Source: Longimicrobiales bacterium
Lineage (GTDB): Bacteria > Gemmatimonadota > Gemmatimonadetes > Longimicrobiales > RSA9
Assembly (NCBI GenBank): GCA_035764935.1
Contig: DASTYK010000129.1
Coordinates: 1 to 53,704 of the forward strand
DNA: 53,704 nucleotides
Direction of reading: 5' to 3'
Positions 1-53,704 of the stretch are shown here, one piece after another; within the stretch, counting starts at the first letter, position 1; each line of letters opens with the position of its first letter. The notes beneath the pieces were generated by a model. That model searched no databases. It saw nothing but the letters and a program-made list of their open reading frames with translations, and was not told the DNA's origin. The position numbers and the translations under genes are program-made.

Positions 1-51
1 TGCAAGCTGCTCGGCCGTCCGGCCGCACCGTGCACACTGGATCTCTGCCAC
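1..51 (-). CDS. Fe(2+)-trafficking / oxidative-damage-protection-like protein (5' part only)
   Basis: Only the first 17 codons are inside the window; the rest lies beyond base 1. A GTG start at 51-49 follows a purine-rich GAGGAGACGCAG ribosome site. The N-terminus reads VAEIQCARCGRTAEQLA, with a CxxC pair near the start. This resembles the short YggX-like Fe(2+)-trafficking proteins, which begin with a Cys-containing strand, but 17 residues are too few for certainty and any small zinc-ribbon protein could look similar. The reading frame from an ATG at 101 gives a low-complexity Arg-rich sequence and was not preferred. Confidence 0.4.
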   Translation of the reverse strand, partial: MAEIQCARCGRTAEQLA

Positions 52-128
52 CTGCGTCTCCTCGCTGGTTCGGGTCGCTGCGGTGTACCCGTCAGCGACA
101 TGATGGTTCGAGCCGCGTCATGGAAGCA

Positions 129-156
129 GAAAGGGTCGTCACGTGACGACCCTTTC
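129..156. terminator. 28-bp perfect palindrome, likely terminator of the cold-shock gene
   Basis: Both arms (129-142 and 143-156) are exact reverse complements, GAAAGGGTCGTCAC and its complement. It lies between the stop of the cold-shock gene and the start of the next minus-strand gene. The minus-strand side continues with a short pyrimidine run (TTTCTGCTTCC). The position fits a rho-independent terminator; the perfect symmetry would also allow a dimeric protein site. Confidence 0.55.
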
Positions 157-198
157 GCGTTTCCCGGCACCGCGGCCGCGTCGCTGCGCGGCGTCAGG

Positions 199-567
199 CT
201 AGTAGCGGTTGTTCTCGTAGCGACGTCCGCCGCCGCCACCACCGCCGTAGCCGCCACCGCGGCCTTCGCCGCCGCCGTAGCCGCCACGCTCGCCACCGCC
301 GAATCCGCCGCGACCGCCCTCGCGGCCGCCACCCTGGCCGCGCGGCGGATTGGCCGGCGGATTCAGGCGCACCACGCTCGCTGCCTTGGGGCCCTTCGCC
401 TCCTCGATGATGTCGAACTCGACCTCTTCACCCTCGTAGAGGACCTTGAAGCCGGACCCATCGATTGCGCTGTAGTGCACGAACACGTCCGCCCCGCCCT
501 CCCGCTGGAGGAAGCCGTACCCCTTCTCCTGCGAGAACCACTTGACGGTGCCATTGGTACGAGCCAT
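199..567 (-). CDS. cold-shock domain protein with Gly/Arg-rich tail
   Basis: 122 residues. Residues 1-70 form a cold-shock domain: it opens [19 protein letters not shown], carrying RNP1-like KGYGFL, and then RNP2-like DVFVHYSAI. Such proteins bind single-stranded RNA and DNA and melt RNA structure. The last ~50 residues are almost only Gly, Arg, Tyr and Glu in RGG/GGYGG repeats. Typical bacterial CspA is about 70 residues, so this is an extended form like the Gly-rich cold-shock proteins of plants and some bacteria. The start was set by AGGAG eight bases upstream and by the canonical domain beginning; the open frame extends 35 codons further without domain character. A candidate leader RNA with its own terminator lies upstream. 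Confidence 0.95.
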
Positions 568-670
568 CGCCGGTACTCCTGGTATGAAAGGTTGAGACAG
601 ATCGAAGGTGCGGTGCGATGTGCCGTACCCTCGGAAATCGCCGCGGAGAACGCGCCCGCGGCCGGCGCAC

Positions 671-709
671 AATAAAAAAAGGCCCCGCGCGCAGGGCGCG
701 CAGGTCCTT
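671..709 (-). terminator. intrinsic terminator or attenuator upstream of the cold-shock gene
   Basis: On the minus strand a GC-rich stem (709-696 pairing with 692-679, two mismatches, three-base loop) is followed at once by seven T residues (680-674). This is a textbook intrinsic terminator. No minus-strand protein gene ends here, so it must end a short RNA or act as an attenuator in the cold-shock leader. Confidence 0.75.
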
Positions 710-791
710 ATCGAGAACCGCGGAAATGGACGACGGACTGAAGCGAGTGCACGTGCAAACGTCTTTCCGGCACGGATGCGATGAAGCCACC
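674..791 (-). ncRNA. candidate small RNA or cold-shock leader RNA (~118 nt)
   Basis: A sigma-70-like promoter (798-827, minus) and an intrinsic terminator (671-709, minus) bracket about 118 bases with no convincing protein gene. The transcript would end about 105 bases upstream of the cold-shock start codon. It could be an independent small RNA or a leader whose terminator is read through in the cold. This is inferred from promoter and terminator only; no known RNA family was recognised. The rest of the 568-930 interval shows no other gene. Confidence 0.4.
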
Positions 792-797
792 ATTCAA

Positions 798-827
798 AGT
801 GTAGTCACGCCCCGGGCGGCTACGCAA
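798..827 (-). promoter_or_regulatory. sigma-70-type promoter for the leader/small RNA
   Basis: On the minus strand TTGCGT (827-822) and TACACT (803-798) are separated by 18 bases. Transcription would start near 791 and run toward the terminator at 709-671 and then the cold-shock gene. Confidence 0.45.
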
Positions 828-930
828 GTGGGGCGATCGGGAGGGAACGCGACACGGTGGGCGTGTCGTTGACGTCCTGTCTCGAACGACGCCACCTTGC
901 TGCAACGATCCACGCGGGAGTGTCTGCAAA

Positions 931-1257
931 ATGAGCTATGAGCTGAAGGTTTCCGATTCCCTCCACGTCCCGTATCGCGGGCATCTGCTGCGGCTGAAGA
1001 TTGCGGACGGGGTGCCCCGGCTGCAGGAGCTGAAGGCAGGCAGCCGCCTGCGGGTGAGTGGCCCTGACGGACGCACGGGAGTGATCGAGATTCTGGGGTT
1101 CCCGACCACGGCCGGCCGTCAGACGCAGGAGCGGCTGGAGCGCACCCGTGAGCTCGACATCGTGATTCCGGCACAGCAGGCGATGATCGACGGCGCCCGC
1201 ATCGAGATCGGCTGGAGAGTCGGCCCGGCGGATGACGAGCGCCCGGAGCGCGGGTAG
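931..1257 (+). CDS. hypothetical protein, 108 aa
   Basis: I do not recognise the family. The protein is soluble, charged and probably beta-rich in its first half (short strands such as GVIEILGF), with no signal peptide, membrane segment or cysteine. GGGAG eleven bases upstream supports the ATG. It is the first gene of a plus-strand run: only three bases separate its stop from the epimerase gene, so the two are probably co-transcribed. Confidence 0.7.
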   Translation: MSYELKVSDSLHVPYRGHLLRLKIADGVPRLQELKAGSRLRVSGPDGRTGVIEILGFPTTAGRQTQERLERTRELDIVIPAQQAMIDGARIEIGWRVGPADDERPERG

Positions 1258-1260
1258 CAC

Positions 1261-2280
1261 GTGAGCGGCAGCGTCGTCTTTCTCACCGGTGCGACCGGCT
1301 TCATCGGTTCCAGGATCGCGCGCGGCCTTGCAGCAGGCGGCGCCCGGCTGCGGTGCCTGGTGCGTTCGCCCGCCTCCCGCGCGGCGCGCTCACTGGAGGA
1401 GCTTGGCGCGGAGCTGATCCCCGGCGACGTGAACGACCCTGCCGCTCTCGAGCATGGCCTGGGCGGCGCGGACCTCGCCTATCACATTGCCGCGATCTAC
1501 GACATCGGCGTGGTCGACGAGGCGGCCCTGGAAGCGACCAACGTGGATGGCACGCGTGCGTTTCTGCGCGCCGCACAGCACGCGCGCACGCCGCGCGTCA
1601 TCTACGTGTCCTCCACGGTAGCCCTGGGCCCCGTCGCGCCGGATTCCACCGGAGACGACCAGCCGCCGTACGCCGGGCCGTACCCCTCGATCTATCACCG
1701 TACCAAGTCCGAAGCGCACCGGATCGCCGTCGCTGCACAGCAGAGCGGGCAGCCGGTGCTGATCGCATGCCCCGCGTACGTCTACGGACCAGGCGACGAG
1801 GGGCCGGCCGGAAAACTGATCGAAGACCTGCTGCGCCGCCGCGTGCCGACGCTGATCGCGGATCCGGCGTGGTACTCGTTCGTGCATGTCGACGACGTTG
1901 CCGAGGCGCTGATCGCGCTGGCGGACCGCGGCACGGCTGACGGCGTGTACGTGCTGGGCGGTGAGAACGAGCGTTTCGACCGGTTCGTACAGCAGGTAGC
2001 CGAGTTGGGCAATGTGTTTGCGCCGCGCCCGATCACGCCCGCTCCGCTCGCGCGCGGCATCGGCCGCACGCTCGATGCAGTGGCGCGACGTACCGGCGTG
2101 CGCTTCCCGCTGTCACTCGAGGGTGTGAACGTCGTAACGCGCGGGCGGTACACCTTCGGGCACGCGCGCGCTGCCCGGGAGCTGGGCTTCACGCCGCGCT
2201 CGCTGGCTGCGGGGCTGCCGGAGACGGTCGCGTTCTTCCGCGCAAAGCTGGCGCGCGGTCGGCGCACGCCCGGCGCCTGA
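1261..2280 (+). CDS. NAD(P)-dependent epimerase/dehydratase family protein
   Basis: 339 residues, extended short-chain dehydrogenase fold. The N-terminus carries the Rossmann glycine motif TGATGFIG (residues 9-16). A conserved Ser-Thr stretch (VSSTVALG) and an active-site-like YHRTKSEAH (Tyr-x-x-x-Lys near residues 145-149) follow, with a typical FVHVDDVAEAL segment after residue 200. The family acts on NDP-sugars, flavonols or sterols; HpnA-like hopanoid epimerases look alike, but the substrate cannot be read from sequence. GTG start, three bases after the previous stop; the next gene starts three bases after its stop, giving a compact operon with the first penicillin-binding protein. Confidence 0.88.
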   Translation: MSGSVVFLTGATGFIGSRIARGLAAGGARLRCLVRSPASRAARSLEELGAELIPGDVNDPAALEHGLGGADLAYHIAAIYDIGVVDEAALEATNVDGTRAFLRAAQHARTPRVIYVSSTVALGPVAPDSTGDDQPPYAGPYPSIYHRTKSEAHRIAVAAQQSGQPVLIACPAYVYGPGDEGPAGKLIEDLLRRRVPTLIADPAWYSFVHVDDVAEALIALADRGTADGVYVLGGENERFDRFVQQVAELGNVFAPRPITPAPLARGIGRTLDAVARRTGVRFPLSLEGVNVVTRGRYTFGHARAARELGFTPRSLAAGLPETVAFFRAKLARGRRTPGA

Positions 2281-2283
2281 GCC

Positions 2284-4788
2284 ATGCCCGCCGCCAAGCT
2301 GCGCGCGGCACTGCAGCGCGCCCGGACGCGTGTCGCGGCGGGGGTGCGTCGACTTCGCCCGCGCCACCTCCTCCTCGCAAACGTCGTCGTCTGGTCCATC
2401 GTCGCGCTGCTCTGGCACCGCTGCGGCATAGCCGGCTGCCCGAACGTCGAGCGGCTGGCGTCCTACCAGCCGGGCGGCGCCACCGTGCTGCTCGACCGCA
2501 ACGGCCAGGAGTTCGCGGACCTCTCGCCAATCGACCACGACGTCGTTGCGCTGGACGCCCTGCCGGAGCACGTGCCAGGTGCGTTCCTGGCGGTGGAGGA
2601 CAAGCGATTCTACGAGCACGGCGGTGTGGACGTGCGACGCGTCGGCGGCGCGTTGCTCGCCAACGCTGGTGCACGCTCGGTCGTCCAGGGGTTCAGCACG
2701 ATCACCATGCAGCTCGCTCGCAACGTGTGGCCCGAGACGCTGCCAGGCCGTGAGCGCACGCTGCAGCGGAAGGTGCTCGAGATCCGGGTGGCGCGCGAGA
2801 TCGAACGCAAGTTCACGAAGAACGAGATCCTGGAGCTGTACCTCAACAACATCTATTTCGGCAGCGGTGCGTGGGGCATCGATGCGGCCGCGCGCAACTA
2901 TTTCGGCAAGCCTGCATCCGAGCTGCGCCTGAGCGAAGCCGCACTGCTCGCGGCCATGCCGAAGTCGCCCGTGCTGTACAACCCGCGCCGGTACCCGGAG
3001 CGCGCACTGGCGCGTCGCAACCTGGTGCTCGAGCTGATGGCGGAGCAGGAGCGGGTGAGCGAAGAGAGCGCAGCGGAGTCGAGCGACGTCCCGCTGCGCG
3101 TTCGTCGTGATCCTCCCGCGCGGCGCGATGGCGAAGAACGTGTCGCGCCCTGGTTCACCGAAGCGGTGCGTCGCGTCCTGGAGGACCGGCTCGGCGAGGA
3201 CGTCTACACGACGAGGCTCGTGGTGCATACGACGCTGGACCCGGCGCTGCAGCGCATCGCGGCCCGCCAGCTGGAGCGGCAACTCGACCGGATCGAGAGC
3301 GGCCATTACGGCGCGTACGACGGTGATCGGTATACGGGTGGTCCGCCGGAGTCGACGCGCTACCTGCAGGGCGCGGTCGTGATGATCGAAGCCGCGAGCG
3401 GTGATGTGCTCGCGCTGGTCGGCGGCCGCGATTACTCGCACTCGCAATTCGATCGCGCAACACGTGCGCGCCGGCAGGCGGGCAGTGCATTCAAGCCGTT
3501 CGTGTACGCCGCAGCACTGCAGCAGGGCTTTGCGGCGAGCCAGCACATTCTGGACGACACACTGCGCATGGAGCTGGAGGGCGGCGAGGTGTGGGAGCCA
3601 GTGAACTACGGCGGCACCTTCAGGGGCTTCATCACGCTGCGCGAGTCGCTGGTCGAGTCGCGCAACATACCGGCGATCCGACTCGCGCAGGATGTCGGCC
3701 TCGCGAACATCGAGCGGCTGGCGCGCAGGGCCGGTATCCGCAGTGACGTACCGGACGTGCCATCGGCGGCGATCGGCTCGGGTGCGGTGACACCGCTCGA
3801 GCTGACCGCGGCCTATACGAGCTTCGCCAACCTGGGCACAGCGGTACGGCCTCGACTGGTGGACCACGTGATCGACGGAGTGGGCGCAGTAGTCTGGCAA
3901 TCGGAGATCGAGGAGGAGGACGTACTCGATCCAGCAGTCGCGTACATCGTGACGGACATGCTTCGGGAAACCGTCGACCAGGGAACAGGAAGAGCGGTGC
4001 GGCAGGTCGGGTTCGGTGCGGCCGCTGCCGGCAAGACCGGCACGACGAACGATGGAGCCGATGTGTGGTTCGTCGGGTACACGCCGGACCTGGTGGCGGG
4101 CGTATGGATGGGCTTCGACGTGCCGGAGCCGATCATCGAGGGCGCGAACGGCGGACAGCTTGCAGCGCCCCTCTGGGGACGGCTCATGGACGCGGTCTAC
4201 GAGAAGCGCCCCACCCCTCCCGAGTGGACGGCGCCCGAGCGCGTCGTGGAGCTTCCGGTGGATCCCGCGACAGGGCTGGTGCTGGTCGAGGGGTGCCGCC
4301 CCGAGAGGGGAGCTGCGATCACGGAGCTGTTCGTCGCAGGCGACGAGCCCGCATCCGTGTGCCCGGCGGGAACCCCCGCGCGAGAGTCCCGCGGATTGCT
4401 CGCCCGGCTTGGCTCCTGGCTCGAGCGGACCTGGCAGCGCGCACTGCACGTGCTCGCGCGGCATATCGGCTCCGAAGACGAGCGGCCGATTCCGCCGCGC
4501 ACGGAGGAGCGCTACATCGGCACGCCGCGACTGCCGCGCGCCGTCGAGGTCGCCGATCCGATCGTGCCGGCCGACTCGTTCCGACCCCGCGTCCGGATCT
4601 TCATACCCGCACTGGATTCCATCCAGCGCCCGGACTCATTGCCACGGGACACCCTGCGCGTGATCACCGACTCCATCCTGCTGCCACCAGCAGCGCCGCC
4701 GGACACGGCGGCACCGTCGGTCGATTCAGTGCGGGTGGATACGATAACGGTCGATACGACGACCGCGGCCGACACGCTGGCTCACTGA
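2284..4788 (+). CDS. penicillin-binding protein 1A (bifunctional transglycosylase/transpeptidase)
   Basis: 834 residues. It polymerises lipid II and cross-links peptidoglycan in the periplasm. One membrane anchor (~residues 30-45) is followed by a conserved CGIAGC pair. The GT51 domain has the catalytic Glu105 in EDKRFYEHGG and the STITMQLARN and NEILELYLNNIYFG motifs. The transpeptidase domain has Ser401-x-x-Lys404 (GSAFKPF), Ser459-Arg-Asn461 and Lys584-Thr-Gly586. All catalytic residues are present. The last ~100 residues are rich in Pro, Asp, Thr and Ser and look disordered. A paralogue lies at 8637-11186 and shares the Cys motif after the anchor. Confidence 0.96.
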   Translation: MPAAKLRAALQRARTRVAAGVRRLRPRHLLLANVVVWSIVALLWHRCGIAGCPNVERLASYQPGGATVLLDRNGQEFADLSPIDHDVVALDALPEHVPGAFLAVEDKRFYEHGGVDVRRVGGALLANAGARSVVQGFSTITMQLARNVWPETLPGRERTLQRKVLEIRVAREIERKFTKNEILELYLNNIYFGSGAWGIDAAARNYFGKPASELRLSEAALLAAMPKSPVLYNPRRYPERALARRNLVLELMAEQERVSEESAAESSDVPLRVRRDPPARRDGEERVAPWFTEAVRRVLEDRLGEDVYTTRLVVHTTLDPALQRIAARQLERQLDRIESGHYGAYDGDRYTGGPPESTRYLQGAVVMIEAASGDVLALVGGRDYSHSQFDRATRARRQAGSAFKPFVYAAALQQGFAASQHILDDTLRMELEGGEVWEPVNYGGTFRGFITLRESLVESRNIPAIRLAQDVGLANIERLARRAGIRSDVPDVPSAAIGSGAVTPLELTAAYTSFANLGTAVRPRLVDHVIDGVGAVVWQSEIEEEDVLDPAVAYIVTDMLRETVDQGTGRAVRQVGFGAAAAGKTGTTNDGADVWFVGYTPDLVAGVWMGFDVPEPIIEGANGGQLAAPLWGRLMDAVYEKRPTPPEWTAPERVVELPVDPATGLVLVEGCRPERGAAITELFVAGDEPASVCPAGTPARESRGLLARLGSWLERTWQRALHVLARHIGSEDERPIPPRTEERYIGTPRLPRAVEVADPIVPADSFRPRVRIFIPALDSIQRPDSLPRDTLRVITDSILLPPAAPPDTAAPSVDSVRVDTITVDTTTAADTLAH

Positions 4789-4825
4789 CCGCCCGGACGT
4801 CCGGCCAGGGGTTCGGCTGGGTCAG
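4785..4825. terminator. hairpin between convergent genes
   Basis: Outer arms CTGACC (4785-4790) and GGTCAG (4820-4825) enclose a perfect 12-base palindrome at 4793-4804 (CCGGACGTCCGG). It sits between the convergent penicillin-binding protein and methyltransferase genes. There is no T-run, so a terminator role is only suggested by position. Confidence 0.3.
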
Positions 4826-5475
4826 GTTCCGGCGAGGCGCGGTGCCACGCAGATCTCCCACGCACCAAGCCGGCCCGCCACGCGGGGCGCGAACCCGCGC
4901 GAGCGCAGGAATGCGTGCATCGCTTCCGGGGGATGTACATGCATGCGGAAGCGCCGACGCCCCATCCAGAGGATGCCATTCCCCGCCGAGCTGGCCAGCC
5001 GTGTCCACCAGGCAGCGCGCGGATAGGTGAACGCAATCGTGCGGGACGCGCGACTGGCAGCGGCGTCGAGCAGGCCGCGCCAGTCCGGATAACAGCAGAC
5101 GACCCGGTCGAGCACGACCAGGTCGTGCACCGTGTCGTCCTCCATGTGCGCGAAATCGGCGACCATGCCGCTCATGCGGTGCGCAACGCCGTACTCCTCG
5201 GCAAGCTGACGGGCAGTGCGGATGGCGGCAGGAATCGCATCGACGACCACTGCCTGCCGGATGCCGTGCCGCAGCAGCTCGATCGAGATGCCGCCGACGC
5301 CGGCGCCGCCTTCGAGGAGAGTCGCCTCATGGAAGCGGACCAGCGGGCGGACCACTTCGATCACCCGCTGAGCCCGCCGGGGCAGTCCGTGCTTGCGGAA
5401 CCGCCGTGCCTCGCGGCGCGCGAAGCGCTCACCGAAGACGTCGTCGAGCCCTGCGTTCAGGCAATCACAGGCCAC
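4822..5475 (-). CDS. class I SAM-dependent methyltransferase
   Basis: 217 residues. Motif I is LLEGGAGVGGISIELL (residues ~53-68), followed by an acidic VVVDAIP strand end and LDRVVCCYPD in the motif IV region, typical of the Rossmann methyltransferases that bind S-adenosylmethionine. The VVCCYPD/YPR-WW pattern recalls methyltransferases of the BchM/UbiG type, but no bacteriochlorophyll gene is present, so the acceptor is unknown. The C-terminal region contains a basic patch (MGRRRFRMHVHPPEA) and may touch membrane or a large substrate. It converges with the upstream plus-strand gene. Confidence 0.8.
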   Translation of the reverse strand: MACDCLNAGLDDVFGERFARREARRFRKHGLPRRAQRVIEVVRPLVRFHEATLLEGGAGVGGISIELLRHGIRQAVVVDAIPAAIRTARQLAEEYGVAHRMSGMVADFAHMEDDTVHDLVVLDRVVCCYPDWRGLLDAAASRASRTIAFTYPRAAWWTRLASSAGNGILWMGRRRFRMHVHPPEAMHAFLRSRGFAPRVAGRLGAWEICVAPRLAGT

Positions 5476-5502
5476 TGCACCGGCTGGCTGAGGTGAAGCA
5501 CG

Positions 5503-5703
5503 TTACCAGGCAACGAACACGATGAAAAAGGTGACCACGGTCAGCATCGCGCCGAGCACCCACACCAGCGCCTCGTCCAGGCGTTCGCTCTCACGACCCG
5601 CCTCGAGCATTCGCAGGTGCGGCCACGACGTCCCGCACTCCCGGCACTCGTGCTCGCTGCCGGCCAGTCGCGTGCCACAGCGAATGCAATCGCGATTCTT
5701 CAT
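5503..5703 (-). CDS. small zinc-ribbon membrane protein
   Basis: 66 residues. Two CxxC pairs (CIRCG near residue 6 and CRECG near residue 20) form a zinc ribbon. A 20-residue hydrophobic segment (from VWVLGAMLTVVTFF) ends at the C-terminus, so the ribbon probably faces the cytoplasm on a tail anchor. A strong GGGGAGG precedes the ATG. No specific function is known; proteins of this layout are common and mostly uncharacterised. Confidence 0.7.
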   Translation of the reverse strand: MKNRDCIRCGTRLAGSEHECRECGTSWPHLRMLEAGRESERLDEALVWVLGAMLTVVTFFIVFVAW

Positions 5704-5790
5704 GAGTACTGCCCCTCCCCGGTTGCCGTAACTCCAGGGAAGATGGCCAACCGGGACTGACGGGAGGGTGAACGCCGGATTACGGAATGT

Positions 5791-5988
5791 TCACGAACCG
5801 GTGTCGCACTGTTTGCGCCATTTCAGGAGCTCGAACGCGGTACGGCAGTCATTGCACCAGTAGGTCGCCACGGAGAGCTGCGGGCCGAAGGGCGAGTGCA
5901 GCTCCGTGTGCTCCGCACTGCAGAACGGGCAGGGCGGATGCTCGGGCAGGCCGAAGGCGGTCGCGTCGCGTGCGGGCGAGGTGGACAC
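5791..5988 (-). CDS. PaaD-type zinc-ribbon protein (detached C-terminal domain of PaaD)
   Basis: 65 residues with CPFC and CNDC pairs framing TELHSPFGPQ...YW, then FELLK. This closely follows the C-terminal zinc ribbon normally fused to the DUF59 domain of PaaD (pattern CPxC, ELxSxFG, CxxC, PFDYFK). Here it is a separate gene, the last of the paa operon, starting three bases after the paaC stop. PaaD helps mature the Fe-containing phenylacetyl-CoA epoxidase. The family assignment is from motif memory; the split is seen directly, because the DUF59 gene at 6998-7492 lacks this region. Confidence 0.75.
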   Translation of the reverse strand: MSTSPARDATAFGLPEHPPCPFCSAEHTELHSPFGPQLSVATYWCNDCRTAFELLKWRKQCDTGS

Positions 5989-5991
5989 GGG

Positions 5992-6798
5992 TCAGTCCAT
6001 CAGGAATTCGCGATTGCGATCACCGCGAATCCGCTGGATCGTCGCCCGGTCGGGTGCGCGACCATGAGGCCTGCGCCGCGCCTCCTCGAAGCTTTCGAAC
6101 GACGGCTCGATGTTCGTGAAGACGTCGCCGAGCCCGGCACTGGCGAGCAGGGGGGCAATCTTTTCGACGAACCGCTCGCGCAGGGTGCTGCCCGCCCCGT
6201 CCGCGACCGAAGCGCCAATGAGTGTACGCGCTCCCGGACCATCCGGGCCGAACCAGGCGAGGACGTCGCCAGCGCGGGCCTGTACGGCGTCGTGCAGCGC
6301 GGTGCGGGATGCGTCGGAGGCCGACGCAAAGCGGCGCCACCACGCCGCCCCGTGAGCGGCGTGGAAGCTCTCCTCCTCGAGCAGCTTGCCGACGCGCTGG
6401 CGCAGCGGCACGTAGCTGGACGCACGCAGGGCCTCGAGCTGGACCGTGAGCGCGCCATCGCAGAGCACGTTGATCGCGATCAGTCCTGCCCAGTCATCCG
6501 GCGCCTCGTCGAGCGCGACCATGTTGCAGTACTCATCGGCTTCACGCCCGTGCTCGACGCGGTCCACGTCCACGTCGAACTCCTTGAGCAGCGCGTAGAG
6601 CAGCCTGGCATGTCCCCACTCGTCCTGTGCCATCGACGCGCAGGCGATGCCGGCCTCGAGCTCGGGCGCGCCCAGGATCCATTCCGCGTAGCGCATGCCG
6701 AGCAGTCGCTTGCTGTCGGCGAGTGAGAGGATGAGATCGTGCGTGGCGGTGCGGGCCGCACCGTCCAGCTCGACCGAGGCTGTGGTCGTGCGGGCCAT
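5992..6798 (-). CDS. paaC: phenylacetyl-CoA 1,2-epoxidase structural subunit PaaC
   Basis: 268 residues, ferritin-like four-helix protein. PaaC pairs with the catalytic PaaA in the multicomponent oxygenase that epoxidises phenylacetyl-CoA. Recognisable segments are the N-terminal LADSKRLLGMRYAEWILGAP, the helix MAQDEWGHARLLYALL (~residues 55-70) and LEEESFHAAHGAAWW (~residues 140-155). The ATG at 6798 shares one base with the paaB stop, so translation is coupled; the longer open frame upstream overlaps paaB and was rejected. Confidence 0.93.
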   Translation of the reverse strand: MARTTTASVELDGAARTATHDLILSLADSKRLLGMRYAEWILGAPELEAGIACASMAQDEWGHARLLYALLKEFDVDVDRVEHGREADEYCNMVALDEAPDDWAGLIAINVLCDGALTVQLEALRASSYVPLRQRVGKLLEEESFHAAHGAAWWRRFASASDASRTALHDAVQARAGDVLAWFGPDGPGARTLIGASVADGAGSTLRERFVEKIAPLLASAGLGDVFTNIEPSFESFEEARRRPHGRAPDRATIQRIRGDRNREFLMD

Positions 6799-7001
6799 CA
6801 GCGAACGTCTCCGTTCTGGCGCTCGGCGTTGAAGACCTCGACGAAGTGCTCGCGCGGCGTGACCCACATGTCGAACCAGCGCTCCTCGTCGTATGTGTTG
6901 AACGCATACACGCGCGCGAGCTCGGCATCGGGCGCGTTGAGATTGCCGATGTGGCGGAGCGGCTCGCCCCGCGACTTGCGTGCAAATACCTCGAAGATCA
7001 T
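6798..7001 (-). CDS. paaB: phenylacetyl-CoA 1,2-epoxidase subunit PaaB
   Basis: 67 residues, somewhat shorter than the usual ~95. The start MIFEVFARKSRGEPLRHIG and the following NAPDAELARVYAFNTYDEE and FDMWVTPRE are classical PaaB signatures. PaaB bridges PaaA/PaaC heterodimers in the epoxidase. It overlaps paaD by four bases (ATGA) and touches paaC by one, so the operon is translationally coupled. The shortening is at the C-terminus. Confidence 0.93.
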   Translation of the reverse strand: MIFEVFARKSRGEPLRHIGNLNAPDAELARVYAFNTYDEERWFDMWVTPREHFVEVFNAERQNGDVR

Positions 7002-7492
7002 ACCGTCACCCCCGCACCGCGCAGAACCGCGCGTCCCTCCTCGGTCATCCGCTCCACGGTCCAGGGCGGATCCCACACCTCGTGCACCTGAACACTCGAG
7101 ACGTTCGGCTCCTCCAGCAGGCGGTCACGGATATCCTCCTTGATGAACGCCATGCAGGGGCAGGCCGACGCCGTGAACGTGCAGTCCACGTCGACGTGCG
7201 TGTCGACACGACGAATGTCGTAGATCAGTCCCAGGTCGACGAGCGAGATCGGCAGCTCCGGATCGCTGACATCGCAGAGCGCCAGCCAGAGCGCGGCCGT
7301 GTCGTGCGGGAGTGAAGCGACCCACGCCTCGCGCGCGCGTCGCAGTGCGGCCTCGTCCACGCCCGCGCGGGCGCGCGCTTCCGAGACAGCCTCTGCGCGT
7401 CGCGCGGCTTCGGCGGTGCGCAGCGCGACCAGGTCGTGCCGGGTGCGTCGCGATGCCGCGGCGACCGAACGAATGGCTTCCGACTGCGTCAT
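6998..7492 (-). CDS. paaD: PaaD-like DUF59 (MIP18) protein lacking the zinc ribbon
   Basis: 164 residues. The first ~75 residues are Ala/Arg/Glu-rich and helical. The DUF59 core follows: CDVSDPELPISLVDLGLIYDI, then CTFTASACPCM where most PaaD have SGCPA, and VWDPPWTVERMTEEGR near the end. DUF59 proteins take part in Fe or Fe-S maturation; PaaD serves the phenylacetyl-CoA epoxidase. The usual C-terminal zinc ribbon is absent and encoded separately at 5791-5988. The ATG at 7492 lies five bases after the paaA stop; an open frame further upstream overlaps paaA. Confidence 0.88.
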   Translation of the reverse strand: MTQSEAIRSVAAASRRTRHDLVALRTAEAARRAEAVSEARARAGVDEAALRRAREAWVASLPHDTAALWLALCDVSDPELPISLVDLGLIYDIRRVDTHVDVDCTFTASACPCMAFIKEDIRDRLLEEPNVSSVQVHEVWDPPWTVERMTEEGRAVLRGAGVTV

Positions 7493-7497
7493 CTCAA

Positions 7498-8445
7498 TCA
7501 GGCCGCCTGCGCCATCATGCGACCCAGCGGCGCATGGCTGCGGCGCACACTCTCGACGTAACGCTCGTTCATCGGGCCGCGCTGCTTCCAGCGCTCGAAC
7601 ACGCGGTCCCAGCTGATCTGCCCGCTCGTGAAGTCCCAGTGCTTGGCCTCTGCGTCGTACTCGCACGGGAACGGAAAGTCGAGGACGTACTTCTGCTCCT
7701 CATCGCTCCAGTGCGCGGGTACCTCCAGCCCGAGGCTCTCGCACAGCGGCACCGTCGCGCTCATCCACACCTGGCGGAGCTGGTCGTTGGTCAGCCCCTT
7801 GAGCCGGTACTCGAGCTGGCCGCTATGTCGCTTCATGTCATCGGGCAATCCGAACCACTCCACCGTCATCGGGAACATCCAGTCGACCGCGCGCTGCAGC
7901 TTCTCCTTCGCCGTACCGCCCGCCTGCGCGAGCCGCTTCATCCACACCTCGCCGTGACGCAGGTGGAAGGTCTCCTCCAGGTCCACCTTCACGAGCGCCC
8001 GCTTGAGCGGCCCATAGCTCGTGTTCCTGTAGACGTCGGAGAGCAGCGTGATCCCGGCCCGGTCGAAGAAGCCGTTGGCGGTGACCAGCTCCGCCCAGCT
8101 CTCGAGTGGCTGGTCGAAACCGTACGGATGCTTGAACTCGTGCGGCTCACGCCCGTAGATGAGCTGTTCCTTGTCGAGGCCCATGTCCTCGAGGATGCGG
8201 TAGGCGATGTTGGCGTGCGCCAGCTCGTCCTGGATGATGGCAACCGCGCTTACCTGCGTGTTCGTCGACGGCGCGTCCTGCGCGGCCATCCAGTACGCAG
8301 GGGCGCTCATCAGCTCCGTGTCGGCCTGCACCTGGAGCTGGACGATCAGCGACTTCCGGTACCCCTCGGTCATCTCGTCGGGCGACTCGAGGATGTAGCC
8401 GTCGCGGACCTTCTGCTTGATTTCGTCTTCGGTGAACCGGCTCAC
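7498..8445 (-). CDS. paaA: phenylacetyl-CoA 1,2-epoxidase catalytic subunit PaaA
   Basis: 315 residues. PaaA holds the diiron centre that epoxidises phenylacetyl-CoA in aerobic phenylacetate degradation. The protein has the ferritin-like helices with IIQDELAHANIAYRILED (~residues 69-86) and VDLEETFHLRHGEVWMKR (~residues 155-172), which carry the Glu and ExxH-type iron ligands. The start is GTG at 8445, chosen because GGGAGG lies eight bases upstream; the open frame to 8505 runs through the operator. It is the first gene of paaA-D-B-C-ribbon. No paaE, paaK or paaG is in the window. Confidence 0.95.
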   Translation of the reverse strand: MSRFTEDEIKQKVRDGYILESPDEMTEGYRKSLIVQLQVQADTELMSAPAYWMAAQDAPSTNTQVSAVAIIQDELAHANIAYRILEDMGLDKEQLIYGREPHEFKHPYGFDQPLESWAELVTANGFFDRAGITLLSDVYRNTSYGPLKRALVKVDLEETFHLRHGEVWMKRLAQAGGTAKEKLQRAVDWMFPMTVEWFGLPDDMKRHSGQLEYRLKGLTNDQLRQVWMSATVPLCESLGLEVPAHWSDEEQKYVLDFPFPCEYDAEAKHWDFTSGQISWDRVFERWKQRGPMNERYVESVRRSHAPLGRMMAQAA

Positions 8446-8464
8446 GGCGTGGCCTCCCGCGGTT

Positions 8465-8480
8465 TCGAACGATCGTTCGA
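8465..8480. promoter_or_regulatory. PaaR-type operator in front of paaA
   Basis: A perfect 16-base palindrome, TCGAACGATCGTTCGA, lies 19 bases upstream of the paaA GTG. Its core matches CNAACGNNCGTTNG, which I recall as the consensus for the TetR-family phenylacetate repressor PaaR of Thermus. A second, smaller symmetry GCACAcTGTGC is at 8502-8512. No TetR gene is in the window, so the repressor would be encoded elsewhere. Confidence 0.75.
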
Positions 8481-8636
8481 CAGGGCCCGGAAGTTGGTGT
8501 CGCACACTGTGCTGCGCAAGTAATCAGCCAGTCGGGGCGGGTACCCCGCAGGTGGTATCCTCCTTGCTCCTTCCGTAACCGGCAATCCGCACAACGATCC
8601 GCCGGCTGATGGAGCCGGTGAACCGAAGGGGCAGGT

Positions 8637-11186
8637 ATGGAGAAGGACGGGCACCCGGGTCCGCGAGGACCGGGCGAGACGCCGGGGCACGGCACGAGCC
8701 CGGAGGACAGGCTGCCGGGCGAGGGCCCCGGCAGGGGCGACGAAGCAGCTGACGGGACTGTCGGCGGCGAGCCGGCAGTGGTGCGCCGTGCTCGCTGGAG
8801 GGATCGTACCCGGGGACGCCGGGTGCTCGCGGCGACGGGCGCGGTGTTCCTGCTGCTGCTCGCGGTCGGCGCGGTTCTCTGGTTCCGGTGCGGCGTTGCG
8901 GGCTGTCCGGACGTGGACATGCTGCGCGGATACATGCCGGACGAGGCATCGGTGATCCTGGATCGTGACGGCGAGGAAGTCGCGAAGCTGTTCGTGACGA
9001 GACGCGTCTACATCGGTCTGGACTCGCTGCCGAAGCACGTGGGCGATGCCTTCGTCGCGATCGAGGACCAGCGGTTCTGGGAACACGGTGGCGTGGACGT
9101 CCGTCGCGTGTTCGGTGCGATGCTGCAGAACGTGCGGTCGGGAGGTGTGGAGGAAGGTGCGAGCACGATCACGATGCAGCTGGCGCGCAACGTCTTCCCG
9201 GACGACCTGCCGGCGAACGAGAAGACGATGTGGCGCAAGATCGGCGAGGCGCGCGTCGCAAGACAGATCGAGGGCCGCTATTCCAAGGAGGAGATTCTCG
9301 AGCTGTACCTGAACCAGATCTATTTCGGTGAGGGTGCGTGGGGCATCGAGGCGGCGGCGCAGGAGTACTTCGGCAAGTCTGCGACGGAGCTGGACCTCGC
9401 GGAGTCCGCGACGCTGGCGGCGCTGCCCCGTGCGCCGTCGCGGCTGAACCCGCGCGTGAACCCGGACCAGGCGCAGACGGAGCGGGAGGTGGTGCTGACA
9501 CGGATGCGGGACCAGGGGCTGATCAGCGCCGAGGAGTACGATGAGGCGGCGGCCGAGGAGCTGGAGCTGCGTCGGGGAGAGCGCAGCACGGAGGAGCAGG
9601 CGCCGTATTTCGTCGAAGCAGTGCGCCGTATCCTGGAGGAGCAGCTCGGCGACGCCGTCTACACTCGTGGCTACCGGATCCACACCACGCTGGACCTCGG
9701 CGCGCAGCGGGTGCTGGAGGAGGAGCTGGCGCAACAGGCGCGCAGGATCGAGTCAGGCGCGTATGGCGGCTATCCTCACGCGACGTACGCGAGCGCACAT
9801 GCCGATTCCGGCGCGACGTTCGAGGACGGCACACCATACCTGCAGACCGCGGGCATCGTGATGGATCCGCGGACGGGCGACGTGCTGGCGCTGGTCGGCG
9901 GCCGCGACTATGACGATTCGAAGTTCAACCGCGCGTTGCAGGCGATGCGGCAGCCCGGCTCCGCCTTCAAGCCGTTCGTGTACGCCGCTGCGATATCGGC
10001 GGGTTATTCGCCCAGCTACCAGCTGATCGATCAGCCGATCCGGCTGATGGTGGACCGCAACCGTTCGTGGGAGCCGAAGAACTACGGCGGCAGCTACGCG
10101 GGCGTGATCAGCCTGCGCAACGCGCTGGTGCAGTCGAAGAACGTCGCCACGGTGCGGCTGTCCGGCGAGGTGGGGCTGTCACGGATCATCGGGCTGGCGG
10201 AGCAGATGGGGCTGGGCCGCATCGAGTCGAATCCGGCGGTGGTGCTGGGCACGAGCGAGGTCACACCGATGCAGCTCGCGGAAGCCTACACGCCGTTCGC
10301 GACGCTCGGGCAGCGCACGCAGCCGCGGCTGGTCGAGCGCGTGGTGGATCGCGACGGCGGCATCGTCTGGGCGCAGCAGCCCAGCTCGCAGCGTGTGCTC
10401 TCGCCCGCGGTGGCGTTCATAACGACGAACATTCTCGAGGACGTGGTCAACCGCGGAACCGGGACGGGTGTGCGAGGCGCGGGGTATCGCGGTCCGGCAG
10501 CGGGCAAGACCGGCACGACGCAGGATGCGGCAGACGTGTGGTTCGTCGGGTTCACGCCGGACGTCGTCGGTGTCATCTGGTACGGGCTGGACCGGCGGCA
10601 GCGCATCCTGAGGGGTGCGACCGGTGGTGAGATCGCCGCCCCCGTCTGGGGGCGGGTAATGCGGGAGATCGCGCCGTCCTCCTCCGACTGGTCGCCGCCT
10701 GCAGGCGTGGAAACGCGCGAGGTGGACGAGACGGGCTCCATCGTCGGCAGCGGCTGTCCGACGTTCGGCGCGACCCACACCGAATATTTCCTGTCCGGAA
10801 CCGCACCCATCGGCGAGTGCTACCGGGATCCGAGCTACTACCAGACGACCTGGATGGACTCGCTGGGTGGCTACCCCTACGACTCGATCTACGGCTACCC
10901 GTACGACACGACGTATACGTACCCGTACGACACGACCTCGGTCAGCAGCGAGGAGCGGGAACGCTTCTGGGAGCGACTCCGCTCGCGCGTCCTCGGTAAG
11001 GAGGAGGAGGATTCCCTCGGCGTGCGCCGTTCGCCGCAGACGACCATCGACACGGCTCCCGACAACCGGTCGCAGCGTGCGCAGCAGCGTCAGCAGCAGG
11101 ACACGACCACTCCGCCGCGCGTGCTGGGCGAGCCCGTGCAGCGCAATCCGCCTCCTGATTCCGGCGGGCTACCGCAGCTGCGGTAG
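8637..11186 (+). CDS. penicillin-binding protein 1A, second paralogue
   Basis: 849 residues, bifunctional peptidoglycan synthase. A ~60-residue Gly/Arg/Asp-rich cytoplasmic leader precedes the membrane anchor (~residues 63-82) and a CGVAGC pair. GT51: Glu143 in EDQRFWEHGG, then STITMQLARN and EEILELYLNQIYFG. Transpeptidase: Ser442-x-x-Lys445, Ser500-Lys-Asn502 and Lys624-Thr-Gly626, all intact. After the catalytic domain come three YPYD repeats (nt ~10874-10935) and a Gln/Thr/Pro-rich tail. The ATG is weakly supported by GGGGCAG; starts inside the leader are possible. It is divergent from paaA across a 191-base gap. Confidence 0.95.
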   Translation: MEKDGHPGPRGPGETPGHGTSPEDRLPGEGPGRGDEAADGTVGGEPAVVRRARWRDRTRGRRVLAATGAVFLLLLAVGAVLWFRCGVAGCPDVDMLRGYMPDEASVILDRDGEEVAKLFVTRRVYIGLDSLPKHVGDAFVAIEDQRFWEHGGVDVRRVFGAMLQNVRSGGVEEGASTITMQLARNVFPDDLPANEKTMWRKIGEARVARQIEGRYSKEEILELYLNQIYFGEGAWGIEAAAQEYFGKSATELDLAESATLAALPRAPSRLNPRVNPDQAQTEREVVLTRMRDQGLISAEEYDEAAAEELELRRGERSTEEQAPYFVEAVRRILEEQLGDAVYTRGYRIHTTLDLGAQRVLEEELAQQARRIESGAYGGYPHATYASAHADSGATFEDGTPYLQTAGIVMDPRTGDVLALVGGRDYDDSKFNRALQAMRQPGSAFKPFVYAAAISAGYSPSYQLIDQPIRLMVDRNRSWEPKNYGGSYAGVISLRNALVQSKNVATVRLSGEVGLSRIIGLAEQMGLGRIESNPAVVLGTSEVTPMQLAEAYTPFATLGQRTQPRLVERVVDRDGGIVWAQQPSSQRVLSPAVAFITTNILEDVVNRGTGTGVRGAGYRGPAAGKTGTTQDAADVWFVGFTPDVVGVIWYGLDRRQRILRGATGGEIAAPVWGRVMREIAPSSSDWSPPAGVETREVDETGSIVGSGCPTFGATHTEYFLSGTAPIGECYRDPSYYQTTWMDSLGGYPYDSIYGYPYDTTYTYPYDTTSVSSEERERFWERLRSRVLGKEEEDSLGVRRSPQTTIDTAPDNRSQRAQQRQQQDTTTPPRVLGEPVQRNPPPDSGGLPQLR

Positions 11187-11206
11187 CACTACAGACAGAC
11201 CTGCTT

Positions 11207-11239
11207 CCGGCCGTGTGGACCCTCCGTCTGCACGGCCGG
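11207..11239. terminator. hairpin after the second PBP gene
   Basis: CCGGCCGTG (11207-11215) and CACGGCCGG (11231-11239) form a perfect 9-bp stem with a 15-base loop, 20 bases after the stop. The T-run is weak, so termination is plausible but not certain. Confidence 0.45.
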
Positions 11240-11370
11240 TTGTGCACGCCCATCCGCGTTTGACAGGCGGCGTGCACGTCCGCCACTTTCCGCCGCCGAA
11301 ACAAGCCGGGCTGCCACCCGGAGAGATGCGATCAGAGCGCGGTACGCCGCGCTTCGAGGAAGGTTACGAC

Positions 11371-12519
11371 ATGAGAATGCTGGTACTCGGGGCCGGACTG
11401 CAGGGCTCTGCCTGTGCGTACGACCTGCTCAACAGTGACGGCGTGAGCCGCGTCCGGCTCGCGGATCAACAGGTCGATCGACTCCCCCCGTTCCTCCAGC
11501 CGTACGCGGGTGATGAGCGGCTCGAGCGCGTGCACATCGACGCCCGCGATGCGGACAGCGTGCGCCGCGCGATGGAGGGGGTCGACGCGTGCATGAACGC
11601 ACTGCCCTACTACTTCAACCTCGACATCACGAAGCTCGCCGTCGAGGCCGGCATTCATTACTGCGACCTCGGTGGCAACACTGCCATCGTGTTCGACCAG
11701 CTCAAGCTCGATGAGGAGGCCGCAAAGCGCGGCATCTCCGTGATCCCCGACTGCGGCCTCGCGCCCGGCATGGTCAATATCCTCGCCGGCAAGGGCATCG
11801 ACAGCCTGGATCGCGCCGATTCCGTGAAGATCCGGGTGGGAGGGCTCCCGCAGAACCCGGAGCCGCCGCTCAACTACCAGATCGTGTACTCCATCGAGGG
11901 CGTGCTCGACTACTACACGACGAAGTCGTGGATCGTGCGTGACGGCAAGCCGCTGGAAGTGGATGCGCTGAGCGAGATCGAGCCCGTGAAGTTCGATGAG
12001 CCGGTCGGCACGCTGGAGGCGTTCCATACGGCGGGCGGACTCTCGACCATGCCGTGGAACTGGGAAGGCCGCATCCGCTCCATGGAGTACAAGACGCTGC
12101 GCTACCCCGGTCACGCGGACATCATGCGTGCGATTCGTGATCTCGGGCTCCTCGAGCTCGAGCCCGTGAACGTGAAGGGTACGAACGTCGTGCCACGCGA
12201 CGTCTTCATCGCCATCACCGAGCCGCGCCTGAAGAAGCCTGCAGCGCCGGACCTCGTCGCACTGCGTGTGGAAGTCGAGGGCGAAAAGGACGGCAAGCCG
12301 CACCGCGTGCAGTGGGACCTCGTCGACCGCATGGACGAGGCGCACGGCATCAGCGCCATGGAGCGCACGACGGGGTTCTCCCTCTCGATCACCGGCCAGA
12401 CCCAGGTGCGCGGCCTCACACGCGCCAAGGGGGTGAAGACCCCGGACGTCGCCATGCCCGCGGATCATTACATCACGGAGCTGCGCAGGCGCGGCATCGA
12501 GATCCGGCAGATCGCGTAG
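11371..12519 (+). CDS. saccharopine dehydrogenase family protein (lysine 6-dehydrogenase-like)
   Basis: 382 residues. The N-terminus MRMLVLGAGLQGSACAYDL is a Rossmann GxGxxG dinucleotide site. The conserved ALPYYFNLDITKLAVEAG and HYCDLGGNT segments, and PDCGLAPGMVNILAG, are characteristic of the saccharopine/lysine-6-dehydrogenase group, which oxidises the epsilon-amino group of lysine derivatives with NAD(P). The exact substrate is unknown. GAGGAAGG nine bases upstream sets the start; the frame upstream is a shadow of the PBP gene. It stands alone, with a repeat hairpin just after it. Confidence 0.88.
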   Translation: MRMLVLGAGLQGSACAYDLLNSDGVSRVRLADQQVDRLPPFLQPYAGDERLERVHIDARDADSVRRAMEGVDACMNALPYYFNLDITKLAVEAGIHYCDLGGNTAIVFDQLKLDEEAAKRGISVIPDCGLAPGMVNILAGKGIDSLDRADSVKIRVGGLPQNPEPPLNYQIVYSIEGVLDYYTTKSWIVRDGKPLEVDALSEIEPVKFDEPVGTLEAFHTAGGLSTMPWNWEGRIRSMEYKTLRYPGHADIMRAIRDLGLLELEPVNVKGTNVVPRDVFIAITEPRLKKPAAPDLVALRVEVEGEKDGKPHRVQWDLVDRMDEAHGISAMERTTGFSLSITGQTQVRGLTRAKGVKTPDVAMPADHYITELRRRGIEIRQIA

Positions 12520-12561
12520 CAACGGATCCGTTCGAGCGAGAGGGTTCAAGCAACAGCTGTA

Positions 12562-12602
12562 ACCACAGAGGACACCGAGATGCTCTCCGTGTACTCCGTG
12601 GT
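12562..12602. repeat. interspersed palindromic repeat, copy 1
   Basis: ACCACAGAGGACACCGAG (12562-12579) and the right arm 12585-12602 pair at 15 of 18 positions around a five-base loop. The same CACAGAGGACACxGAG words recur at 25068-25363 and 35945-36195, so this is a member of a dispersed intergenic family. Confidence 0.7.
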
Positions 12603-12687
12603 AGAAATCCGTATGGTCCGCGGTGAAAAGGGGGTGGCTGGCTGCCCGGCGAGGATCCTGGCCCGTGGAGTGCGGTACCACGAACGC

Positions 12688-13554
12688 ATGCCGCGGCTCC
12701 GCCTGATTCCCCTGATTGCCGGCACCCTGCTCGCCGGCGCGATGGCCGGTCCCGCTTCCGGACAGGAGCAGGACGTCGCCAGGGGCTCGTACCCATTCTT
12801 TCAGCGCAACCTGACGATCGCCGTCAACGCCGCGGTGCCGGGGGAGCTGCAGATCGTGCGTGCGCGCGCGGCACGCGTCGACATCGCGGCGCTTGCGTCG
12901 CCGGGCGTCGCAAGCTTTGCCCTGGGAGGCTGGCGCGGCGATGAGCTGGTCCTGACCGCCGCCGGCGCGCAGCGCGCCGTCTTCATCGTCACGGTGCCGG
13001 AGCGTGTGTACGTCTCGGTGAAAGCACCGGGCGCCAGCCGCTCACTCGGCGCGTTCACCCCGATACAGACGATCCAGTGGGGGAGCGAGGCAGAGGCGAC
13101 TCCAGCGGCACGACCGTCACCTCCGGCACCGCCAGTCTCGCCCAGAGCCGACGGGTACTACCCGGTGTACGGCGCCAGTACCGTCCCGACGTCGGTGCAT
13201 ATTCCGTCGCTGGCTGCCGTGGAACGGATCGACGTGCACATGCGCGGAAGCTCATTCCGCCTCGCCGCCACGCGTCCGCTCCAGGTCACGGCGGGACAGG
13301 CGGATCCTCTCGTGATTGCCCTCGCCGGCGAACCGCTCGACCTGCGGTTCGAGCTGCCAGCCGACACCCGCAGCTTCCAGATCATCGCCAACGGGGACGT
13401 GGTACTCTCCGTCCGCGATGGGCGGGTCACCCGGTACTGCACTCCCGCAATTGCGCAGGATCTCGGCGCCGACGGCGTCCTCGTGACGCTCACCCCGCTG
13501 CGCGGACGCCTGGATTGCGGAGCCGAGACGCGCCAGGCGGCGACCTCCCGGTAG
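12688..13554 (+). CDS. secreted protein of unknown function
   Basis: 288 residues. A signal peptide (residues 1-24, ending GPASGQ) precedes a protein rich in beta strands with a Pro-rich linker near residues 135-155 (AARPSPPAPPVSPRA). Two conserved-looking halves resemble repeated beta sandwiches, the second containing LDLRFELPADTRSFQII. Two cysteines near the C-terminus (YCTP and LDCG) could form a disulfide. No family was recognised. The ATG at 12688 was chosen because it begins the signal peptide; the frame opens earlier, inside the repeat hairpin. Confidence 0.65.
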   Translation: MPRLRLIPLIAGTLLAGAMAGPASGQEQDVARGSYPFFQRNLTIAVNAAVPGELQIVRARAARVDIAALASPGVASFALGGWRGDELVLTAAGAQRAVFIVTVPERVYVSVKAPGASRSLGAFTPIQTIQWGSEAEATPAARPSPPAPPVSPRADGYYPVYGASTVPTSVHIPSLAAVERIDVHMRGSSFRLAATRPLQVTAGQADPLVIALAGEPLDLRFELPADTRSFQIIANGDVVLSVRDGRVTRYCTPAIAQDLGADGVLVTLTPLRGRLDCGAETRQAATSR

Positions 13555-13788
13555 GCCAGGCGCGCGACCCCAGCACCGGCCGCGACGTTCCGGGCGCGCG
13601 ACGCCTGGCACGGCACGCGACGACAACCAGCCCCAGGCCCTCCGTTCGATCCATCACGTCCGGATGGCGTCGCCCTGTCACATTCCCTAAATTCAATCCG
13701 TCCTTGAACAGTACGGGGCGCGCGTCGAGGCCGCTCGGGGCAGGTTGCGGCCGGCAATAATATGTTGTCGCGCAATGACTTCACCCCC
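13555..13788. other. intergenic region with a hairpin
   Basis: There is no gene from 13555 to 13921. GCCAGGCG (13555-13562) and CGCCTGGC (13602-13609) are exact complements around a GC-rich loop, right after the stop codon, and may help end transcription. The remainder up to the promoter at 13789 shows nothing I can name. Confidence 0.4.
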
Positions 13789-13817
13789 TTGAGGCGACAG
13801 CCTGGCGGGGTTATATT
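13789..13817 (+). promoter_or_regulatory. promoter of the ECF sigma gene
   Basis: TTGAGG (13789-13794) and TATATT (13812-13817) are separated by 17 bases in an unusually AT-rich patch. Transcription would start near 13825, giving a ~100-base leader before the GTG start of the sigma gene. Confidence 0.65.
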
Positions 13818-13921
13818 TAATCGTCATTGAAATGGTCGGTCGCGCCGTGGCGCGGGTGGCCCATACGGGACATGAGGACGGCCACCGAGGTGGGCGTCTG
13901 TTCCCCAGGAAAGGAGTTGCC

Positions 13922-14554
13922 GTGGTCAAGACCGCGAGCAAGAGCCAGGCGGTGGAGGGGCGCCGGGCGGTCCACCTTCCGGAGCTGAGCGACAGCGAGC
14001 TGGTCGCTGCGCACCTGGAAGGGCATCCGGGGGCGTTCACGGAGCTTTACGACCGGTATCGGGACCGGCTGGTTCATTTCATTGGTCGCAAGACGGGTGA
14101 TCGGGACCGTGCGGAGGACCTGGTGCAGGAAGCGTTCATCCGGGTGACGCGGCACCTGCACCGCTTCGACCAGACGAAGAAGTTTTCGACGTGGATCTAC
14201 ACGATCTGCTCGAACCTGGCGAAGAACGAGCTGCGCAACCGTTCGCGCAGTCCGCTGGTGCTGTTCCAGAAGCTGACGACGCACTGGGAGCCGGATCACC
14301 GTCCGCTGCAGTTCGAGGACGGTCTGGCGCGCCCGGACGACCAGTACCGCAAGCGGTATCTGCAGCAGATCGTGGAGCAGACGGTGGAGGAGCTGCCGGA
14401 GCATCACAAGCTGGTGTTCCGCCTGCGTGAGCTCGAAGGCAAGAGCTACGAGGAGATCGCGGAGATCACTGGCGTAAACCTGGGCACGGTGAAGAGCCGG
14501 CTGCACCGGGCGCGCACGAGCTTCGCTGAGCTGATCGAGCCGCTGCTGAACTAG
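13922..14554 (+). CDS. ECF RNA polymerase sigma factor
   Basis: 210 residues. Region 2 spans ~residues 35-105 (FTELYDRYRDRLVHFI, DRAEDLVQEAFIRV, KKFSTWIYTICSNLAKNEL) and region 4 ~residues 140-200 (VEELPEHHKLVFRLRELEG, SYEEIAEITGVNLGTVKSR). It recruits RNA polymerase to a dedicated promoter set. GTG start with AAAGGAG five bases upstream; the frame opens earlier without sigma homology. No anti-sigma gene follows: a strong terminator separates it from the next sigma gene, so it is a single-gene unit. Confidence 0.93.
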   Translation: MVKTASKSQAVEGRRAVHLPELSDSELVAAHLEGHPGAFTELYDRYRDRLVHFIGRKTGDRDRAEDLVQEAFIRVTRHLHRFDQTKKFSTWIYTICSNLAKNELRNRSRSPLVLFQKLTTHWEPDHRPLQFEDGLARPDDQYRKRYLQQIVEQTVEELPEHHKLVFRLRELEGKSYEEIAEITGVNLGTVKSRLHRARTSFAELIEPLLN

Positions 14555-14580
14555 GCGATCGAGGTATTCTGCCCGAATAT

Positions 14581-14617
14581 GCGGGGCCGACGAACGAGTC
14601 GGTCCCGCTTTTCTTTT
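14581..14617 (+). terminator. intrinsic terminator of the ECF sigma gene
   Basis: GCGGGGCCGAC (14581-14591) pairs with 14598-14608 through one G-U pair around a six-base loop, and is followed by TTTTCTTTT. It insulates the first sigma gene from the sigma/FecR/SusCD locus. Confidence 0.92.
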
Positions 14618-14670
14618 GCACTGCTGCAACGCGCTCGTTACACTAGGGGCCGAAACCCGAAAGTGAGAGT

Positions 14671-15234
14671 ATGGCGGGCGAACCGCTGATAATGTGCACG
14701 CCGGCCGAAGGTGTAGCGGAACGGATCGGGCGGGGCGATCGGGCGGCGTTCGAGGAGTTCTTTCGCGCCGAGTACGGGCGGCTGTGCAGTTTCCTGGCCG
14801 ACCAGGTCGGCAGTGCGGCGGAGGCCGAGGAGCTTGCGCAGGACGTGCTGCTCCGGCTGTGGCGTGCGCGCGCGCAGCTGCGCCGGCACGATTCGCTGCG
14901 CTCCTACCTGTACCGATCGGCGCGCAACGCGGCGATCAACCATCGGCGGCGGGCGGCTCTCGAACGGCAGCATTCGGACATCACCCACATCCCGGTCTCC
15001 GCGAGTCCGCCAGCGGATGAGCGGCTCCGGCTGCGGCTTCTCGGCGAGGCGGCTGCGGCGGCGATCCGCGACCTGCCGGAACGCTGTCGCCTGATCTTCG
15101 ACCTGAGCCGTCGCCAGCATCTGACCCACGCTGAAATTGCGGAAGTACTGAACATCTCCCCCCGCACGGTCGAAACGCAGATCGGGCGTGCATTGAAGCT
15201 GCTCCGCTACCGCCTGGCCCCGCTCCTCGACTAG
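14671..15234 (+). CDS. FecI-like ECF sigma factor
   Basis: 187 residues. Region 2: FEEFFRAEYGRLCSFLADQV, EAEELAQDVLLRLWRAR, LRSYLYRSARNAAINHRRR. Region 4: IRDLPERCRLIFDLSRRQHL and HAEIAEVLNISPRTVETQIG. This matches sigma factors that are controlled by FecR anti-sigma proteins and TonB-dependent transporters. FecR, SusC and SusD follow in order, so it probably drives expression of the transport genes when FecR releases it. The ATG at 14671 follows GTGAGAG; an ATG at 14692 is an alternative. Confidence 0.93.
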   Translation: MAGEPLIMCTPAEGVAERIGRGDRAAFEEFFRAEYGRLCSFLADQVGSAAEAEELAQDVLLRLWRARAQLRRHDSLRSYLYRSARNAAINHRRRAALERQHSDITHIPVSASPPADERLRLRLLGEAAAAAIRDLPERCRLIFDLSRRQHLTHAEIAEVLNISPRTVETQIGRALKLLRYRLAPLLD

Positions 15235-15326
15235 TCAGCCTTCCGATTTCCGGCTCGATGTACGGGTAGGGCACGGCTCGCGTGTCTTCCTGTACGAGCT
15301 ACACAACCTGACTCCGGTGAAGTGGA

Positions 15327-16322
15327 ATGGACGAACGCGACGTCTGGCGGCTCATCGCACGGCTGCAGGCTGGCGAGGCGACGGCTTCGGAGGAAGCCGC
15401 GCTGCGGGAATGGTCGCGCGACCCGGCGAATGCGGAGCTGTTGCGGCAGGTGAAGCGGGTGTGGGAGGCAGGCGCGGTGAAGCAGCGCGACTGGGACGTG
15501 GACGCCGCGTGGGCTCGTGTGGCGGCGCGGCTGGACGAACCGGCACAGGCGCAGCCGACGCTGCGGATCGTGTCGCGGGATGACGCGCCCGCCACGCCGC
15601 GCCGGCGTCGTAGCAGCAGCCGCTGGCTGTATGCGGCGGGCGGGCTGCTGGCGGCGTCGTTGGCGCTGCTGCTGCTGGTGCGCGAGCCTGCGCCGTCGGG
15701 TCCTGTCCCGCTGGTGTTCGCGACGGATGCATCCGGTGGCGAGACGGCGCGGTTGCCGGACGGCACGCTGGTACGGCTCGGTCCCTCGAGCCGTCTGGTG
15801 GTCGCTGGTGAGCGCCGGGTGGAGCTGAGCGGACTCGCCTTTTTCGCCGTGGAGCACGATCCCGCGCGCCCGTTCGAGATCGTGCTGCCTGCGGGGGCGG
15901 TGCGCGTGCTGGGCACCCGTTTCGAGGTGCGCGCGACGGACGACAGCGCGCGCGTCTCCGTGATCGAAGGTCGCGTCGAGGTGAAGGGCGCGACGGAGGC
16001 GATCGAGCTGACATCGGGTGAGGCAACGGCAGTGGCACGGGGCGGCGAGCCGGTCCGTGCGGAGCGGGTCGTTCCGGAGGAAATCGCGTCCTGGATGGGC
16101 CGCACCCTGGTGTTCCAGCGGACGTCGCTCGCCGAGGCGGCTGCCGAAATCGAAACCATGTACGACGTGCAGGTGCGGGTTGCTCCTGCGCTGAGAGAGC
16201 GCACGCTGACGGCGCTGTTCACGGACGAGCCGCTGGACCGGCTGGTTCCGACGCTGTGCCGTGCAGTCGTGGCGCGCTGTACGGTGACCGACACACTCGT
16301 GATGGTGGAGGTACAGGAATGA
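15327..16322 (+). CDS. FecR-family anti-sigma factor / sigma regulator
   Basis: 331 residues. The cytoplasmic N-terminal part (residues 1-95) holds the sigma-binding helices and the conserved Trp-rich WxxDPANAELL region. One membrane segment lies at ~100-118. The periplasmic FecR domain follows (LPDGTLVRLGPSSRL, FAVEHDPARPFEIVLPAG, RVLGTRFEVRA) and then a DUF4974-like C-terminal part (~255-330) that is expected to contact the STN domain of the transporter. Its stop overlaps the SusC start by ATGA. It lies 92 bases after the sigma gene. Confidence 0.93.
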   Translation: MDERDVWRLIARLQAGEATASEEAALREWSRDPANAELLRQVKRVWEAGAVKQRDWDVDAAWARVAARLDEPAQAQPTLRIVSRDDAPATPRRRRSSSRWLYAAGGLLAASLALLLLVREPAPSGPVPLVFATDASGGETARLPDGTLVRLGPSSRLVVAGERRVELSGLAFFAVEHDPARPFEIVLPAGAVRVLGTRFEVRATDDSARVSVIEGRVEVKGATEAIELTSGEATAVARGGEPVRAERVVPEEIASWMGRTLVFQRTSLAEAAAEIETMYDVQVRVAPALRERTLTALFTDEPLDRLVPTLCRAVVARCTVTDTLVMVEVQE

Positions 16323-19300
16323 GTCAGAGGAATCGCGCAGGCACGGGACTGCTGCGCCTGGTCGCACTCGCTGCAGTGGCGCTGGGAGCTGCGCGTCCCG
16401 CAGAGGCGCAGATGCCGGCGCAGATCTCGATGGCGCCGGAGTCGCTGCTGGATCGTCCGGCGCGGATCGACCTGGAAAACGTCACGCTGCCGTATGCGCT
16501 GCTGGAGCTGCAGCGCGGCTCGGGTGTGCCGCTCATCTACAGTCCGTCCCTGCTCGAATCGGAGGGGCCGATCTCGTGCGAGTGCGTGACGCTGACGGTG
16601 CGGCAGGCACTGGAGCGGATGCTGACGGGCACGCGTTTCCGTTTCGAGGATGTCGGTTCGCAGATCCTGATCGAGCGGCGGGCTGCGCCGCGAATCGATC
16701 GTCGAATGGAGAGTTCGGCGCCGCTGGTCACGAGCCCGGTCGCGCCTGCGGAACTCACGCGCGAGGGCGCGGTGCGGGCGCAGGAGAGCCTGTGGTCGAA
16801 GCTGACGGGCGGTGTCGGCGCGATGTTCACGCGCGGCGCTCCGGGCACAATCGTCGGGCGCGTTACCGACGAGGCGACGCAGGAGCCGCTCGCTTCCGTT
16901 CAGGTCTACGTGGTCGGCACGTCGCTCAACGCACTGACGGACGCGAGCGGCAGCTACGCGATCAGCGACGTCCCGGCCGGCCTGTACACGGTCGAGGCGC
17001 AGCGGATCGGGTACGCGAACGCGACGCGCGAGAATGTGAGCGTGCCGGACGGCGGCTCGGTGACGGTCAACCTGTCGATGAGCGTCACGGCGCTGACGCT
17101 GGACGAGATCGTCGCGACCGGTGTCGTGGATCCGACGTCGGCGCGTCGTGTTCCGTTCACGGTTGCGCGCGTGAGCGGCGAGGCGCTGCAGGTGCCGGTC
17201 GACAACGCCGTGAACTCGCTGCAGGGCAAGGTCGCGGGTGCCAGCATCGTGACGAGCCCGCAGCCGGGCGCCGGCGTGAACATCGTGCTGCGTGCGCCGA
17301 CCAGCATCACGAAGTCGAATGCCCCGCTGATCGTGGTGGATGGTGTCATCCTCGCCAGCACGTTCGGCCGCTCGTCGGCGGACATCGATGCGCTCGACAT
17401 CGAGAGCATCGAGATCGTGAAGGGCGCGGCGGCGGCGTCGCTGTACGGGTCGCGGGCGGCGAACGGCGTGATCCAGATCCGCACGCGGCGGGGCACGAAC
17501 CTCGAGGAGGGCGACACCCGGATCACGGTTCGCTCGGAGTTCGGCCAGAACAGCCTGGCCGGGGACATGTCCCGTGCAGCGCACCACCACTACCTGGTGA
17601 ACGCCGCAGGGCAGTACGTGGACGAAGAAGGCGCCGTAGTGGCGCGCGAGGATCGTGTGGAGCGCCCCGCAGCCGAGCGGTTCCTGGACCAGCCGTATCC
17701 CGGCGCGACGTATGACCACGTCGACCAGTTCTTCGATCCCGGCAGCTACTCGACGAACTCGGTCTCGATCGCGCAGAACGGCGCCTCGACGAACTTCTAC
17801 GCATCGTACGCCCGCAGGAACATCGAGGGTGTCGTGCTCGAGCACGGCGGCTACGAGATGAACGACCTGCGGGTCAACCTGGATCACCGGCTGCGCTCCG
17901 ACCTGGCATTCTCGTTGAGCGCCTATCACGCTCGCTCCGAGCGCGACGGACTCCCGGGCAACCTGTTCCTCGACCTCATCCAGACGGAGCCCGACTCCGA
18001 CCTGCTGCAGCCGGATCCGGACGGCACGCCGTACATCTACCAGCCCGATCCGCTGGGCGTCACGGCGAACCCGCTGTACGCGCTCGCGGTCCAGGAAGAA
18101 ACCGAGGAGCGTGCCCGCACGCTGGCGAGCGCGGACCTGCGCTACTCGCCCACCGGCTGGCTGAGCGTGGACGGCAACCTGAGCTACGACCGCTCGGACC
18201 GGCACACGTTCTTCTACTTCCCGCGCGGCAAGAAGACCAGCACGCAGAGCCTGGTCGGCGGCAACGTGGAGCGCGGCAGCGGCGAGACGACGGCGATCAA
18301 CGGCTCGCTGAGCGCGAACCTGCGTCGCAGCTTCGGCGATCTGGCGACCCGCCTCACGCTGCGTGCGCTCATGGAGAGCGAGGACTACAGCTTCTTCTCG
18401 GCAACCGCGGCAAGCCTGTCGGCGGAGGGCGTTCCGGACCTGAACGCGGGTCTCATGCCGACGATCGGGGGGAACACGGAGGAGATCCGCTCGGAGGGCT
18501 ACTTCGCGATCCTCGGCCTCGATTACGCGGGCAAGTACATCGTGGACGCGCTGGTGCGCCGCGACGGCAGCTCGCTCTTCGGGCCTGACGAGCGCTGGCA
18601 GACGTACTACCGCGGCAGCGCTGCCTGGCGCATGGCGGAGGAGGCCTGGTGGCCGCTGGAGCAGGTGAACGAGTTCAAGCTGCGCTACTCGATCGGCACG
18701 GCGGGCGGCCGCCCGTCGTACCTGAACCGCTACGAGACGTACAGTTTCGCTGCGGGCGGTGGGCTCACGAAGTCCACGCTCGGCAACCGCGAGCTGAAGC
18801 CGGAGCGCGCAACGGAGCAGGAGTTCGGCATCGACGCGATCCTGTTCGACCGCTTCTCGGTGCAGCTCAACTACGCGAAGGTGGTGACGGAGGACCAGCT
18901 CCTGCAGATCCCGCTGCCGGCGGCGTTCGGGTTCTCGTCGCAGTGGCAGAACGCGGGCACGGTCGAGGGCAACACGTGGGAAGCGACGATCGAAGCCCGC
19001 GTGCTGCAGAAGCCCGACCTGCAGTGGACCGTCGGCCTGATCGCCGACCGCTCGCGTCACGAGATCACCGAGTTCAACCGTCCCTGCTACCGCGATGGCG
19101 GTTCCAACCAGCTCTACCGCTGCGCGGGCGAGACGCTCGGCACGATGTACGGCAACCACTTCCTGCGCAGCGCTGACGAGCTGCCCGAGGGCGCGCCGGC
19201 CGACGAGTTCATGGTCAACGACGACGGCCTGCTCGTGTGGGTGGGCGCAGGTGGCGACTGGCGCAATCACCAGTGGGGCACGTCCGCCGAGTTCGGCGAC

Positions 19301-19858
19301 ATCACCTACGACTGGGGCACGCCGATCCGCCAGTATGACGAGACCGGCAACCCGGCAGTCGTGCGGATCGGTGATGGCAACCCCGACATGCACCTGGGCC
19401 TGAGCAGCAGCCTGACGTGGAAGGGACTCAACTTCTACGCGCTGTTCGACTCGCAGATCGGTGGCGACGTCTACAACCGGACCAACCAGCGGATGTACCA
19501 GTACTTCCGCAGCGGGGACACGGACCAGGCGGGCAAGCCGGAAGAGCTCAAGAAGACCACCGACTATTACACGGCACTGTACGGCGCGAACGTGATCAAC
19601 GACTGGTTCATTGAGGACGCAACGTACCTGAAGCTGCGCGAGGCATCGCTGCGCTGGCAGGTGCCGACGTCGCTGCTCGATTCCGCACGCCTCGGCGTGA
19701 TCGACGGACTGTCGGTGTTCCTGATCGGTCGCAACCTGCTGACGTTCTCGGATTACAAGGGCTTCGATCCGGAGATCGGCACCCCGCTCGAGCGGATCGA
19801 CAGCTTCGACTATCCGCAGTACCGCACGGTCACGGCCGGCGTCGAGCTTCGCTTCTAG
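16319..19858 (+). CDS. SusC/RagA-type TonB-dependent outer-membrane transporter with STN signalling domain
   Basis: 1179 residues. Signal peptide ~1-30 (AARPAEAQ); STN domain ~48-105 (IDLENVTLPYALLELQRGSG), which signals to FecR; a carboxypeptidase-regulatory-like beta domain ~176-245 (GRVTDEATQEPLASVQVYV); plug ~270-400 with LQGKVAGASIV and SLYGSRAANGVIQIRTRRG; then a ~22-strand barrel ending in a terminal Phe (GVELRF). It imports a large ligand, probably peptide or glycan, using TonB energy. The downstream peptidase gene hints at peptide, but this is inference. Translation is coupled to FecR. Confidence 0.95.
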   Translation: MSQRNRAGTGLLRLVALAAVALGAARPAEAQMPAQISMAPESLLDRPARIDLENVTLPYALLELQRGSGVPLIYSPSLLESEGPISCECVTLTVRQALERMLTGTRFRFEDVGSQILIERRAAPRIDRRMESSAPLVTSPVAPAELTREGAVRAQESLWSKLTGGVGAMFTRGAPGTIVGRVTDEATQEPLASVQVYVVGTSLNALTDASGSYAISDVPAGLYTVEAQRIGYANATRENVSVPDGGSVTVNLSMSVTALTLDEIVATGVVDPTSARRVPFTVARVSGEALQVPVDNAVNSLQGKVAGASIVTSPQPGAGVNIVLRAPTSITKSNAPLIVVDGVILASTFGRSSADIDALDIESIEIVKGAAAASLYGSRAANGVIQIRTRRGTNLEEGDTRITVRSEFGQNSLAGDMSRAAHHHYLVNAAGQYVDEEGAVVAREDRVERPAAERFLDQPYPGATYDHVDQFFDPGSYSTNSVSIAQNGASTNFYASYARRNIEGVVLEHGGYEMNDLRVNLDHRLRSDLAFSLSAYHARSERDGLPGNLFLDLIQTEPDSDLLQPDPDGTPYIYQPDPLGVTANPLYALAVQEETEERARTLASADLRYSPTGWLSVDGNLSYDRSDRHTFFYFPRGKKTSTQSLVGGNVERGSGETTAINGSLSANLRRSFGDLATRLTLRALMESEDYSFFSATAASLSAEGVPDLNAGLMPTIGGNTEEIRSEGYFAILGLDYAGKYIVDALVRRDGSSLFGPDERWQTYYRGSAAWRMAEEAWWPLEQVNEFKLRYSIGTAGGRPSYLNRYETYSFAAGGGLTKSTLGNRELKPERATEQEFGIDAILFDRFSVQLNYAKVVTEDQLLQIPLPAAFGFSSQWQNAGTVEGNTWEATIEARVLQKPDLQWTVGLIADRSRHEITEFNRPCYRDGGSNQLYRCAGETLGTMYGNHFLRSADELPEGAPADEFMVNDDGLLVWVGAGGDWRNHQWGTSAEFGDITYDWGTPIRQYDETGNPAVVRIGDGNPDMHLGLSSSLTWKGLNFYALFDSQIGGDVYNRTNQRMYQYFRSGDTDQAGKPEELKKTTDYYTALYGANVINDWFIEDATYLKLREASLRWQVPTSLLDSARLGVIDGLSVFLIGRNLLTFSDYKGFDPEIGTPLERIDSFDYPQYRTVTAGVELRF

Positions 19859-19869
19859 GAGAAGATAGA

Positions 19870-21453
19870 ATGCGCAATCCAACGTTTCTGCTGCTCGCCG
19901 GCGCGCTCCTCCTGGGCGGATGCCAGGACCTGGACGTCGCGAATCCGAACCTGCCGGACCGCGACCGTGCGACGAGCAACCCGAGTGATGTGCAGGCGCT
20001 CATCTCGACACAGATGGTGCGCTTCTACCGGAACAACCAGTTCAACTACCCGAACGGTGCGCTGACCGCGATGGTCGACAACACCACGGGCGGGTTCCTC
20101 GACTACGCGGTCGTCGAACTCTCGTGGGAGCCGCGCGAGGCCTGGAACAACAGTCCGCTGAACGGTCGCCGCGCGGTGAACGACCAGCCGTGGTACGGCC
20201 TGTACGACGTCATCTCCAACGTCCATGACGGACTGCAGGCGATCGACGACGGGCTCGACATCGTGGTGGACGGGACGGACCACACGCCGCGCGCACGCGC
20301 CTTTGCGAAGCTCATGCAGGGGCTGTCGTACGGGTACCTCGGCCTGCTGTTCGACCAGGCGCTGATCGTCAACGAGTTCGACGACCTGGAGGAGAAGGAC
20401 CTCACCGAGTTCGCGCCGTACCCGGTCGTGATCGACACGGCACTGTCCATGATTGACGAGGCAATCGCCATCATGGAGACCAACGATTTCGTGGTGCCGG
20501 GCAGCCCTGACTGGATCAACGGGCAGGAGATGACGAACGACGAGCTGGCGCAGCTCGCGAACTCCTACGCGGCCCGCTTTATCGCCAACTCCGCCCGCAC
20601 GTGGGAGGAGCGCGCTGCCGTGGACTGGAACGAGGTCATCCGCCGCATTGATGCGGGCATCACGGAGGACTTTGCGCCGGTCGGCGTCCTGGAGTCGTGG
20701 GAGAGCGACTATCGCCGGCTGCTGGCGCGAGTGCGCACGCGCCCGGGCGACCACTGGCGCATGGACTACATCGCGCTCGGACCGGCCGACTCGACGGGCG
20801 GGTTCCAGGAGTGGATCGCAGCGGACTCGGAAGACCGCATGCCGTTCCAGATCGAGACGACCGACCGCCGCATCCACGGTGAGGAGCCCGACGACCTCGG
20901 CAAGTACTTCGGCTACAACCGCAACAACCTGTTCTCGTCGAGCCGCGGCACGTACCGGTTCTCCTGGTACTATTACCTGCGCTCGGGCCAGGGCGAGACC
21001 TGGTACCAGGGCCCGCAGCCGACAATGACCGTCGACGAGATGAACCTGCTCAAGGCGGAGGCGCTGATCCGCCTCGGCCGTGCGGAAGAGGCCGTCCCGC
21101 TCATCAACATCACGCGTGTGCAGAACGGTGAGCTGCCGCCGGTGACCATCGACGGGCCGCCGGAGGCATACGACTGCGTGCCGAAGCAGATGGACGGCGA
21201 CTGCGGCAGCCTCTGGGACGCGTGGAAGCACGAAGTCCAGCTGGAGATGACCGGCGTCGAGGGTCAGCAGATCTACTACTGGCTGCGCGGCAACAACCAG
21301 ATGCAGGAGGGGTCGCTGATTCATTTCCCGATCCCCGGCCGCGAGCTGGAGAACCTCGGCCTGGCGCTCTACACGTTCGGCGGAAACCAGGGCGGGGCTG
21401 CACCGGCGCCGCAGTACCACCGCTGCCCGGTGGACCTGCCGCGCTGCGAGTGA
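19870..21453 (+). CDS. SusD/RagB-type surface lipoprotein
   Basis: 527 residues. Lipoprotein signal with lipobox LLGGC, Cys18. SusD proteins sit as a lid on SusC and capture the ligand. Typical N-terminal helices (NPSDVQALISTQMVRFYR), TPR-like helices (AKLMQGLSYGYLGLLFDQAL) and the C-terminal MNLLKAEALIRLGRAEEAVPLIN are present. AGGAGAAG precedes the ATG, eleven bases after the SusC stop. The pair is a transport unit. Confidence 0.93.
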   Translation: MRNPTFLLLAGALLLGGCQDLDVANPNLPDRDRATSNPSDVQALISTQMVRFYRNNQFNYPNGALTAMVDNTTGGFLDYAVVELSWEPREAWNNSPLNGRRAVNDQPWYGLYDVISNVHDGLQAIDDGLDIVVDGTDHTPRARAFAKLMQGLSYGYLGLLFDQALIVNEFDDLEEKDLTEFAPYPVVIDTALSMIDEAIAIMETNDFVVPGSPDWINGQEMTNDELAQLANSYAARFIANSARTWEERAAVDWNEVIRRIDAGITEDFAPVGVLESWESDYRRLLARVRTRPGDHWRMDYIALGPADSTGGFQEWIAADSEDRMPFQIETTDRRIHGEEPDDLGKYFGYNRNNLFSSSRGTYRFSWYYYLRSGQGETWYQGPQPTMTVDEMNLLKAEALIRLGRAEEAVPLINITRVQNGELPPVTIDGPPEAYDCVPKQMDGDCGSLWDAWKHEVQLEMTGVEGQQIYYWLRGNNQMQEGSLIHFPIPGRELENLGLALYTFGGNQGGAAPAPQYHRCPVDLPRCE

Positions 21454-21458
21454 GCCGG

Positions 21459-22466
21459 ATGACGAAGCGGTTCGACGATCACGTGTGGCGGCGCGACCTC
21501 GGTCGCGCCGTCATCGTCTCGGCTGCGCTGCTGGTCGGATGCGGCGGCGGCTCGAGCAGCACGGAACCGCCACCACCGCCTCCCGCGCCGCCGCCGGCGG
21601 ATGAGCGGGTGCTGCCCGACACGATCGACGTCGGGGAGCTGCTCGAGCAGGTCAAGGCGGACATGCCGCGGCGCGACTCGGACGACTACCGGCCGCCGAC
21701 GCCGGACCAGCGCATCGCGATGGTCGGGATCCTCGAGGACGCACGTGCCGGGCGCATCGTACGCGCCGATTCGCTCGCGGAGCTGTACGGCTACAACGTC
21801 GAGGCGGCGGTCGAGGCTGGACACGGCGACAGCGTGGTCGTGATGATCGAGCGTGCGCCGATCCAGCGCGGCTGGGGCACCTACATCGTCCGCAAGGGTG
21901 CGCGCGCCGCGGACGTGCACGTCAATCATCCGCTCTTCGACACCAACACGCCCGCTGTCGCCGCCGAGCTGTACGACGCGTGCCGCTGCCGGGCACTGCT
22001 CATGGCAGGGACACACCGCTATGCGAACGGCGGCGACGAATCCGACATGGCGCGAGCCACGGGAAGCGTCTTCCAGGGCGTGCACGAAGTACTCGCGGTG
22101 GACGCGGAGATGGTGGTGTCGGTGCACGGCTTTGCGCGCGACAACTACGACGAGCCGATCGGCTCGGCAGACGCCGTGCTCAGTCTCGGCGCCGATGCAC
22201 AGGGCGCACTCGCGGCGAACGACGACGCGCGGGCGCTGCGAGACAGCCTGCGGAACGCAGGTTTCGTCGCGGGCCTGATCGCCGACGACGCCGACTACAC
22301 GCAGCTCACGGGCTCGCCCAACCCGCAGGGACGCCACTCCAACGCCGAGTTCGGGCACGGGCGCTGGATCCACATCGAGCTGGCGCGTGAGGTTCGCACG
22401 GAGCAGGACGCGTACGAGCTGCTGACGGGCCTCGTCGCGGCATGGCTGGCGGACGTCGTATCCTGA
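21459..22466 (+). CDS. lipoprotein, candidate metal-dependent hydrolase
   Basis: 335 residues. Signal with LLVGC (lipid-linked Cys28), then a Gly/Ser and poly-Pro linker, so the globular part is tethered. The core has repeated His motifs: VHVNHPLFDTNT, AGTHRYANG, VSVHGFARD and HIELAREVR. This spacing of His and Glu is like metal sites of amidohydrolases of the N-formylglutamate or poly-gamma-glutamate hydrolase kind, but I cannot assign a family. It starts five bases after the SusD stop and belongs to the SusCD operon, suggesting it cuts the substrate at the surface. Confidence 0.7.
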   Translation: MTKRFDDHVWRRDLGRAVIVSAALLVGCGGGSSSTEPPPPPPAPPPADERVLPDTIDVGELLEQVKADMPRRDSDDYRPPTPDQRIAMVGILEDARAGRIVRADSLAELYGYNVEAAVEAGHGDSVVVMIERAPIQRGWGTYIVRKGARAADVHVNHPLFDTNTPAVAAELYDACRCRALLMAGTHRYANGGDESDMARATGSVFQGVHEVLAVDAEMVVSVHGFARDNYDEPIGSADAVLSLGADAQGALAANDDARALRDSLRNAGFVAGLIADDADYTQLTGSPNPQGRHSNAEFGHGRWIHIELAREVRTEQDAYELLTGLVAAWLADVVS

Positions 22467-22565
22467 GATCGCGACTCACCGGCTGACAACGACGCGCGGC
22501 GCCTTGCGCGCGCCCGCGCGTCGTATCATCCTGCGTCTGACCTTCCCGACAATACGGAGACTGTG

Positions 22566-25058
22566 ATGAACGTGGTCGCCATCCGTTCCCGCGCCCTGTG
22601 CGTGCTTGCGCTGTTCGCGGCCCAGCCCGCCGCCGCCCAGCTCACGGAAACCGCAGAAGAAGCGGCGCTGCTCGAGGCCGAGGCGCGCTATGCGCAGCCG
22701 CCCGCTCCGATCGGCGAGTTCCTGCGTCGCGATCCCGGATACGCGGTGCTGAACGCACCTTCGCCGGATGGTCGCTACTTCCTGGTGCCGCAAGCGACGC
22801 AGCTCTCGACGCTGGAGCTGATGTCGAAGCCGACCTACCGGCTCGCAGAGCTCGAAGTTCGTCCGGCGACGGACAGGCTGTGGCACCTGGACACGTTCGG
22901 CATCAACGGCCTGCGCATCTACGACCTGCAGGCGCGTCGCTATCGAGAGGTGTCGTTGCCGGCGAACACGTTCATCAGCGACCCGGTCTGGTCACCCGAC
23001 GGTGGACGGGTGGCGTTCCTGGCACACCTGCCGACCGGCACTGAAGTCTGGACTGCGGATCCGGCCAACGGCCGTGCCTCAAGACTGAGCCGTGCGCGCG
23101 TGCTCGCCACGCTGGGCACGGAGTCGCACGTCAACATCTCGCCCGAAGTCGACATGCGACCCTCGCGCATGCTGCAGTGGACACCGGATGGCAGCGTGCT
23201 CACCCTGGTCGTGCCGCGCGATCGCGGTGCCGAGCCAGCACGCGACCCGGTGCCGGACGGGCCCGTCGTGCGCATCACCCGTCCCGAGCCGACGGTCACG
23301 CGGACGTTCCCGAACCTGCTGCGCGACAACCATGACGCAGCACTGTTCGAACACTACACGCGCGCGCAGCTCGTCGAGATCACGCGCGGCGGCGACGTGC
23401 GGCCGCTCGGAGAGGCCCGCATGTACGAGTCGATCCAGCTGAGCCCCGACGGTGAGTACATCCTGGCCACGTTCGTGGAGCGCCCGTTCTCGTTCATCAC
23501 GAGCTATCGCGGCTTTCCGCGACGCACGGTGGTGCTCGATCGCCGCGGCGCCGTCGTGGCAACGCTCGCCGAGCAGGACCTGCGCGAGGCGGGGTTCGGC
23601 GGCAACGGCGGCCTGCGCGACCTGGCGTGGCGACCCGACGATGCCTTGCTGACCTGGATCGCGCGTGACGACGGCGAAGACAGGATCATGATGGTCGACG
23701 CGCCGTTCGATACCGCGGATGCGAACGTCATCGCGACGAGCGATGACAACATGCGTGACGTCGTCTTCAGCGTCGATGGCGCGCACGTGTTCGCAACAGT
23801 GTCACGCAACGGCCGGCAGGCCGTCGCACACTGGGACCTGCGCGCCGACTCGGCGGAGCGGTCGCTGCTCACCGGCTGGGTGCACAACGACAGCATCTTC
23901 GAGCTGCCGGGGGAGCTGTGGACCGTCGCAACGCCGAACGGAATCGAGCACGCTCTGATGTCGAGCGGCGGCGATGCCGTCTACCTGCGCGGCGATGGCC
24001 TGGCCGCTGATTTTCGTCCGCAGCCGTTCGTCGACCGCGTCACGCTCGGTGACACGACACCCGCGCGCGTGTTCGAGGGTGCAAAGAACACCTTCGACCA
24101 GCCGCTCGTCGCGCTGGACCCCGACCTCACGCGCATGGTCGTGATGCGCGAGTCGCAGACGCTCTACCCCGACAGCTACCTGTGGGAGCGCGGCGGCAGC
24201 TTCACGAAACTCACGGCAAACGAGAACCCGTTCCCCGAGCTTGCAAACGCAAGGCGCATCGACTTTTCGTTCCAGCGACAGGACGGCCTCGAGGTGCAGG
24301 GGCGCGTATCGCTGCCGGTCGGCTACCGTGAGGGGGAGCGGGTGCCGGCGATCTTCTGGACGTATCCGCGCGAGTACGAGGAGCCGGAGGAGTACACGCG
24401 GGCGGCGATCCGGTCGCGCAATCACAATGCATTTCCCCACATGACCTGGCTGCGCTGGTCCGACCTGTGGCTCACGCAGGGCTATGCACTCGTCTACCCC
24501 GACATCCCGATCATCGGCGAGAACTACAACGACACCTATATCGCGAACATGGTGAGCGCGATGTACGGTGCCATGCGGGCGGTCGACGGGCTGGACGTGA
24601 TCGACATGGACCGCATCGGTCACGGCGGCCACAGCTACGGTGCATTCGCAACCGCCAACCTGCTCGCGCATACCCCGTACTTCAAAGCCGGCATCGCGGG
24701 TGACGGTGCATACAACCGCTCACTGACGCCGACCGGCTTCCAGGCGGAGCGCCGCGACATCTGGTCCGCGCCCGACACCTACATCGAGATGTCGCCGTTC
24801 TTCAAGGTCGACCAGATCGAGGCACCGCTGCTCATGTATCACGGCGGCGACGACAACAACACCGGCACGTGGCCGATGCAGTCGGAGCGATTCCTCCACG
24901 CACTGACGAGCAAGGGCAAGACCGCTGCGCTGTACGTGTACCCGTACGAGTCGCACACGCCGCGCGCGCTGGAGAACAAGCTGGACCTGTGGGCACGGTG
25001 GATCGGCTGGTTCGATCGCTACGTCAAGGGTGCCGCTGGAGATGTCACGGCGCAGTAG
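22566..25058 (+). CDS. S9 (prolyl oligopeptidase) family serine peptidase, secreted
   Basis: 830 residues. A signal peptide (~1-25, AQPAAAQ) is followed by a beta-propeller domain (repeated SPDG segments: APSPDGRYFLV, WSPDGGRVAFL, SPDGEYILATF) and a C-terminal alpha/beta hydrolase. The triad is Ser690 in GGHSYGAF, Asp762 in GGDDNN and His797 in ESHTP. The glutamyl-endopeptidase-like branch of S9 is closest by pattern. GGAG six bases before the ATG sets the start; GTG one codon earlier is possible. It follows the SusCD-lipoprotein genes by 99 bases and probably degrades the peptides they handle. Confidence 0.93.
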   Translation: MNVVAIRSRALCVLALFAAQPAAAQLTETAEEAALLEAEARYAQPPAPIGEFLRRDPGYAVLNAPSPDGRYFLVPQATQLSTLELMSKPTYRLAELEVRPATDRLWHLDTFGINGLRIYDLQARRYREVSLPANTFISDPVWSPDGGRVAFLAHLPTGTEVWTADPANGRASRLSRARVLATLGTESHVNISPEVDMRPSRMLQWTPDGSVLTLVVPRDRGAEPARDPVPDGPVVRITRPEPTVTRTFPNLLRDNHDAALFEHYTRAQLVEITRGGDVRPLGEARMYESIQLSPDGEYILATFVERPFSFITSYRGFPRRTVVLDRRGAVVATLAEQDLREAGFGGNGGLRDLAWRPDDALLTWIARDDGEDRIMMVDAPFDTADANVIATSDDNMRDVVFSVDGAHVFATVSRNGRQAVAHWDLRADSAERSLLTGWVHNDSIFELPGELWTVATPNGIEHALMSSGGDAVYLRGDGLAADFRPQPFVDRVTLGDTTPARVFEGAKNTFDQPLVALDPDLTRMVVMRESQTLYPDSYLWERGGSFTKLTANENPFPELANARRIDFSFQRQDGLEVQGRVSLPVGYREGERVPAIFWTYPREYEEPEEYTRAAIRSRNHNAFPHMTWLRWSDLWLTQGYALVYPDIPIIGENYNDTYIANMVSAMYGAMRAVDGLDVIDMDRIGHGGHSYGAFATANLLAHTPYFKAGIAGDGAYNRSLTPTGFQAERRDIWSAPDTYIEMSPFFKVDQIEAPLLMYHGGDDNNTGTWPMQSERFLHALTSKGKTAALYVYPYESHTPRALENKLDLWARWIGWFDRYVKGAAGDVTAQ

Positions 25059-25067
25059 CTTTCTTTA

Positions 25068-25363
25068 TTCAGCACGGAGGACACAGAGGGCGCAGAGTTT
25101 TCACGCGGAGGTCACAGCGGACACCGAGTCGGGGTCGCCGTGCTGCGTCCGCTTCGTCGCATACCGAGGCATCCATAATTTGTAGTTGGTTCTTCGCGCC
25201 GCGCCGGTGACGAACTGCTGGTCACGGTACCGGCCGCGAAGCGCACTACAAAGAAGGATGTGGCGCTGCGAAGAAGAAACGCATGACGACGTATCCGACT
25301 CAGTGTCCGCTGTGACCTCTGTGTGAAAAAACTCTGTGCCCTCGGTGTCCTCAGTGGTAAAAA
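25068..25363. repeat. 300-base composite palindrome, interspersed repeat copy 2
   Basis: The intergenic region 25059-25367 has no gene. Its left arm (25068-25130) and right arm (25297-25363) are near-complementary over ~60 bases, built on words like GGACACAGAGGG and GGTCACAGCGGACAC. Nested inside, CTTCGCG/CGCGAAG and TTGTAGT/ACTACAA pairs form further stems. The whole region can fold as one long hairpin between the convergent S9 and M28 peptidase genes. Confidence 0.75.
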
Positions 25364-25367
25364 ACCG

Positions 25368-26825
25368 TCAGGACGATGCCACCCGCAGGCCGACAGCAAG
25401 TGCGAACTCCGCGTACCGCTGCAGCCCGCTGAAGGGGAAGTCGGGATGGTAATGGTCGCCGGCCTGGTGGTAGCGGTCCCAGCGGCGGCGCAGGGCGTCG
25501 CGCTGCTCGGGGGACGTGTTCTCCCACACGTCGCCGGGTATGATGAACGCGGCCGGCACGCCGCGCTGGAGGAATGGCCAGTAATCGGAGTTGGGTGATG
25601 CCGCGCCCAGCTGCACGGTCCAGCCGCGCTCGCGGGCGACTTCCTCGATTACGGGAGCCAGCGGGTTGTTCTCACCGAGAGCGATGCGCCAGCTCACGGG
25701 AGGCGCGGGCGGGGCGCCTGCATCCAGGTTGATCAGCGCACGCATGTTCTCGAGCGGTACGGGTGGGTCGGCTGCGAAGTAGGATGCGCCCAGCAGGCCG
25801 CGCTCTTCACCCGTGAGGAAGACGAACAGCACGGAGCGGGCGGGCGGATCGTCGCGCAGCGCCTCCGCGATCGACAGCAGCATTGCGACTCCGGCGGAGT
25901 TGTCGGAGAAGCCGTTGTAGATCGAATCACCGGACGCGTCCGGCACGCTGATGCCGAGGTGATCGTAGTGCGCGGTGTAGACGACGTACTCGTTGCGGCG
26001 CGCAGGGTCACTGCCGGGTAGGACCCCTGCCAGGTTGGCGACGGGCAGCGCCCGCTCCATCACCTCGATGTCAGCACGGATCGAACGGCCGACCGCCACC
26101 GCACGTTCGGTCATCTCCGGCGCGCCTGCCAGCAGGGCGTTCGTGAGCTCCGGGCCGGCGATGATGACGGGCAACGCAGGCTGCCAGACGGGGTCCTGCA
26201 CGCTGGCCGCAACGAAATAGCGCGTATCCCCTCTGCTCCGAACGTACAGGTCGTACTGCCCGGCGTCGGGAACCAGCAGGACGACACCGGTAACGCCCGC
26301 CTCGATCCACGAGGGCACGAGCCCCAGCGCCTCCGCACCGAGCGGCCCGCGCACCGCGATCACCCGTCCGCGAAGATCGGCACCGCTCAGTGCATCCGCG
26401 GCTTCGGCCGGTGAGCCGGCGAACAGGACGTCGCCTGCGAAGTCGCGAAATGCGGCGGCCCCGCCGGTGTTCAGGACGAAGTGCTGGTCATGCCGGAACG
26501 CGGTGCTGTCACCGGTGGCGTCACGGAGCATGAGATGGGTCGAGGGCTGCACGCGCGCGGCACGCAGCGGCACCGGGAGGCGGTAGCCGCCATCGGGCGC
26601 CGCGCCGTCCAGGCCAAGCCGCTCCAGCTCGCTCGCAATGTATGCGGCGGCGACGCGCTCGCCTCGGGTCCCGGTACCACGCCCCTCGAGCGCGTCGTCG
26701 GACAGGAACCTGGTGTGGGCACGAAGCGAGAGTGTGTCGATGACCGGTGCGGCCGGCGCAGAAGTCTGCGCCAGGCCCGGCATCGCCGTCGCGAGCAGCG
26801 TCGCAGCAACGAGTAGTGATCGCAT
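25368..26825 (-). CDS. M28 family zinc metallopeptidase, secreted
   Basis: 485 residues. Signal peptide 1-20 (AMPGLAQ). A PA-like insert lies at ~140-250. The peptidase domain has the M28 zinc and catalytic residues: His in TAHYDHLG (~287), Asp in DNSAGV (~307), Glu-Glu in GEERGLLG (~338), Asp in NLDAG (~366) and His in HYHPDFPF (~457). It removes N-terminal amino acids from peptides in the periplasm or outside. The ATG at 26825 begins the signal peptide; the long open frame upstream overlaps the transglycosylase gene. Confidence 0.93.
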   Translation of the reverse strand: MRSLLVAATLLATAMPGLAQTSAPAAPVIDTLSLRAHTRFLSDDALEGRGTGTRGERVAAAYIASELERLGLDGAAPDGGYRLPVPLRAARVQPSTHLMLRDATGDSTAFRHDQHFVLNTGGAAAFRDFAGDVLFAGSPAEAADALSGADLRGRVIAVRGPLGAEALGLVPSWIEAGVTGVVLLVPDAGQYDLYVRSRGDTRYFVAASVQDPVWQPALPVIIAGPELTNALLAGAPEMTERAVAVGRSIRADIEVMERALPVANLAGVLPGSDPARRNEYVVYTAHYDHLGISVPDASGDSIYNGFSDNSAGVAMLLSIAEALRDDPPARSVLFVFLTGEERGLLGASYFAADPPVPLENMRALINLDAGAPPAPPVSWRIALGENNPLAPVIEEVARERGWTVQLGAASPNSDYWPFLQRGVPAAFIIPGDVWENTSPEQRDALRRRWDRYHQAGDHYHPDFPFSGLQRYAEFALAVGLRVASS

Positions 26826-26846
26826 CAGGCATCCATGAACGAGGAA

Positions 26847-26871
26847 GGCCGCCCGCCAGGGGCGGACGGCC
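26847..26871 (-). terminator. terminator-like hairpin after the lytic transglycosylase gene
   Basis: GGCCGCCCGCC (26847-26857) and 26861-26871 pair with one mismatch around a three-base loop. On the minus strand it is followed by TTCCTCGTT. It sits between the transglycosylase stop and the M28 start. Confidence 0.5.
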
Positions 26872-26926
26872 CTGCAACATACAGCACCGGCGTGGTCACG
26901 TTCCGCGCTGCCGGAAGCACCCGCAC

Positions 26927-27880
26927 TCAGCTGCCGAGCACCTTGTCGGCATAGCCGTTGTCCGGATTGCCTCCGCGCTTGAGAACCTTGTCGACCGTGC
27001 CGGGACCGCGGTTGTACGCGAGCAGCGCGAGCTTCACGTTGCCCTTGTACTTCTCGATCATCTGATCGAGGTAGCGGAAGCCGAGGCGCAGGTTGGTGTG
27101 CCGGTCGTACAGGTCCTTCGACGTCGTGCCGGGCTCCAGCCACGCGGCGGTACGCGGCATCACCTGTGTCAGACCCAGCGCACCGACATGGCTCCTGGCG
27201 TCCTCGCGGAACGTGCTTTCCGTCTTGACGAGGCCGAACGCAACGTCCGGGTCGATGCCTTCCGCACGGGCGGCGTCGTAGATGTCTTCCGCCATGTCCC
27301 GGGCGATGCCGAACTCCGCAACGTTCGCCTGTACGATGCGCTCGCGCTCCTGCACCTCGCGCTCATTCTCGACGCGCTCGGCGAGGGCTTCCTCGACGTC
27401 CTCCGCGGGCATGGCCGTGCGGCTTGCCGATTGATCGCCCGGTTCGGGCTCCTCGGACGGGGAACCGGGAGCATCCATTGCGGCGACCATCGGCAAGGCC
27501 GCGCCGGCCAGACCCACGCCAATAATGGGCTGTCGAAAGCGCTTGAGGAAACCCGCCGGCCGGTTGCGTGGAACACCCGGGCTGCGCCGGCGATCGAGGG
27601 CGCGACGCTCGGTCCCGCCGTTCGTCGGCTCGGAACCAACGCACTCGCCGCTGCCCGCCGCGGCCGCAGGCGGGGCACTGCCCGGCGCCGGCGCAGCCAC
27701 GTCGCCGGTTGCGGGATCAGCCGGAGGTAACGGCCGAGTGCCCTGCTGCCGAAGCTCCCTGCGGTCCAGCCCCAGCTCGTTCCGCCGTTCGAGCGCGGGC
27801 CGCCGGTCCGCCGGCCGGACGTACGGATCGACCGGAACCCAGATCATGTGGTCCGACTCGCGTCGTCGATCGTTTTCCAC
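26927..27880 (-). CDS. lytic transglycosylase (SLT domain)
   Basis: 317 residues. Residues 1-110 are Pro/Arg-rich and low-complexity, followed by a hydrophobic segment (~118-138, IIGVGLAGAALPMV) that anchors it or acts as a signal. A Glu-rich helical stretch precedes the SLT domain, with catalytic Glu ~221 in VKTESTFRED and the classical GALGLTQVMP and LALLAYNRGPG motifs. It cleaves peptidoglycan with formation of 1,6-anhydro-MurNAc. The start is GTG, supported by AGGAG; it is minus-strand, upstream of the M28 gene. Confidence 0.9.
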   Translation of the reverse strand: MENDRRRESDHMIWVPVDPYVRPADRRPALERRNELGLDRRELRQQGTRPLPPADPATGDVAAPAPGSAPPAAAAGSGECVGSEPTNGGTERRALDRRRSPGVPRNRPAGFLKRFRQPIIGVGLAGAALPMVAAMDAPGSPSEEPEPGDQSASRTAMPAEDVEEALAERVENEREVQERERIVQANVAEFGIARDMAEDIYDAARAEGIDPDVAFGLVKTESTFREDARSHVGALGLTQVMPRTAAWLEPGTTSKDLYDRHTNLRLGFRYLDQMIEKYKGNVKLALLAYNRGPGTVDKVLKRGGNPDNGYADKVLGS

Positions 27881-27982
27881 CGCGCTGCTCCTTTCGGCAT
27901 AAAACGTTGTGCCGCTTGTACTTCTGCCAGAAAGGGCGCATCATCCGTGCCGCTGGCCCAGCGTCGGGGCGCCGCGCGGCCG

Positions 27983-28852
27983 TCAGGGCCCATCGCACCG
28001 GAGCCGTGCCAGGGTTCCGCTGCCCTGCCCCTCCCCGACCACGATCGTGGTGCCGTCGGCATCCAGCGCCACTCCCTCCCCCTGCTGTTCGGCGAGGAAG
28101 CGGATGTCGATGGGCGGCCCGGCCACTGCCAGGGAGTCGCCCGTCCACTCGTAGACGTGCAGTGCACTGTAGCTCCGCAGCACCACCCGCTGCCCGGACG
28201 CGCTGCCACCGGTGATCTGCTGCGGTACCTGTACGAGGCCTTCCGTGAGATTCTGCACGTGTTCGAGTGTGCGCACGGAGTCGGGGGAAAGCGGAGCGGG
28301 GTAGCGGTAAACCGAGACGGCACGGTTCCGGCCCTTTGTCACGACGAGCACTGACCCGTCTCCCGTCACGGCCAGCGCTTCTGCGTCGGAGGGCCCGTCG
28401 GGGTAGCGGATCCGGAAGCGCTCGATGGCGGACGCGCCCTCCACACCGTCGGGTGGCACGGGGACGCGCAGGATCACGCCATGCGCTCGCTCGTGCAGGT
28501 TGTCGCCGATGTCGCCGATATAGAAGCATTCACCCGCCGGGCACGCACCGATCGCCAGGTCTTCCCAGTCCTGCACGCGCACGCCCGGGACGCGCAGCTC
28601 CTGCACGATGCGGCCGTCGTCGTCCACCTGGAACAGCAGCGGCTCGCCGGAATCTGCGTGCGCCCAGGTGCGTCCCGCGCCGTCCACGGCGACGCCACTG
28701 GCTTCCCGCAACGCGGCGGGCAACCGGGCCGAGGCGACGACCTGGCACTCCGGCGCCCCGCCTGCACATGCTGCCAGCCCGAGCACGAGCAGCGAGGTTG
28801 CACGTGCGCGGGAACAGGACAGATTGCGGTGCGCAAAGAGATCGGTACTCAA
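27983..28852 (-). CDS. lipoprotein of the SdiA-regulated / beta-propeller type
   Basis: 289 residues from a TTG start. Hydrophobic SLLVLGLAAC gives a lipobox with Cys29. The rest consists of repeated propeller-like strands (ASGVAVDGAGRTWAHADSG, IGDIGDNLHERAHG, GVALDADGTTIVVGEGQG). This layout occurs in secreted phytase-like and SdiA-regulated proteins; the ligand is unknown. The start is uncertain: TTG at 28852 has no good ribosome site and sits only nine bases from the divergent phosphatase start; in-frame ATGs exist only far upstream, inside that gene. Confidence 0.65.
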   Translation of the reverse strand: MSTDLFAHRNLSCSRARATSLLVLGLAACAGGAPECQVVASARLPAALREASGVAVDGAGRTWAHADSGEPLLFQVDDDGRIVQELRVPGVRVQDWEDLAIGACPAGECFYIGDIGDNLHERAHGVILRVPVPPDGVEGASAIERFRIRYPDGPSDAEALAVTGDGSVLVVTKGRNRAVSVYRYPAPLSPDSVRTLEHVQNLTEGLVQVPQQITGGSASGQRVVLRSYSALHVYEWTGDSLAVAGPPIDIRFLAEQQGEGVALDADGTTIVVGEGQGSGTLARLRCDGP

Positions 28853-28861
28853 GGGAGCAGC

Positions 28862-29356
28862 ATGACGGAACGGGATCGGATCGGCGTACTCTTCGTATGT
28901 CTGGGCAACATATGTCGTTCTCCGCTGGCAAAATCGGTGTTCCGCCAGGTCGTTCGTGAAGCCGGCGTGGACGCCCGTTTCGACGTCGACGCAGCCGGCA
29001 CGTCCGCCTACCACATTGGCGACGGGCCGGACGCACGCACCGTCGCGACCGCCCGGGTGCGCGGTCTCGATGTGGAGCACACTGCACGGCAGCTTCATGC
29101 CACGGATTTCGAGCGCTTCCACTACATCGTGGTCATGGACCGCGAGAATCTGCGCAACACGGAGCGCGTCCGCGACCGTGCCGGTCACGAGCGCGACGTC
29201 CTGCTGCTGCGCAGCTTCGACCCGCGCGCGGCCGGCGCGGACGAGGTGCCCGATCCGTGGTTCGGGGGCGAGGAGGGTTTCGTGGAAGTGCAGGACATGA
29301 TCGAGCGGAGCTGTCGTGCTCTGTTCGAGCACATCCGGGAGCAGCATGGGCTGTGA
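28862..29356 (+). CDS. low-molecular-weight protein tyrosine phosphatase
   Basis: 164 residues. The P-loop is VCLGNICRSP, with nucleophile Cys13 and Arg19 (CX5R), and the catalytic acid is in the conserved DPWFGG near residue 130. It dephosphorylates phosphotyrosine proteins; in bacteria it often balances a tyrosine kinase of capsule synthesis, which is not seen here. GGGAG four bases before the ATG fixes the start. Confidence 0.95.
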   Translation: MTERDRIGVLFVCLGNICRSPLAKSVFRQVVREAGVDARFDVDAAGTSAYHIGDGPDARTVATARVRGLDVEHTARQLHATDFERFHYIVVMDRENLRNTERVRDRAGHERDVLLLRSFDPRAAGADEVPDPWFGGEEGFVEVQDMIERSCRALFEHIREQHGL

Positions 29357-29452
29357 TTTTTGCGACGCGGGTGGCGTCGGCGGCGGGACGTCGTTATAGT
29401 TGGAGCACTCCCCGAAAAAACCAGTCTGTAGACTCCAGCATCGTCGCTTCGC

Positions 29453-30283
29453 ATGAGCAAGCCCGTAACGGCAACCCCTGTTGTCTCCGTCGTCCTGTTT
29501 GTCGCTGCCGTTCTGTTCAGCGCGCTGCCGGCCGCCTCTGCTGCCGGTGTCCCGGCATCATCGGTACCGGCCGACACCGGCGACGCCAGGGTGCGCCGCG
29601 ATGTCGCCGTGCTGGGCACACCGGTGGACATAACGCCTGCCGTGGACGCGCGTGAGGTCGCGACGGCTTCGGCGCTGAATGCGCTGGCGCGGGTCGCGGG
29701 CCGCACGAGCCGGCCGGGAGCGCTGCGCACCGCGTTCCAGGCGTACTACAACCACCGTGCGGCGCATCCGGACGAAATAGCCAATCCGTACCTGTACTTC
29801 GTCGACTTCGGGCTGGACAATGCCACGCCGCGCGGCTGGGTGTTCGACATGGAGCGACTGGAGCTGGTCGACGGCCCCTTTCCGGTGGCACACGGCCGCG
29901 GCTCGCTGAAGCAGCGCAACGGCGTGCCGAGCCGGTTCTCGAACCGTCCGGGCAGCTACCAGTCGTCGCTGGGGCTGTATGTCGCACAGGAGACGTACAC
30001 GTTCAGGGGCACGGCGGGCGGTGCACGGTACTCGTCGATCGGGCTGCGGATGCGCGGCGAGTCCGGCGACTTCAACGACGCAGCGCGCCGGCGCGGCATC
30101 GTGGCCCACGGCGCCCCGTACGTCACGGCGAGTGCGGCCGGCCGGAGCGAGGGCTGCCCCGCGATGGAGCAGCACCGGGCGCGTCGTCTGCTGCCGCTCC
30201 TCGCGAACGGTGGCATCGTCTTCATCTACTCACCCAACGACGCGCGCTGGCTCGGCCAGGATCCCTGGGTCAACGCGGACTGA
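29453..30283 (+). CDS. murein L,D-transpeptidase catalytic-domain family protein
   Basis: 276 residues with a signal peptide (~1-30, ALPAASA). The catalytic region reads GRSEGCPAM with Cys235 as nucleophile, preceded by His in VAHGAPYV, and fits the L,D-transpeptidase-like family that forms or trims peptide cross-links in peptidoglycan. The middle segment DFGLDNATPRGWVFDM is typical of that family. It follows the phosphatase gene by 96 bases and shares the envelope theme of the nearby transglycosylase. Confidence 0.87.
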   Translation: MSKPVTATPVVSVVLFVAAVLFSALPAASAAGVPASSVPADTGDARVRRDVAVLGTPVDITPAVDAREVATASALNALARVAGRTSRPGALRTAFQAYYNHRAAHPDEIANPYLYFVDFGLDNATPRGWVFDMERLELVDGPFPVAHGRGSLKQRNGVPSRFSNRPGSYQSSLGLYVAQETYTFRGTAGGARYSSIGLRMRGESGDFNDAARRRGIVAHGAPYVTASAAGRSEGCPAMEQHRARRLLPLLANGGIVFIYSPNDARWLGQDPWVNAD

Positions 30284-30298
30284 TTCGCGGCTCGGCGG

Positions 30299-31186
30299 AT
30301 GGGCGCAGCGGGTGAGATTCCCGATCGCGTTGCACGCCAGGTCGCGGGCGTTCTCGGCGTCGAGCCGGGTTCGCTGCGCACAGCCGGATTGAGTGGCGGC
30401 TGCATCAATCCCGCAGCGCGCGTGCAATCGGAAGCCGACGTCGTCTTCGTGAAGTGGGCGACGGCGCACACACCTCCCGATCAGTTCGAACGTGAAGCCG
30501 ACGCGCTGCGCCTCATCGAAGCGGCGCGGGCGGTGCGGGTTCCGCGTGTTCACGCAGTGTCCAGCGACGCACTCGTCCTGGAATGGATCGAGCCGGGACG
30601 CGTCGCCGGGAAATCGTGGGCCGAGCTCGGCAGCGCGCTGGCGCGTCTGCATCGCAACACGGCGCCTGCATTCGGTGCCTCGAAGGACAACTACATCGGT
30701 CCACTGCCCCAGCGCAACGGATGGCTGGACGGCTGGGTGGAGTTCTACCGTGAGCGGCGCGTCCGTCCACAGCTGGAGCGCGCGCTCGCAGCCGCTGCGT
30801 TCGACACGAGCGAGCGGCACCTGCTGGCCCGCTTCGTCGATTCTCTCGACACCATCCTGGCCGACGCCGCCCCGGGCGGCGCATCGCTGCTGCACGGCGA
30901 TCTGTGGAGCGGCAATGCGCACCCGTCCGCGCACGGCGACGTTGTCCTGCTCGATCCCGCATCATACCACGGCGATCGCGAAGTCGATCTCGCGATGGCG
31001 GAGCTGTTCGGAGGCTTCCCCCGTGCGTTCTACGATGCCTACGAGGAGGCGTGGCCCACGCCGGCAGGAAGCAGCCGCCGGCGATCAGCGTACCGCGTCT
31101 ACTACCTGCTCGTGCACGTGAACCTGTTCGGCGCAGGCTATGTGCGCGGCACCATGGACGCGGTGCGGGCAAGCCTGCACGGTTGA
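30299..31186 (+). CDS. fructosamine kinase family protein
   Basis: 295 residues. The kinase-like core shows LSGGCINPAARV near the N-terminus (nucleotide loop), the catalytic LLHGDLWSGN (Asp in HGDLW, ~residue 200) and metal-binding DPASYHGDREVDLAM, followed by ELFGGFPRAFYDAY. The family phosphorylates fructosamines or ribulosamines on glycated proteins, which allows deglycation. It starts 15 bases after the L,D-transpeptidase stop and ends just before a strong bidirectional terminator. Confidence 0.92.
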   Translation: MGAAGEIPDRVARQVAGVLGVEPGSLRTAGLSGGCINPAARVQSEADVVFVKWATAHTPPDQFEREADALRLIEAARAVRVPRVHAVSSDALVLEWIEPGRVAGKSWAELGSALARLHRNTAPAFGASKDNYIGPLPQRNGWLDGWVEFYRERRVRPQLERALAAAAFDTSERHLLARFVDSLDTILADAAPGGASLLHGDLWSGNAHPSAHGDVVLLDPASYHGDREVDLAMAELFGGFPRAFYDAYEEAWPTPAGSSRRRSAYRVYYLLVHVNLFGAGYVRGTMDAVRASLHG

Positions 31187-31250
31187 CGGTGCACCGCGCC
31201 GCTGCGCGAACGTAGCGACGTGTTACGGCGGATACCGCACCGGAAAATCA

Positions 31251-31279
31251 GAGGGGCCCGGCAAAGAGCCGGGCCCCTC
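31251..31279. terminator. bidirectional terminator between convergent genes
   Basis: GAGGGGCCCGGC (31251-31262), five-base loop, exact complement at 31268-31279. It sits between the fructosamine kinase (plus) and Yip1-like (minus) genes. The T-run is poor on both sides, but stem strength and position fit termination. Confidence 0.8.
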
Positions 31280-31309
31280 GTCACGTTCACGTGCCGCGTG
31301 CTGTGCTGT

Positions 31310-32026
31310 TCAGGAGGCGCCCGGCTGTGGCAGCAGGGCGAGCAGCACTTCGGGCAATGCGGAGAGCACCAGCACGCAGATGGCAATGAGGATCCCGCGC
31401 GAGCGCGGCACGCGGTAGATCGTGCTGATGCCGATCGCCCAGAGTGCCGCCTGCCACAGCGCGAAGAGATCGACGCGGGCGAGCAGCGGCACGAGCGTGC
31501 GCGGGATCCCCTCGCTGCCGGTGAAGCGCAGCACGCCGAACGAGATGGCGCTCATCAGGTCCGCACCCGGATCGGCGCCCGTCAGCATGAGAATGATGCC
31601 GCCCAGGATCTGGCCGATGATCGCGATCCATGCGGCGAGCACCGCGATCAGCAGAGCGCGGCTGTAGATGATGCGCACGTCGAACAGGCGACCGAAGGCC
31701 CAGAGCAGGAGCGCGGTCCACGCGAGGATCAGCAGCATGCCGATGGGCGCGAAGACGGCGCCCACGATGCGGAAGATCGTGCCGTACTGCTGCATCGCCT
31801 GGGCGGCCTGCGGATTCGCAGCGGCCTGCGCGTCCATGACCATGCCGGTGACCGGCAGCAGGACGATGTAGGCGAGGACGCTGCCCAGCACGATCATGGT
31901 AATGGGTATGCCGAGCGATGCGGTGCGCCGGCGGTCGAAGAGCTCGACGGGCGAGATCACGGCGTCGATCGGGTCCTCCCACCAGGATGCGGGCTCCGCG
32001 ACCTTCACTTCCTGCTCACTGGTCAT
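31310..32026 (-). CDS. Yip1-family membrane protein
   Basis: 238 residues with a short cytoplasmic N-terminus (WWEDPIDAVISPVELFDRR) and about five to six hydrophobic segments from residue 40 on. The N-terminal pattern with a Trp-Trp/Pro motif and FDR is typical of bacterial Yip1-domain proteins; their function is unknown. Its ATG overlaps the aminotransferase stop by four bases, so it is translated from the same mRNA. Confidence 0.82.
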   Translation of the reverse strand: MTSEQEVKVAEPASWWEDPIDAVISPVELFDRRRTASLGIPITMIVLGSVLAYIVLLPVTGMVMDAQAAANPQAAQAMQQYGTIFRIVGAVFAPIGMLLILAWTALLLWAFGRLFDVRIIYSRALLIAVLAAWIAIIGQILGGIILMLTGADPGADLMSAISFGVLRFTGSEGIPRTLVPLLARVDLFALWQAALWAIGISTIYRVPRSRGILIAICVLVLSALPEVLLALLPQPGAS

Positions 32027-33231
32027 TTCGGTCTTCCGGCAGCAGTGGCGGCGAGGGCGCTCCCCATGCGGCGGATCGCCTCGCCGATATCGGATTCGGG
32101 AGCAGCAAGCGACAGGCGGATGAAGCGGTCGTCGCCGAACGCGGCACCCGGCACGGCTGCGACGCCCGTCTCCTCGAGGAGCCGGCGGCACAGTGCAATG
32201 GAATCGCGGGCCTGCCCGTCGTAGAACCGGTCGACGCGAACGAACGCGTAGAACGCGCCATCGGGCGGCAGCACGTCCGCGCCGGGCAGGTGCGCCGCGA
32301 GCATCTCGAGCGCCTTTGCGCGCCGGCGGCGGAAGACGTTCACCATCGCGCGCACGGCGTGCTCGACGCGTGGCTCGTCACGATACGCTGCGAGTGCCGC
32401 GTACTGCGATGGCGTCGCGATGTTGGACGTGATGTGGCTCTGCATTGCCGCCATCGCGGATGCGAGGGGCCGTGTGGAGTAGCTGTAGCCGACCCGCCAG
32501 CCGGTCATGGCGAACGCCTTGGATGCGCCGTCCACCACGACGACGTGGTCGTCGATGTCGGTGACGTCCAGCACGCTGGCTGCGCGCTCCTGCGCGAAGC
32601 AGACGCGGCCGTAGATCTCGTCGGAGATGACCACGGCATCATTGCGGCGCGCCCATTCGACCAGGGCCGACACCTCCTCTGCGGAGTACACCGCGCCGGT
32701 CGGGTTTCCTGGTGAGTTGAGGATCAGCCCGCGCGTGTGCGGGGTGCGGGCGGCGTCCAGCATGTCGGGCGTGACCTTGAAACCCTGCTCCATGGTCGTG
32801 TTCACCACGACAGGGGTTGCCCGCGAAAGCGAGATCAGGTCGGGGTAGCTGGTCCAGTACGGCGCCGGCAGCAGTACCTCGTCGCCCGGGCCGAACAGCG
32901 AAAAGCACGCGTTGAAGAGTGCCTGCTTGGCCCCGTTGGAGACGACGATGCCCGCGGGATCGACGACGGCACCGGTGAGGCGGCTCATCGATGCCGCGAT
33001 CGCCTCGCGCAGCTCGGGCAGACCCGCTACGGGCGTGTAGTGGGTGAAGCCCTGGACAATGGCCGCGATGCCTGCCTGGGCGGCAAAATCCGGGGTGCGG
33101 AAATCGGGCTCACCGACGCTGAGGTCGAGGATGTCACGACCCTCGGCGCGAAGCTCCCGACAGAGCGTCGCGACCGCGATCGTTGCGGAGGGCTGGAGCG
33201 TGCTGACGTTGGGGCTCAGACGCATGCGCAT
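32023..33231 (-). CDS. class I/II aminotransferase (aspartate/prephenate type)
   Basis: 402 residues, PLP-dependent. Key segments: LSVGEPDFRTPDF and GFTHYTPVAGLPELREAI at the N-terminus; LILNSPGNPTGAVYS; SDEIYGR; PLP-lysine in DGASKAFAMTGWRVGY; C-terminal RLSLA with the substrate-binding Arg. This is the pattern of aspartate aminotransferases of the I-gamma kind, some of which also act on prephenate. Start: ATG at 33231, with another in-frame ATG two codons later. It heads a two-gene operon with the Yip1-like gene. Confidence 0.95.
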   Translation of the reverse strand: MRMRLSPNVSTLQPSATIAVATLCRELRAEGRDILDLSVGEPDFRTPDFAAQAGIAAIVQGFTHYTPVAGLPELREAIAASMSRLTGAVVDPAGIVVSNGAKQALFNACFSLFGPGDEVLLPAPYWTSYPDLISLSRATPVVVNTTMEQGFKVTPDMLDAARTPHTRGLILNSPGNPTGAVYSAEEVSALVEWARRNDAVVISDEIYGRVCFAQERAASVLDVTDIDDHVVVVDGASKAFAMTGWRVGYSYSTRPLASAMAAMQSHITSNIATPSQYAALAAYRDEPRVEHAVRAMVNVFRRRRAKALEMLAAHLPGADVLPPDGAFYAFVRVDRFYDGQARDSIALCRRLLEETGVAAVPGAAFGDDRFIRLSLAAPESDIGEAIRRMGSALAATAAGRPK

Positions 33232-33375
33232 CGTTGTTGGGGGACAGGCCAGCGGCCAATATGCCGGCTCGTCGGAAACGCGACAAGCGCGGCATGGCGC
33301 GCGCCGTGCAACACCCAGTCTTGCCCCTGTCATGGGGTACGCCGAGATTACGCGGCCAGTCAAGGAGCAGAGAAG

Positions 33376-34020
33376 ATGACGGAACCGGCCGGCGGCTCGA
33401 GCGCCGACCTGATCGTTTATGCCGACTACGTGTGCCCCTTCTGCTACCTCGGCGAGGTGGCGATAGCGCCGCTCCGCGAGGAAGGCGTGCGCATCGAGAA
33501 CCGGCCATTCGAGCTGCGCCCCGCGCCGACGCCGTTGCCGGACATGGACGAGCCGCGGTACCGCGACAGCTGGGAGCAGAGCGTACTGCCGCTGGCAGCG
33601 GCGCTCGGCGCGCCGGCAATGAAGCGGCCAACGGTCTCGACGCGTACGCGCAAGGCGCACGAGGCCGCCGCGTTCGCGCGCGAGCACGGCGCCGGAGATG
33701 CCATGCACCGCGCGATCTACGAGGCGTACTTCCTCGAGCAGCGCGACATCGGCCGTGTCGATGTGCTGGTCGAGATCGGCGCGTCGGTCGGCCTCGATCG
33801 CATGGCACTCAAGATCGCGCTCGACATCGACCGCTACACCGATGAGGTCGTGGCGCATGAGGTGGAGGCAGCACGCATCGGCATCACGGCCGTGCCGGCC
33901 CACCTCGCGGCCGGCGCGGATGGCAGGTATCGACTGATGATGGGCGTGCGCCCGACGGACGACGTGCGCGCGCTCCTTGCCGCGGGCAGTCTGGCCCGCG
34001 ATTCCGGAGACGACGAATGA
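33376..34020 (+). CDS. DsbA/FrnE-like thiol oxidoreductase
   Basis: 214 residues. The N-terminal thioredoxin strand leads to VCPFCYLGE, with the redox pair Cys20-Pro-Phe-Cys23, and the helical insert of the DsbA fold follows (EAAAFAREHGAGDAMHRAIYEAYF, VLVEIGASVGLD). A cis-Pro (ITAVPAHL) is present. No signal peptide is visible, so it is cytoplasmic, like FrnE. AAGGAG nine bases upstream of the ATG sets the start. It is the first gene of an operon with a small hypothetical gene and the DEAD-box protein. Confidence 0.92.
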   Translation: MTEPAGGSSADLIVYADYVCPFCYLGEVAIAPLREEGVRIENRPFELRPAPTPLPDMDEPRYRDSWEQSVLPLAAALGAPAMKRPTVSTRTRKAHEAAAFAREHGAGDAMHRAIYEAYFLEQRDIGRVDVLVEIGASVGLDRMALKIALDIDRYTDEVVAHEVEAARIGITAVPAHLAAGADGRYRLMMGVRPTDDVRALLAAGSLARDSGDDE

Positions 34021-34340
34021 AGTACGTACGAATGACATCGGCGCCGATCCGCCAGGCGCTCGACCTGGCGCGCGAGATCCTCAAGGAACGACTGCCGCTG
34101 GAGGAGGTCGCGAGCGACGCCCACTCGGTCACACTGAGTGGCGGCGACGGCACCGTGAAGATCCACGCGCACCGGCACGGCCTCGACACCCAGCTGGACG
34201 TGAGCACGGATCAGCTGCGCACGTCGCGGCTCGACAACGAAGTGCAGTACTGGCTCACGATGCTGCCGTACCAGCCGGGTGAGCTGCGCGGCCGCGGTTC
34301 GGCACTGCCGGCCGGGCTGTCGCGCCAGGGTGGCACGTGA
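34017..34340 (+). CDS. hypothetical protein, 107 aa
   Basis: Overlaps the stop of the DsbA-like gene by ATGA and the start of the DEAD-box gene by GTGA, so it is translated between them. It is a soluble protein, helical at the start (IRQALDLAREILKERLPLEEV), then strands (VTLSGGDGTVKIHAHRH). No cysteine and no membrane segment. No family was recognised; the coupling suggests a link to the RNA-binding neighbour. Confidence 0.75.
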   Translation: MKYVRMTSAPIRQALDLAREILKERLPLEEVASDAHSVTLSGGDGTVKIHAHRHGLDTQLDVSTDQLRTSRLDNEVQYWLTMLPYQPGELRGRGSALPAGLSRQGGT

Positions 34341-35935
34341 GTGAGGGACTGAGCGAGCTTGGCCTGCGGGCGGAGCTGGTCGCGGCCGTTGCCGAGCGCG
34401 GCTTCGATGCACCGTCCGCACTCCAGCGGTCGGCGATCCCGGTGCTCCGCCGGGGCGGCAACGCCGTGCTCCACGCCTCCTATGGCTCCGGCCTGACCGG
34501 AGCCTACGGCCTCGCCCTGCTCGACCGGCTGGCCGATGCAGGTGACGCTGCGGGACCCCAGGTGCTGATCGTCACGCCAACGGGGGCGCGTGCCGCTTCC
34601 GCTGCCGACGAGATTGCCGCGCTCGCGGGCACACTGCAGCTGCGTATCGCCGCGCTGGCACCCGGCTGGCGCGACGCGGAATCGGCCAACGTCGTCACCG
34701 GCTCACTGCAGAACGTCGCGGGCGCGATCGGTCGCTCGGCACTCAAGCTGGAGTCGGTGCAGGCGATCGTGCTGGAATCGCTGTCGACCCTGCTGGAGGA
34801 AGGCGGCGCGGAGCTGGACGCGATCATGACCGCGGTGCCGCGCGACGCACAGCGCGTGATCACCACTGCCACATACGACAGCGGCGTCGAGCGCTTCGTC
34901 GAGCAGCATGCCCGGCGGGCGATCCGCATTCCGGCCCGCGCCGCGGACCGCGCGGCGACCGCTGCGGCTGAGCCGGCCGGCGAGGTCCATTACCTGGTCG
35001 TCCCGGAGTTCGGCAAGGACGACGCGCTCGCTCGGCTCCTCGTCCGTTCGAGTGGCGAGGACGTCCTGGTTACGACGCGTTCGGCGCGACGCGCCGAGCT
35101 CGTGCGCGGACTGCTCGCAGCGCGGGGATACGACACCGCCCGGATCGAGACGCTGCGCGTCGAGAGCGCGATCGAGGCACCGCCGCGCGGCGCGCGCGTG
35201 ATCGCCTACGACGCGCCCATGGATGCCGCGACGCTGACGCACCTGCATACCGGCTCGGGCATCGTACTGGTCACACCCGGCGAGCTGGCGCACCTGCGGC
35301 TGCTGGCGGCGGAAGCGAACGTGACGCTGCGCGCCGAAAAGGCCCGTGCCGGCGATCGCGACGTCGGTTCCGCGTTCCGCGCCGAGATCCGCAGGGCGTT
35401 GCAGGAGCGTGATCTCGACGCACAGCTGCTGCTGCTCGAGCCGCTGTTCGAGGAACACTCCGCGGCCGAGGTCGCCGCGGCACTCAGCTCGTTGCTGCGC
35501 GAGCGCAGGGCGGGTGCACCCGCCGTCGAGCGCCGGGCGCCTGCCGGCACCGTCGAGGAGGCCAGCGGCTCCGCCGGCGCGCCCTCGACATTCACCCGGC
35601 TGTTCTTCTCGATCGGCTCACGCGACGGAATCCGCCCGGGCGACCTGGTGGGCGCGATCACAGGGGAAGCGAACGTCACGGGCGCGCAGGTCGGACGCAT
35701 CGAGATGCGCGACACGTTCTCGGTCGTCGAAGTCGCGGCGGACGCCGCCGAGCGGGTGATCAAGGCGCTGAACGGCACGACCATGCGTACCCGCGCCCTG
35801 CGCGTCGATTACGACCGGCGCGGCAGCGCGCCAGCCGGCCGTGAGCGGCCCGCCGGTGGACGCGAGCGTGGCCGGCCACAACACGCCGCGGGGGATCGGC
35901 CGAGGCGACCGCGGCCGCCGCGGGATCGGGAGTAG
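34337..35935 (+). CDS. DEAD-box-like protein with degenerate ATPase motifs and intact DbpA RNA-binding domain
   Basis: 532 residues, GTG start. A Q-motif-like PSALQRSAIPVL opens a RecA-like pair, but the Walker A position reads ASYGSGLTG: Leu53 replaces the catalytic Lys. The DEAD position reads LESLS (146-150), motif III reads TATYD for SAT, and the HRxGRxGR region reads HLHTGSGIVLVTPGE without arginine fingers. The C-terminal part (LFFSIGSRDGIRPGDLVGAI, FSVVEVAADAAERVI) is a good DbpA-type domain that binds structured 23S rRNA in DbpA. The Arg/Gly-rich tail is disordered. It is probably an RNA-binding pseudo-helicase. Confidence 0.85.
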   Translation: MSEGLSELGLRAELVAAVAERGFDAPSALQRSAIPVLRRGGNAVLHASYGSGLTGAYGLALLDRLADAGDAAGPQVLIVTPTGARAASAADEIAALAGTLQLRIAALAPGWRDAESANVVTGSLQNVAGAIGRSALKLESVQAIVLESLSTLLEEGGAELDAIMTAVPRDAQRVITTATYDSGVERFVEQHARRAIRIPARAADRAATAAAEPAGEVHYLVVPEFGKDDALARLLVRSSGEDVLVTTRSARRAELVRGLLAARGYDTARIETLRVESAIEAPPRGARVIAYDAPMDAATLTHLHTGSGIVLVTPGELAHLRLLAAEANVTLRAEKARAGDRDVGSAFRAEIRRALQERDLDAQLLLLEPLFEEHSAAEVAAALSSLLRERRAGAPAVERRAPAGTVEEASGSAGAPSTFTRLFFSIGSRDGIRPGDLVGAITGEANVTGAQVGRIEMRDTFSVVEVAADAAERVIKALNGTTMRTRALRVDYDRRGSAPAGRERPAGGRERGRPQHAAGDRPRRPRPPRDRE

Positions 35936-36292
35936 GAGCGGTCGTTTTTACCACTGAGAGCACAGAGGGCACGGAGGGCACGGACGGCGTCGATGCTTCC
36001 GTGGTGGTCGGCAGCTTTCGAGGCTGTGCTCGATGCAGGAACGGCGATTCACCGCAGAGACGCGAAGGGCGCTGAGGACCCCTGCAAGGCCTGACGGCAC
36101 GCGTTCACCTGTTGCGGCAGAAGTTCGGAGCAATTGCGAACGTGAACAACAGTTTTTCTGTTGTGCTCTCCGCGATCTCAGCGCCTCAGCGGTGAACATC
36201 ATCCGTTCATGTTTGCGAGCCGTGACATGAACCGACTCTGCAGCTCCTGCATGGACCAACTGCACTCAGTGCTCTCGGGTAAGACAAAGAAA
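35936..36292. repeat. gene-free region with interspersed repeats, copy 3
   Basis: The gap before the HU terminator holds no gene. A left unit (from ~35945, CACTGAGAGCACAGAGGGC with tandem CACGGAGGG/CACGGACGG words) is followed by a second inverted pair: TTCACCGCAGAGACGCG (36048-) and its imperfect complement ending near 36195. A small perfect hairpin, ACAACAG-TTTTT-CTGTTGT, lies at 36146-36164. Confidence 0.65.
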
Positions 36293-36319
36293 AGAGCCAC
36301 GGCAACTCGCCGTGGCTCT
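36293..36319 (-). terminator. intrinsic terminator of the HU gene
   Basis: AGAGCCACGGC (36293-36303) and its exact complement (36309-36319) close a five-base loop. On the minus strand the stem is followed by TTTTCTTTGTCTT, 24 bases after the HU stop. Confidence 0.92.
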
Positions 36320-36343
36320 CTTTGATTCGATGCTGTGTTCGCG

Positions 36344-36634
36344 TCAGTCGGGCTTTACGGCATCCTTGAGGGCCTTGCCCGGGCGGAACGAGGCAGAAAC
36401 GGTCGGTCCGATACGGATCTCCGTTCCCGTTCGGGGATTGCGACCCGTGCGCGCCTTGCGCTCACGCGTCTCGAATGTGCCGAAGCCCGAGATCTGAACT
36501 CGGTCCCCGCGCTTCAGCGCCTCCGGGATGAGACCGGACTCCGGGTCGAAGAGCGAGTCGACGGCGCGCGTAGCATCCGCCTTGCTCATCCCGGTCCGGT
36601 TCGAGAGCTCCTGCACCAGATCCGACTTGTTCAT
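36344..36634 (-). CDS. HU/IHF-family DNA-binding protein
   Basis: 96 residues. N-terminal helices MNKSDLVQELSNRTGMSKADATRAV and the DNA-binding arm around FGTFETRERKARTGRNPRTG, with the conserved Pro after NPRTG for bending DNA, then a C-terminal ALKDAV. HU dimers bend and compact DNA. AGGAG seven bases upstream of the ATG fixes the start. Single-gene unit with its own terminator. The open frame further upstream carries no homology. Confidence 0.96.
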   Translation of the reverse strand: MNKSDLVQELSNRTGMSKADATRAVDSLFDPESGLIPEALKRGDRVQISGFGTFETRERKARTGRNPRTGTEIRIGPTVSASFRPGKALKDAVKPD

Positions 36635-36792
36635 TGGATCGCTCCTGGATAATAGATCGCACGAGGCAGCAGGGGACAAAAAAACCGCGGCCATCGTTCC
36701 GTGCAGCGGCGACGCTGAGCCGGGCAGAACGAGCGAGCCGCTCTTGCGCGGTCCAACTCCTGCGAACAACTTGCGGCACACACTCGCCGGAC

Positions 36793-36815
36793 CACCAGTA
36801 AGCATATCACTGGTG
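36793..36815. repeat. inverted repeat in the HU/histidine kinase divergent region
   Basis: CACCAGT (36793-36799) and ACTGGTG (36809-36815) are perfect complements around nine AT-rich bases. It lies between the divergent HU and histidine kinase genes and could be an operator for either; no regulator is known. Confidence 0.4.
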
Positions 36816-36907
36816 TTCCGCAGGCGGCCACCTACCGTCTTGCCGAGATACGTTAGAGTGCCGGTCCGGCAGCGTCAAGAGAACAAAGGGCGTACGAAGC
36901 GAACGTG

Positions 36908-38236
36908 ATGGGCTCAACGTCGAGCGTGCCGGGCATGGACCCGTGGCGGCAGCGCGAGCTGCACATCACCCGCGAGATCGCACGGGCATTCCTGCAGGCG
37001 TCGCACCCGCTGGAGGTCTACCGGATCGCGCTTGCGCGTGTGACGCCGCTCGTCGACGCGAGCTTCTCGTCGGTTTTCCTGCGTGACCCAACCGACCCCG
37101 GGCTGCTGAAGCTCGAGTGCGCGCAGAACTGGCCACAGTCGTCTGCCCGCTTTCTCAGCCAGATGCGCATCCGCGAGGGGCGCGGCCCGACCGGTCGGGC
37201 GGTGTCGGAGCAGCGGGCGATCACGGCCTCCAACGTCTTCGATGACCCCTCGCTGCGAGAGTGGTGGGAGCCGGCCCGGGAGCTGGGGTTCACCGCGCTG
37301 GTGGCACTGCCGCTCGAGTCGGGCGAGGGCGTGGTCGGTGCGCTCAGCTTCTACTTCGAGGAGCCGCATCGATTCCACGCGGAAGAGCTGCATCTGCTGC
37401 AACTGCTTGCCGACGAGCTGGCAGCCAGCGCGCAGCGTGTGCAGGCGCTCGACGAGCTGCGCCGCGAGAACACTGCGCTGCGCCGTGAGATGGGGGCACT
37501 GCGGGGCCGGATCGGACAGGCGGAGGAGTCCAAGCGACTGAAGGACGAGTTCGTGGCGAACATGAGCCACGAGCTTCGGACGCCGCTCAACTCCATCCTC
37601 GGCTACGCCTACCTGCTCCTCGAGGGGCAGACGGGCGAGCTGGAAGCGGCGCAGCAGAACGCCGTGGAGAAGATCCACCGCTCGGCCAACGTGTTGCTGC
37701 ACCTCATCAACGACCTGCTCGATCTCTCCGAGCTGAAGCTCGGCCGTGCGGAGATCGTGGTCGCACCGGACGACGCCGTGAGCATCGCCCGTCGTGCGGC
37801 GGAATCCGTCGGCCAGGCGACACCGCGTGTGACCTTCTCGATCGAGTCAGAAACCGACGAGGTCCCCGTCACGACGGATGGTGAGAAGGTCGCCAAGATC
37901 CTCCACAACCTGATCAGCAACGCCTTCAAGTTCACGAGCGAGGGGAGCGTGACGGTGAGCATACGTCGCGTGGAGAATGGCTCACCCGCGCTCGTCGAGT
38001 GGACGGTCAGCGACACGGGGATCGGCATTCCACCCGAGCAGCTCGAGGCGGTGTTCGACGAGTTCCGCCAGGTGGACGGGTCCTCGACGCGACTCTACGG
38101 CGGGACCGGGCTCGGGCTCGCCCTTTCCCGCCGCCTCGCCCAGCTGCTGGGCGGCCGGATCCTGGTGGAGAGCGAGCCAAACGCCGGGTCGCGCTTCACG
38201 CTGCAATTGCCCGCGAAGCCGAAACAGCGCCCCTGA
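36908..38236 (+). CDS. GAF-domain sensor histidine kinase
   Basis: 442 residues, no membrane segment, so cytoplasmic. GAF domain ~20-170 (GPTGRAVSEQRAI, GFTALVALPLESGEGVVGALSFYF), a short coiled coil (~175-205), HisKA with the H-box MSHELRTPLN (phosphoaccepting His221), and HATPase_c with N-box ILHNLISNAFKFT, G1 VSDTGIGIPPE and G2 GGTGLGLALSRR. It autophosphorylates in response to a small ligand or redox signal bound to GAF. No response regulator lies nearby, so it is an orphan. GTG at 36905 is an alternative start one codon earlier. Confidence 0.94.
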   Translation: MGSTSSVPGMDPWRQRELHITREIARAFLQASHPLEVYRIALARVTPLVDASFSSVFLRDPTDPGLLKLECAQNWPQSSARFLSQMRIREGRGPTGRAVSEQRAITASNVFDDPSLREWWEPARELGFTALVALPLESGEGVVGALSFYFEEPHRFHAEELHLLQLLADELAASAQRVQALDELRRENTALRREMGALRGRIGQAEESKRLKDEFVANMSHELRTPLNSILGYAYLLLEGQTGELEAAQQNAVEKIHRSANVLLHLINDLLDLSELKLGRAEIVVAPDDAVSIARRAAESVGQATPRVTFSIESETDEVPVTTDGEKVAKILHNLISNAFKFTSEGSVTVSIRRVENGSPALVEWTVSDTGIGIPPEQLEAVFDEFRQVDGSSTRLYGGTGLGLALSRRLAQLLGGRILVESEPNAGSRFTLQLPAKPKQRP

Positions 38237-38248
38237 GCCGTCGACCCG

Positions 38249-40132
38249 TCAGCCTTCCCGTTCTCCCGAGGGAGGCATCATGCGCGGCTTCGTCATCGCC
38301 TCCGGCGACAGGATGTCTTCGAGCTTTTCCCGGCTGAGCCACCCCTTTTCCAGCACGAGCTCGTAGACACCGCGACCGGTTTCCAGCGCCTCGCGGGCAA
38401 CCGCGCTGGAGCGTTCGTAGCCGATGTAGGGCACGAGCGCGGTCACGATGCCGATGCTGCGCTCGACGATGCTGCGGATATGATCGCGGTTGGCCGTGAT
38501 GCCGCGGACGCAGCGCTCGCGCAGCACGATACAGCTCTGCGTGAGCATGTCGACCGACTGGAAGATGTTGAACGCGATGACCGGCTCGAAGACGTTCAAC
38601 TGGAGCTGCCCCGCCTCGGCCGCCAGGGTGATCGTCGTGTCATTGCCGATCACCTGGAAGCACGCCTGGTTGACGACCTCCGGAATGACCGGGTTCACCT
38701 TGCCCGGCATGATGCTCGAGCCGGGCTGCATGGGCGGCAGGTTGATCTCCGCGAGCCCCGCGCGCGGACCGCTGGAAAGCAGGCGCAGGTCGTTGCAGAT
38801 CTTCGACAGCTTCACGGCGACGCGCTTGAGCACACCCGATACCAGGACGAATGCACCGGTGTCCTGCGTCGCCTCGACCAGGTCCGGACTCGTGATCAGC
38901 TCGAGTCCGGTCACCTCGCTCAGCGCGCGCCGAACCGTCTCCGCGTAGCGGGGATCGGTGTTGATCCCGGTCCCGATCGCGGTGGCGCCCATGTTGATCT
39001 CACGCATCAGCGACGCCGTTTCACGCAGCCGCTCGATGTCCTCGCCGAGCGTGACGCCGTACGCGTGGAACTCCTGGCCGAGCGTCATCGGGACGGCGTC
39101 CTGCAGCTGTGTGCGCCCCATCTTCAGCACGTCGCCGAACTCTTCGGCCCTGGCCAGGAACGCATCGCGAAGAGAGCCGAGCGCGCCGGCCAGCTCGCCA
39201 AGCGAGGAGTAGGTGGCCAGGCGCAGCGCGGTCGGATACACGTCGTTCGTCGACTGCGACAGGTTGACGTGGTTGTTGGGATGCACGACGGCGTACTCAC
39301 CGCGTCGCCGGCCAAGCAGCTCCAGCGCGCGATTCGCGATGACTTCGTTCGCGTTCATGTTCGTCGACGTGCCGGCACCGCCCTGGATCACATCGACCAC
39401 GAACTCGTTGTGCAGGTTGCCGGCGCGGATCTCCCGCGCGGCACGCCGGATTGCGTCCGCAATCTCCGGCGCGAGCAGGCCCAGCTCCTCGTTGGCCGTT
39501 GCCGCCGCTTCCTTCACCGCAGCGAGCGCGTTGACGAGTGCGGAGTACTGCGCGATCGGAATGCCCGTCATCGGGAAGTTCTCGACCGCGCGCAGCGTCT
39601 GTATGCCGTAGTACGCGCGGTCCGGCACGTCGCGCTCACCAAGCAGATCCTTCTCACGCCGCGTCTCACCTGACAGGTACGACTCGCCCCGCCCGGCCAG
39701 GCGGGAGTTCGCGGCACGCAGACGGCTGGCAATGATCTGGGCAGCGACGGTGATCAGCTTGCTGTACAGTGCGGGCTGGTCGTGAGAGAGCCGCTCAAAA
39801 ACGTCGCGCGGGATCTCGAGCACCTCCGACTCCTCGACCGCAACGCCGGACGTCGAGTGCGGATACTCATCGAGCAGGCTGCCCTCGCCATAGGATTCGC
39901 CGCTGCCGAGCACGTACAGAACCTGCGGGCGCGACGGCGGCCCCTTCTGGATCTGCACGCGTCCCCGCAGCACGACGCCGAACGCACGGCGCGGCTGGCT
40001 CTCGTGGAATACGTATGCACCGCGCTGGTAGGCTGTGACCCTGGCATGTCCGGCGAGCGCACTCAGCTCGTCGGGGGAGAGCTTGCGAGCAAGCGGCTGA
40101 TGCCGCAGCGCCCGCAAAATCGTCGTGTCCAT
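38249..40132 (-). CDS. aspA: aspartate ammonia-lyase fused to a cyclic-nucleotide-binding-like domain
   Basis: 627 residues against ~470 for aspartase alone. Residues ~1-140 form a cNMP-binding-like domain (GAYVFHESQPRRAFGVVLRG, GSGESYGEGSLLDEYPHSTS). The phosphate cassette reads PHSTS where a cAMP-binding protein has an Arg, so ligand binding is doubtful. Residues ~155-627 are aspartase: DLLGERDVPDRAYYGIQTLRA, NMNANEVIANRALE, NNHVNLSQSTNDVYPTA, the superfamily signature GSSIMPGKVNP (~470) and GRTQLQDAVP. It splits aspartate to fumarate and ammonia. The fusion suggests allosteric control. Confidence 0.93.
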   Translation of the reverse strand: MDTTILRALRHQPLARKLSPDELSALAGHARVTAYQRGAYVFHESQPRRAFGVVLRGRVQIQKGPPSRPQVLYVLGSGESYGEGSLLDEYPHSTSGVAVEESEVLEIPRDVFERLSHDQPALYSKLITVAAQIIASRLRAANSRLAGRGESYLSGETRREKDLLGERDVPDRAYYGIQTLRAVENFPMTGIPIAQYSALVNALAAVKEAAATANEELGLLAPEIADAIRRAAREIRAGNLHNEFVVDVIQGGAGTSTNMNANEVIANRALELLGRRRGEYAVVHPNNHVNLSQSTNDVYPTALRLATYSSLGELAGALGSLRDAFLARAEEFGDVLKMGRTQLQDAVPMTLGQEFHAYGVTLGEDIERLRETASLMREINMGATAIGTGINTDPRYAETVRRALSEVTGLELITSPDLVEATQDTGAFVLVSGVLKRVAVKLSKICNDLRLLSSGPRAGLAEINLPPMQPGSSIMPGKVNPVIPEVVNQACFQVIGNDTTITLAAEAGQLQLNVFEPVIAFNIFQSVDMLTQSCIVLRERCVRGITANRDHIRSIVERSIGIVTALVPYIGYERSSAVAREALETGRGVYELVLEKGWLSREKLEDILSPEAMTKPRMMPPSGEREG

Positions 40133-40230
40133 GACTGCTTCCGACCTCGGGAAAAATGAGACCGGAAGCTAGCCCGCTTCACGGGCGGAAGCGAGTTCGC
40201 GCAGGGCGCGTGGGTGGCGTGAGCCGGACC

Positions 40231-40956
40231 TCAGCGCGCCCCCGGCAGCGGACGCCACGCGGCAAGGCGCCAGGCGCCGAACGCGAGCCAGACGGTGCAC
40301 CAGGCAGTCACATGAAACGCTGCATGCACCGCGGACAGCGGGTCATCGAGCAGCCGCCCCGGCAACCCTGCCGCATCGTTGATCGGCAGGAGGAAGACGT
40401 GCGCAATGGCACGACCGGCGGGCGCGAGGAACAGACTGCCCAGCGGCTCGAGCAGGGATACGAAGAGCAGCAGTGCGAGGAGGTCGCCGCCGCGGTCGGA
40501 ACCGGCAGCGCTCGTGCCGAAGAGCAGCGCTCCGCCGATCAGCGCGATGAGCATCGCGCCTGCAATCACCTGCAGCACCCACCCCGGGCTCAACGTGTCG
40601 TGGAGCAGGCTGCCCGCGACGATACCGACGCCGCTCCACAGGCACACCAGGAGAACGAAGCCCATGTCGATCACCCAGCGGGTGAGAAACGCGTCCTGCG
40701 TACGGATCCCCTTCTGGAAGAGCCACACGGCGGCGGCCGGCACGCGTGCGCTGTCACGCGTACCGACAGCGGTGAGCAGGACCGCAATGCTGAACGCGGC
40801 AGCGGCCGCACCCCGGCGCCAGTTGTCGAACACGGGGGTGCGGTCGAACGGAACCAGGAACACCAGGGGGAGCAGCGCGATCACAATGACCCCGAACCGG
40901 CCCGGGTGCGCGCGCAGCCAGCGTGCGAGCTGCCAGCGAACGAAGACGTATGTCAT
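40231..40956 (-). CDS. ABC transporter permease (ABC-2-like)
   Basis: 241 residues with about six hydrophobic segments (FGVIVIALLPLVFLVPF, AAFSIAVLLTAV, MGFVLLVCLWSGVGIVAG, VLQVIAGAMLIALIGGALL, ALLLFVSLLEPLGSLF, and a C-terminal one). No family motif beyond the ABC-2 type layout. It overlaps the ATPase stop by four bases and is the last gene of the candidate sigma-54 operon with the ATPase, propeller and small-peptide genes. Confidence 0.85.
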   Translation of the reverse strand: MTYVFVRWQLARWLRAHPGRFGVIVIALLPLVFLVPFDRTPVFDNWRRGAAAAAFSIAVLLTAVGTRDSARVPAAAVWLFQKGIRTQDAFLTRWVIDMGFVLLVCLWSGVGIVAGSLLHDTLSPGWVLQVIAGAMLIALIGGALLFGTSAAGSDRGGDLLALLLFVSLLEPLGSLFLAPAGRAIAHVFLLPINDAAGLPGRLLDDPLSAVHAAFHVTAWCTVWLAFGAWRLAAWRPLPGAR

Positions 40957-41642
40957 GCGGATTCCCCCGCTGACAGGCGAGCGGCGAAGGCATCGAAGGA
41001 GCCGTAGGCCGAGAGCAGCTCCTCGCGCGTGTGCACGGCGGCGATCGCGCCGCGCGTCATCAGCACGACGCGATCGACGATCCGCTCCAGCTCGTCGAGA
41101 TGGTGCGATGACACGATCACACTGACCCCGGGACGTCGCAGGGAAAGCAGGATCTCCCGTAGCTCGCGCAGTGCGATCGGGTCGAGGCCGTTCGTCGGCT
41201 CGTCCAGCAGCAGCAGCGCGACGCCGCCGATGAGGGCGGCAGCGATCTCGACCCGTCGGCGCTGGCCCTGCGACAGCTGATCCACGCGGTGATTCGCCAG
41301 CGCTTCCGTGCCGAACGTCTCGTAGGCGGGTGCATTGCACAGCTCGGCGAGCCCGTCGAGAAACTCGGCCACCCGCAAATGGCCCTCGAAGCGAAACCCT
41401 TCGGCGACATATCCGACTCGATGCCTGGAGCGGTACACGTGCGGCGATACACCATCGATGAGCACGCTTCCGGCGGTCGGCTCCAGCGCGCCGAGCAGGA
41501 TGCCGAGGAGCGTCGACTTGCCGACGCCATTCAGGCCCACGACACCGGTGATACCGGTACCGAGCTCCAGGTTCAGGCCGCGCAGGGCGACCACGTTGTT
41601 CGGGTACACGTGGCGAAGGCCGGTGCAGACGATGGATGGCAC
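40953..41642 (-). CDS. ABC transporter ATP-binding protein
   Basis: 229 residues. Walker A GLNGVGKST (~36-44), signature LSQGQRRR (~123-130), Walker B LLLLDEPTNGLDP and the switch His in SSHHLDELE. It is of the CcmA/ABC-2 exporter class. It partners the permease whose start it overlaps by ATGA, and follows the propeller gene by six bases. Confidence 0.95.
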   Translation of the reverse strand: MPSIVCTGLRHVYPNNVVALRGLNLELGTGITGVVGLNGVGKSTLLGILLGALEPTAGSVLIDGVSPHVYRSRHRVGYVAEGFRFEGHLRVAEFLDGLAELCNAPAYETFGTEALANHRVDQLSQGQRRRVEIAAALIGGVALLLLDEPTNGLDPIALRELREILLSLRRPGVSVIVSSHHLDELERIVDRVVLMTRGAIAAVHTREELLSAYGSFDAFAARLSAGESA

Positions 41643-41648
41643 GGAGCG

Positions 41649-42695
41649 CTACCTCCCGGTGATCGGCAGCAGCGTGAAGACGATGCTGCGTGGCTCCTCC
41701 GCCACGCGCACCACCCCATCTGCGGTGAGGAAGAGAGGCGGCGCCAGCGGCTCGGCGGTGATCCGACCGAGCGGTGTGCCGTCACGGGCGAACGCTTCGA
41801 CGTGGAGTGCGTCGCCGACTGGATTCGTGCCGGTCAGGATCACGCCCGTCCGCGTGATCGTGGCCCGCTGCAGCGAGGGCATCGTGTCAGGCAGCTGCGG
41901 CACGTTGCCGGTGCCCGCCGCGAGGCGCCCCACGCTCGCCTCGTACTGCTGACGCACCGAGTCGGGCGTTGCCCACGCGGGCGCATCATGGCGCGGATGA
42001 GTTCGTCCGGAGAAGAGCTCACGTCGCGCGTGGCTGACCGGATCGAAGAGCAGGACCTCGTCGGCCGCTGCGACGATGCGGGGCTGGGTGAAGAACGATG
42101 CGCCCGGCGGTGCGCGCAGCACCTCGACGCGTTCACCGTCGCGTCGCAGCTCCAGGACGACCCACTCCATGCTGCCGCGTTCCAGCTCCTGTGCGACGAC
42201 GTAGACCCTGCCGTCGTGCACTGCGATGTCCTGCGGCAGCAGCGGGCGAGCGGGCGAGCCGATCGGGAGCCGCTCCAGCAGCCGGCCGCTTCGGGACCAG
42301 CGCGACACCTCGCGCCGCTCGGTGCCGAGGATGTATACGGTGCTGTCCGCCGCGACGATGCGTGCGGCGCGGCCGATCCCTTCCGGTGAGCCGCCGGGCT
42401 GCGCGCCGAATGGTCCGCGGGCACGGGTGCGTGTCGCGACACGCCACGAGGTCGGCGACAGCACGAAGAGCGAGTCGCCGGCAGTCGCGACGTCGACGAC
42501 CAGGTCGAGATCCGCGTCGATCAGCGTTGCGAGATGACGCGGCTCGCCGGCGAGCGACGAATCGAAGGGGAGCAGGCCGCCGGAGGAAGGCGGCGGAAAC
42601 CCGCCGCCTTCACCCCTGTGCACGCGCACGCTCACCGCGGCGAGCACCACGCTCGCCGTCACCAGAGTGGCCAGGACCCAGCGTGCGACGTGCAT
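41649..42695 (-). CDS. secreted propeller-like protein of the peptide/ABC operon
   Basis: 348 residues. An N-terminal hydrophobic segment (residues 5-22) anchors or exports it. Repeated strands (IAVHDGRVYVVAQELERG, ARIVAADSTVYILGTERREV) fit a six-bladed NHL-like propeller. No catalytic motif was found. It starts seven bases after the small peptide gene; its GAGG ribosome site overlaps that gene's stop codon, so the two are translationally coupled. Confidence 0.7.
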   Translation of the reverse strand: MHVARWVLATLVTASVVLAAVSVRVHRGEGGGFPPPSSGGLLPFDSSLAGEPRHLATLIDADLDLVVDVATAGDSLFVLSPTSWRVATRTRARGPFGAQPGGSPEGIGRAARIVAADSTVYILGTERREVSRWSRSGRLLERLPIGSPARPLLPQDIAVHDGRVYVVAQELERGSMEWVVLELRRDGERVEVLRAPPGASFFTQPRIVAAADEVLLFDPVSHARRELFSGRTHPRHDAPAWATPDSVRQQYEASVGRLAAGTGNVPQLPDTMPSLQRATITRTGVILTGTNPVGDALHVEAFARDGTPLGRITAEPLAPPLFLTADGVVRVAEEPRSIVFTLLPITGR

Positions 42696-42702
42696 CGCAG
42701 CC

Positions 42703-42906
42703 TCAGCGCGTGGCGCAGCCGGCGAGCATCCCGGTGCAGATCACGCCGAGCGCCCAGCGCGTGAACCAGCCCTCGCCGTCCATGGCGTCAGCGCAGTCCT
42801 CGAGAACATCCCGGTAGCAGTCGCTGATCTGCGCGGCCGCCGGCTGCGCGGCTGCAGCCGAAAGGGCGAGCAGCGAGACTGCGAGGGCATTGCGGTACTT
42901 CGGCAT
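42703..42906 (-). CDS. small secreted Cys-rich peptide
   Basis: 67 residues. A signal peptide (residues ~1-25, SAAAAQPAAAQ) releases a mature peptide of ~41 residues, beginning near ISDCYRDVLEDCADAMDG and ending ICTGMLAGCATR, with four cysteines that could make two disulfides. A very strong GGAGGT lies seven bases before the ATG. It is the first gene of the operon with the propeller, ATPase and permease. No known bacteriocin or pheromone family was recognised; secreted peptide for signalling or defence is a guess from context. Confidence 0.75.
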   Translation of the reverse strand: MPKYRNALAVSLLALSAAAAQPAAAQISDCYRDVLEDCADAMDGEGWFTRWALGVICTGMLAGCATR

Positions 42907-42968
42907 GCGACACCTCCGTGTGTGCGGGTCGCGCGACCCTGGGTGGAGTCCTGGCGCCGCGTCGTAAG

Positions 42969-42983
42969 GCCCGCACCGTGCCA
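42969..42983 (-). promoter_or_regulatory. candidate sigma-54 promoter (-24/-12)
   Basis: The minus strand reads TGGCACGGTGCGGGC: a perfect -24 element TGGCACG and a GC dinucleotide with the exact spacing of the -12 element, although TT before GC is replaced by GG. It lies about 65 bases upstream of the small peptide start. The sigma-54 activator gene is adjacent, which makes this promoter far more likely than chance. Confidence 0.6.
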
Positions 42984-43064
42984 CCAGCGGGTGAATCGAG
43001 AGGTTCCTGACGGAGATGCGTGCTGCTGCTGCTCTTAGCTAAACGGTCCCGGCGGGAAGGGCCA

Positions 43065-43079
43065 TGGCTGAATCGGCCA
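43065..43079. promoter_or_regulatory. possible activator-binding site (UAS)
   Basis: TGGCTGAATCGGCCA is an inverted repeat of two 7-base arms around one base with a single mismatch. It lies ~95 bases upstream of the sigma-54 promoter element, where enhancer sites usually are. Confidence 0.35.
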
Positions 43080-43108
43080 GCGACTGATCGGGCCGGTGCC
43101 GGCGGCGG

Positions 43109-44116
43109 TCAGGTGGTCAGGTCGTCCATGGCCTCACTGATTTCCCGCTCGCCGATTCCGTGCATGCGAAGCCGCGCACGGAGGGTGTTGCGCGCGACGC
43201 CCAGCGCGCGGGCCGCGTGCGTGCGGTTCCCGCGAGCGCGGCGCAGGGCGTCGAGCAGGGCTTCGCGTTCGTCGTGTGCCGGCGCCGGCGCGCTGCGGCC
43301 GACGACGGCGTCCGGAAAATCACGAAGCTCGATGATCGGTCCACCGGCGGACAGCACGGCTGCTTCCACCGCGTGCGCGAGCTGGCGGACGTTGCCCGGC
43401 CAGTGATGGGTCCGGATCAGGCCGAGGGCGGCGGGCGCGAACCCCCGGATGTAGCGCTGGTAGCGGGCGCAGCTCGTCGCCAGTGCAGCGTGCGCGAGCA
43501 GCTCGGCGTCGCTGCCGCGCTCACGGAGTGCGGGCAGGCGGAAGCTCAGGACCAGCAGCCGATGGTAGAGGTCGCGCCGGAAGCGGCGGGTCTCGACGCC
43601 GCGCTCGAGGTCGACTCCCGTCGCGGCGATGATCCGGCAGTCCACGCGAACCGGCTGCTCGCCACCGACTCGGCGGAACTCCCGGTCCTCCAGGGCAGTA
43701 AGCAGCTTGGCCTGGAGCGGGAGCGGCAGCTCGCCGATCTCGTCCAGGAACAGGGTGCCGCCGTGTGCCTGCTCGAAAAGGCCGCGGTGAGCCTGCTGGG
43801 CGCCGGTGAACGCGCCGCGGGTGTGGCCGAAGAACTCGCTCTCGAAGAGCGTCTCCGGGATTCCGGCGCAGTTGACGGCAACGAACGGACCGCGCCGGCG
43901 CGCGGAGTTCTGGTGGATCGCGCGCGCGAGTATCCCTTTCCCGGTTCCGCTCTCTCCGGTAAGCAGGACCGAAGCGTCGACGACTGCCGCGCGGGCGCCG
44001 AAGCTCCGGATCGCCGCCGCGGCCGCGCTTTCGCCCAGGATTGCGGCAAAGGGACCGCCGCTGTCGTCTGCGGTCATCACGGCAACAGCGTTGCGACGGG
44101 ATCGGGGCACGGCCAT
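43109..44116 (-). CDS. sigma-54-dependent transcriptional activator without receiver domain
   Basis: 335 residues. AAA+ domain: Walker [17 protein letters not shown] (the loop that touches sigma-54), Walker [14 protein letters not shown], sensor [10 protein letters not shown] and HWPGNVRQL. The C-terminal part (~285-325) is a Fis-type helix-turn-helix ([18 protein letters not shown]). Only ~30 residues precede the AAA+ core, so there is no receiver, PAS or GAF domain; its signal must come from a partner protein or ligand. The start is uncertain: GTG at 44134, ATG at 44116 or ATG further in. It is transcribed toward the sigma-54 promoter of the peptide/ABC operon. Confidence 0.92.
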
Positions 44117-44248
44117 GCCCCGAGGGGCGACCACCGGTGGCGTAATTTCAACCCGATGGCGTAAATTGAGCCGTCCGCCACCTGATCGATGATTGCAGTG
44201 CCGCTGCCTGCCGAAGCGGCGGCTTCACGTCCTCCAGGGATCTACCTC

Positions 44249-45850
44249 ATGGCAAAAGACGACTCCGTATTCGAGCAGCCGTCGGCCGGCACCGTCACCC
44301 ACGACGAGGCGCCGCCCGGGATGCAGCGGCCGCAGGACGACCGCAGCTTCTTCGGCCATCCTGCCGGCCTGTCGACGCTGTTCTTCACGGAAATGTGGGA
44401 GCGGTTCTCGTACTACGGGCTGCGGCCGCTCCTCGTGCTCTTCATGGCCGCAGCGCTGGCGGAGGGCGGGTTCGGCTTCGATCGGGACCAGGCGTCGGCG
44501 ATCGTCGGCATCTACGGGTTCAGCGTGTACCTCGCGTCGCTGCCGGGTGGCTGGGTCGCTGACCGGCTGCTCGGCCTGCGGCGCGCGATCTGGTGGGGTG
44601 CGCTGCTGATCTCGCTGGGGCACATCTCGATCGGTGCCTCGGCGTTCCTGCACGGCAGGGTGCCGTTCTTCCTGGGCCTGATCTTCATCGTGCTGGGTAC
44701 GGGCCTGTTGAAGCCGAACATCTCGGCGATCGTCGGCGACCTGTACCCGGAGGGCGGCGAGCGGCGGGATGCCGGTTTCTCGATCTTCTACATGGGGATC
44801 AACATCGGCGCGTTCTTCGGCCAGCTGATCACCGGTTTTCTCGGTGAGCAGGTCGGCTGGCACTGGGGCTTCGGTGCGGCCGGCGTCGGGATGCTGATCG
44901 GTCTGGCGGTGTTCACGATGCGGGCGAAGCCGACGCTCGGCGAGCTCGGGCTGGAGCCGTCGCGCCATCCGGACCCGGCGGTGGACGCGAAGCAGCGGCG
45001 CACGGGCAAGCTGGCCCTCGGCATCGGCCTGGGCGCCCTGGCGATCGTCGTCATCCTGGCAGCGACCGGCGCGATCACGATCAATCCGCAGGCGGTGGGC
45101 ACCCGGCTCCGCGACATCACGCTCGTGCTCGTCGCGCTGTTCTTCCTGTCGGTGTTCCTCACGGGCGGGCTGACCACGGAAGAGAAGAAGCGCGTGGGCG
45201 TGATCATCGTGCTGTTCCTCTTTGCGATGGTCTTCTGGTCCGCATTCGAGCAGGCGCCGACATCGCTGAACCTGTTTGCAGCCGACTTCACGGATCGCAT
45301 GCTGGGCGGCTTCGAGATCCCGGCGGTGTGGTTCCAGTCGGTGAACTCGTTCTTCATCATCCTGCTTGCGCCGGTGTTCGCGGCCGTGTGGGTCGGCCTG
45401 GGCAAGCGCGGGATCGATCTGTCGGCACCGGCCAAGTTCGCGTTCGGCCTGGCCATGGCGGGCATCGGCTTCGTGCTGATGATTTTTGCCGCGCGGGCCG
45501 TGGTCTCGACCGGCGGTGCGACGCTCGTCTCGCCGTGGTGGCTGGTCGGCAGCTACTTCTTCCAGACGGTCGGTGAGCTCGCACTCAGCCCGGTCGGACT
45601 GTCGTCCATGACGAAGCTGTCGCCGCGCAAGTACGTCGGGCAGATGATGGGGATCTGGTTCACGGCGTCGGCCCTCGGCAACCTGATCGCAGGCCTGGTC
45701 GGCGGTCACGTCGATCCGGAGAACCTGCAGCAGATGCCGGCGCTGTTCGAGCGCACGTCCATCTCGCTGTTCATCGCGGCCGCGGTTCTCGCACTGCTCG
45801 TCGTGCCGATCCGTCGCATGATGGCCGCGAGGACACCAGCAACGCGCTGA
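44249..45850 (+). CDS. POT/PTR-family proton-dependent peptide transporter
   Basis: 533 residues, 12-14 membrane segments. Motifs: EMWERFSYYG (ExxERFxYYG), GGWVADRLLG, LLKPNISAIVGDLY and FYMGINIGAF (FYxxINxG), the signatures of proton-coupled di- and tripeptide importers. The ATG at 44249 follows AGGGA; the first ATG 20 codons earlier has no ribosome site. It is divergent from the sigma-54 activator, and four bases before the next gene. Confidence 0.95.
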   Translation: MAKDDSVFEQPSAGTVTHDEAPPGMQRPQDDRSFFGHPAGLSTLFFTEMWERFSYYGLRPLLVLFMAAALAEGGFGFDRDQASAIVGIYGFSVYLASLPGGWVADRLLGLRRAIWWGALLISLGHISIGASAFLHGRVPFFLGLIFIVLGTGLLKPNISAIVGDLYPEGGERRDAGFSIFYMGINIGAFFGQLITGFLGEQVGWHWGFGAAGVGMLIGLAVFTMRAKPTLGELGLEPSRHPDPAVDAKQRRTGKLALGIGLGALAIVVILAATGAITINPQAVGTRLRDITLVLVALFFLSVFLTGGLTTEEKKRVGVIIVLFLFAMVFWSAFEQAPTSLNLFAADFTDRMLGGFEIPAVWFQSVNSFFIILLAPVFAAVWVGLGKRGIDLSAPAKFAFGLAMAGIGFVLMIFAARAVVSTGGATLVSPWWLVGSYFFQTVGELALSPVGLSSMTKLSPRKYVGQMMGIWFTASALGNLIAGLVGGHVDPENLQQMPALFERTSISLFIAAAVLALLVVPIRRMMAARTPATR

Positions 45851-45853
45851 CGC

Positions 45854-47026
45854 ATGCGTCGTCCGCGCACGGTGGTCCGGACACTCGCGATCGCAGCACT
45901 CCTGTGTGCTGCGATCGCAGTGTCCGCGCGCCCTGCCCAGGCACAGACGCGCGCGGACAGTGCGGCCGTTCTGCTGGACGCCGCCCGGCGCTTCGAGCAG
46001 GAGCGCCGCTCCGAAGTCGCGTCCGCGCTCTACTCGCTCATCCTGCAACGCTACGGTGACACGCCTGCGGCGGCGGCGATACGTGCGCGCTCGCAGGACG
46101 GACGCATCGTGCTCGACCGCAGCGGACGCACCGAGCTGCTCGTGTGGGGCACGCTGTACGGGCTGTGGCTGGGAGTCGCTACTCCGCTGATGGTCGATAC
46201 CGACAACGCGGAAGCGTACGGCATCGGACTGCTCGCCGGCGGGCCCGCCGGGTTCCTCGCGGCGCGCGCTTACACCGGCCGGCGCGAGGTCACTACCGGG
46301 CAGGCACGCGCGATCACGTGGGGCGGCACCTACGGCACATGGCAGGGCATCGCACTGGTCGAGCTGCTCGACCTGGGCGAGTCGACGAGCAGCGTCTGTC
46401 CACCAGGCGAGCCCTGCTACGAGGTCGAGTACGACGACAACACCACCGAGATCGTTGCCGGCGCTGTCGTCGGCGGCCTGGCCGGCATCACGACGGGCGC
46501 ACTGCTCGCGCGCAAGCCGATCAGTGCGGGCACGGCCGCCACGGTGAGCCTCGGCTCGATGTGGGGCACCGGCTACGGCGCTGCCCTCTCGTACATCGCC
46601 GGCGCGGAGGCCGATGGAGTGCTGCTCGCCGCCATGCTCGGTGGCAATGTCGCCCTCGCCGGCAGTGCGCTCGGCCAGCGGAACTGGCAGCTCACGGAAT
46701 CGCGCGCTCGACTGATCAGCCTGGCAGGTATCGTTGGCGGGCTGGCGGGCGTGGGCGTCGACCTGGTCGCGAGCGTGGACGATGACAAGATGGCGACACT
46801 GATTCCCACGATCGGCGCAACGGCCGGGCTGGTGTTCGGCGTGCTCGCAACACGCTCCCGCGAAACGGGAGACGACCTGCGCGATCCCGGTCCCGACGGC
46901 GCGCTCCTCGAAGTCCGGGACGGCCGACTGGGGGTAGGGGCGGCGCTGCCCGTGCCGCGCGCGCTGCAGGACGGCAACCGAACGGTCGCAGGCGTGTACC
47001 TTCCGGTGTTCAGCGCACGATTCTGA
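45854..47026 (+). CDS. secreted or outer-membrane protein with glycine-rich repeats
   Basis: 390 residues. Signal peptide 1-30 (ARPAQAQ), a TPR-like helix (RFEQERRSEVASALYSLILQRYG), then several Gly/Ala-rich hydrophobic segments (LVWGTLYGLWLGVATPLM, GAVVGGLAGITTGALLA, GTAATVSLGSMWGTGYGAAL). The last residue is Phe after a beta-strand-like VYLPVFSARF, as in outer-membrane proteins. No named family. It starts three bases after the transporter stop and likely forms one mRNA with it. Confidence 0.65.
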   Translation: MRRPRTVVRTLAIAALLCAAIAVSARPAQAQTRADSAAVLLDAARRFEQERRSEVASALYSLILQRYGDTPAAAAIRARSQDGRIVLDRSGRTELLVWGTLYGLWLGVATPLMVDTDNAEAYGIGLLAGGPAGFLAARAYTGRREVTTGQARAITWGGTYGTWQGIALVELLDLGESTSSVCPPGEPCYEVEYDDNTTEIVAGAVVGGLAGITTGALLARKPISAGTAATVSLGSMWGTGYGAALSYIAGAEADGVLLAAMLGGNVALAGSALGQRNWQLTESRARLISLAGIVGGLAGVGVDLVASVDDDKMATLIPTIGATAGLVFGVLATRSRETGDDLRDPGPDGALLEVRDGRLGVGAALPVPRALQDGNRTVAGVYLPVFSARF

Positions 47027-47063
47027 GCGTCCGCCGCGTCGGACGAGACCGGTTGCCGAGATC

Positions 47064-48428
47064 ATGCCGCGCCTACCCGCCGTTCTGCTGCTGCTCCCGC
47101 TTCTTGCCACGGCGTGCCGCGACGACGGCATCGGTCCGGGGACCGGCCGTGTCTTCGTACAGTCGGATCCGCCCGGTGCGCGCATCGCCGTCGACGGCCG
47201 CAACACGAACCGTGTCACACCCGACACGATTCGCGGGCTGAGCGGGCAGCACGAGCTGATCGTAACGCTCGACAGCGGCAGATGGTCGTATCGCTACGGT
47301 GCGCAGATCAACGTCAGCGACGACAGCATCGCTGCGATCAACGGACCCGTGGTGCTCCGGTGCGGCCGACCGAGCTGCTACCGCGACGTACGTATTTCTC
47401 CCACACCGCTGTTCGAGACGTTCCGGCTCTCGATCAATGCACTCGGCACGTTCTTCCTCGAGGACGGCACCGGCGACGGGCTGACGTGGCCGGTCACCAC
47501 GAACAACAGCTACGTATCGACCGGCATGCCGATGTTCGCCGCACGCCTCTCCAATGGGGACACGGTTGCGCTCGGGATCTACGACCAGCCGTTCCTGGCC
47601 GGGCGGCCAGCTCCCCCCGTGGTGCGCGCCGAGGACCAGCTGCGCGCGACGCAGTCGCCATGGGTGATCCCGCCGTCCAACATGATCACCCTCTCGACCG
47701 TGCGCGGGCTGCGCCTCGACCAGCACCTCGTCGCGGTGCCGGACGTGCCGGAGGCGATCGGCGTACGGCTCGTCGTCCACAACATTTCCGCTGATCCCCT
47801 CTACATGGCGACCGATCCGCTCGTGCCCGAAGGCGGTCTCACGTTCGAGAACGCCTGGATCGGTTACGGGCTGGACGTCGACATCGGCAATGCGACGGAC
47901 GATGTGATGGCCTATGCGCCCGCCGAGAACATGGTCTTCGCCTACGACTGGGAATGGGAGGAGCCAGGGTTCCAGGGGAGCGCGCGCAGTGCGCCCGGCA
48001 TGGTCGGCCTCGTCGTGCTGGACACGGAGGCAGGCACGTCACACGTGCTCAACGGCTGGCGCAATGTCGGAGGGGTGACACCGGACTGGGGGGGCGGACG
48101 CACGAACGAGTTCCGGGGACTGCGCATGATGAGCGGCATAGGTACCTACCTGCCGTCACATCCCGACCCCGGCATCGGGCACACGCCCGACGCACCGGGC
48201 GACGTGCGCCTGCTCATCAGCAGCGGCCCGTTCACCCTCGCGCCGGGCGACTCCGCCACGATGACGTTTGCCGTGGTGATCGCGGAACCGGTGCCGGGTA
48301 CATTCACGCCGGGGCTGGGCACGCCCCCCGGGGATCCCATGGATCCCACACGGCCGATCCTGGAGATTGGAGCGGGCCTGATCGATCGCGCGCGTGCGGC
48401 GCGAATGCTGGTGCCGCTGTTCGAGTAG
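47064..48428 (+). CDS. PEGA-domain lipoprotein
   Basis: 454 residues. Lipobox LLATAC with Cys18; a PEGA-like domain follows (VFVQSDPPGARIAVDGRNTN, DTIRGLSGQHELIVTLDSG), then a large beta-rich region. PEGA domains bind surface or cell-wall structures. Two CxxxxxC cysteines (RCGRPSCYRD) may pair. Function unknown. It follows the previous gene by 37 bases. Confidence 0.75.
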   Translation: MPRLPAVLLLLPLLATACRDDGIGPGTGRVFVQSDPPGARIAVDGRNTNRVTPDTIRGLSGQHELIVTLDSGRWSYRYGAQINVSDDSIAAINGPVVLRCGRPSCYRDVRISPTPLFETFRLSINALGTFFLEDGTGDGLTWPVTTNNSYVSTGMPMFAARLSNGDTVALGIYDQPFLAGRPAPPVVRAEDQLRATQSPWVIPPSNMITLSTVRGLRLDQHLVAVPDVPEAIGVRLVVHNISADPLYMATDPLVPEGGLTFENAWIGYGLDVDIGNATDDVMAYAPAENMVFAYDWEWEEPGFQGSARSAPGMVGLVVLDTEAGTSHVLNGWRNVGGVTPDWGGGRTNEFRGLRMMSGIGTYLPSHPDPGIGHTPDAPGDVRLLISSGPFTLAPGDSATMTFAVVIAEPVPGTFTPGLGTPPGDPMDPTRPILEIGAGLIDRARAARMLVPLFE

Positions 48429-48449
48429 CGCAGCCCGGCTGGAGGCAGA

Positions 48450-49007
48450 CTAACGCAGCTTCCGCTTCAACTCTTCCAGGCGTTCCTCCGCCGCGCGCTC
48501 GCGTGCTTCCCGCTCCATGCGGCGGAAGCCCTGCTCTTCACGCTCGCGCTCGCGCAGGTCGGGCGCCGGCGCGGCGTCGAAGGCCGGTCCGGCGCTCCCG
48601 GAACCGACGCGCGGCTCGATTCCACGCTCCTCCAGCGCCGTGCGCATGCGGTCCAGGTCCCCGAGGAGCAGCAACCGCTCCGCCTCGAGCACCTCGACCT
48701 TCCGCTCCAGCACCACGGCCCGCTCGGCATGGCGCTCGGCGTACTCGGCAGCGATCCGCGCCGTTTCCGCGTCACCGACCTTTTCTGCCAGACCCTCGCG
48801 ACGACGGCAGACCGCTTCCTCGCTGCGCTCCGCTTCGGCGTTGCGGCGGGCGGCAGCGAGCTCCGCATCGAGCCGGCGCAGCGAGTCCGACGCGGTCCGC
48901 TCGTCGCGCCGCATGGCGCGCGTCGTCGCGTCGCCGGGCTCGTCCTCCAGCTCCCGCTGGAAATTGGCGACTGCCTCGCGCCACGCCTGCTTCCAGTCAT
49001 CGAACAT
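48450..49007 (-). CDS. coiled-coil protein of unknown function
   Basis: 185 residues, nearly all charged Glu/Arg/Ala helix with heptad-like Leu spacing (AERAVVLERKVEVLEAERLLLLGDL), plus a short Pro/Gly linker. One cysteine. No signal peptide or membrane segment. It converges on the lipoprotein gene. High-GC charged helices are easily mispredicted, but the length and single start support a real gene. Confidence 0.6.
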   Translation of the reverse strand: MFDDWKQAWREAVANFQRELEDEPGDATTRAMRRDERTASDSLRRLDAELAAARRNAEAERSEEAVCRRREGLAEKVGDAETARIAAEYAERHAERAVVLERKVEVLEAERLLLLGDLDRMRTALEERGIEPRVGSGSAGPAFDAAPAPDLREREREEQGFRRMEREARERAAEERLEELKRKLR

Positions 49008-49160
49008 GCGACGAAGCTAATCAGCGTCGCAGCCAGCAGCCAGCGGCCCGATCATTGCCACCCTGGGAGCTTCCGCCAGCGGCCTGCCGCCGCGCGCATC
49101 GTGCAGCGCGAAGCGATCAGCCGCAGCAACGAACGCCTGGAAAGGGGCGGCATTTCCGCA

Positions 49161-50027
49161 ATGCAGGCAGGGAGCACACGTGTGCCGGACGGCGCGGAGC
49201 TGAGTGGTGAGGAACAACGGTCCATCACCCACGGCGAATTCTGGATACCCGAGGACGAGCGCACCGTCTACCGGCATGCGCTGAGGGTGCTCAATCGCGC
49301 AGGCATCCGCTACATCGTCAGCGGGCTGTACGCGATCTACGAGTACACGGGGATCTACCGCAAGACCAAGGACCTCGACCTGTTCTTCGAGCCCGGCGTC
49401 GTCGTCGATGCTGCGCGCGTGCTGCGTGAGGAAGGGTTCGCCACCACGATCGAGCAGTCGCACTGGCTCGCCAAAGCAAAGAAGGACGGCAAGCAGATCG
49501 ATCTCATCTACGGCATGGGCAACGGCCTGGCACTGATCGATCGTGACTGGTACGAACACTCACGCGCCGGAATCCTGGCGGGTGAGCCCGTGCGCGTCGC
49601 GCCGCCCGAGGATCTGATCATGCACCGCATATTCGTGAGCGAACGCCACCGCTCCGATATGGCGGACGTGCTGCACCTGATTCTCTGTCGCGGCGACCAG
49701 CTCGACTGGAAACGGCTGCTCCACCGCATACACGCACACTGGCGGCTGTTCCTCGCCCAGATCCACCTGTTCGATTACGTGTATCCCGGCCACCGGCGCC
49801 GCATTCCGGACTGGGTGCGCAAGCAGCTCCTCGAACAGGCGCGCGAAGACGACGAGGTGGGCGATCCGGAAGTGTGCGCGGGCACGCTCATCTCCCGCTT
49901 CTCGTTCTCGATCGACGTCAACGAATGGGGGTTCCGCGACCTGCGTCACGAGGCGACACGCGCCTCACGCAACCTGCCCGTCATTCGTGAGATCATGGCC
50001 AGTGACGTCTGGAAGGCGGAGTCGTGA
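49161..50027 (+). CDS. nucleotidyltransferase-like protein
   Basis: 288 residues. The core VSGLYAIYEYTGIYRKTKDLDLFFEPG resembles the GxG...TxDhDhh pattern of the minimal nucleotidyltransferase fold, with Asp pair in KDLDLF; KQIDLIYGMG gives a third Asp. Such proteins transfer nucleotides or serve as antitoxin-like partners. A C-terminal helical region contains DVLHLILCRGDQLDW. ATG at 49161 with AAAGGGG upstream. Its stop overlaps the next gene by GTGA, so translation is coupled to the phosphoesterase. Confidence 0.75.
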   Translation: MQAGSTRVPDGAELSGEEQRSITHGEFWIPEDERTVYRHALRVLNRAGIRYIVSGLYAIYEYTGIYRKTKDLDLFFEPGVVVDAARVLREEGFATTIEQSHWLAKAKKDGKQIDLIYGMGNGLALIDRDWYEHSRAGILAGEPVRVAPPEDLIMHRIFVSERHRSDMADVLHLILCRGDQLDWKRLLHRIHAHWRLFLAQIHLFDYVYPGHRRRIPDWVRKQLLEQAREDDEVGDPEVCAGTLISRFSFSIDVNEWGFRDLRHEATRASRNLPVIREIMASDVWKAES

Positions 50028-50902
50028 GCGCGCGTGCCGAGATGGCGGAGCAGACACACGGCGAAAGCCGCCGGCTGCGCATCGCGGCAGTAGGCGACGT
50101 GCACTTCGACGGGACGAGCACGGGCGCCCTGCGCGAGGTGTTCGCCGAGGCCAATCGCGAGGCGGACGTGCTCGCACTGCTCGGGGACCTGACCACGCAC
50201 GGCCGCCCCGAACAGATCGAGGCATTCATCGGTGAGCTCAAGGGCGTAGACATTCCGATCCTGGCAGTGCTCGGCAATCACGACTACGAAGGGGACGCGG
50301 CCCCGACCATCACACAGATGCTCGCGGACCGGGACGTCCACGTGCTCGACGGCAGCGGCGTGGTGATCCAGGGGGTCGGGTTCGCCGGGACCAAGGGCTT
50401 CGCAGGCGGGTTCGGGCGCGGCGCACTCGCGCCCTTCGGCGAAACGCTGATCAAGGAGTTCGCGAAGCAATCGATCGATGAGTCGATCAAGCTCGAAAAC
50501 GCGCTGCGCAACCTCACGGCGGAAACACGCGTCGTGCTGCTGCACTACTCGCCGATCGAAGAGACCGTGCACGGTGAGCCCGAGATGATCTGGCCATTCC
50601 TCGGCTCCTCACGCCTCGTGCAGCCGATCGACACCATCGGCGCCAACGTCGTCTTCCACGGTCACGCACACCACGGGTCGCTCGAGGGACGCACACCCGG
50701 CGGTGTTCCGGTGTTCAATGTGTCCATGCCCATCCTCCGCTCCCGCGAGCTGGGCTTCCTGCTGTACGAGCTCGCGGCACCGGACCGTCGCGGTACGCGG
50801 ACTCGGCACCAGCGGGCTGATGTGCAGGAGGAGGAAGTGACGGGGGCTGAATCGCGCAGCGGCGAATCTGCCGTTCGAAGCGGCTGGGCGGGTCAGCCGT
50901 AG
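50024..50902 (+). CDS. calcineurin-like metallophosphoesterase
   Basis: 292 residues, GTG start. The metal motifs are in order: GDVHFD (~25), GDLTTHG (~50), GNHDYE (~85), HYSP (~170) and GHAHHG (~210). It hydrolyses phosphoesters with two metal ions; substrate unknown. Translation is coupled to the nucleotidyltransferase-like gene, which suggests a nucleotide-related pathway. The C-terminal ~35 residues are low-complexity and overlap the end of the convergent topoisomerase gene by ten bases. Confidence 0.92.
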   Translation: MSARAEMAEQTHGESRRLRIAAVGDVHFDGTSTGALREVFAEANREADVLALLGDLTTHGRPEQIEAFIGELKGVDIPILAVLGNHDYEGDAAPTITQMLADRDVHVLDGSGVVIQGVGFAGTKGFAGGFGRGALAPFGETLIKEFAKQSIDESIKLENALRNLTAETRVVLLHYSPIEETVHGEPEMIWPFLGSSRLVQPIDTIGANVVFHGHAHHGSLEGRTPGGVPVFNVSMPILRSRELGFLLYELAAPDRRGTRTRHQRADVQEEEVTGAESRSGESAVRSGWAGQP

Positions 50903-52023
50903 CGCTGCAGAAAGCGGATGAGCGCGACCTCCTCCGGATAGTAGCCTTCCCGCTCCTCGTCAGGCACCTGCTGCCGCCGACTGCGTCGCGCGTGCGTCTC
51001 GATCGTCCGGCCCAGCGCATACTGCTCGAGCACAGCGGGGTGGATATACGCCTTGCGGCAGATCGCAGGCGTGTTCCCCAGCTCCGCAGCGACCAGCTTG
51101 CACGCGAGCGCGATGTTGCGCTTCGCCTCCGTGTCACTGCGCGGAGGGCCGAGGTCCGCCAGGATCGTGGCCGCGCGCACTGTGCCGCCGAACGTGCGCA
51201 GGTCCTTGGACGTGAACCGCTCGCCGAGCACGTCCCGCAGGTAGCGGTTCACGTGCTGCGCCGAGACACTGCGGACCGCGGAAGCGGGTAGCGTGCTGCG
51301 GCGGCCATTGCGTCGCGCGGCCGGCTTCGCCTTGCGCGTGACGCGTCGGACGCGCCCCCGCCCGTTGCCGGCTGCAAGCGCGTCTTCATCGGCAATGAAC
51401 TGGAACAGCCGCCTGCCCGGCAGCTCCAGCAGCTCCTCGATGATCTCCACCAGCGGTGTCGCCGCGACCACCTGCCGCTGGTCCAGGCTGCGCTTGCCGG
51501 AATACGAGAAGACGAGGTTGTGCCCGTGCACGCTGACGTGCGATTTGCGCAGCGTGCAGATACCGAAGGTCCGGTTCGCAACCGCGTACCGTTCACTGCC
51601 CGCACGGAAATAGGCACGACAGATCAGCCGCACGATCGTCGCGAGCACCCGCTCTCGGTCCAGCCCGCGCCGCTTCAGGTGGCGGTTGGTCACCGCACGC
51701 AACTCCGGCAGGGCATCCGCGACATGCAGCACGCGGCGCCACTTCTTCCGGTCCTGCCGCTCCACGTGTCCCGCGCTGTAGCGGTACTGCTTCCGACCCG
51801 CAGCATCGAAGCCCCAGACCTGGACCTTCCGATCCGGGTCAGGGGAGATGTGCACGTCCGTCCAGGCCGGTGGGATCACCAGCGCCCGGATGCGCGCAAG
51901 CGTCGCCTCGGACGTGAGCTCCCGTCCGTTCGCGCCGATATAGCGGAATCCCCGGCGCGGGTTGCCCTTCCGGCGCCACCAGACCTCCGGCTGCCTGCCC
52001 TTTCGCCTCGCGGAATCTCCCAT
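50893..52023 (-). CDS. type IB DNA topoisomerase
   Basis: 376 residues, the bacterial, poxvirus-like form. N-terminal FRYIGANGRELTSEATLARIRALVIPPAW; catalytic residues include an Arg in RLICRAYFRAGSERYAV, Lys and Arg in KDLRTFGGTVRA and the nucleophile Tyr326 in CRKAYIHPAV. It relaxes both positive and negative supercoils by nicking one strand through a 3'-phosphotyrosyl link. ATG at 52023. Many GC-rich soil bacteria carry it as an accessory enzyme. Confidence 0.96.
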   Translation of the reverse strand: MGDSARRKGRQPEVWWRRKGNPRRGFRYIGANGRELTSEATLARIRALVIPPAWTDVHISPDPDRKVQVWGFDAAGRKQYRYSAGHVERQDRKKWRRVLHVADALPELRAVTNRHLKRRGLDRERVLATIVRLICRAYFRAGSERYAVANRTFGICTLRKSHVSVHGHNLVFSYSGKRSLDQRQVVAATPLVEIIEELLELPGRRLFQFIADEDALAAGNGRGRVRRVTRKAKPAARRNGRRSTLPASAVRSVSAQHVNRYLRDVLGERFTSKDLRTFGGTVRAATILADLGPPRSDTEAKRNIALACKLVAAELGNTPAICRKAYIHPAVLEQYALGRTIETHARRSRRQQVPDEEREGYYPEEVALIRFLQRYG

Positions 52024-52133
52024 GGGGGCACCGAGTTACACGGACCGTGCCAGTTGGGCGCGCAGGGGCGGAGTGGCAGTGTCACGGGCAGGCGGGACGC
52101 CGGAGGCGGTCGGGGCTCGACGCCCTGCCGGTT

Positions 52134-52230
52134 TTCCAGCGGGGCCGCGCAGGCTGGATGGCTGCCGGGGGCTCGGCGGTGTTCCAGCGGGCCGCGCCAG
52201 GGGCTGGATGGCTGGCAGGGGTTAAGCGGG
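52134..52230. repeat. imperfect tandem duplication, ~48-base unit
   Basis: Two copies begin at 52134 and 52182 (TTCCAGCGGG...GGCTGGATGGCTG), differing by small indels. There is no gene between 52024 and 52587; this and the next repeat fill much of that gap. Confidence 0.65.
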
Positions 52231-52305
52231 GGCCGGGCCCGAGGGCAGTATTGCTCGTATATCGGACGGCCCGGATGACTGCAGCTGCAGCGGTTGATGC
52301 TCGGA

Positions 52306-52417
52306 AACGTTGCTGGCGTTCGGGTTCGGGTAGATGCGTGCAACGTTGCCTTTGATAATGCGAGGCAATGTTGCTGGCGTTCGGGTTCGGGCAGATGCGT
52401 GCAACGTTGCCTTTGAT
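52306..52417. repeat. near-perfect direct repeat, 51-base unit, 61-base period
   Basis: Copies at 52306-52356 and 52367-52417 differ at two positions. Each unit starts AACGTTGC (AATGTTGC in copy 2) and ends near GCAACGTTGC, which is itself a 10-base palindrome, so each unit can also fold back. The repeats lie ~60 bases upstream of the csoR promoter. Confidence 0.85.
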
Positions 52418-52478
52418 GAGTTCATCGTGCGCCGTCCGGTTCGCGGACCTCGATGGCATCTGAGCGGCTCCCACGCAG

Positions 52479-52507
52479 TTGACGGCGCAACGGTCCTGCA
52501 CTATCAT
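52479..52507 (+). promoter_or_regulatory. csoR promoter
   Basis: TTGACG (52479-52484) and TATCAT (52502-52507) with an ideal 17-base spacer. The CsoR operator begins at the edge of the -10 element, so the repressor would block polymerase. Confidence 0.8.
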
Positions 52508-52528
52508 ACCCTAGGGGGGTACCCTAGG
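52506..52528. promoter_or_regulatory. CsoR operator
   Basis: TACCCTAGGGGGGTA (52507-52521), an inverted TACCC/GGGTA with a G-tract, followed by CCCTAGG. This fits the GC-tract pseudo-palindromes bound by CsoR proteins. It overlaps the csoR promoter, predicting copper-relieved autorepression of csoR-copA. Confidence 0.8.
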
Positions 52529-52587
52529 CAGCAGGCAGCAGGCAGACGCGGTACCCGAAACCAGACGAGCCAGAGGAGTCCACACCC

Positions 52588-52893
52588 ATGCACACGCATC
52601 CGTCTCACGCCGTGAAGCTCGAGCCCGAGATCAGGGACAAGGCGCTGGCGCGGCTCAAGCGCATCGAGGGGCAGGTCCGCGGGATCCACCGGATGATCGA
52701 GGAGGAGCGGTACTGCGCGGACGTGCTGACGCAGATCTCGTCGGTGCAGGAGGCGCTGCGGGGTGTGGGCAAGCTGATGATGCGGAACCACCTGCAGCAC
52801 TGCATCACGGATGCACTGCGCTCGGGCGATCCGCTGGAAGCGGAGCGGACATACCAGGAAGTGCTCGACCTCATGTACAAGCACGCCCGTTGA
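52588..52893 (+). CDS. csoR: copper-sensing repressor CsoR
   Basis: 101 residues, DUF156 all-helical tetramer. The Cu(I) ligands Cys43, His68 and Cys72 keep the spacing of CsoR (25 and 4 residues). Conserved LARLKRIEGQVRGIHRMIEE opens the DNA-binding helix. Copper binding releases it from the operator. A His-rich start (MHTHPSH) is extra. Start set by GGAG upstream. It lies 19 bases before the copper ATPase gene. Confidence 0.95.
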   Translation: MHTHPSHAVKLEPEIRDKALARLKRIEGQVRGIHRMIEEERYCADVLTQISSVQEALRGVGKLMMRNHLQHCITDALRSGDPLEAERTYQEVLDLMYKHAR

Positions 52894-52912
52894 GGGCGCG
52901 GAGGTATAGAGA

Positions 52913-53704
52913 ATGTCAGGCAATCGAGAGGCGACGGGCGGCACGCGATCCCTGTCGGCGGATGCGTCGGAAGCGGGTCCCGCGCAGGGCATCCACGACC
53001 CGGTGCCGGGAAGCGGTTCCGCCGTGTCGTCCGAGCCGCATGCACATCCCGGGTCTGCGGTGACTGGCGCCGCAACGGCACCGTCGGCGAGTGCGGTGGG
53101 AACGGGCGACGCCCCGGCGACGTCCGTGGCGGACCCGTCGGCCGAGCGCGTCACGGTGCCGCTGGTCGGCATGACGTGCGCGGCGTGCGCGACGCGGATT
53201 CAGAAGAAGGTTTCGAAGGGCGCCGGTGTGCTGGATGTCGCGGTGAACTTCGGTACGGAGCGCGCGACGGTGACGTACGATCCCACGACGTCGAATGCGG
53301 GTGAGATCGTCGCGCTGGTACGAAACGCCGGGTATGACGCGCGCGTGGAGGAGACGGAGCTGCACGTGCAGGGTCTCGACATGGCGATGAGCGGGGTACC
53401 GGTCGAGCGGCAGCTCCTGTCGCGTGCCGGTGTCGTGAGTGCGTCGGCGAACGTGGCGACGTCGAGTGTGCGGGTGGAGTACCTGCCGGAAACGGTGACG
53501 GCGGAGGACATGGCGGAAGCGATCGAGCGTGCGGGCTACCGGCTCGCGCAGCCGATCGACGTCGCGGATCCGGTGGAGCGGGAAAAGGTCGCGCGCGCCC
53601 GTGAGTACCGTACGCTTCTGCGGCGCTTCTGGCTGGCGGCTGCGCTCGGCGTGATTTCGATGGTGCTGTCGATGCCGCTCATGATGATGGAAGCGGGCAG
53701 CGCG
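52913..53704 (+). CDS. copA: copper-translocating P-type ATPase (5' part)
   Basis: 264 codons are present and the gene runs past the window end, so the ATPase core is missing. Residues 1-80 are Ala/Ser/Pro-rich. The first HMA domain starts at ~82 with GMTCAACATRI (Cu(I)-binding CxxC). The second HMA-like domain (~150-215) reads GLDMAMSGVPVERQLL, with no CxxC, so it cannot bind copper in the usual way. The first membrane helix (WLAAALGVISMVLSM) begins near residue 244. GGAGG precedes the ATG. It exports Cu(I) and is controlled by CsoR. Confidence 0.9.
   Translation, partial: MSGNREATGGTRSLSADASEAGPAQGIHDPVPGSGSAVSSEPHAHPGSAVTGAATAPSASAVGTGDAPATSVADPSAERVTVPLVGMTCAACATRIQKKVSKGAGVLDVAVNFGTERATVTYDPTTSNAGEIVALVRNAGYDARVEETELHVQGLDMAMSGVPVERQLLSRAGVVSASANVATSSVRVEYLPETVTAEDMAEAIERAGYRLAQPIDVADPVEREKVARAREYRTLLRRFWLAAALGVISMVLSMPLMMMEAGSA

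Follow-up and report, generated by a model that had tools for sequence, protein, structure and literature searches.

The window, a stretch of 53,704 nucleotides from a Longimicrobiales bacterium, encodes a protein that probably derives from a DeaD/DbpA-type helicase, has lost catalysis and is kept throughout its class as an ATP-independent RNA-binding protein. The initial annotation had called it a DEAD-box pseudohelicase whose DbpA RNA-binding domain (RBD) is intact, and this description is strongly supported: PF03880 scores 83.4 bits (cut-off 25.6) and is present in 25 of 25 members. The gene and its elements are as follows.

34337..35935, + strand: pseudohelicase open reading frame, 532 aa, with a GTG start at 34337 and a stop codon ending at 35935; open frame, orthologues in the order, matches to PF00270 and PF03880
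34400..34447, + strand: Q-motif-like segment (GFDAPSALQRSAIPVL), residues 22-37, Gln30 kept, placed by alignment
34472..34507, + strand: degenerate Walker A (HASYGSGLTGAY), residues 46-57, Lys replaced by Leu53
34775..34786, + strand: degenerate motif II, ESLS for DEAD, residues 147-150 (E147-S148-L149-S150)
34865..34873, + strand: motif III remnant TAT, residues 177-179 (T177-A178-T179)
35198..35296, + strand: collapsed motif VI region, residues 288-320, immediately preceded by the deletion of the QxxR/motif V stretch
35372..35506, + strand: residues 346-390, a helical segment resembling the dimerisation domain of DeaD, with PF25399 below its cut-off
35597..35806, + strand: DbpA RNA-binding domain (RRM), residues 421-490, PF03880 at 1.1e-23
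35822..35932, + strand: arginine-rich low-complexity C-terminal tail, residues 496-532, from the sequence; pLDDT below 50 over most of it

Besides the DbpA domain, Pfam recognised the DEAD domain (PF00270, residues 28-186, 1.3e-13) in the window protein. The helical segment reached 18.3 bits with PF25399 (cut-off 23), and 10 of 25 members matched this profile at E≤0.01. Many relatives have an RG/RGG-rich C-terminal tail. The best NCBIfam match was DbpA, with a score of 120.6 against a cut-off of 524. Searched against solved structures with phmmer, the whole protein matched DEAD-box helicases, with CshA at the top, and the RBD alone matched the structures of DbpA and YxiN, its nearest relatives by sequence among solved structures. 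We built an AlphaFold2 model of the protein with 25 orthologues. Its pLDDT is 83.9 and is low only in the linker (residues 393-415), in a loop near 338-341 and in the tail. We aligned the model with Foldseek: it matches the DbpA-RNA complexes 7pli and 7pmq end to end (E about 1e-24) and the DEAD-box cores 1hv8, 5ivl and 7pli at E 1e-20 to 1e-24. The two-RecA DEAD-box fold is thus kept in the predicted model. The TM-scores of the full model against DbpA are low (0.38-0.45), probably because of domain orientation.

The catalytic motifs are largely gone from this core. The residues reported earlier at three of them are correct on re-reading: Walker A is 48-SYGSGLTG-55, with Leu53 at the Lys position and no GKT, DEAD is ESLS and SAT is TAT. 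The last change is mild and, taken alone, would be weak evidence for catalytic loss; motif III is altered further in relatives, to SAE or LPx. The retained Q-motif-like segment (GFDAPSALQ, with Gln30) and the missing motif VI arginines were also rightly described, the motif VI region (YDAPMDAATLTHLHTGSG) having no HRxGRxxR. The largest lesion had been overlooked: the QxxR/motif V stretch (TDVAARGLD-like) is missing from RecA2, and PF00271 (Helicase_C) matched none of 25 members. Alignment to E. coli DeaD and DbpA and to true helicases of the same phylum shows degeneration in motifs Ia, Ib and GG as well. With these lesions in the ATPase motifs and in QxxR, V, VI, Ia, Ib and GG, the core would have neither an ATP site nor an RNA clamp left. 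For the window protein, the ATP-independent RNA-binding role put forward earlier is the most likely one, and the ribosome-associated role, suggested by the domain, is plausible.

The nature of the bound RNA is the point on which the main rival differs. The G-reading motif of the RBD is intact (V452-G453-R454-I455). The RBDs of YxiN and Hera read G through main-chain amides at I/V-G-x-I/V (PMC3695512), the RRM of DbpA uses hairpin 92 to bring the enzyme to nascent ribosomes (PMC7973409), and the well-characterised DbpA-domain proteins work in 50S maturation (PMC8190605). Given the V-G-x-I motif, the 50S role and the hairpin 92 recruitment, we prefer a scaffold that works on rRNA or pre-ribosomes without ATP, and ribosome binding is what we infer from these features. 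DbpA-type domains differ in their targets, the related RRM of Hera reading GGGPyr and not the hairpin 92 loop (PMC3695512); the RBD studied here could therefore bind another RNA. The pseudohelicase would then act on mRNA or small RNA, in translation or decay and not on ribosomes, and CsdA does also take part in the initiation of translation and in RNA decay (PMC8190605). mRNA is thus the main rival target, but we think it unlikely given the 50S work of the characterised proteins and the closeness of this RBD to those of DbpA and YxiN.

The pseudohelicase gene lies in an operon, next to the following features.

33409..33972, + strand: gene before the partner, with a DsbA-like thioredoxin domain (PF01323, 5.3e-22); conserved upstream family
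34017..34340, + strand: conserved uncharacterised partner gene of about 100 aa, its TGA overlapping the pseudohelicase GTG
36290..36322, no strand: two-way intrinsic-terminator-like hairpin with a stem of 11-15 pairs, between the pseudohelicase operon and the HU gene
36344..36805, - strand: convergent gene for an HU-type DNA-binding protein (PF00216, 1.1e-30); this downstream family occurs in 49 loci

The TGA of the DsbA-like gene (34018-34020) overlaps the ATG of the partner gene (ATGA), and with these gene overlaps the pseudohelicase is translationally coupled to the partner, as it is throughout the order. The partner has 107 aa in the window and 14 invariant residues in its family, which stands upstream of the pseudohelicase in 69 of the 104 loci compared, mostly at 60 nt or less. 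It matched no family in Pfam or NCBIfam. Its AlphaFold2 model is confident (pLDDT 87.8) and had no Foldseek match at E≤0.001: a KA1 domain came first at 1.5e-3, followed by BamC and helix-grip folds, and we therefore assign no fold to the partner. Weak matches to the partner elsewhere in the class (E 1e-4 to 1e-15) are of uncertain orthology. Elsewhere in the window we noted two class A penicillin-binding proteins (transglycosylase and transpeptidase) close together at 2284-4788 and 8637-11186, and a TonB-dependent receptor with a carboxypeptidase-regulatory domain at 16256-19858. We found no tRNA in the window.

The set of helicases in each genome bears on a second rival, in which the protein dimerises through its DeaD-type helical domain with active DEAD-box helicases and modulates them as a dominant-negative or regulatory partner. 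The weak similarity to the DeaD dimerisation domain fits this account, as does the presence of two DbpA-domain proteins, a true DeaD and the pseudohelicase, in the genomes of one family (f3). However, in the window genome the pseudohelicase is the only DbpA-domain protein, and the remaining helicases, three intact RhlE-like DEAD-box proteins, have no DbpA domain, as far as their sequences reach; one of the three, C96, is cut off by its contig end before its tail. Most genomes of family f2, several of them in a single contig, also lack a second DbpA-domain protein; in the single-contig genomes G012, G022, G034 and G036 the pseudohelicase is the only one. An obligate heterodimer with DeaD is therefore not general, and we consider a regulatory partner of this kind distinctly improbable. 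For the same reason the protein is more than a redundant companion of an active DeaD: we reject redundancy as a general account, given the window and f2 genomes with no second DbpA-domain protein, although the true DeaD need not be lost from every genome.

The pseudohelicase is widespread in the class. Each of the 41 genomes searched in the order gave a match, which is nearly always an orthologue (in at least one genome, G007, it is a true helicase only), and PF03880 was detected in 40 of the 41. Where full length, the orthologues of the order are about 33-49% identical. Other families or orders of the class with copies are f5 (L141-L160), f4 (L181-L184) and f7 (L143, L173-L175), and there is also a deep clade with the pseudohelicase (L069, L077, L085, L096 and L102). 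A single-protein search of genome contigs, at the tblastn level, gave no match, but an alignment-based scan did find copies. The matches in a sister class (f9, E 1e-32 to 1e-39) look like ordinary helicases, judged from the matches. In a scan of one genome per species the best 80 relatives were nearly all in records titled Gemmatimonadota, although copies outside this phylum could escape the two RBD peptide patterns used. The genomes sampled are mostly MAGs. Some MAGs titled Gammaproteobacteria (L055, L063, L071 and L075) contain the pseudohelicase. The titles are probably wrong, since the copies L071 and L075 share 94-95% identity with L022, which comes from a genome of the window's order.

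We compared 124 distinct pseudohelicase sequences with 16 true DEAD-box helicases from the same phylum. All 16 true helicases have DEAD, HRxGR and motif V, whereas none of the 124 pseudohelicases has any of the three. GKT is likewise found in 16/16 true helicases, and it is kept in 18/124 pseudohelicases, which belong to one family (f3) and the deep clade. The survey of orthologues proposed earlier thus finds DEAD, motif V and motif VI intact in none of them, but the P-loop Lys is retained in those 18. The P-loop glycines Gly50 and Gly52 persist in most members and the Q motif Gln30 in 98 of the 124, Gln30 being gone in the sister order. In the RBD, Gly453 is conserved in 123 and Arg486 in 122 of the 124 sequences. 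Chance or sequencing error is ruled out by losses common to 124 distinct sequences.

The losses are graded along the phylogeny. In a tree of 75 proteins a branch with SH-aLRT 100 separates the 60 pseudohelicases from all the others; the tree comes from a quick search and its inner forks are uncertain. The sampled pseudohelicases are one clade, and by parsimony DEAD changed once and the P-loop three times. GKT is retained in family f3 (Longimicrobiaceae-like) and in the deep clade, which have DGAS-like letters at DEAD, families f1 (that of the window) and f2 have lost the P-loop Lys, and the sister order (f5, L141-L160) has lost the P-loop and Q-motif region and kept the RBD. On this pattern, DEAD, V and VI would have gone first, the P-loop next and the Q motif last. 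Many copies of the sister order have long RGD/RGG-rich tails, and their neighbours are different, with a thymidine-kinase-like gene downstream in many. Since the P-loop Lys is kept in f3 and the deep clade, nucleotide binding may survive there, but hardly in the window protein, and the intact P-loop of some relatives makes ATP-independence uncertain for the family as a whole. The residues that persist in the P-loop and Q motif could be taken as marks of a still-active, non-canonical ATPase in which other residues replace the lost catalytic ones. This is very improbable, as the P-loop Lys, the DEAD Glu and the motif VI Arg are all missing from the window protein, and the sister order has lost even the P-loop region and Q motif with the RBD intact.

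The degenerate core is under purifying selection. Between close pairs the dN/dS ratio (Nei-Gojobori) is about 0.06-0.43 for the RecA core, mostly 0.1-0.4, and about 0-0.6 for the RBD, which is often below the core and low in most groups, with the highest ratios in f3 pairs. Such selection on a dead core argues that the core does something. Local decay of one gene is ruled out, since the losses are class-wide, and that the gene is decaying without present function is hardly credible, for all its missing motifs and a core that diverges fast between families, when frames are intact across the class, dN/dS is well below 1 in core and RBD, synteny is conserved and the operon is coupled. For the order, the dN/dS ratios already contradict such decay.

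We favour an ATP-independent RNA-binding protein in which the DbpA-type RRM and the Arg-rich tail would hold RNA; the likeliest target is rRNA in pre-ribosomes. The RecA core would no longer clamp RNA through its own motifs; it may serve as a rigid scaffold or as a docking surface for a protein, perhaps the small operon partner or active helicases. Where a lineage keeps GKT but lacks the DEAD Glu, ATP binding by the core may persist as a static switch. A more specific version, which we advance tentatively and with less than even confidence, is that the protein is a dedicated, dead ribosome-assembly factor with a new partner of about 100 aa; that no other DbpA-domain protein exists in most of one lineage, where it takes the place of the active enzyme; and that the steps of loss (DEAD/V/VI, P-loop, Q motif) are seen in living lineages. 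The clade could show if a dead helicase can serve in ribosome assembly, and its graded motif loss separates the ATPase from the RNA-scaffold roles of DbpA/DeaD proteins.

Such proteins are easily overlooked. Routine annotation would tend to label them helicases, and surveys that require every motif leave them out, as a cyanobacterial survey did by design (PMC8190605). We found nothing relevant on Gemmatimonadota DEAD-box helicases in the open-access literature, where pseudohelicases are rare and the DEAD-box-like example is eukaryotic. Among known systems, DbpA/YxiN (PDB 7pli, 7pmq and 3moj) is the best structure match: it has the same two RecA-like domains and C-terminal DbpA-type RRM, with the V/I-G-x-I motif kept in the pseudohelicase, but the latter lacks the catalytic and RNA-clamping motifs and has an added helical segment and an Arg-rich tail. 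The domain order, RecA1-RecA2-helical segment-RBD-Arg/Gly tail, is that of E. coli DeaD (CsdA), which is, however, an active ATPase, whereas DEAD, motif V and motif VI are all absent from the pseudohelicase clade. The PriA pseudohelicase of Deinococcus radiodurans is also a bacterial helicase homologue without helicase activity that is retained in its lineage, but it is a DNA replication-restart protein and not a DEAD-box RNA helicase (PMC4504706). The closest precedent is Utp25 (Def) of the eukaryotic SSU-processome, although the evidence does not support common descent of the loss. Utp25 folds like a DEAD-box protein, but its motifs are vestigial and the DEAD sequence is missing; it is catalytically dead yet conserved, is essential for yeast growth and is, according to its authors, the first fully validated pseudohelicase (PMC9539457). 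It differs in being eukaryotic and in its accessory region, which is N-terminal and disordered, a C-terminal RRM not being described there (PMC9539457). As in Utp25, in the protein described here the predicted fold is kept, the catalytic motifs are lost and the gene is conserved.
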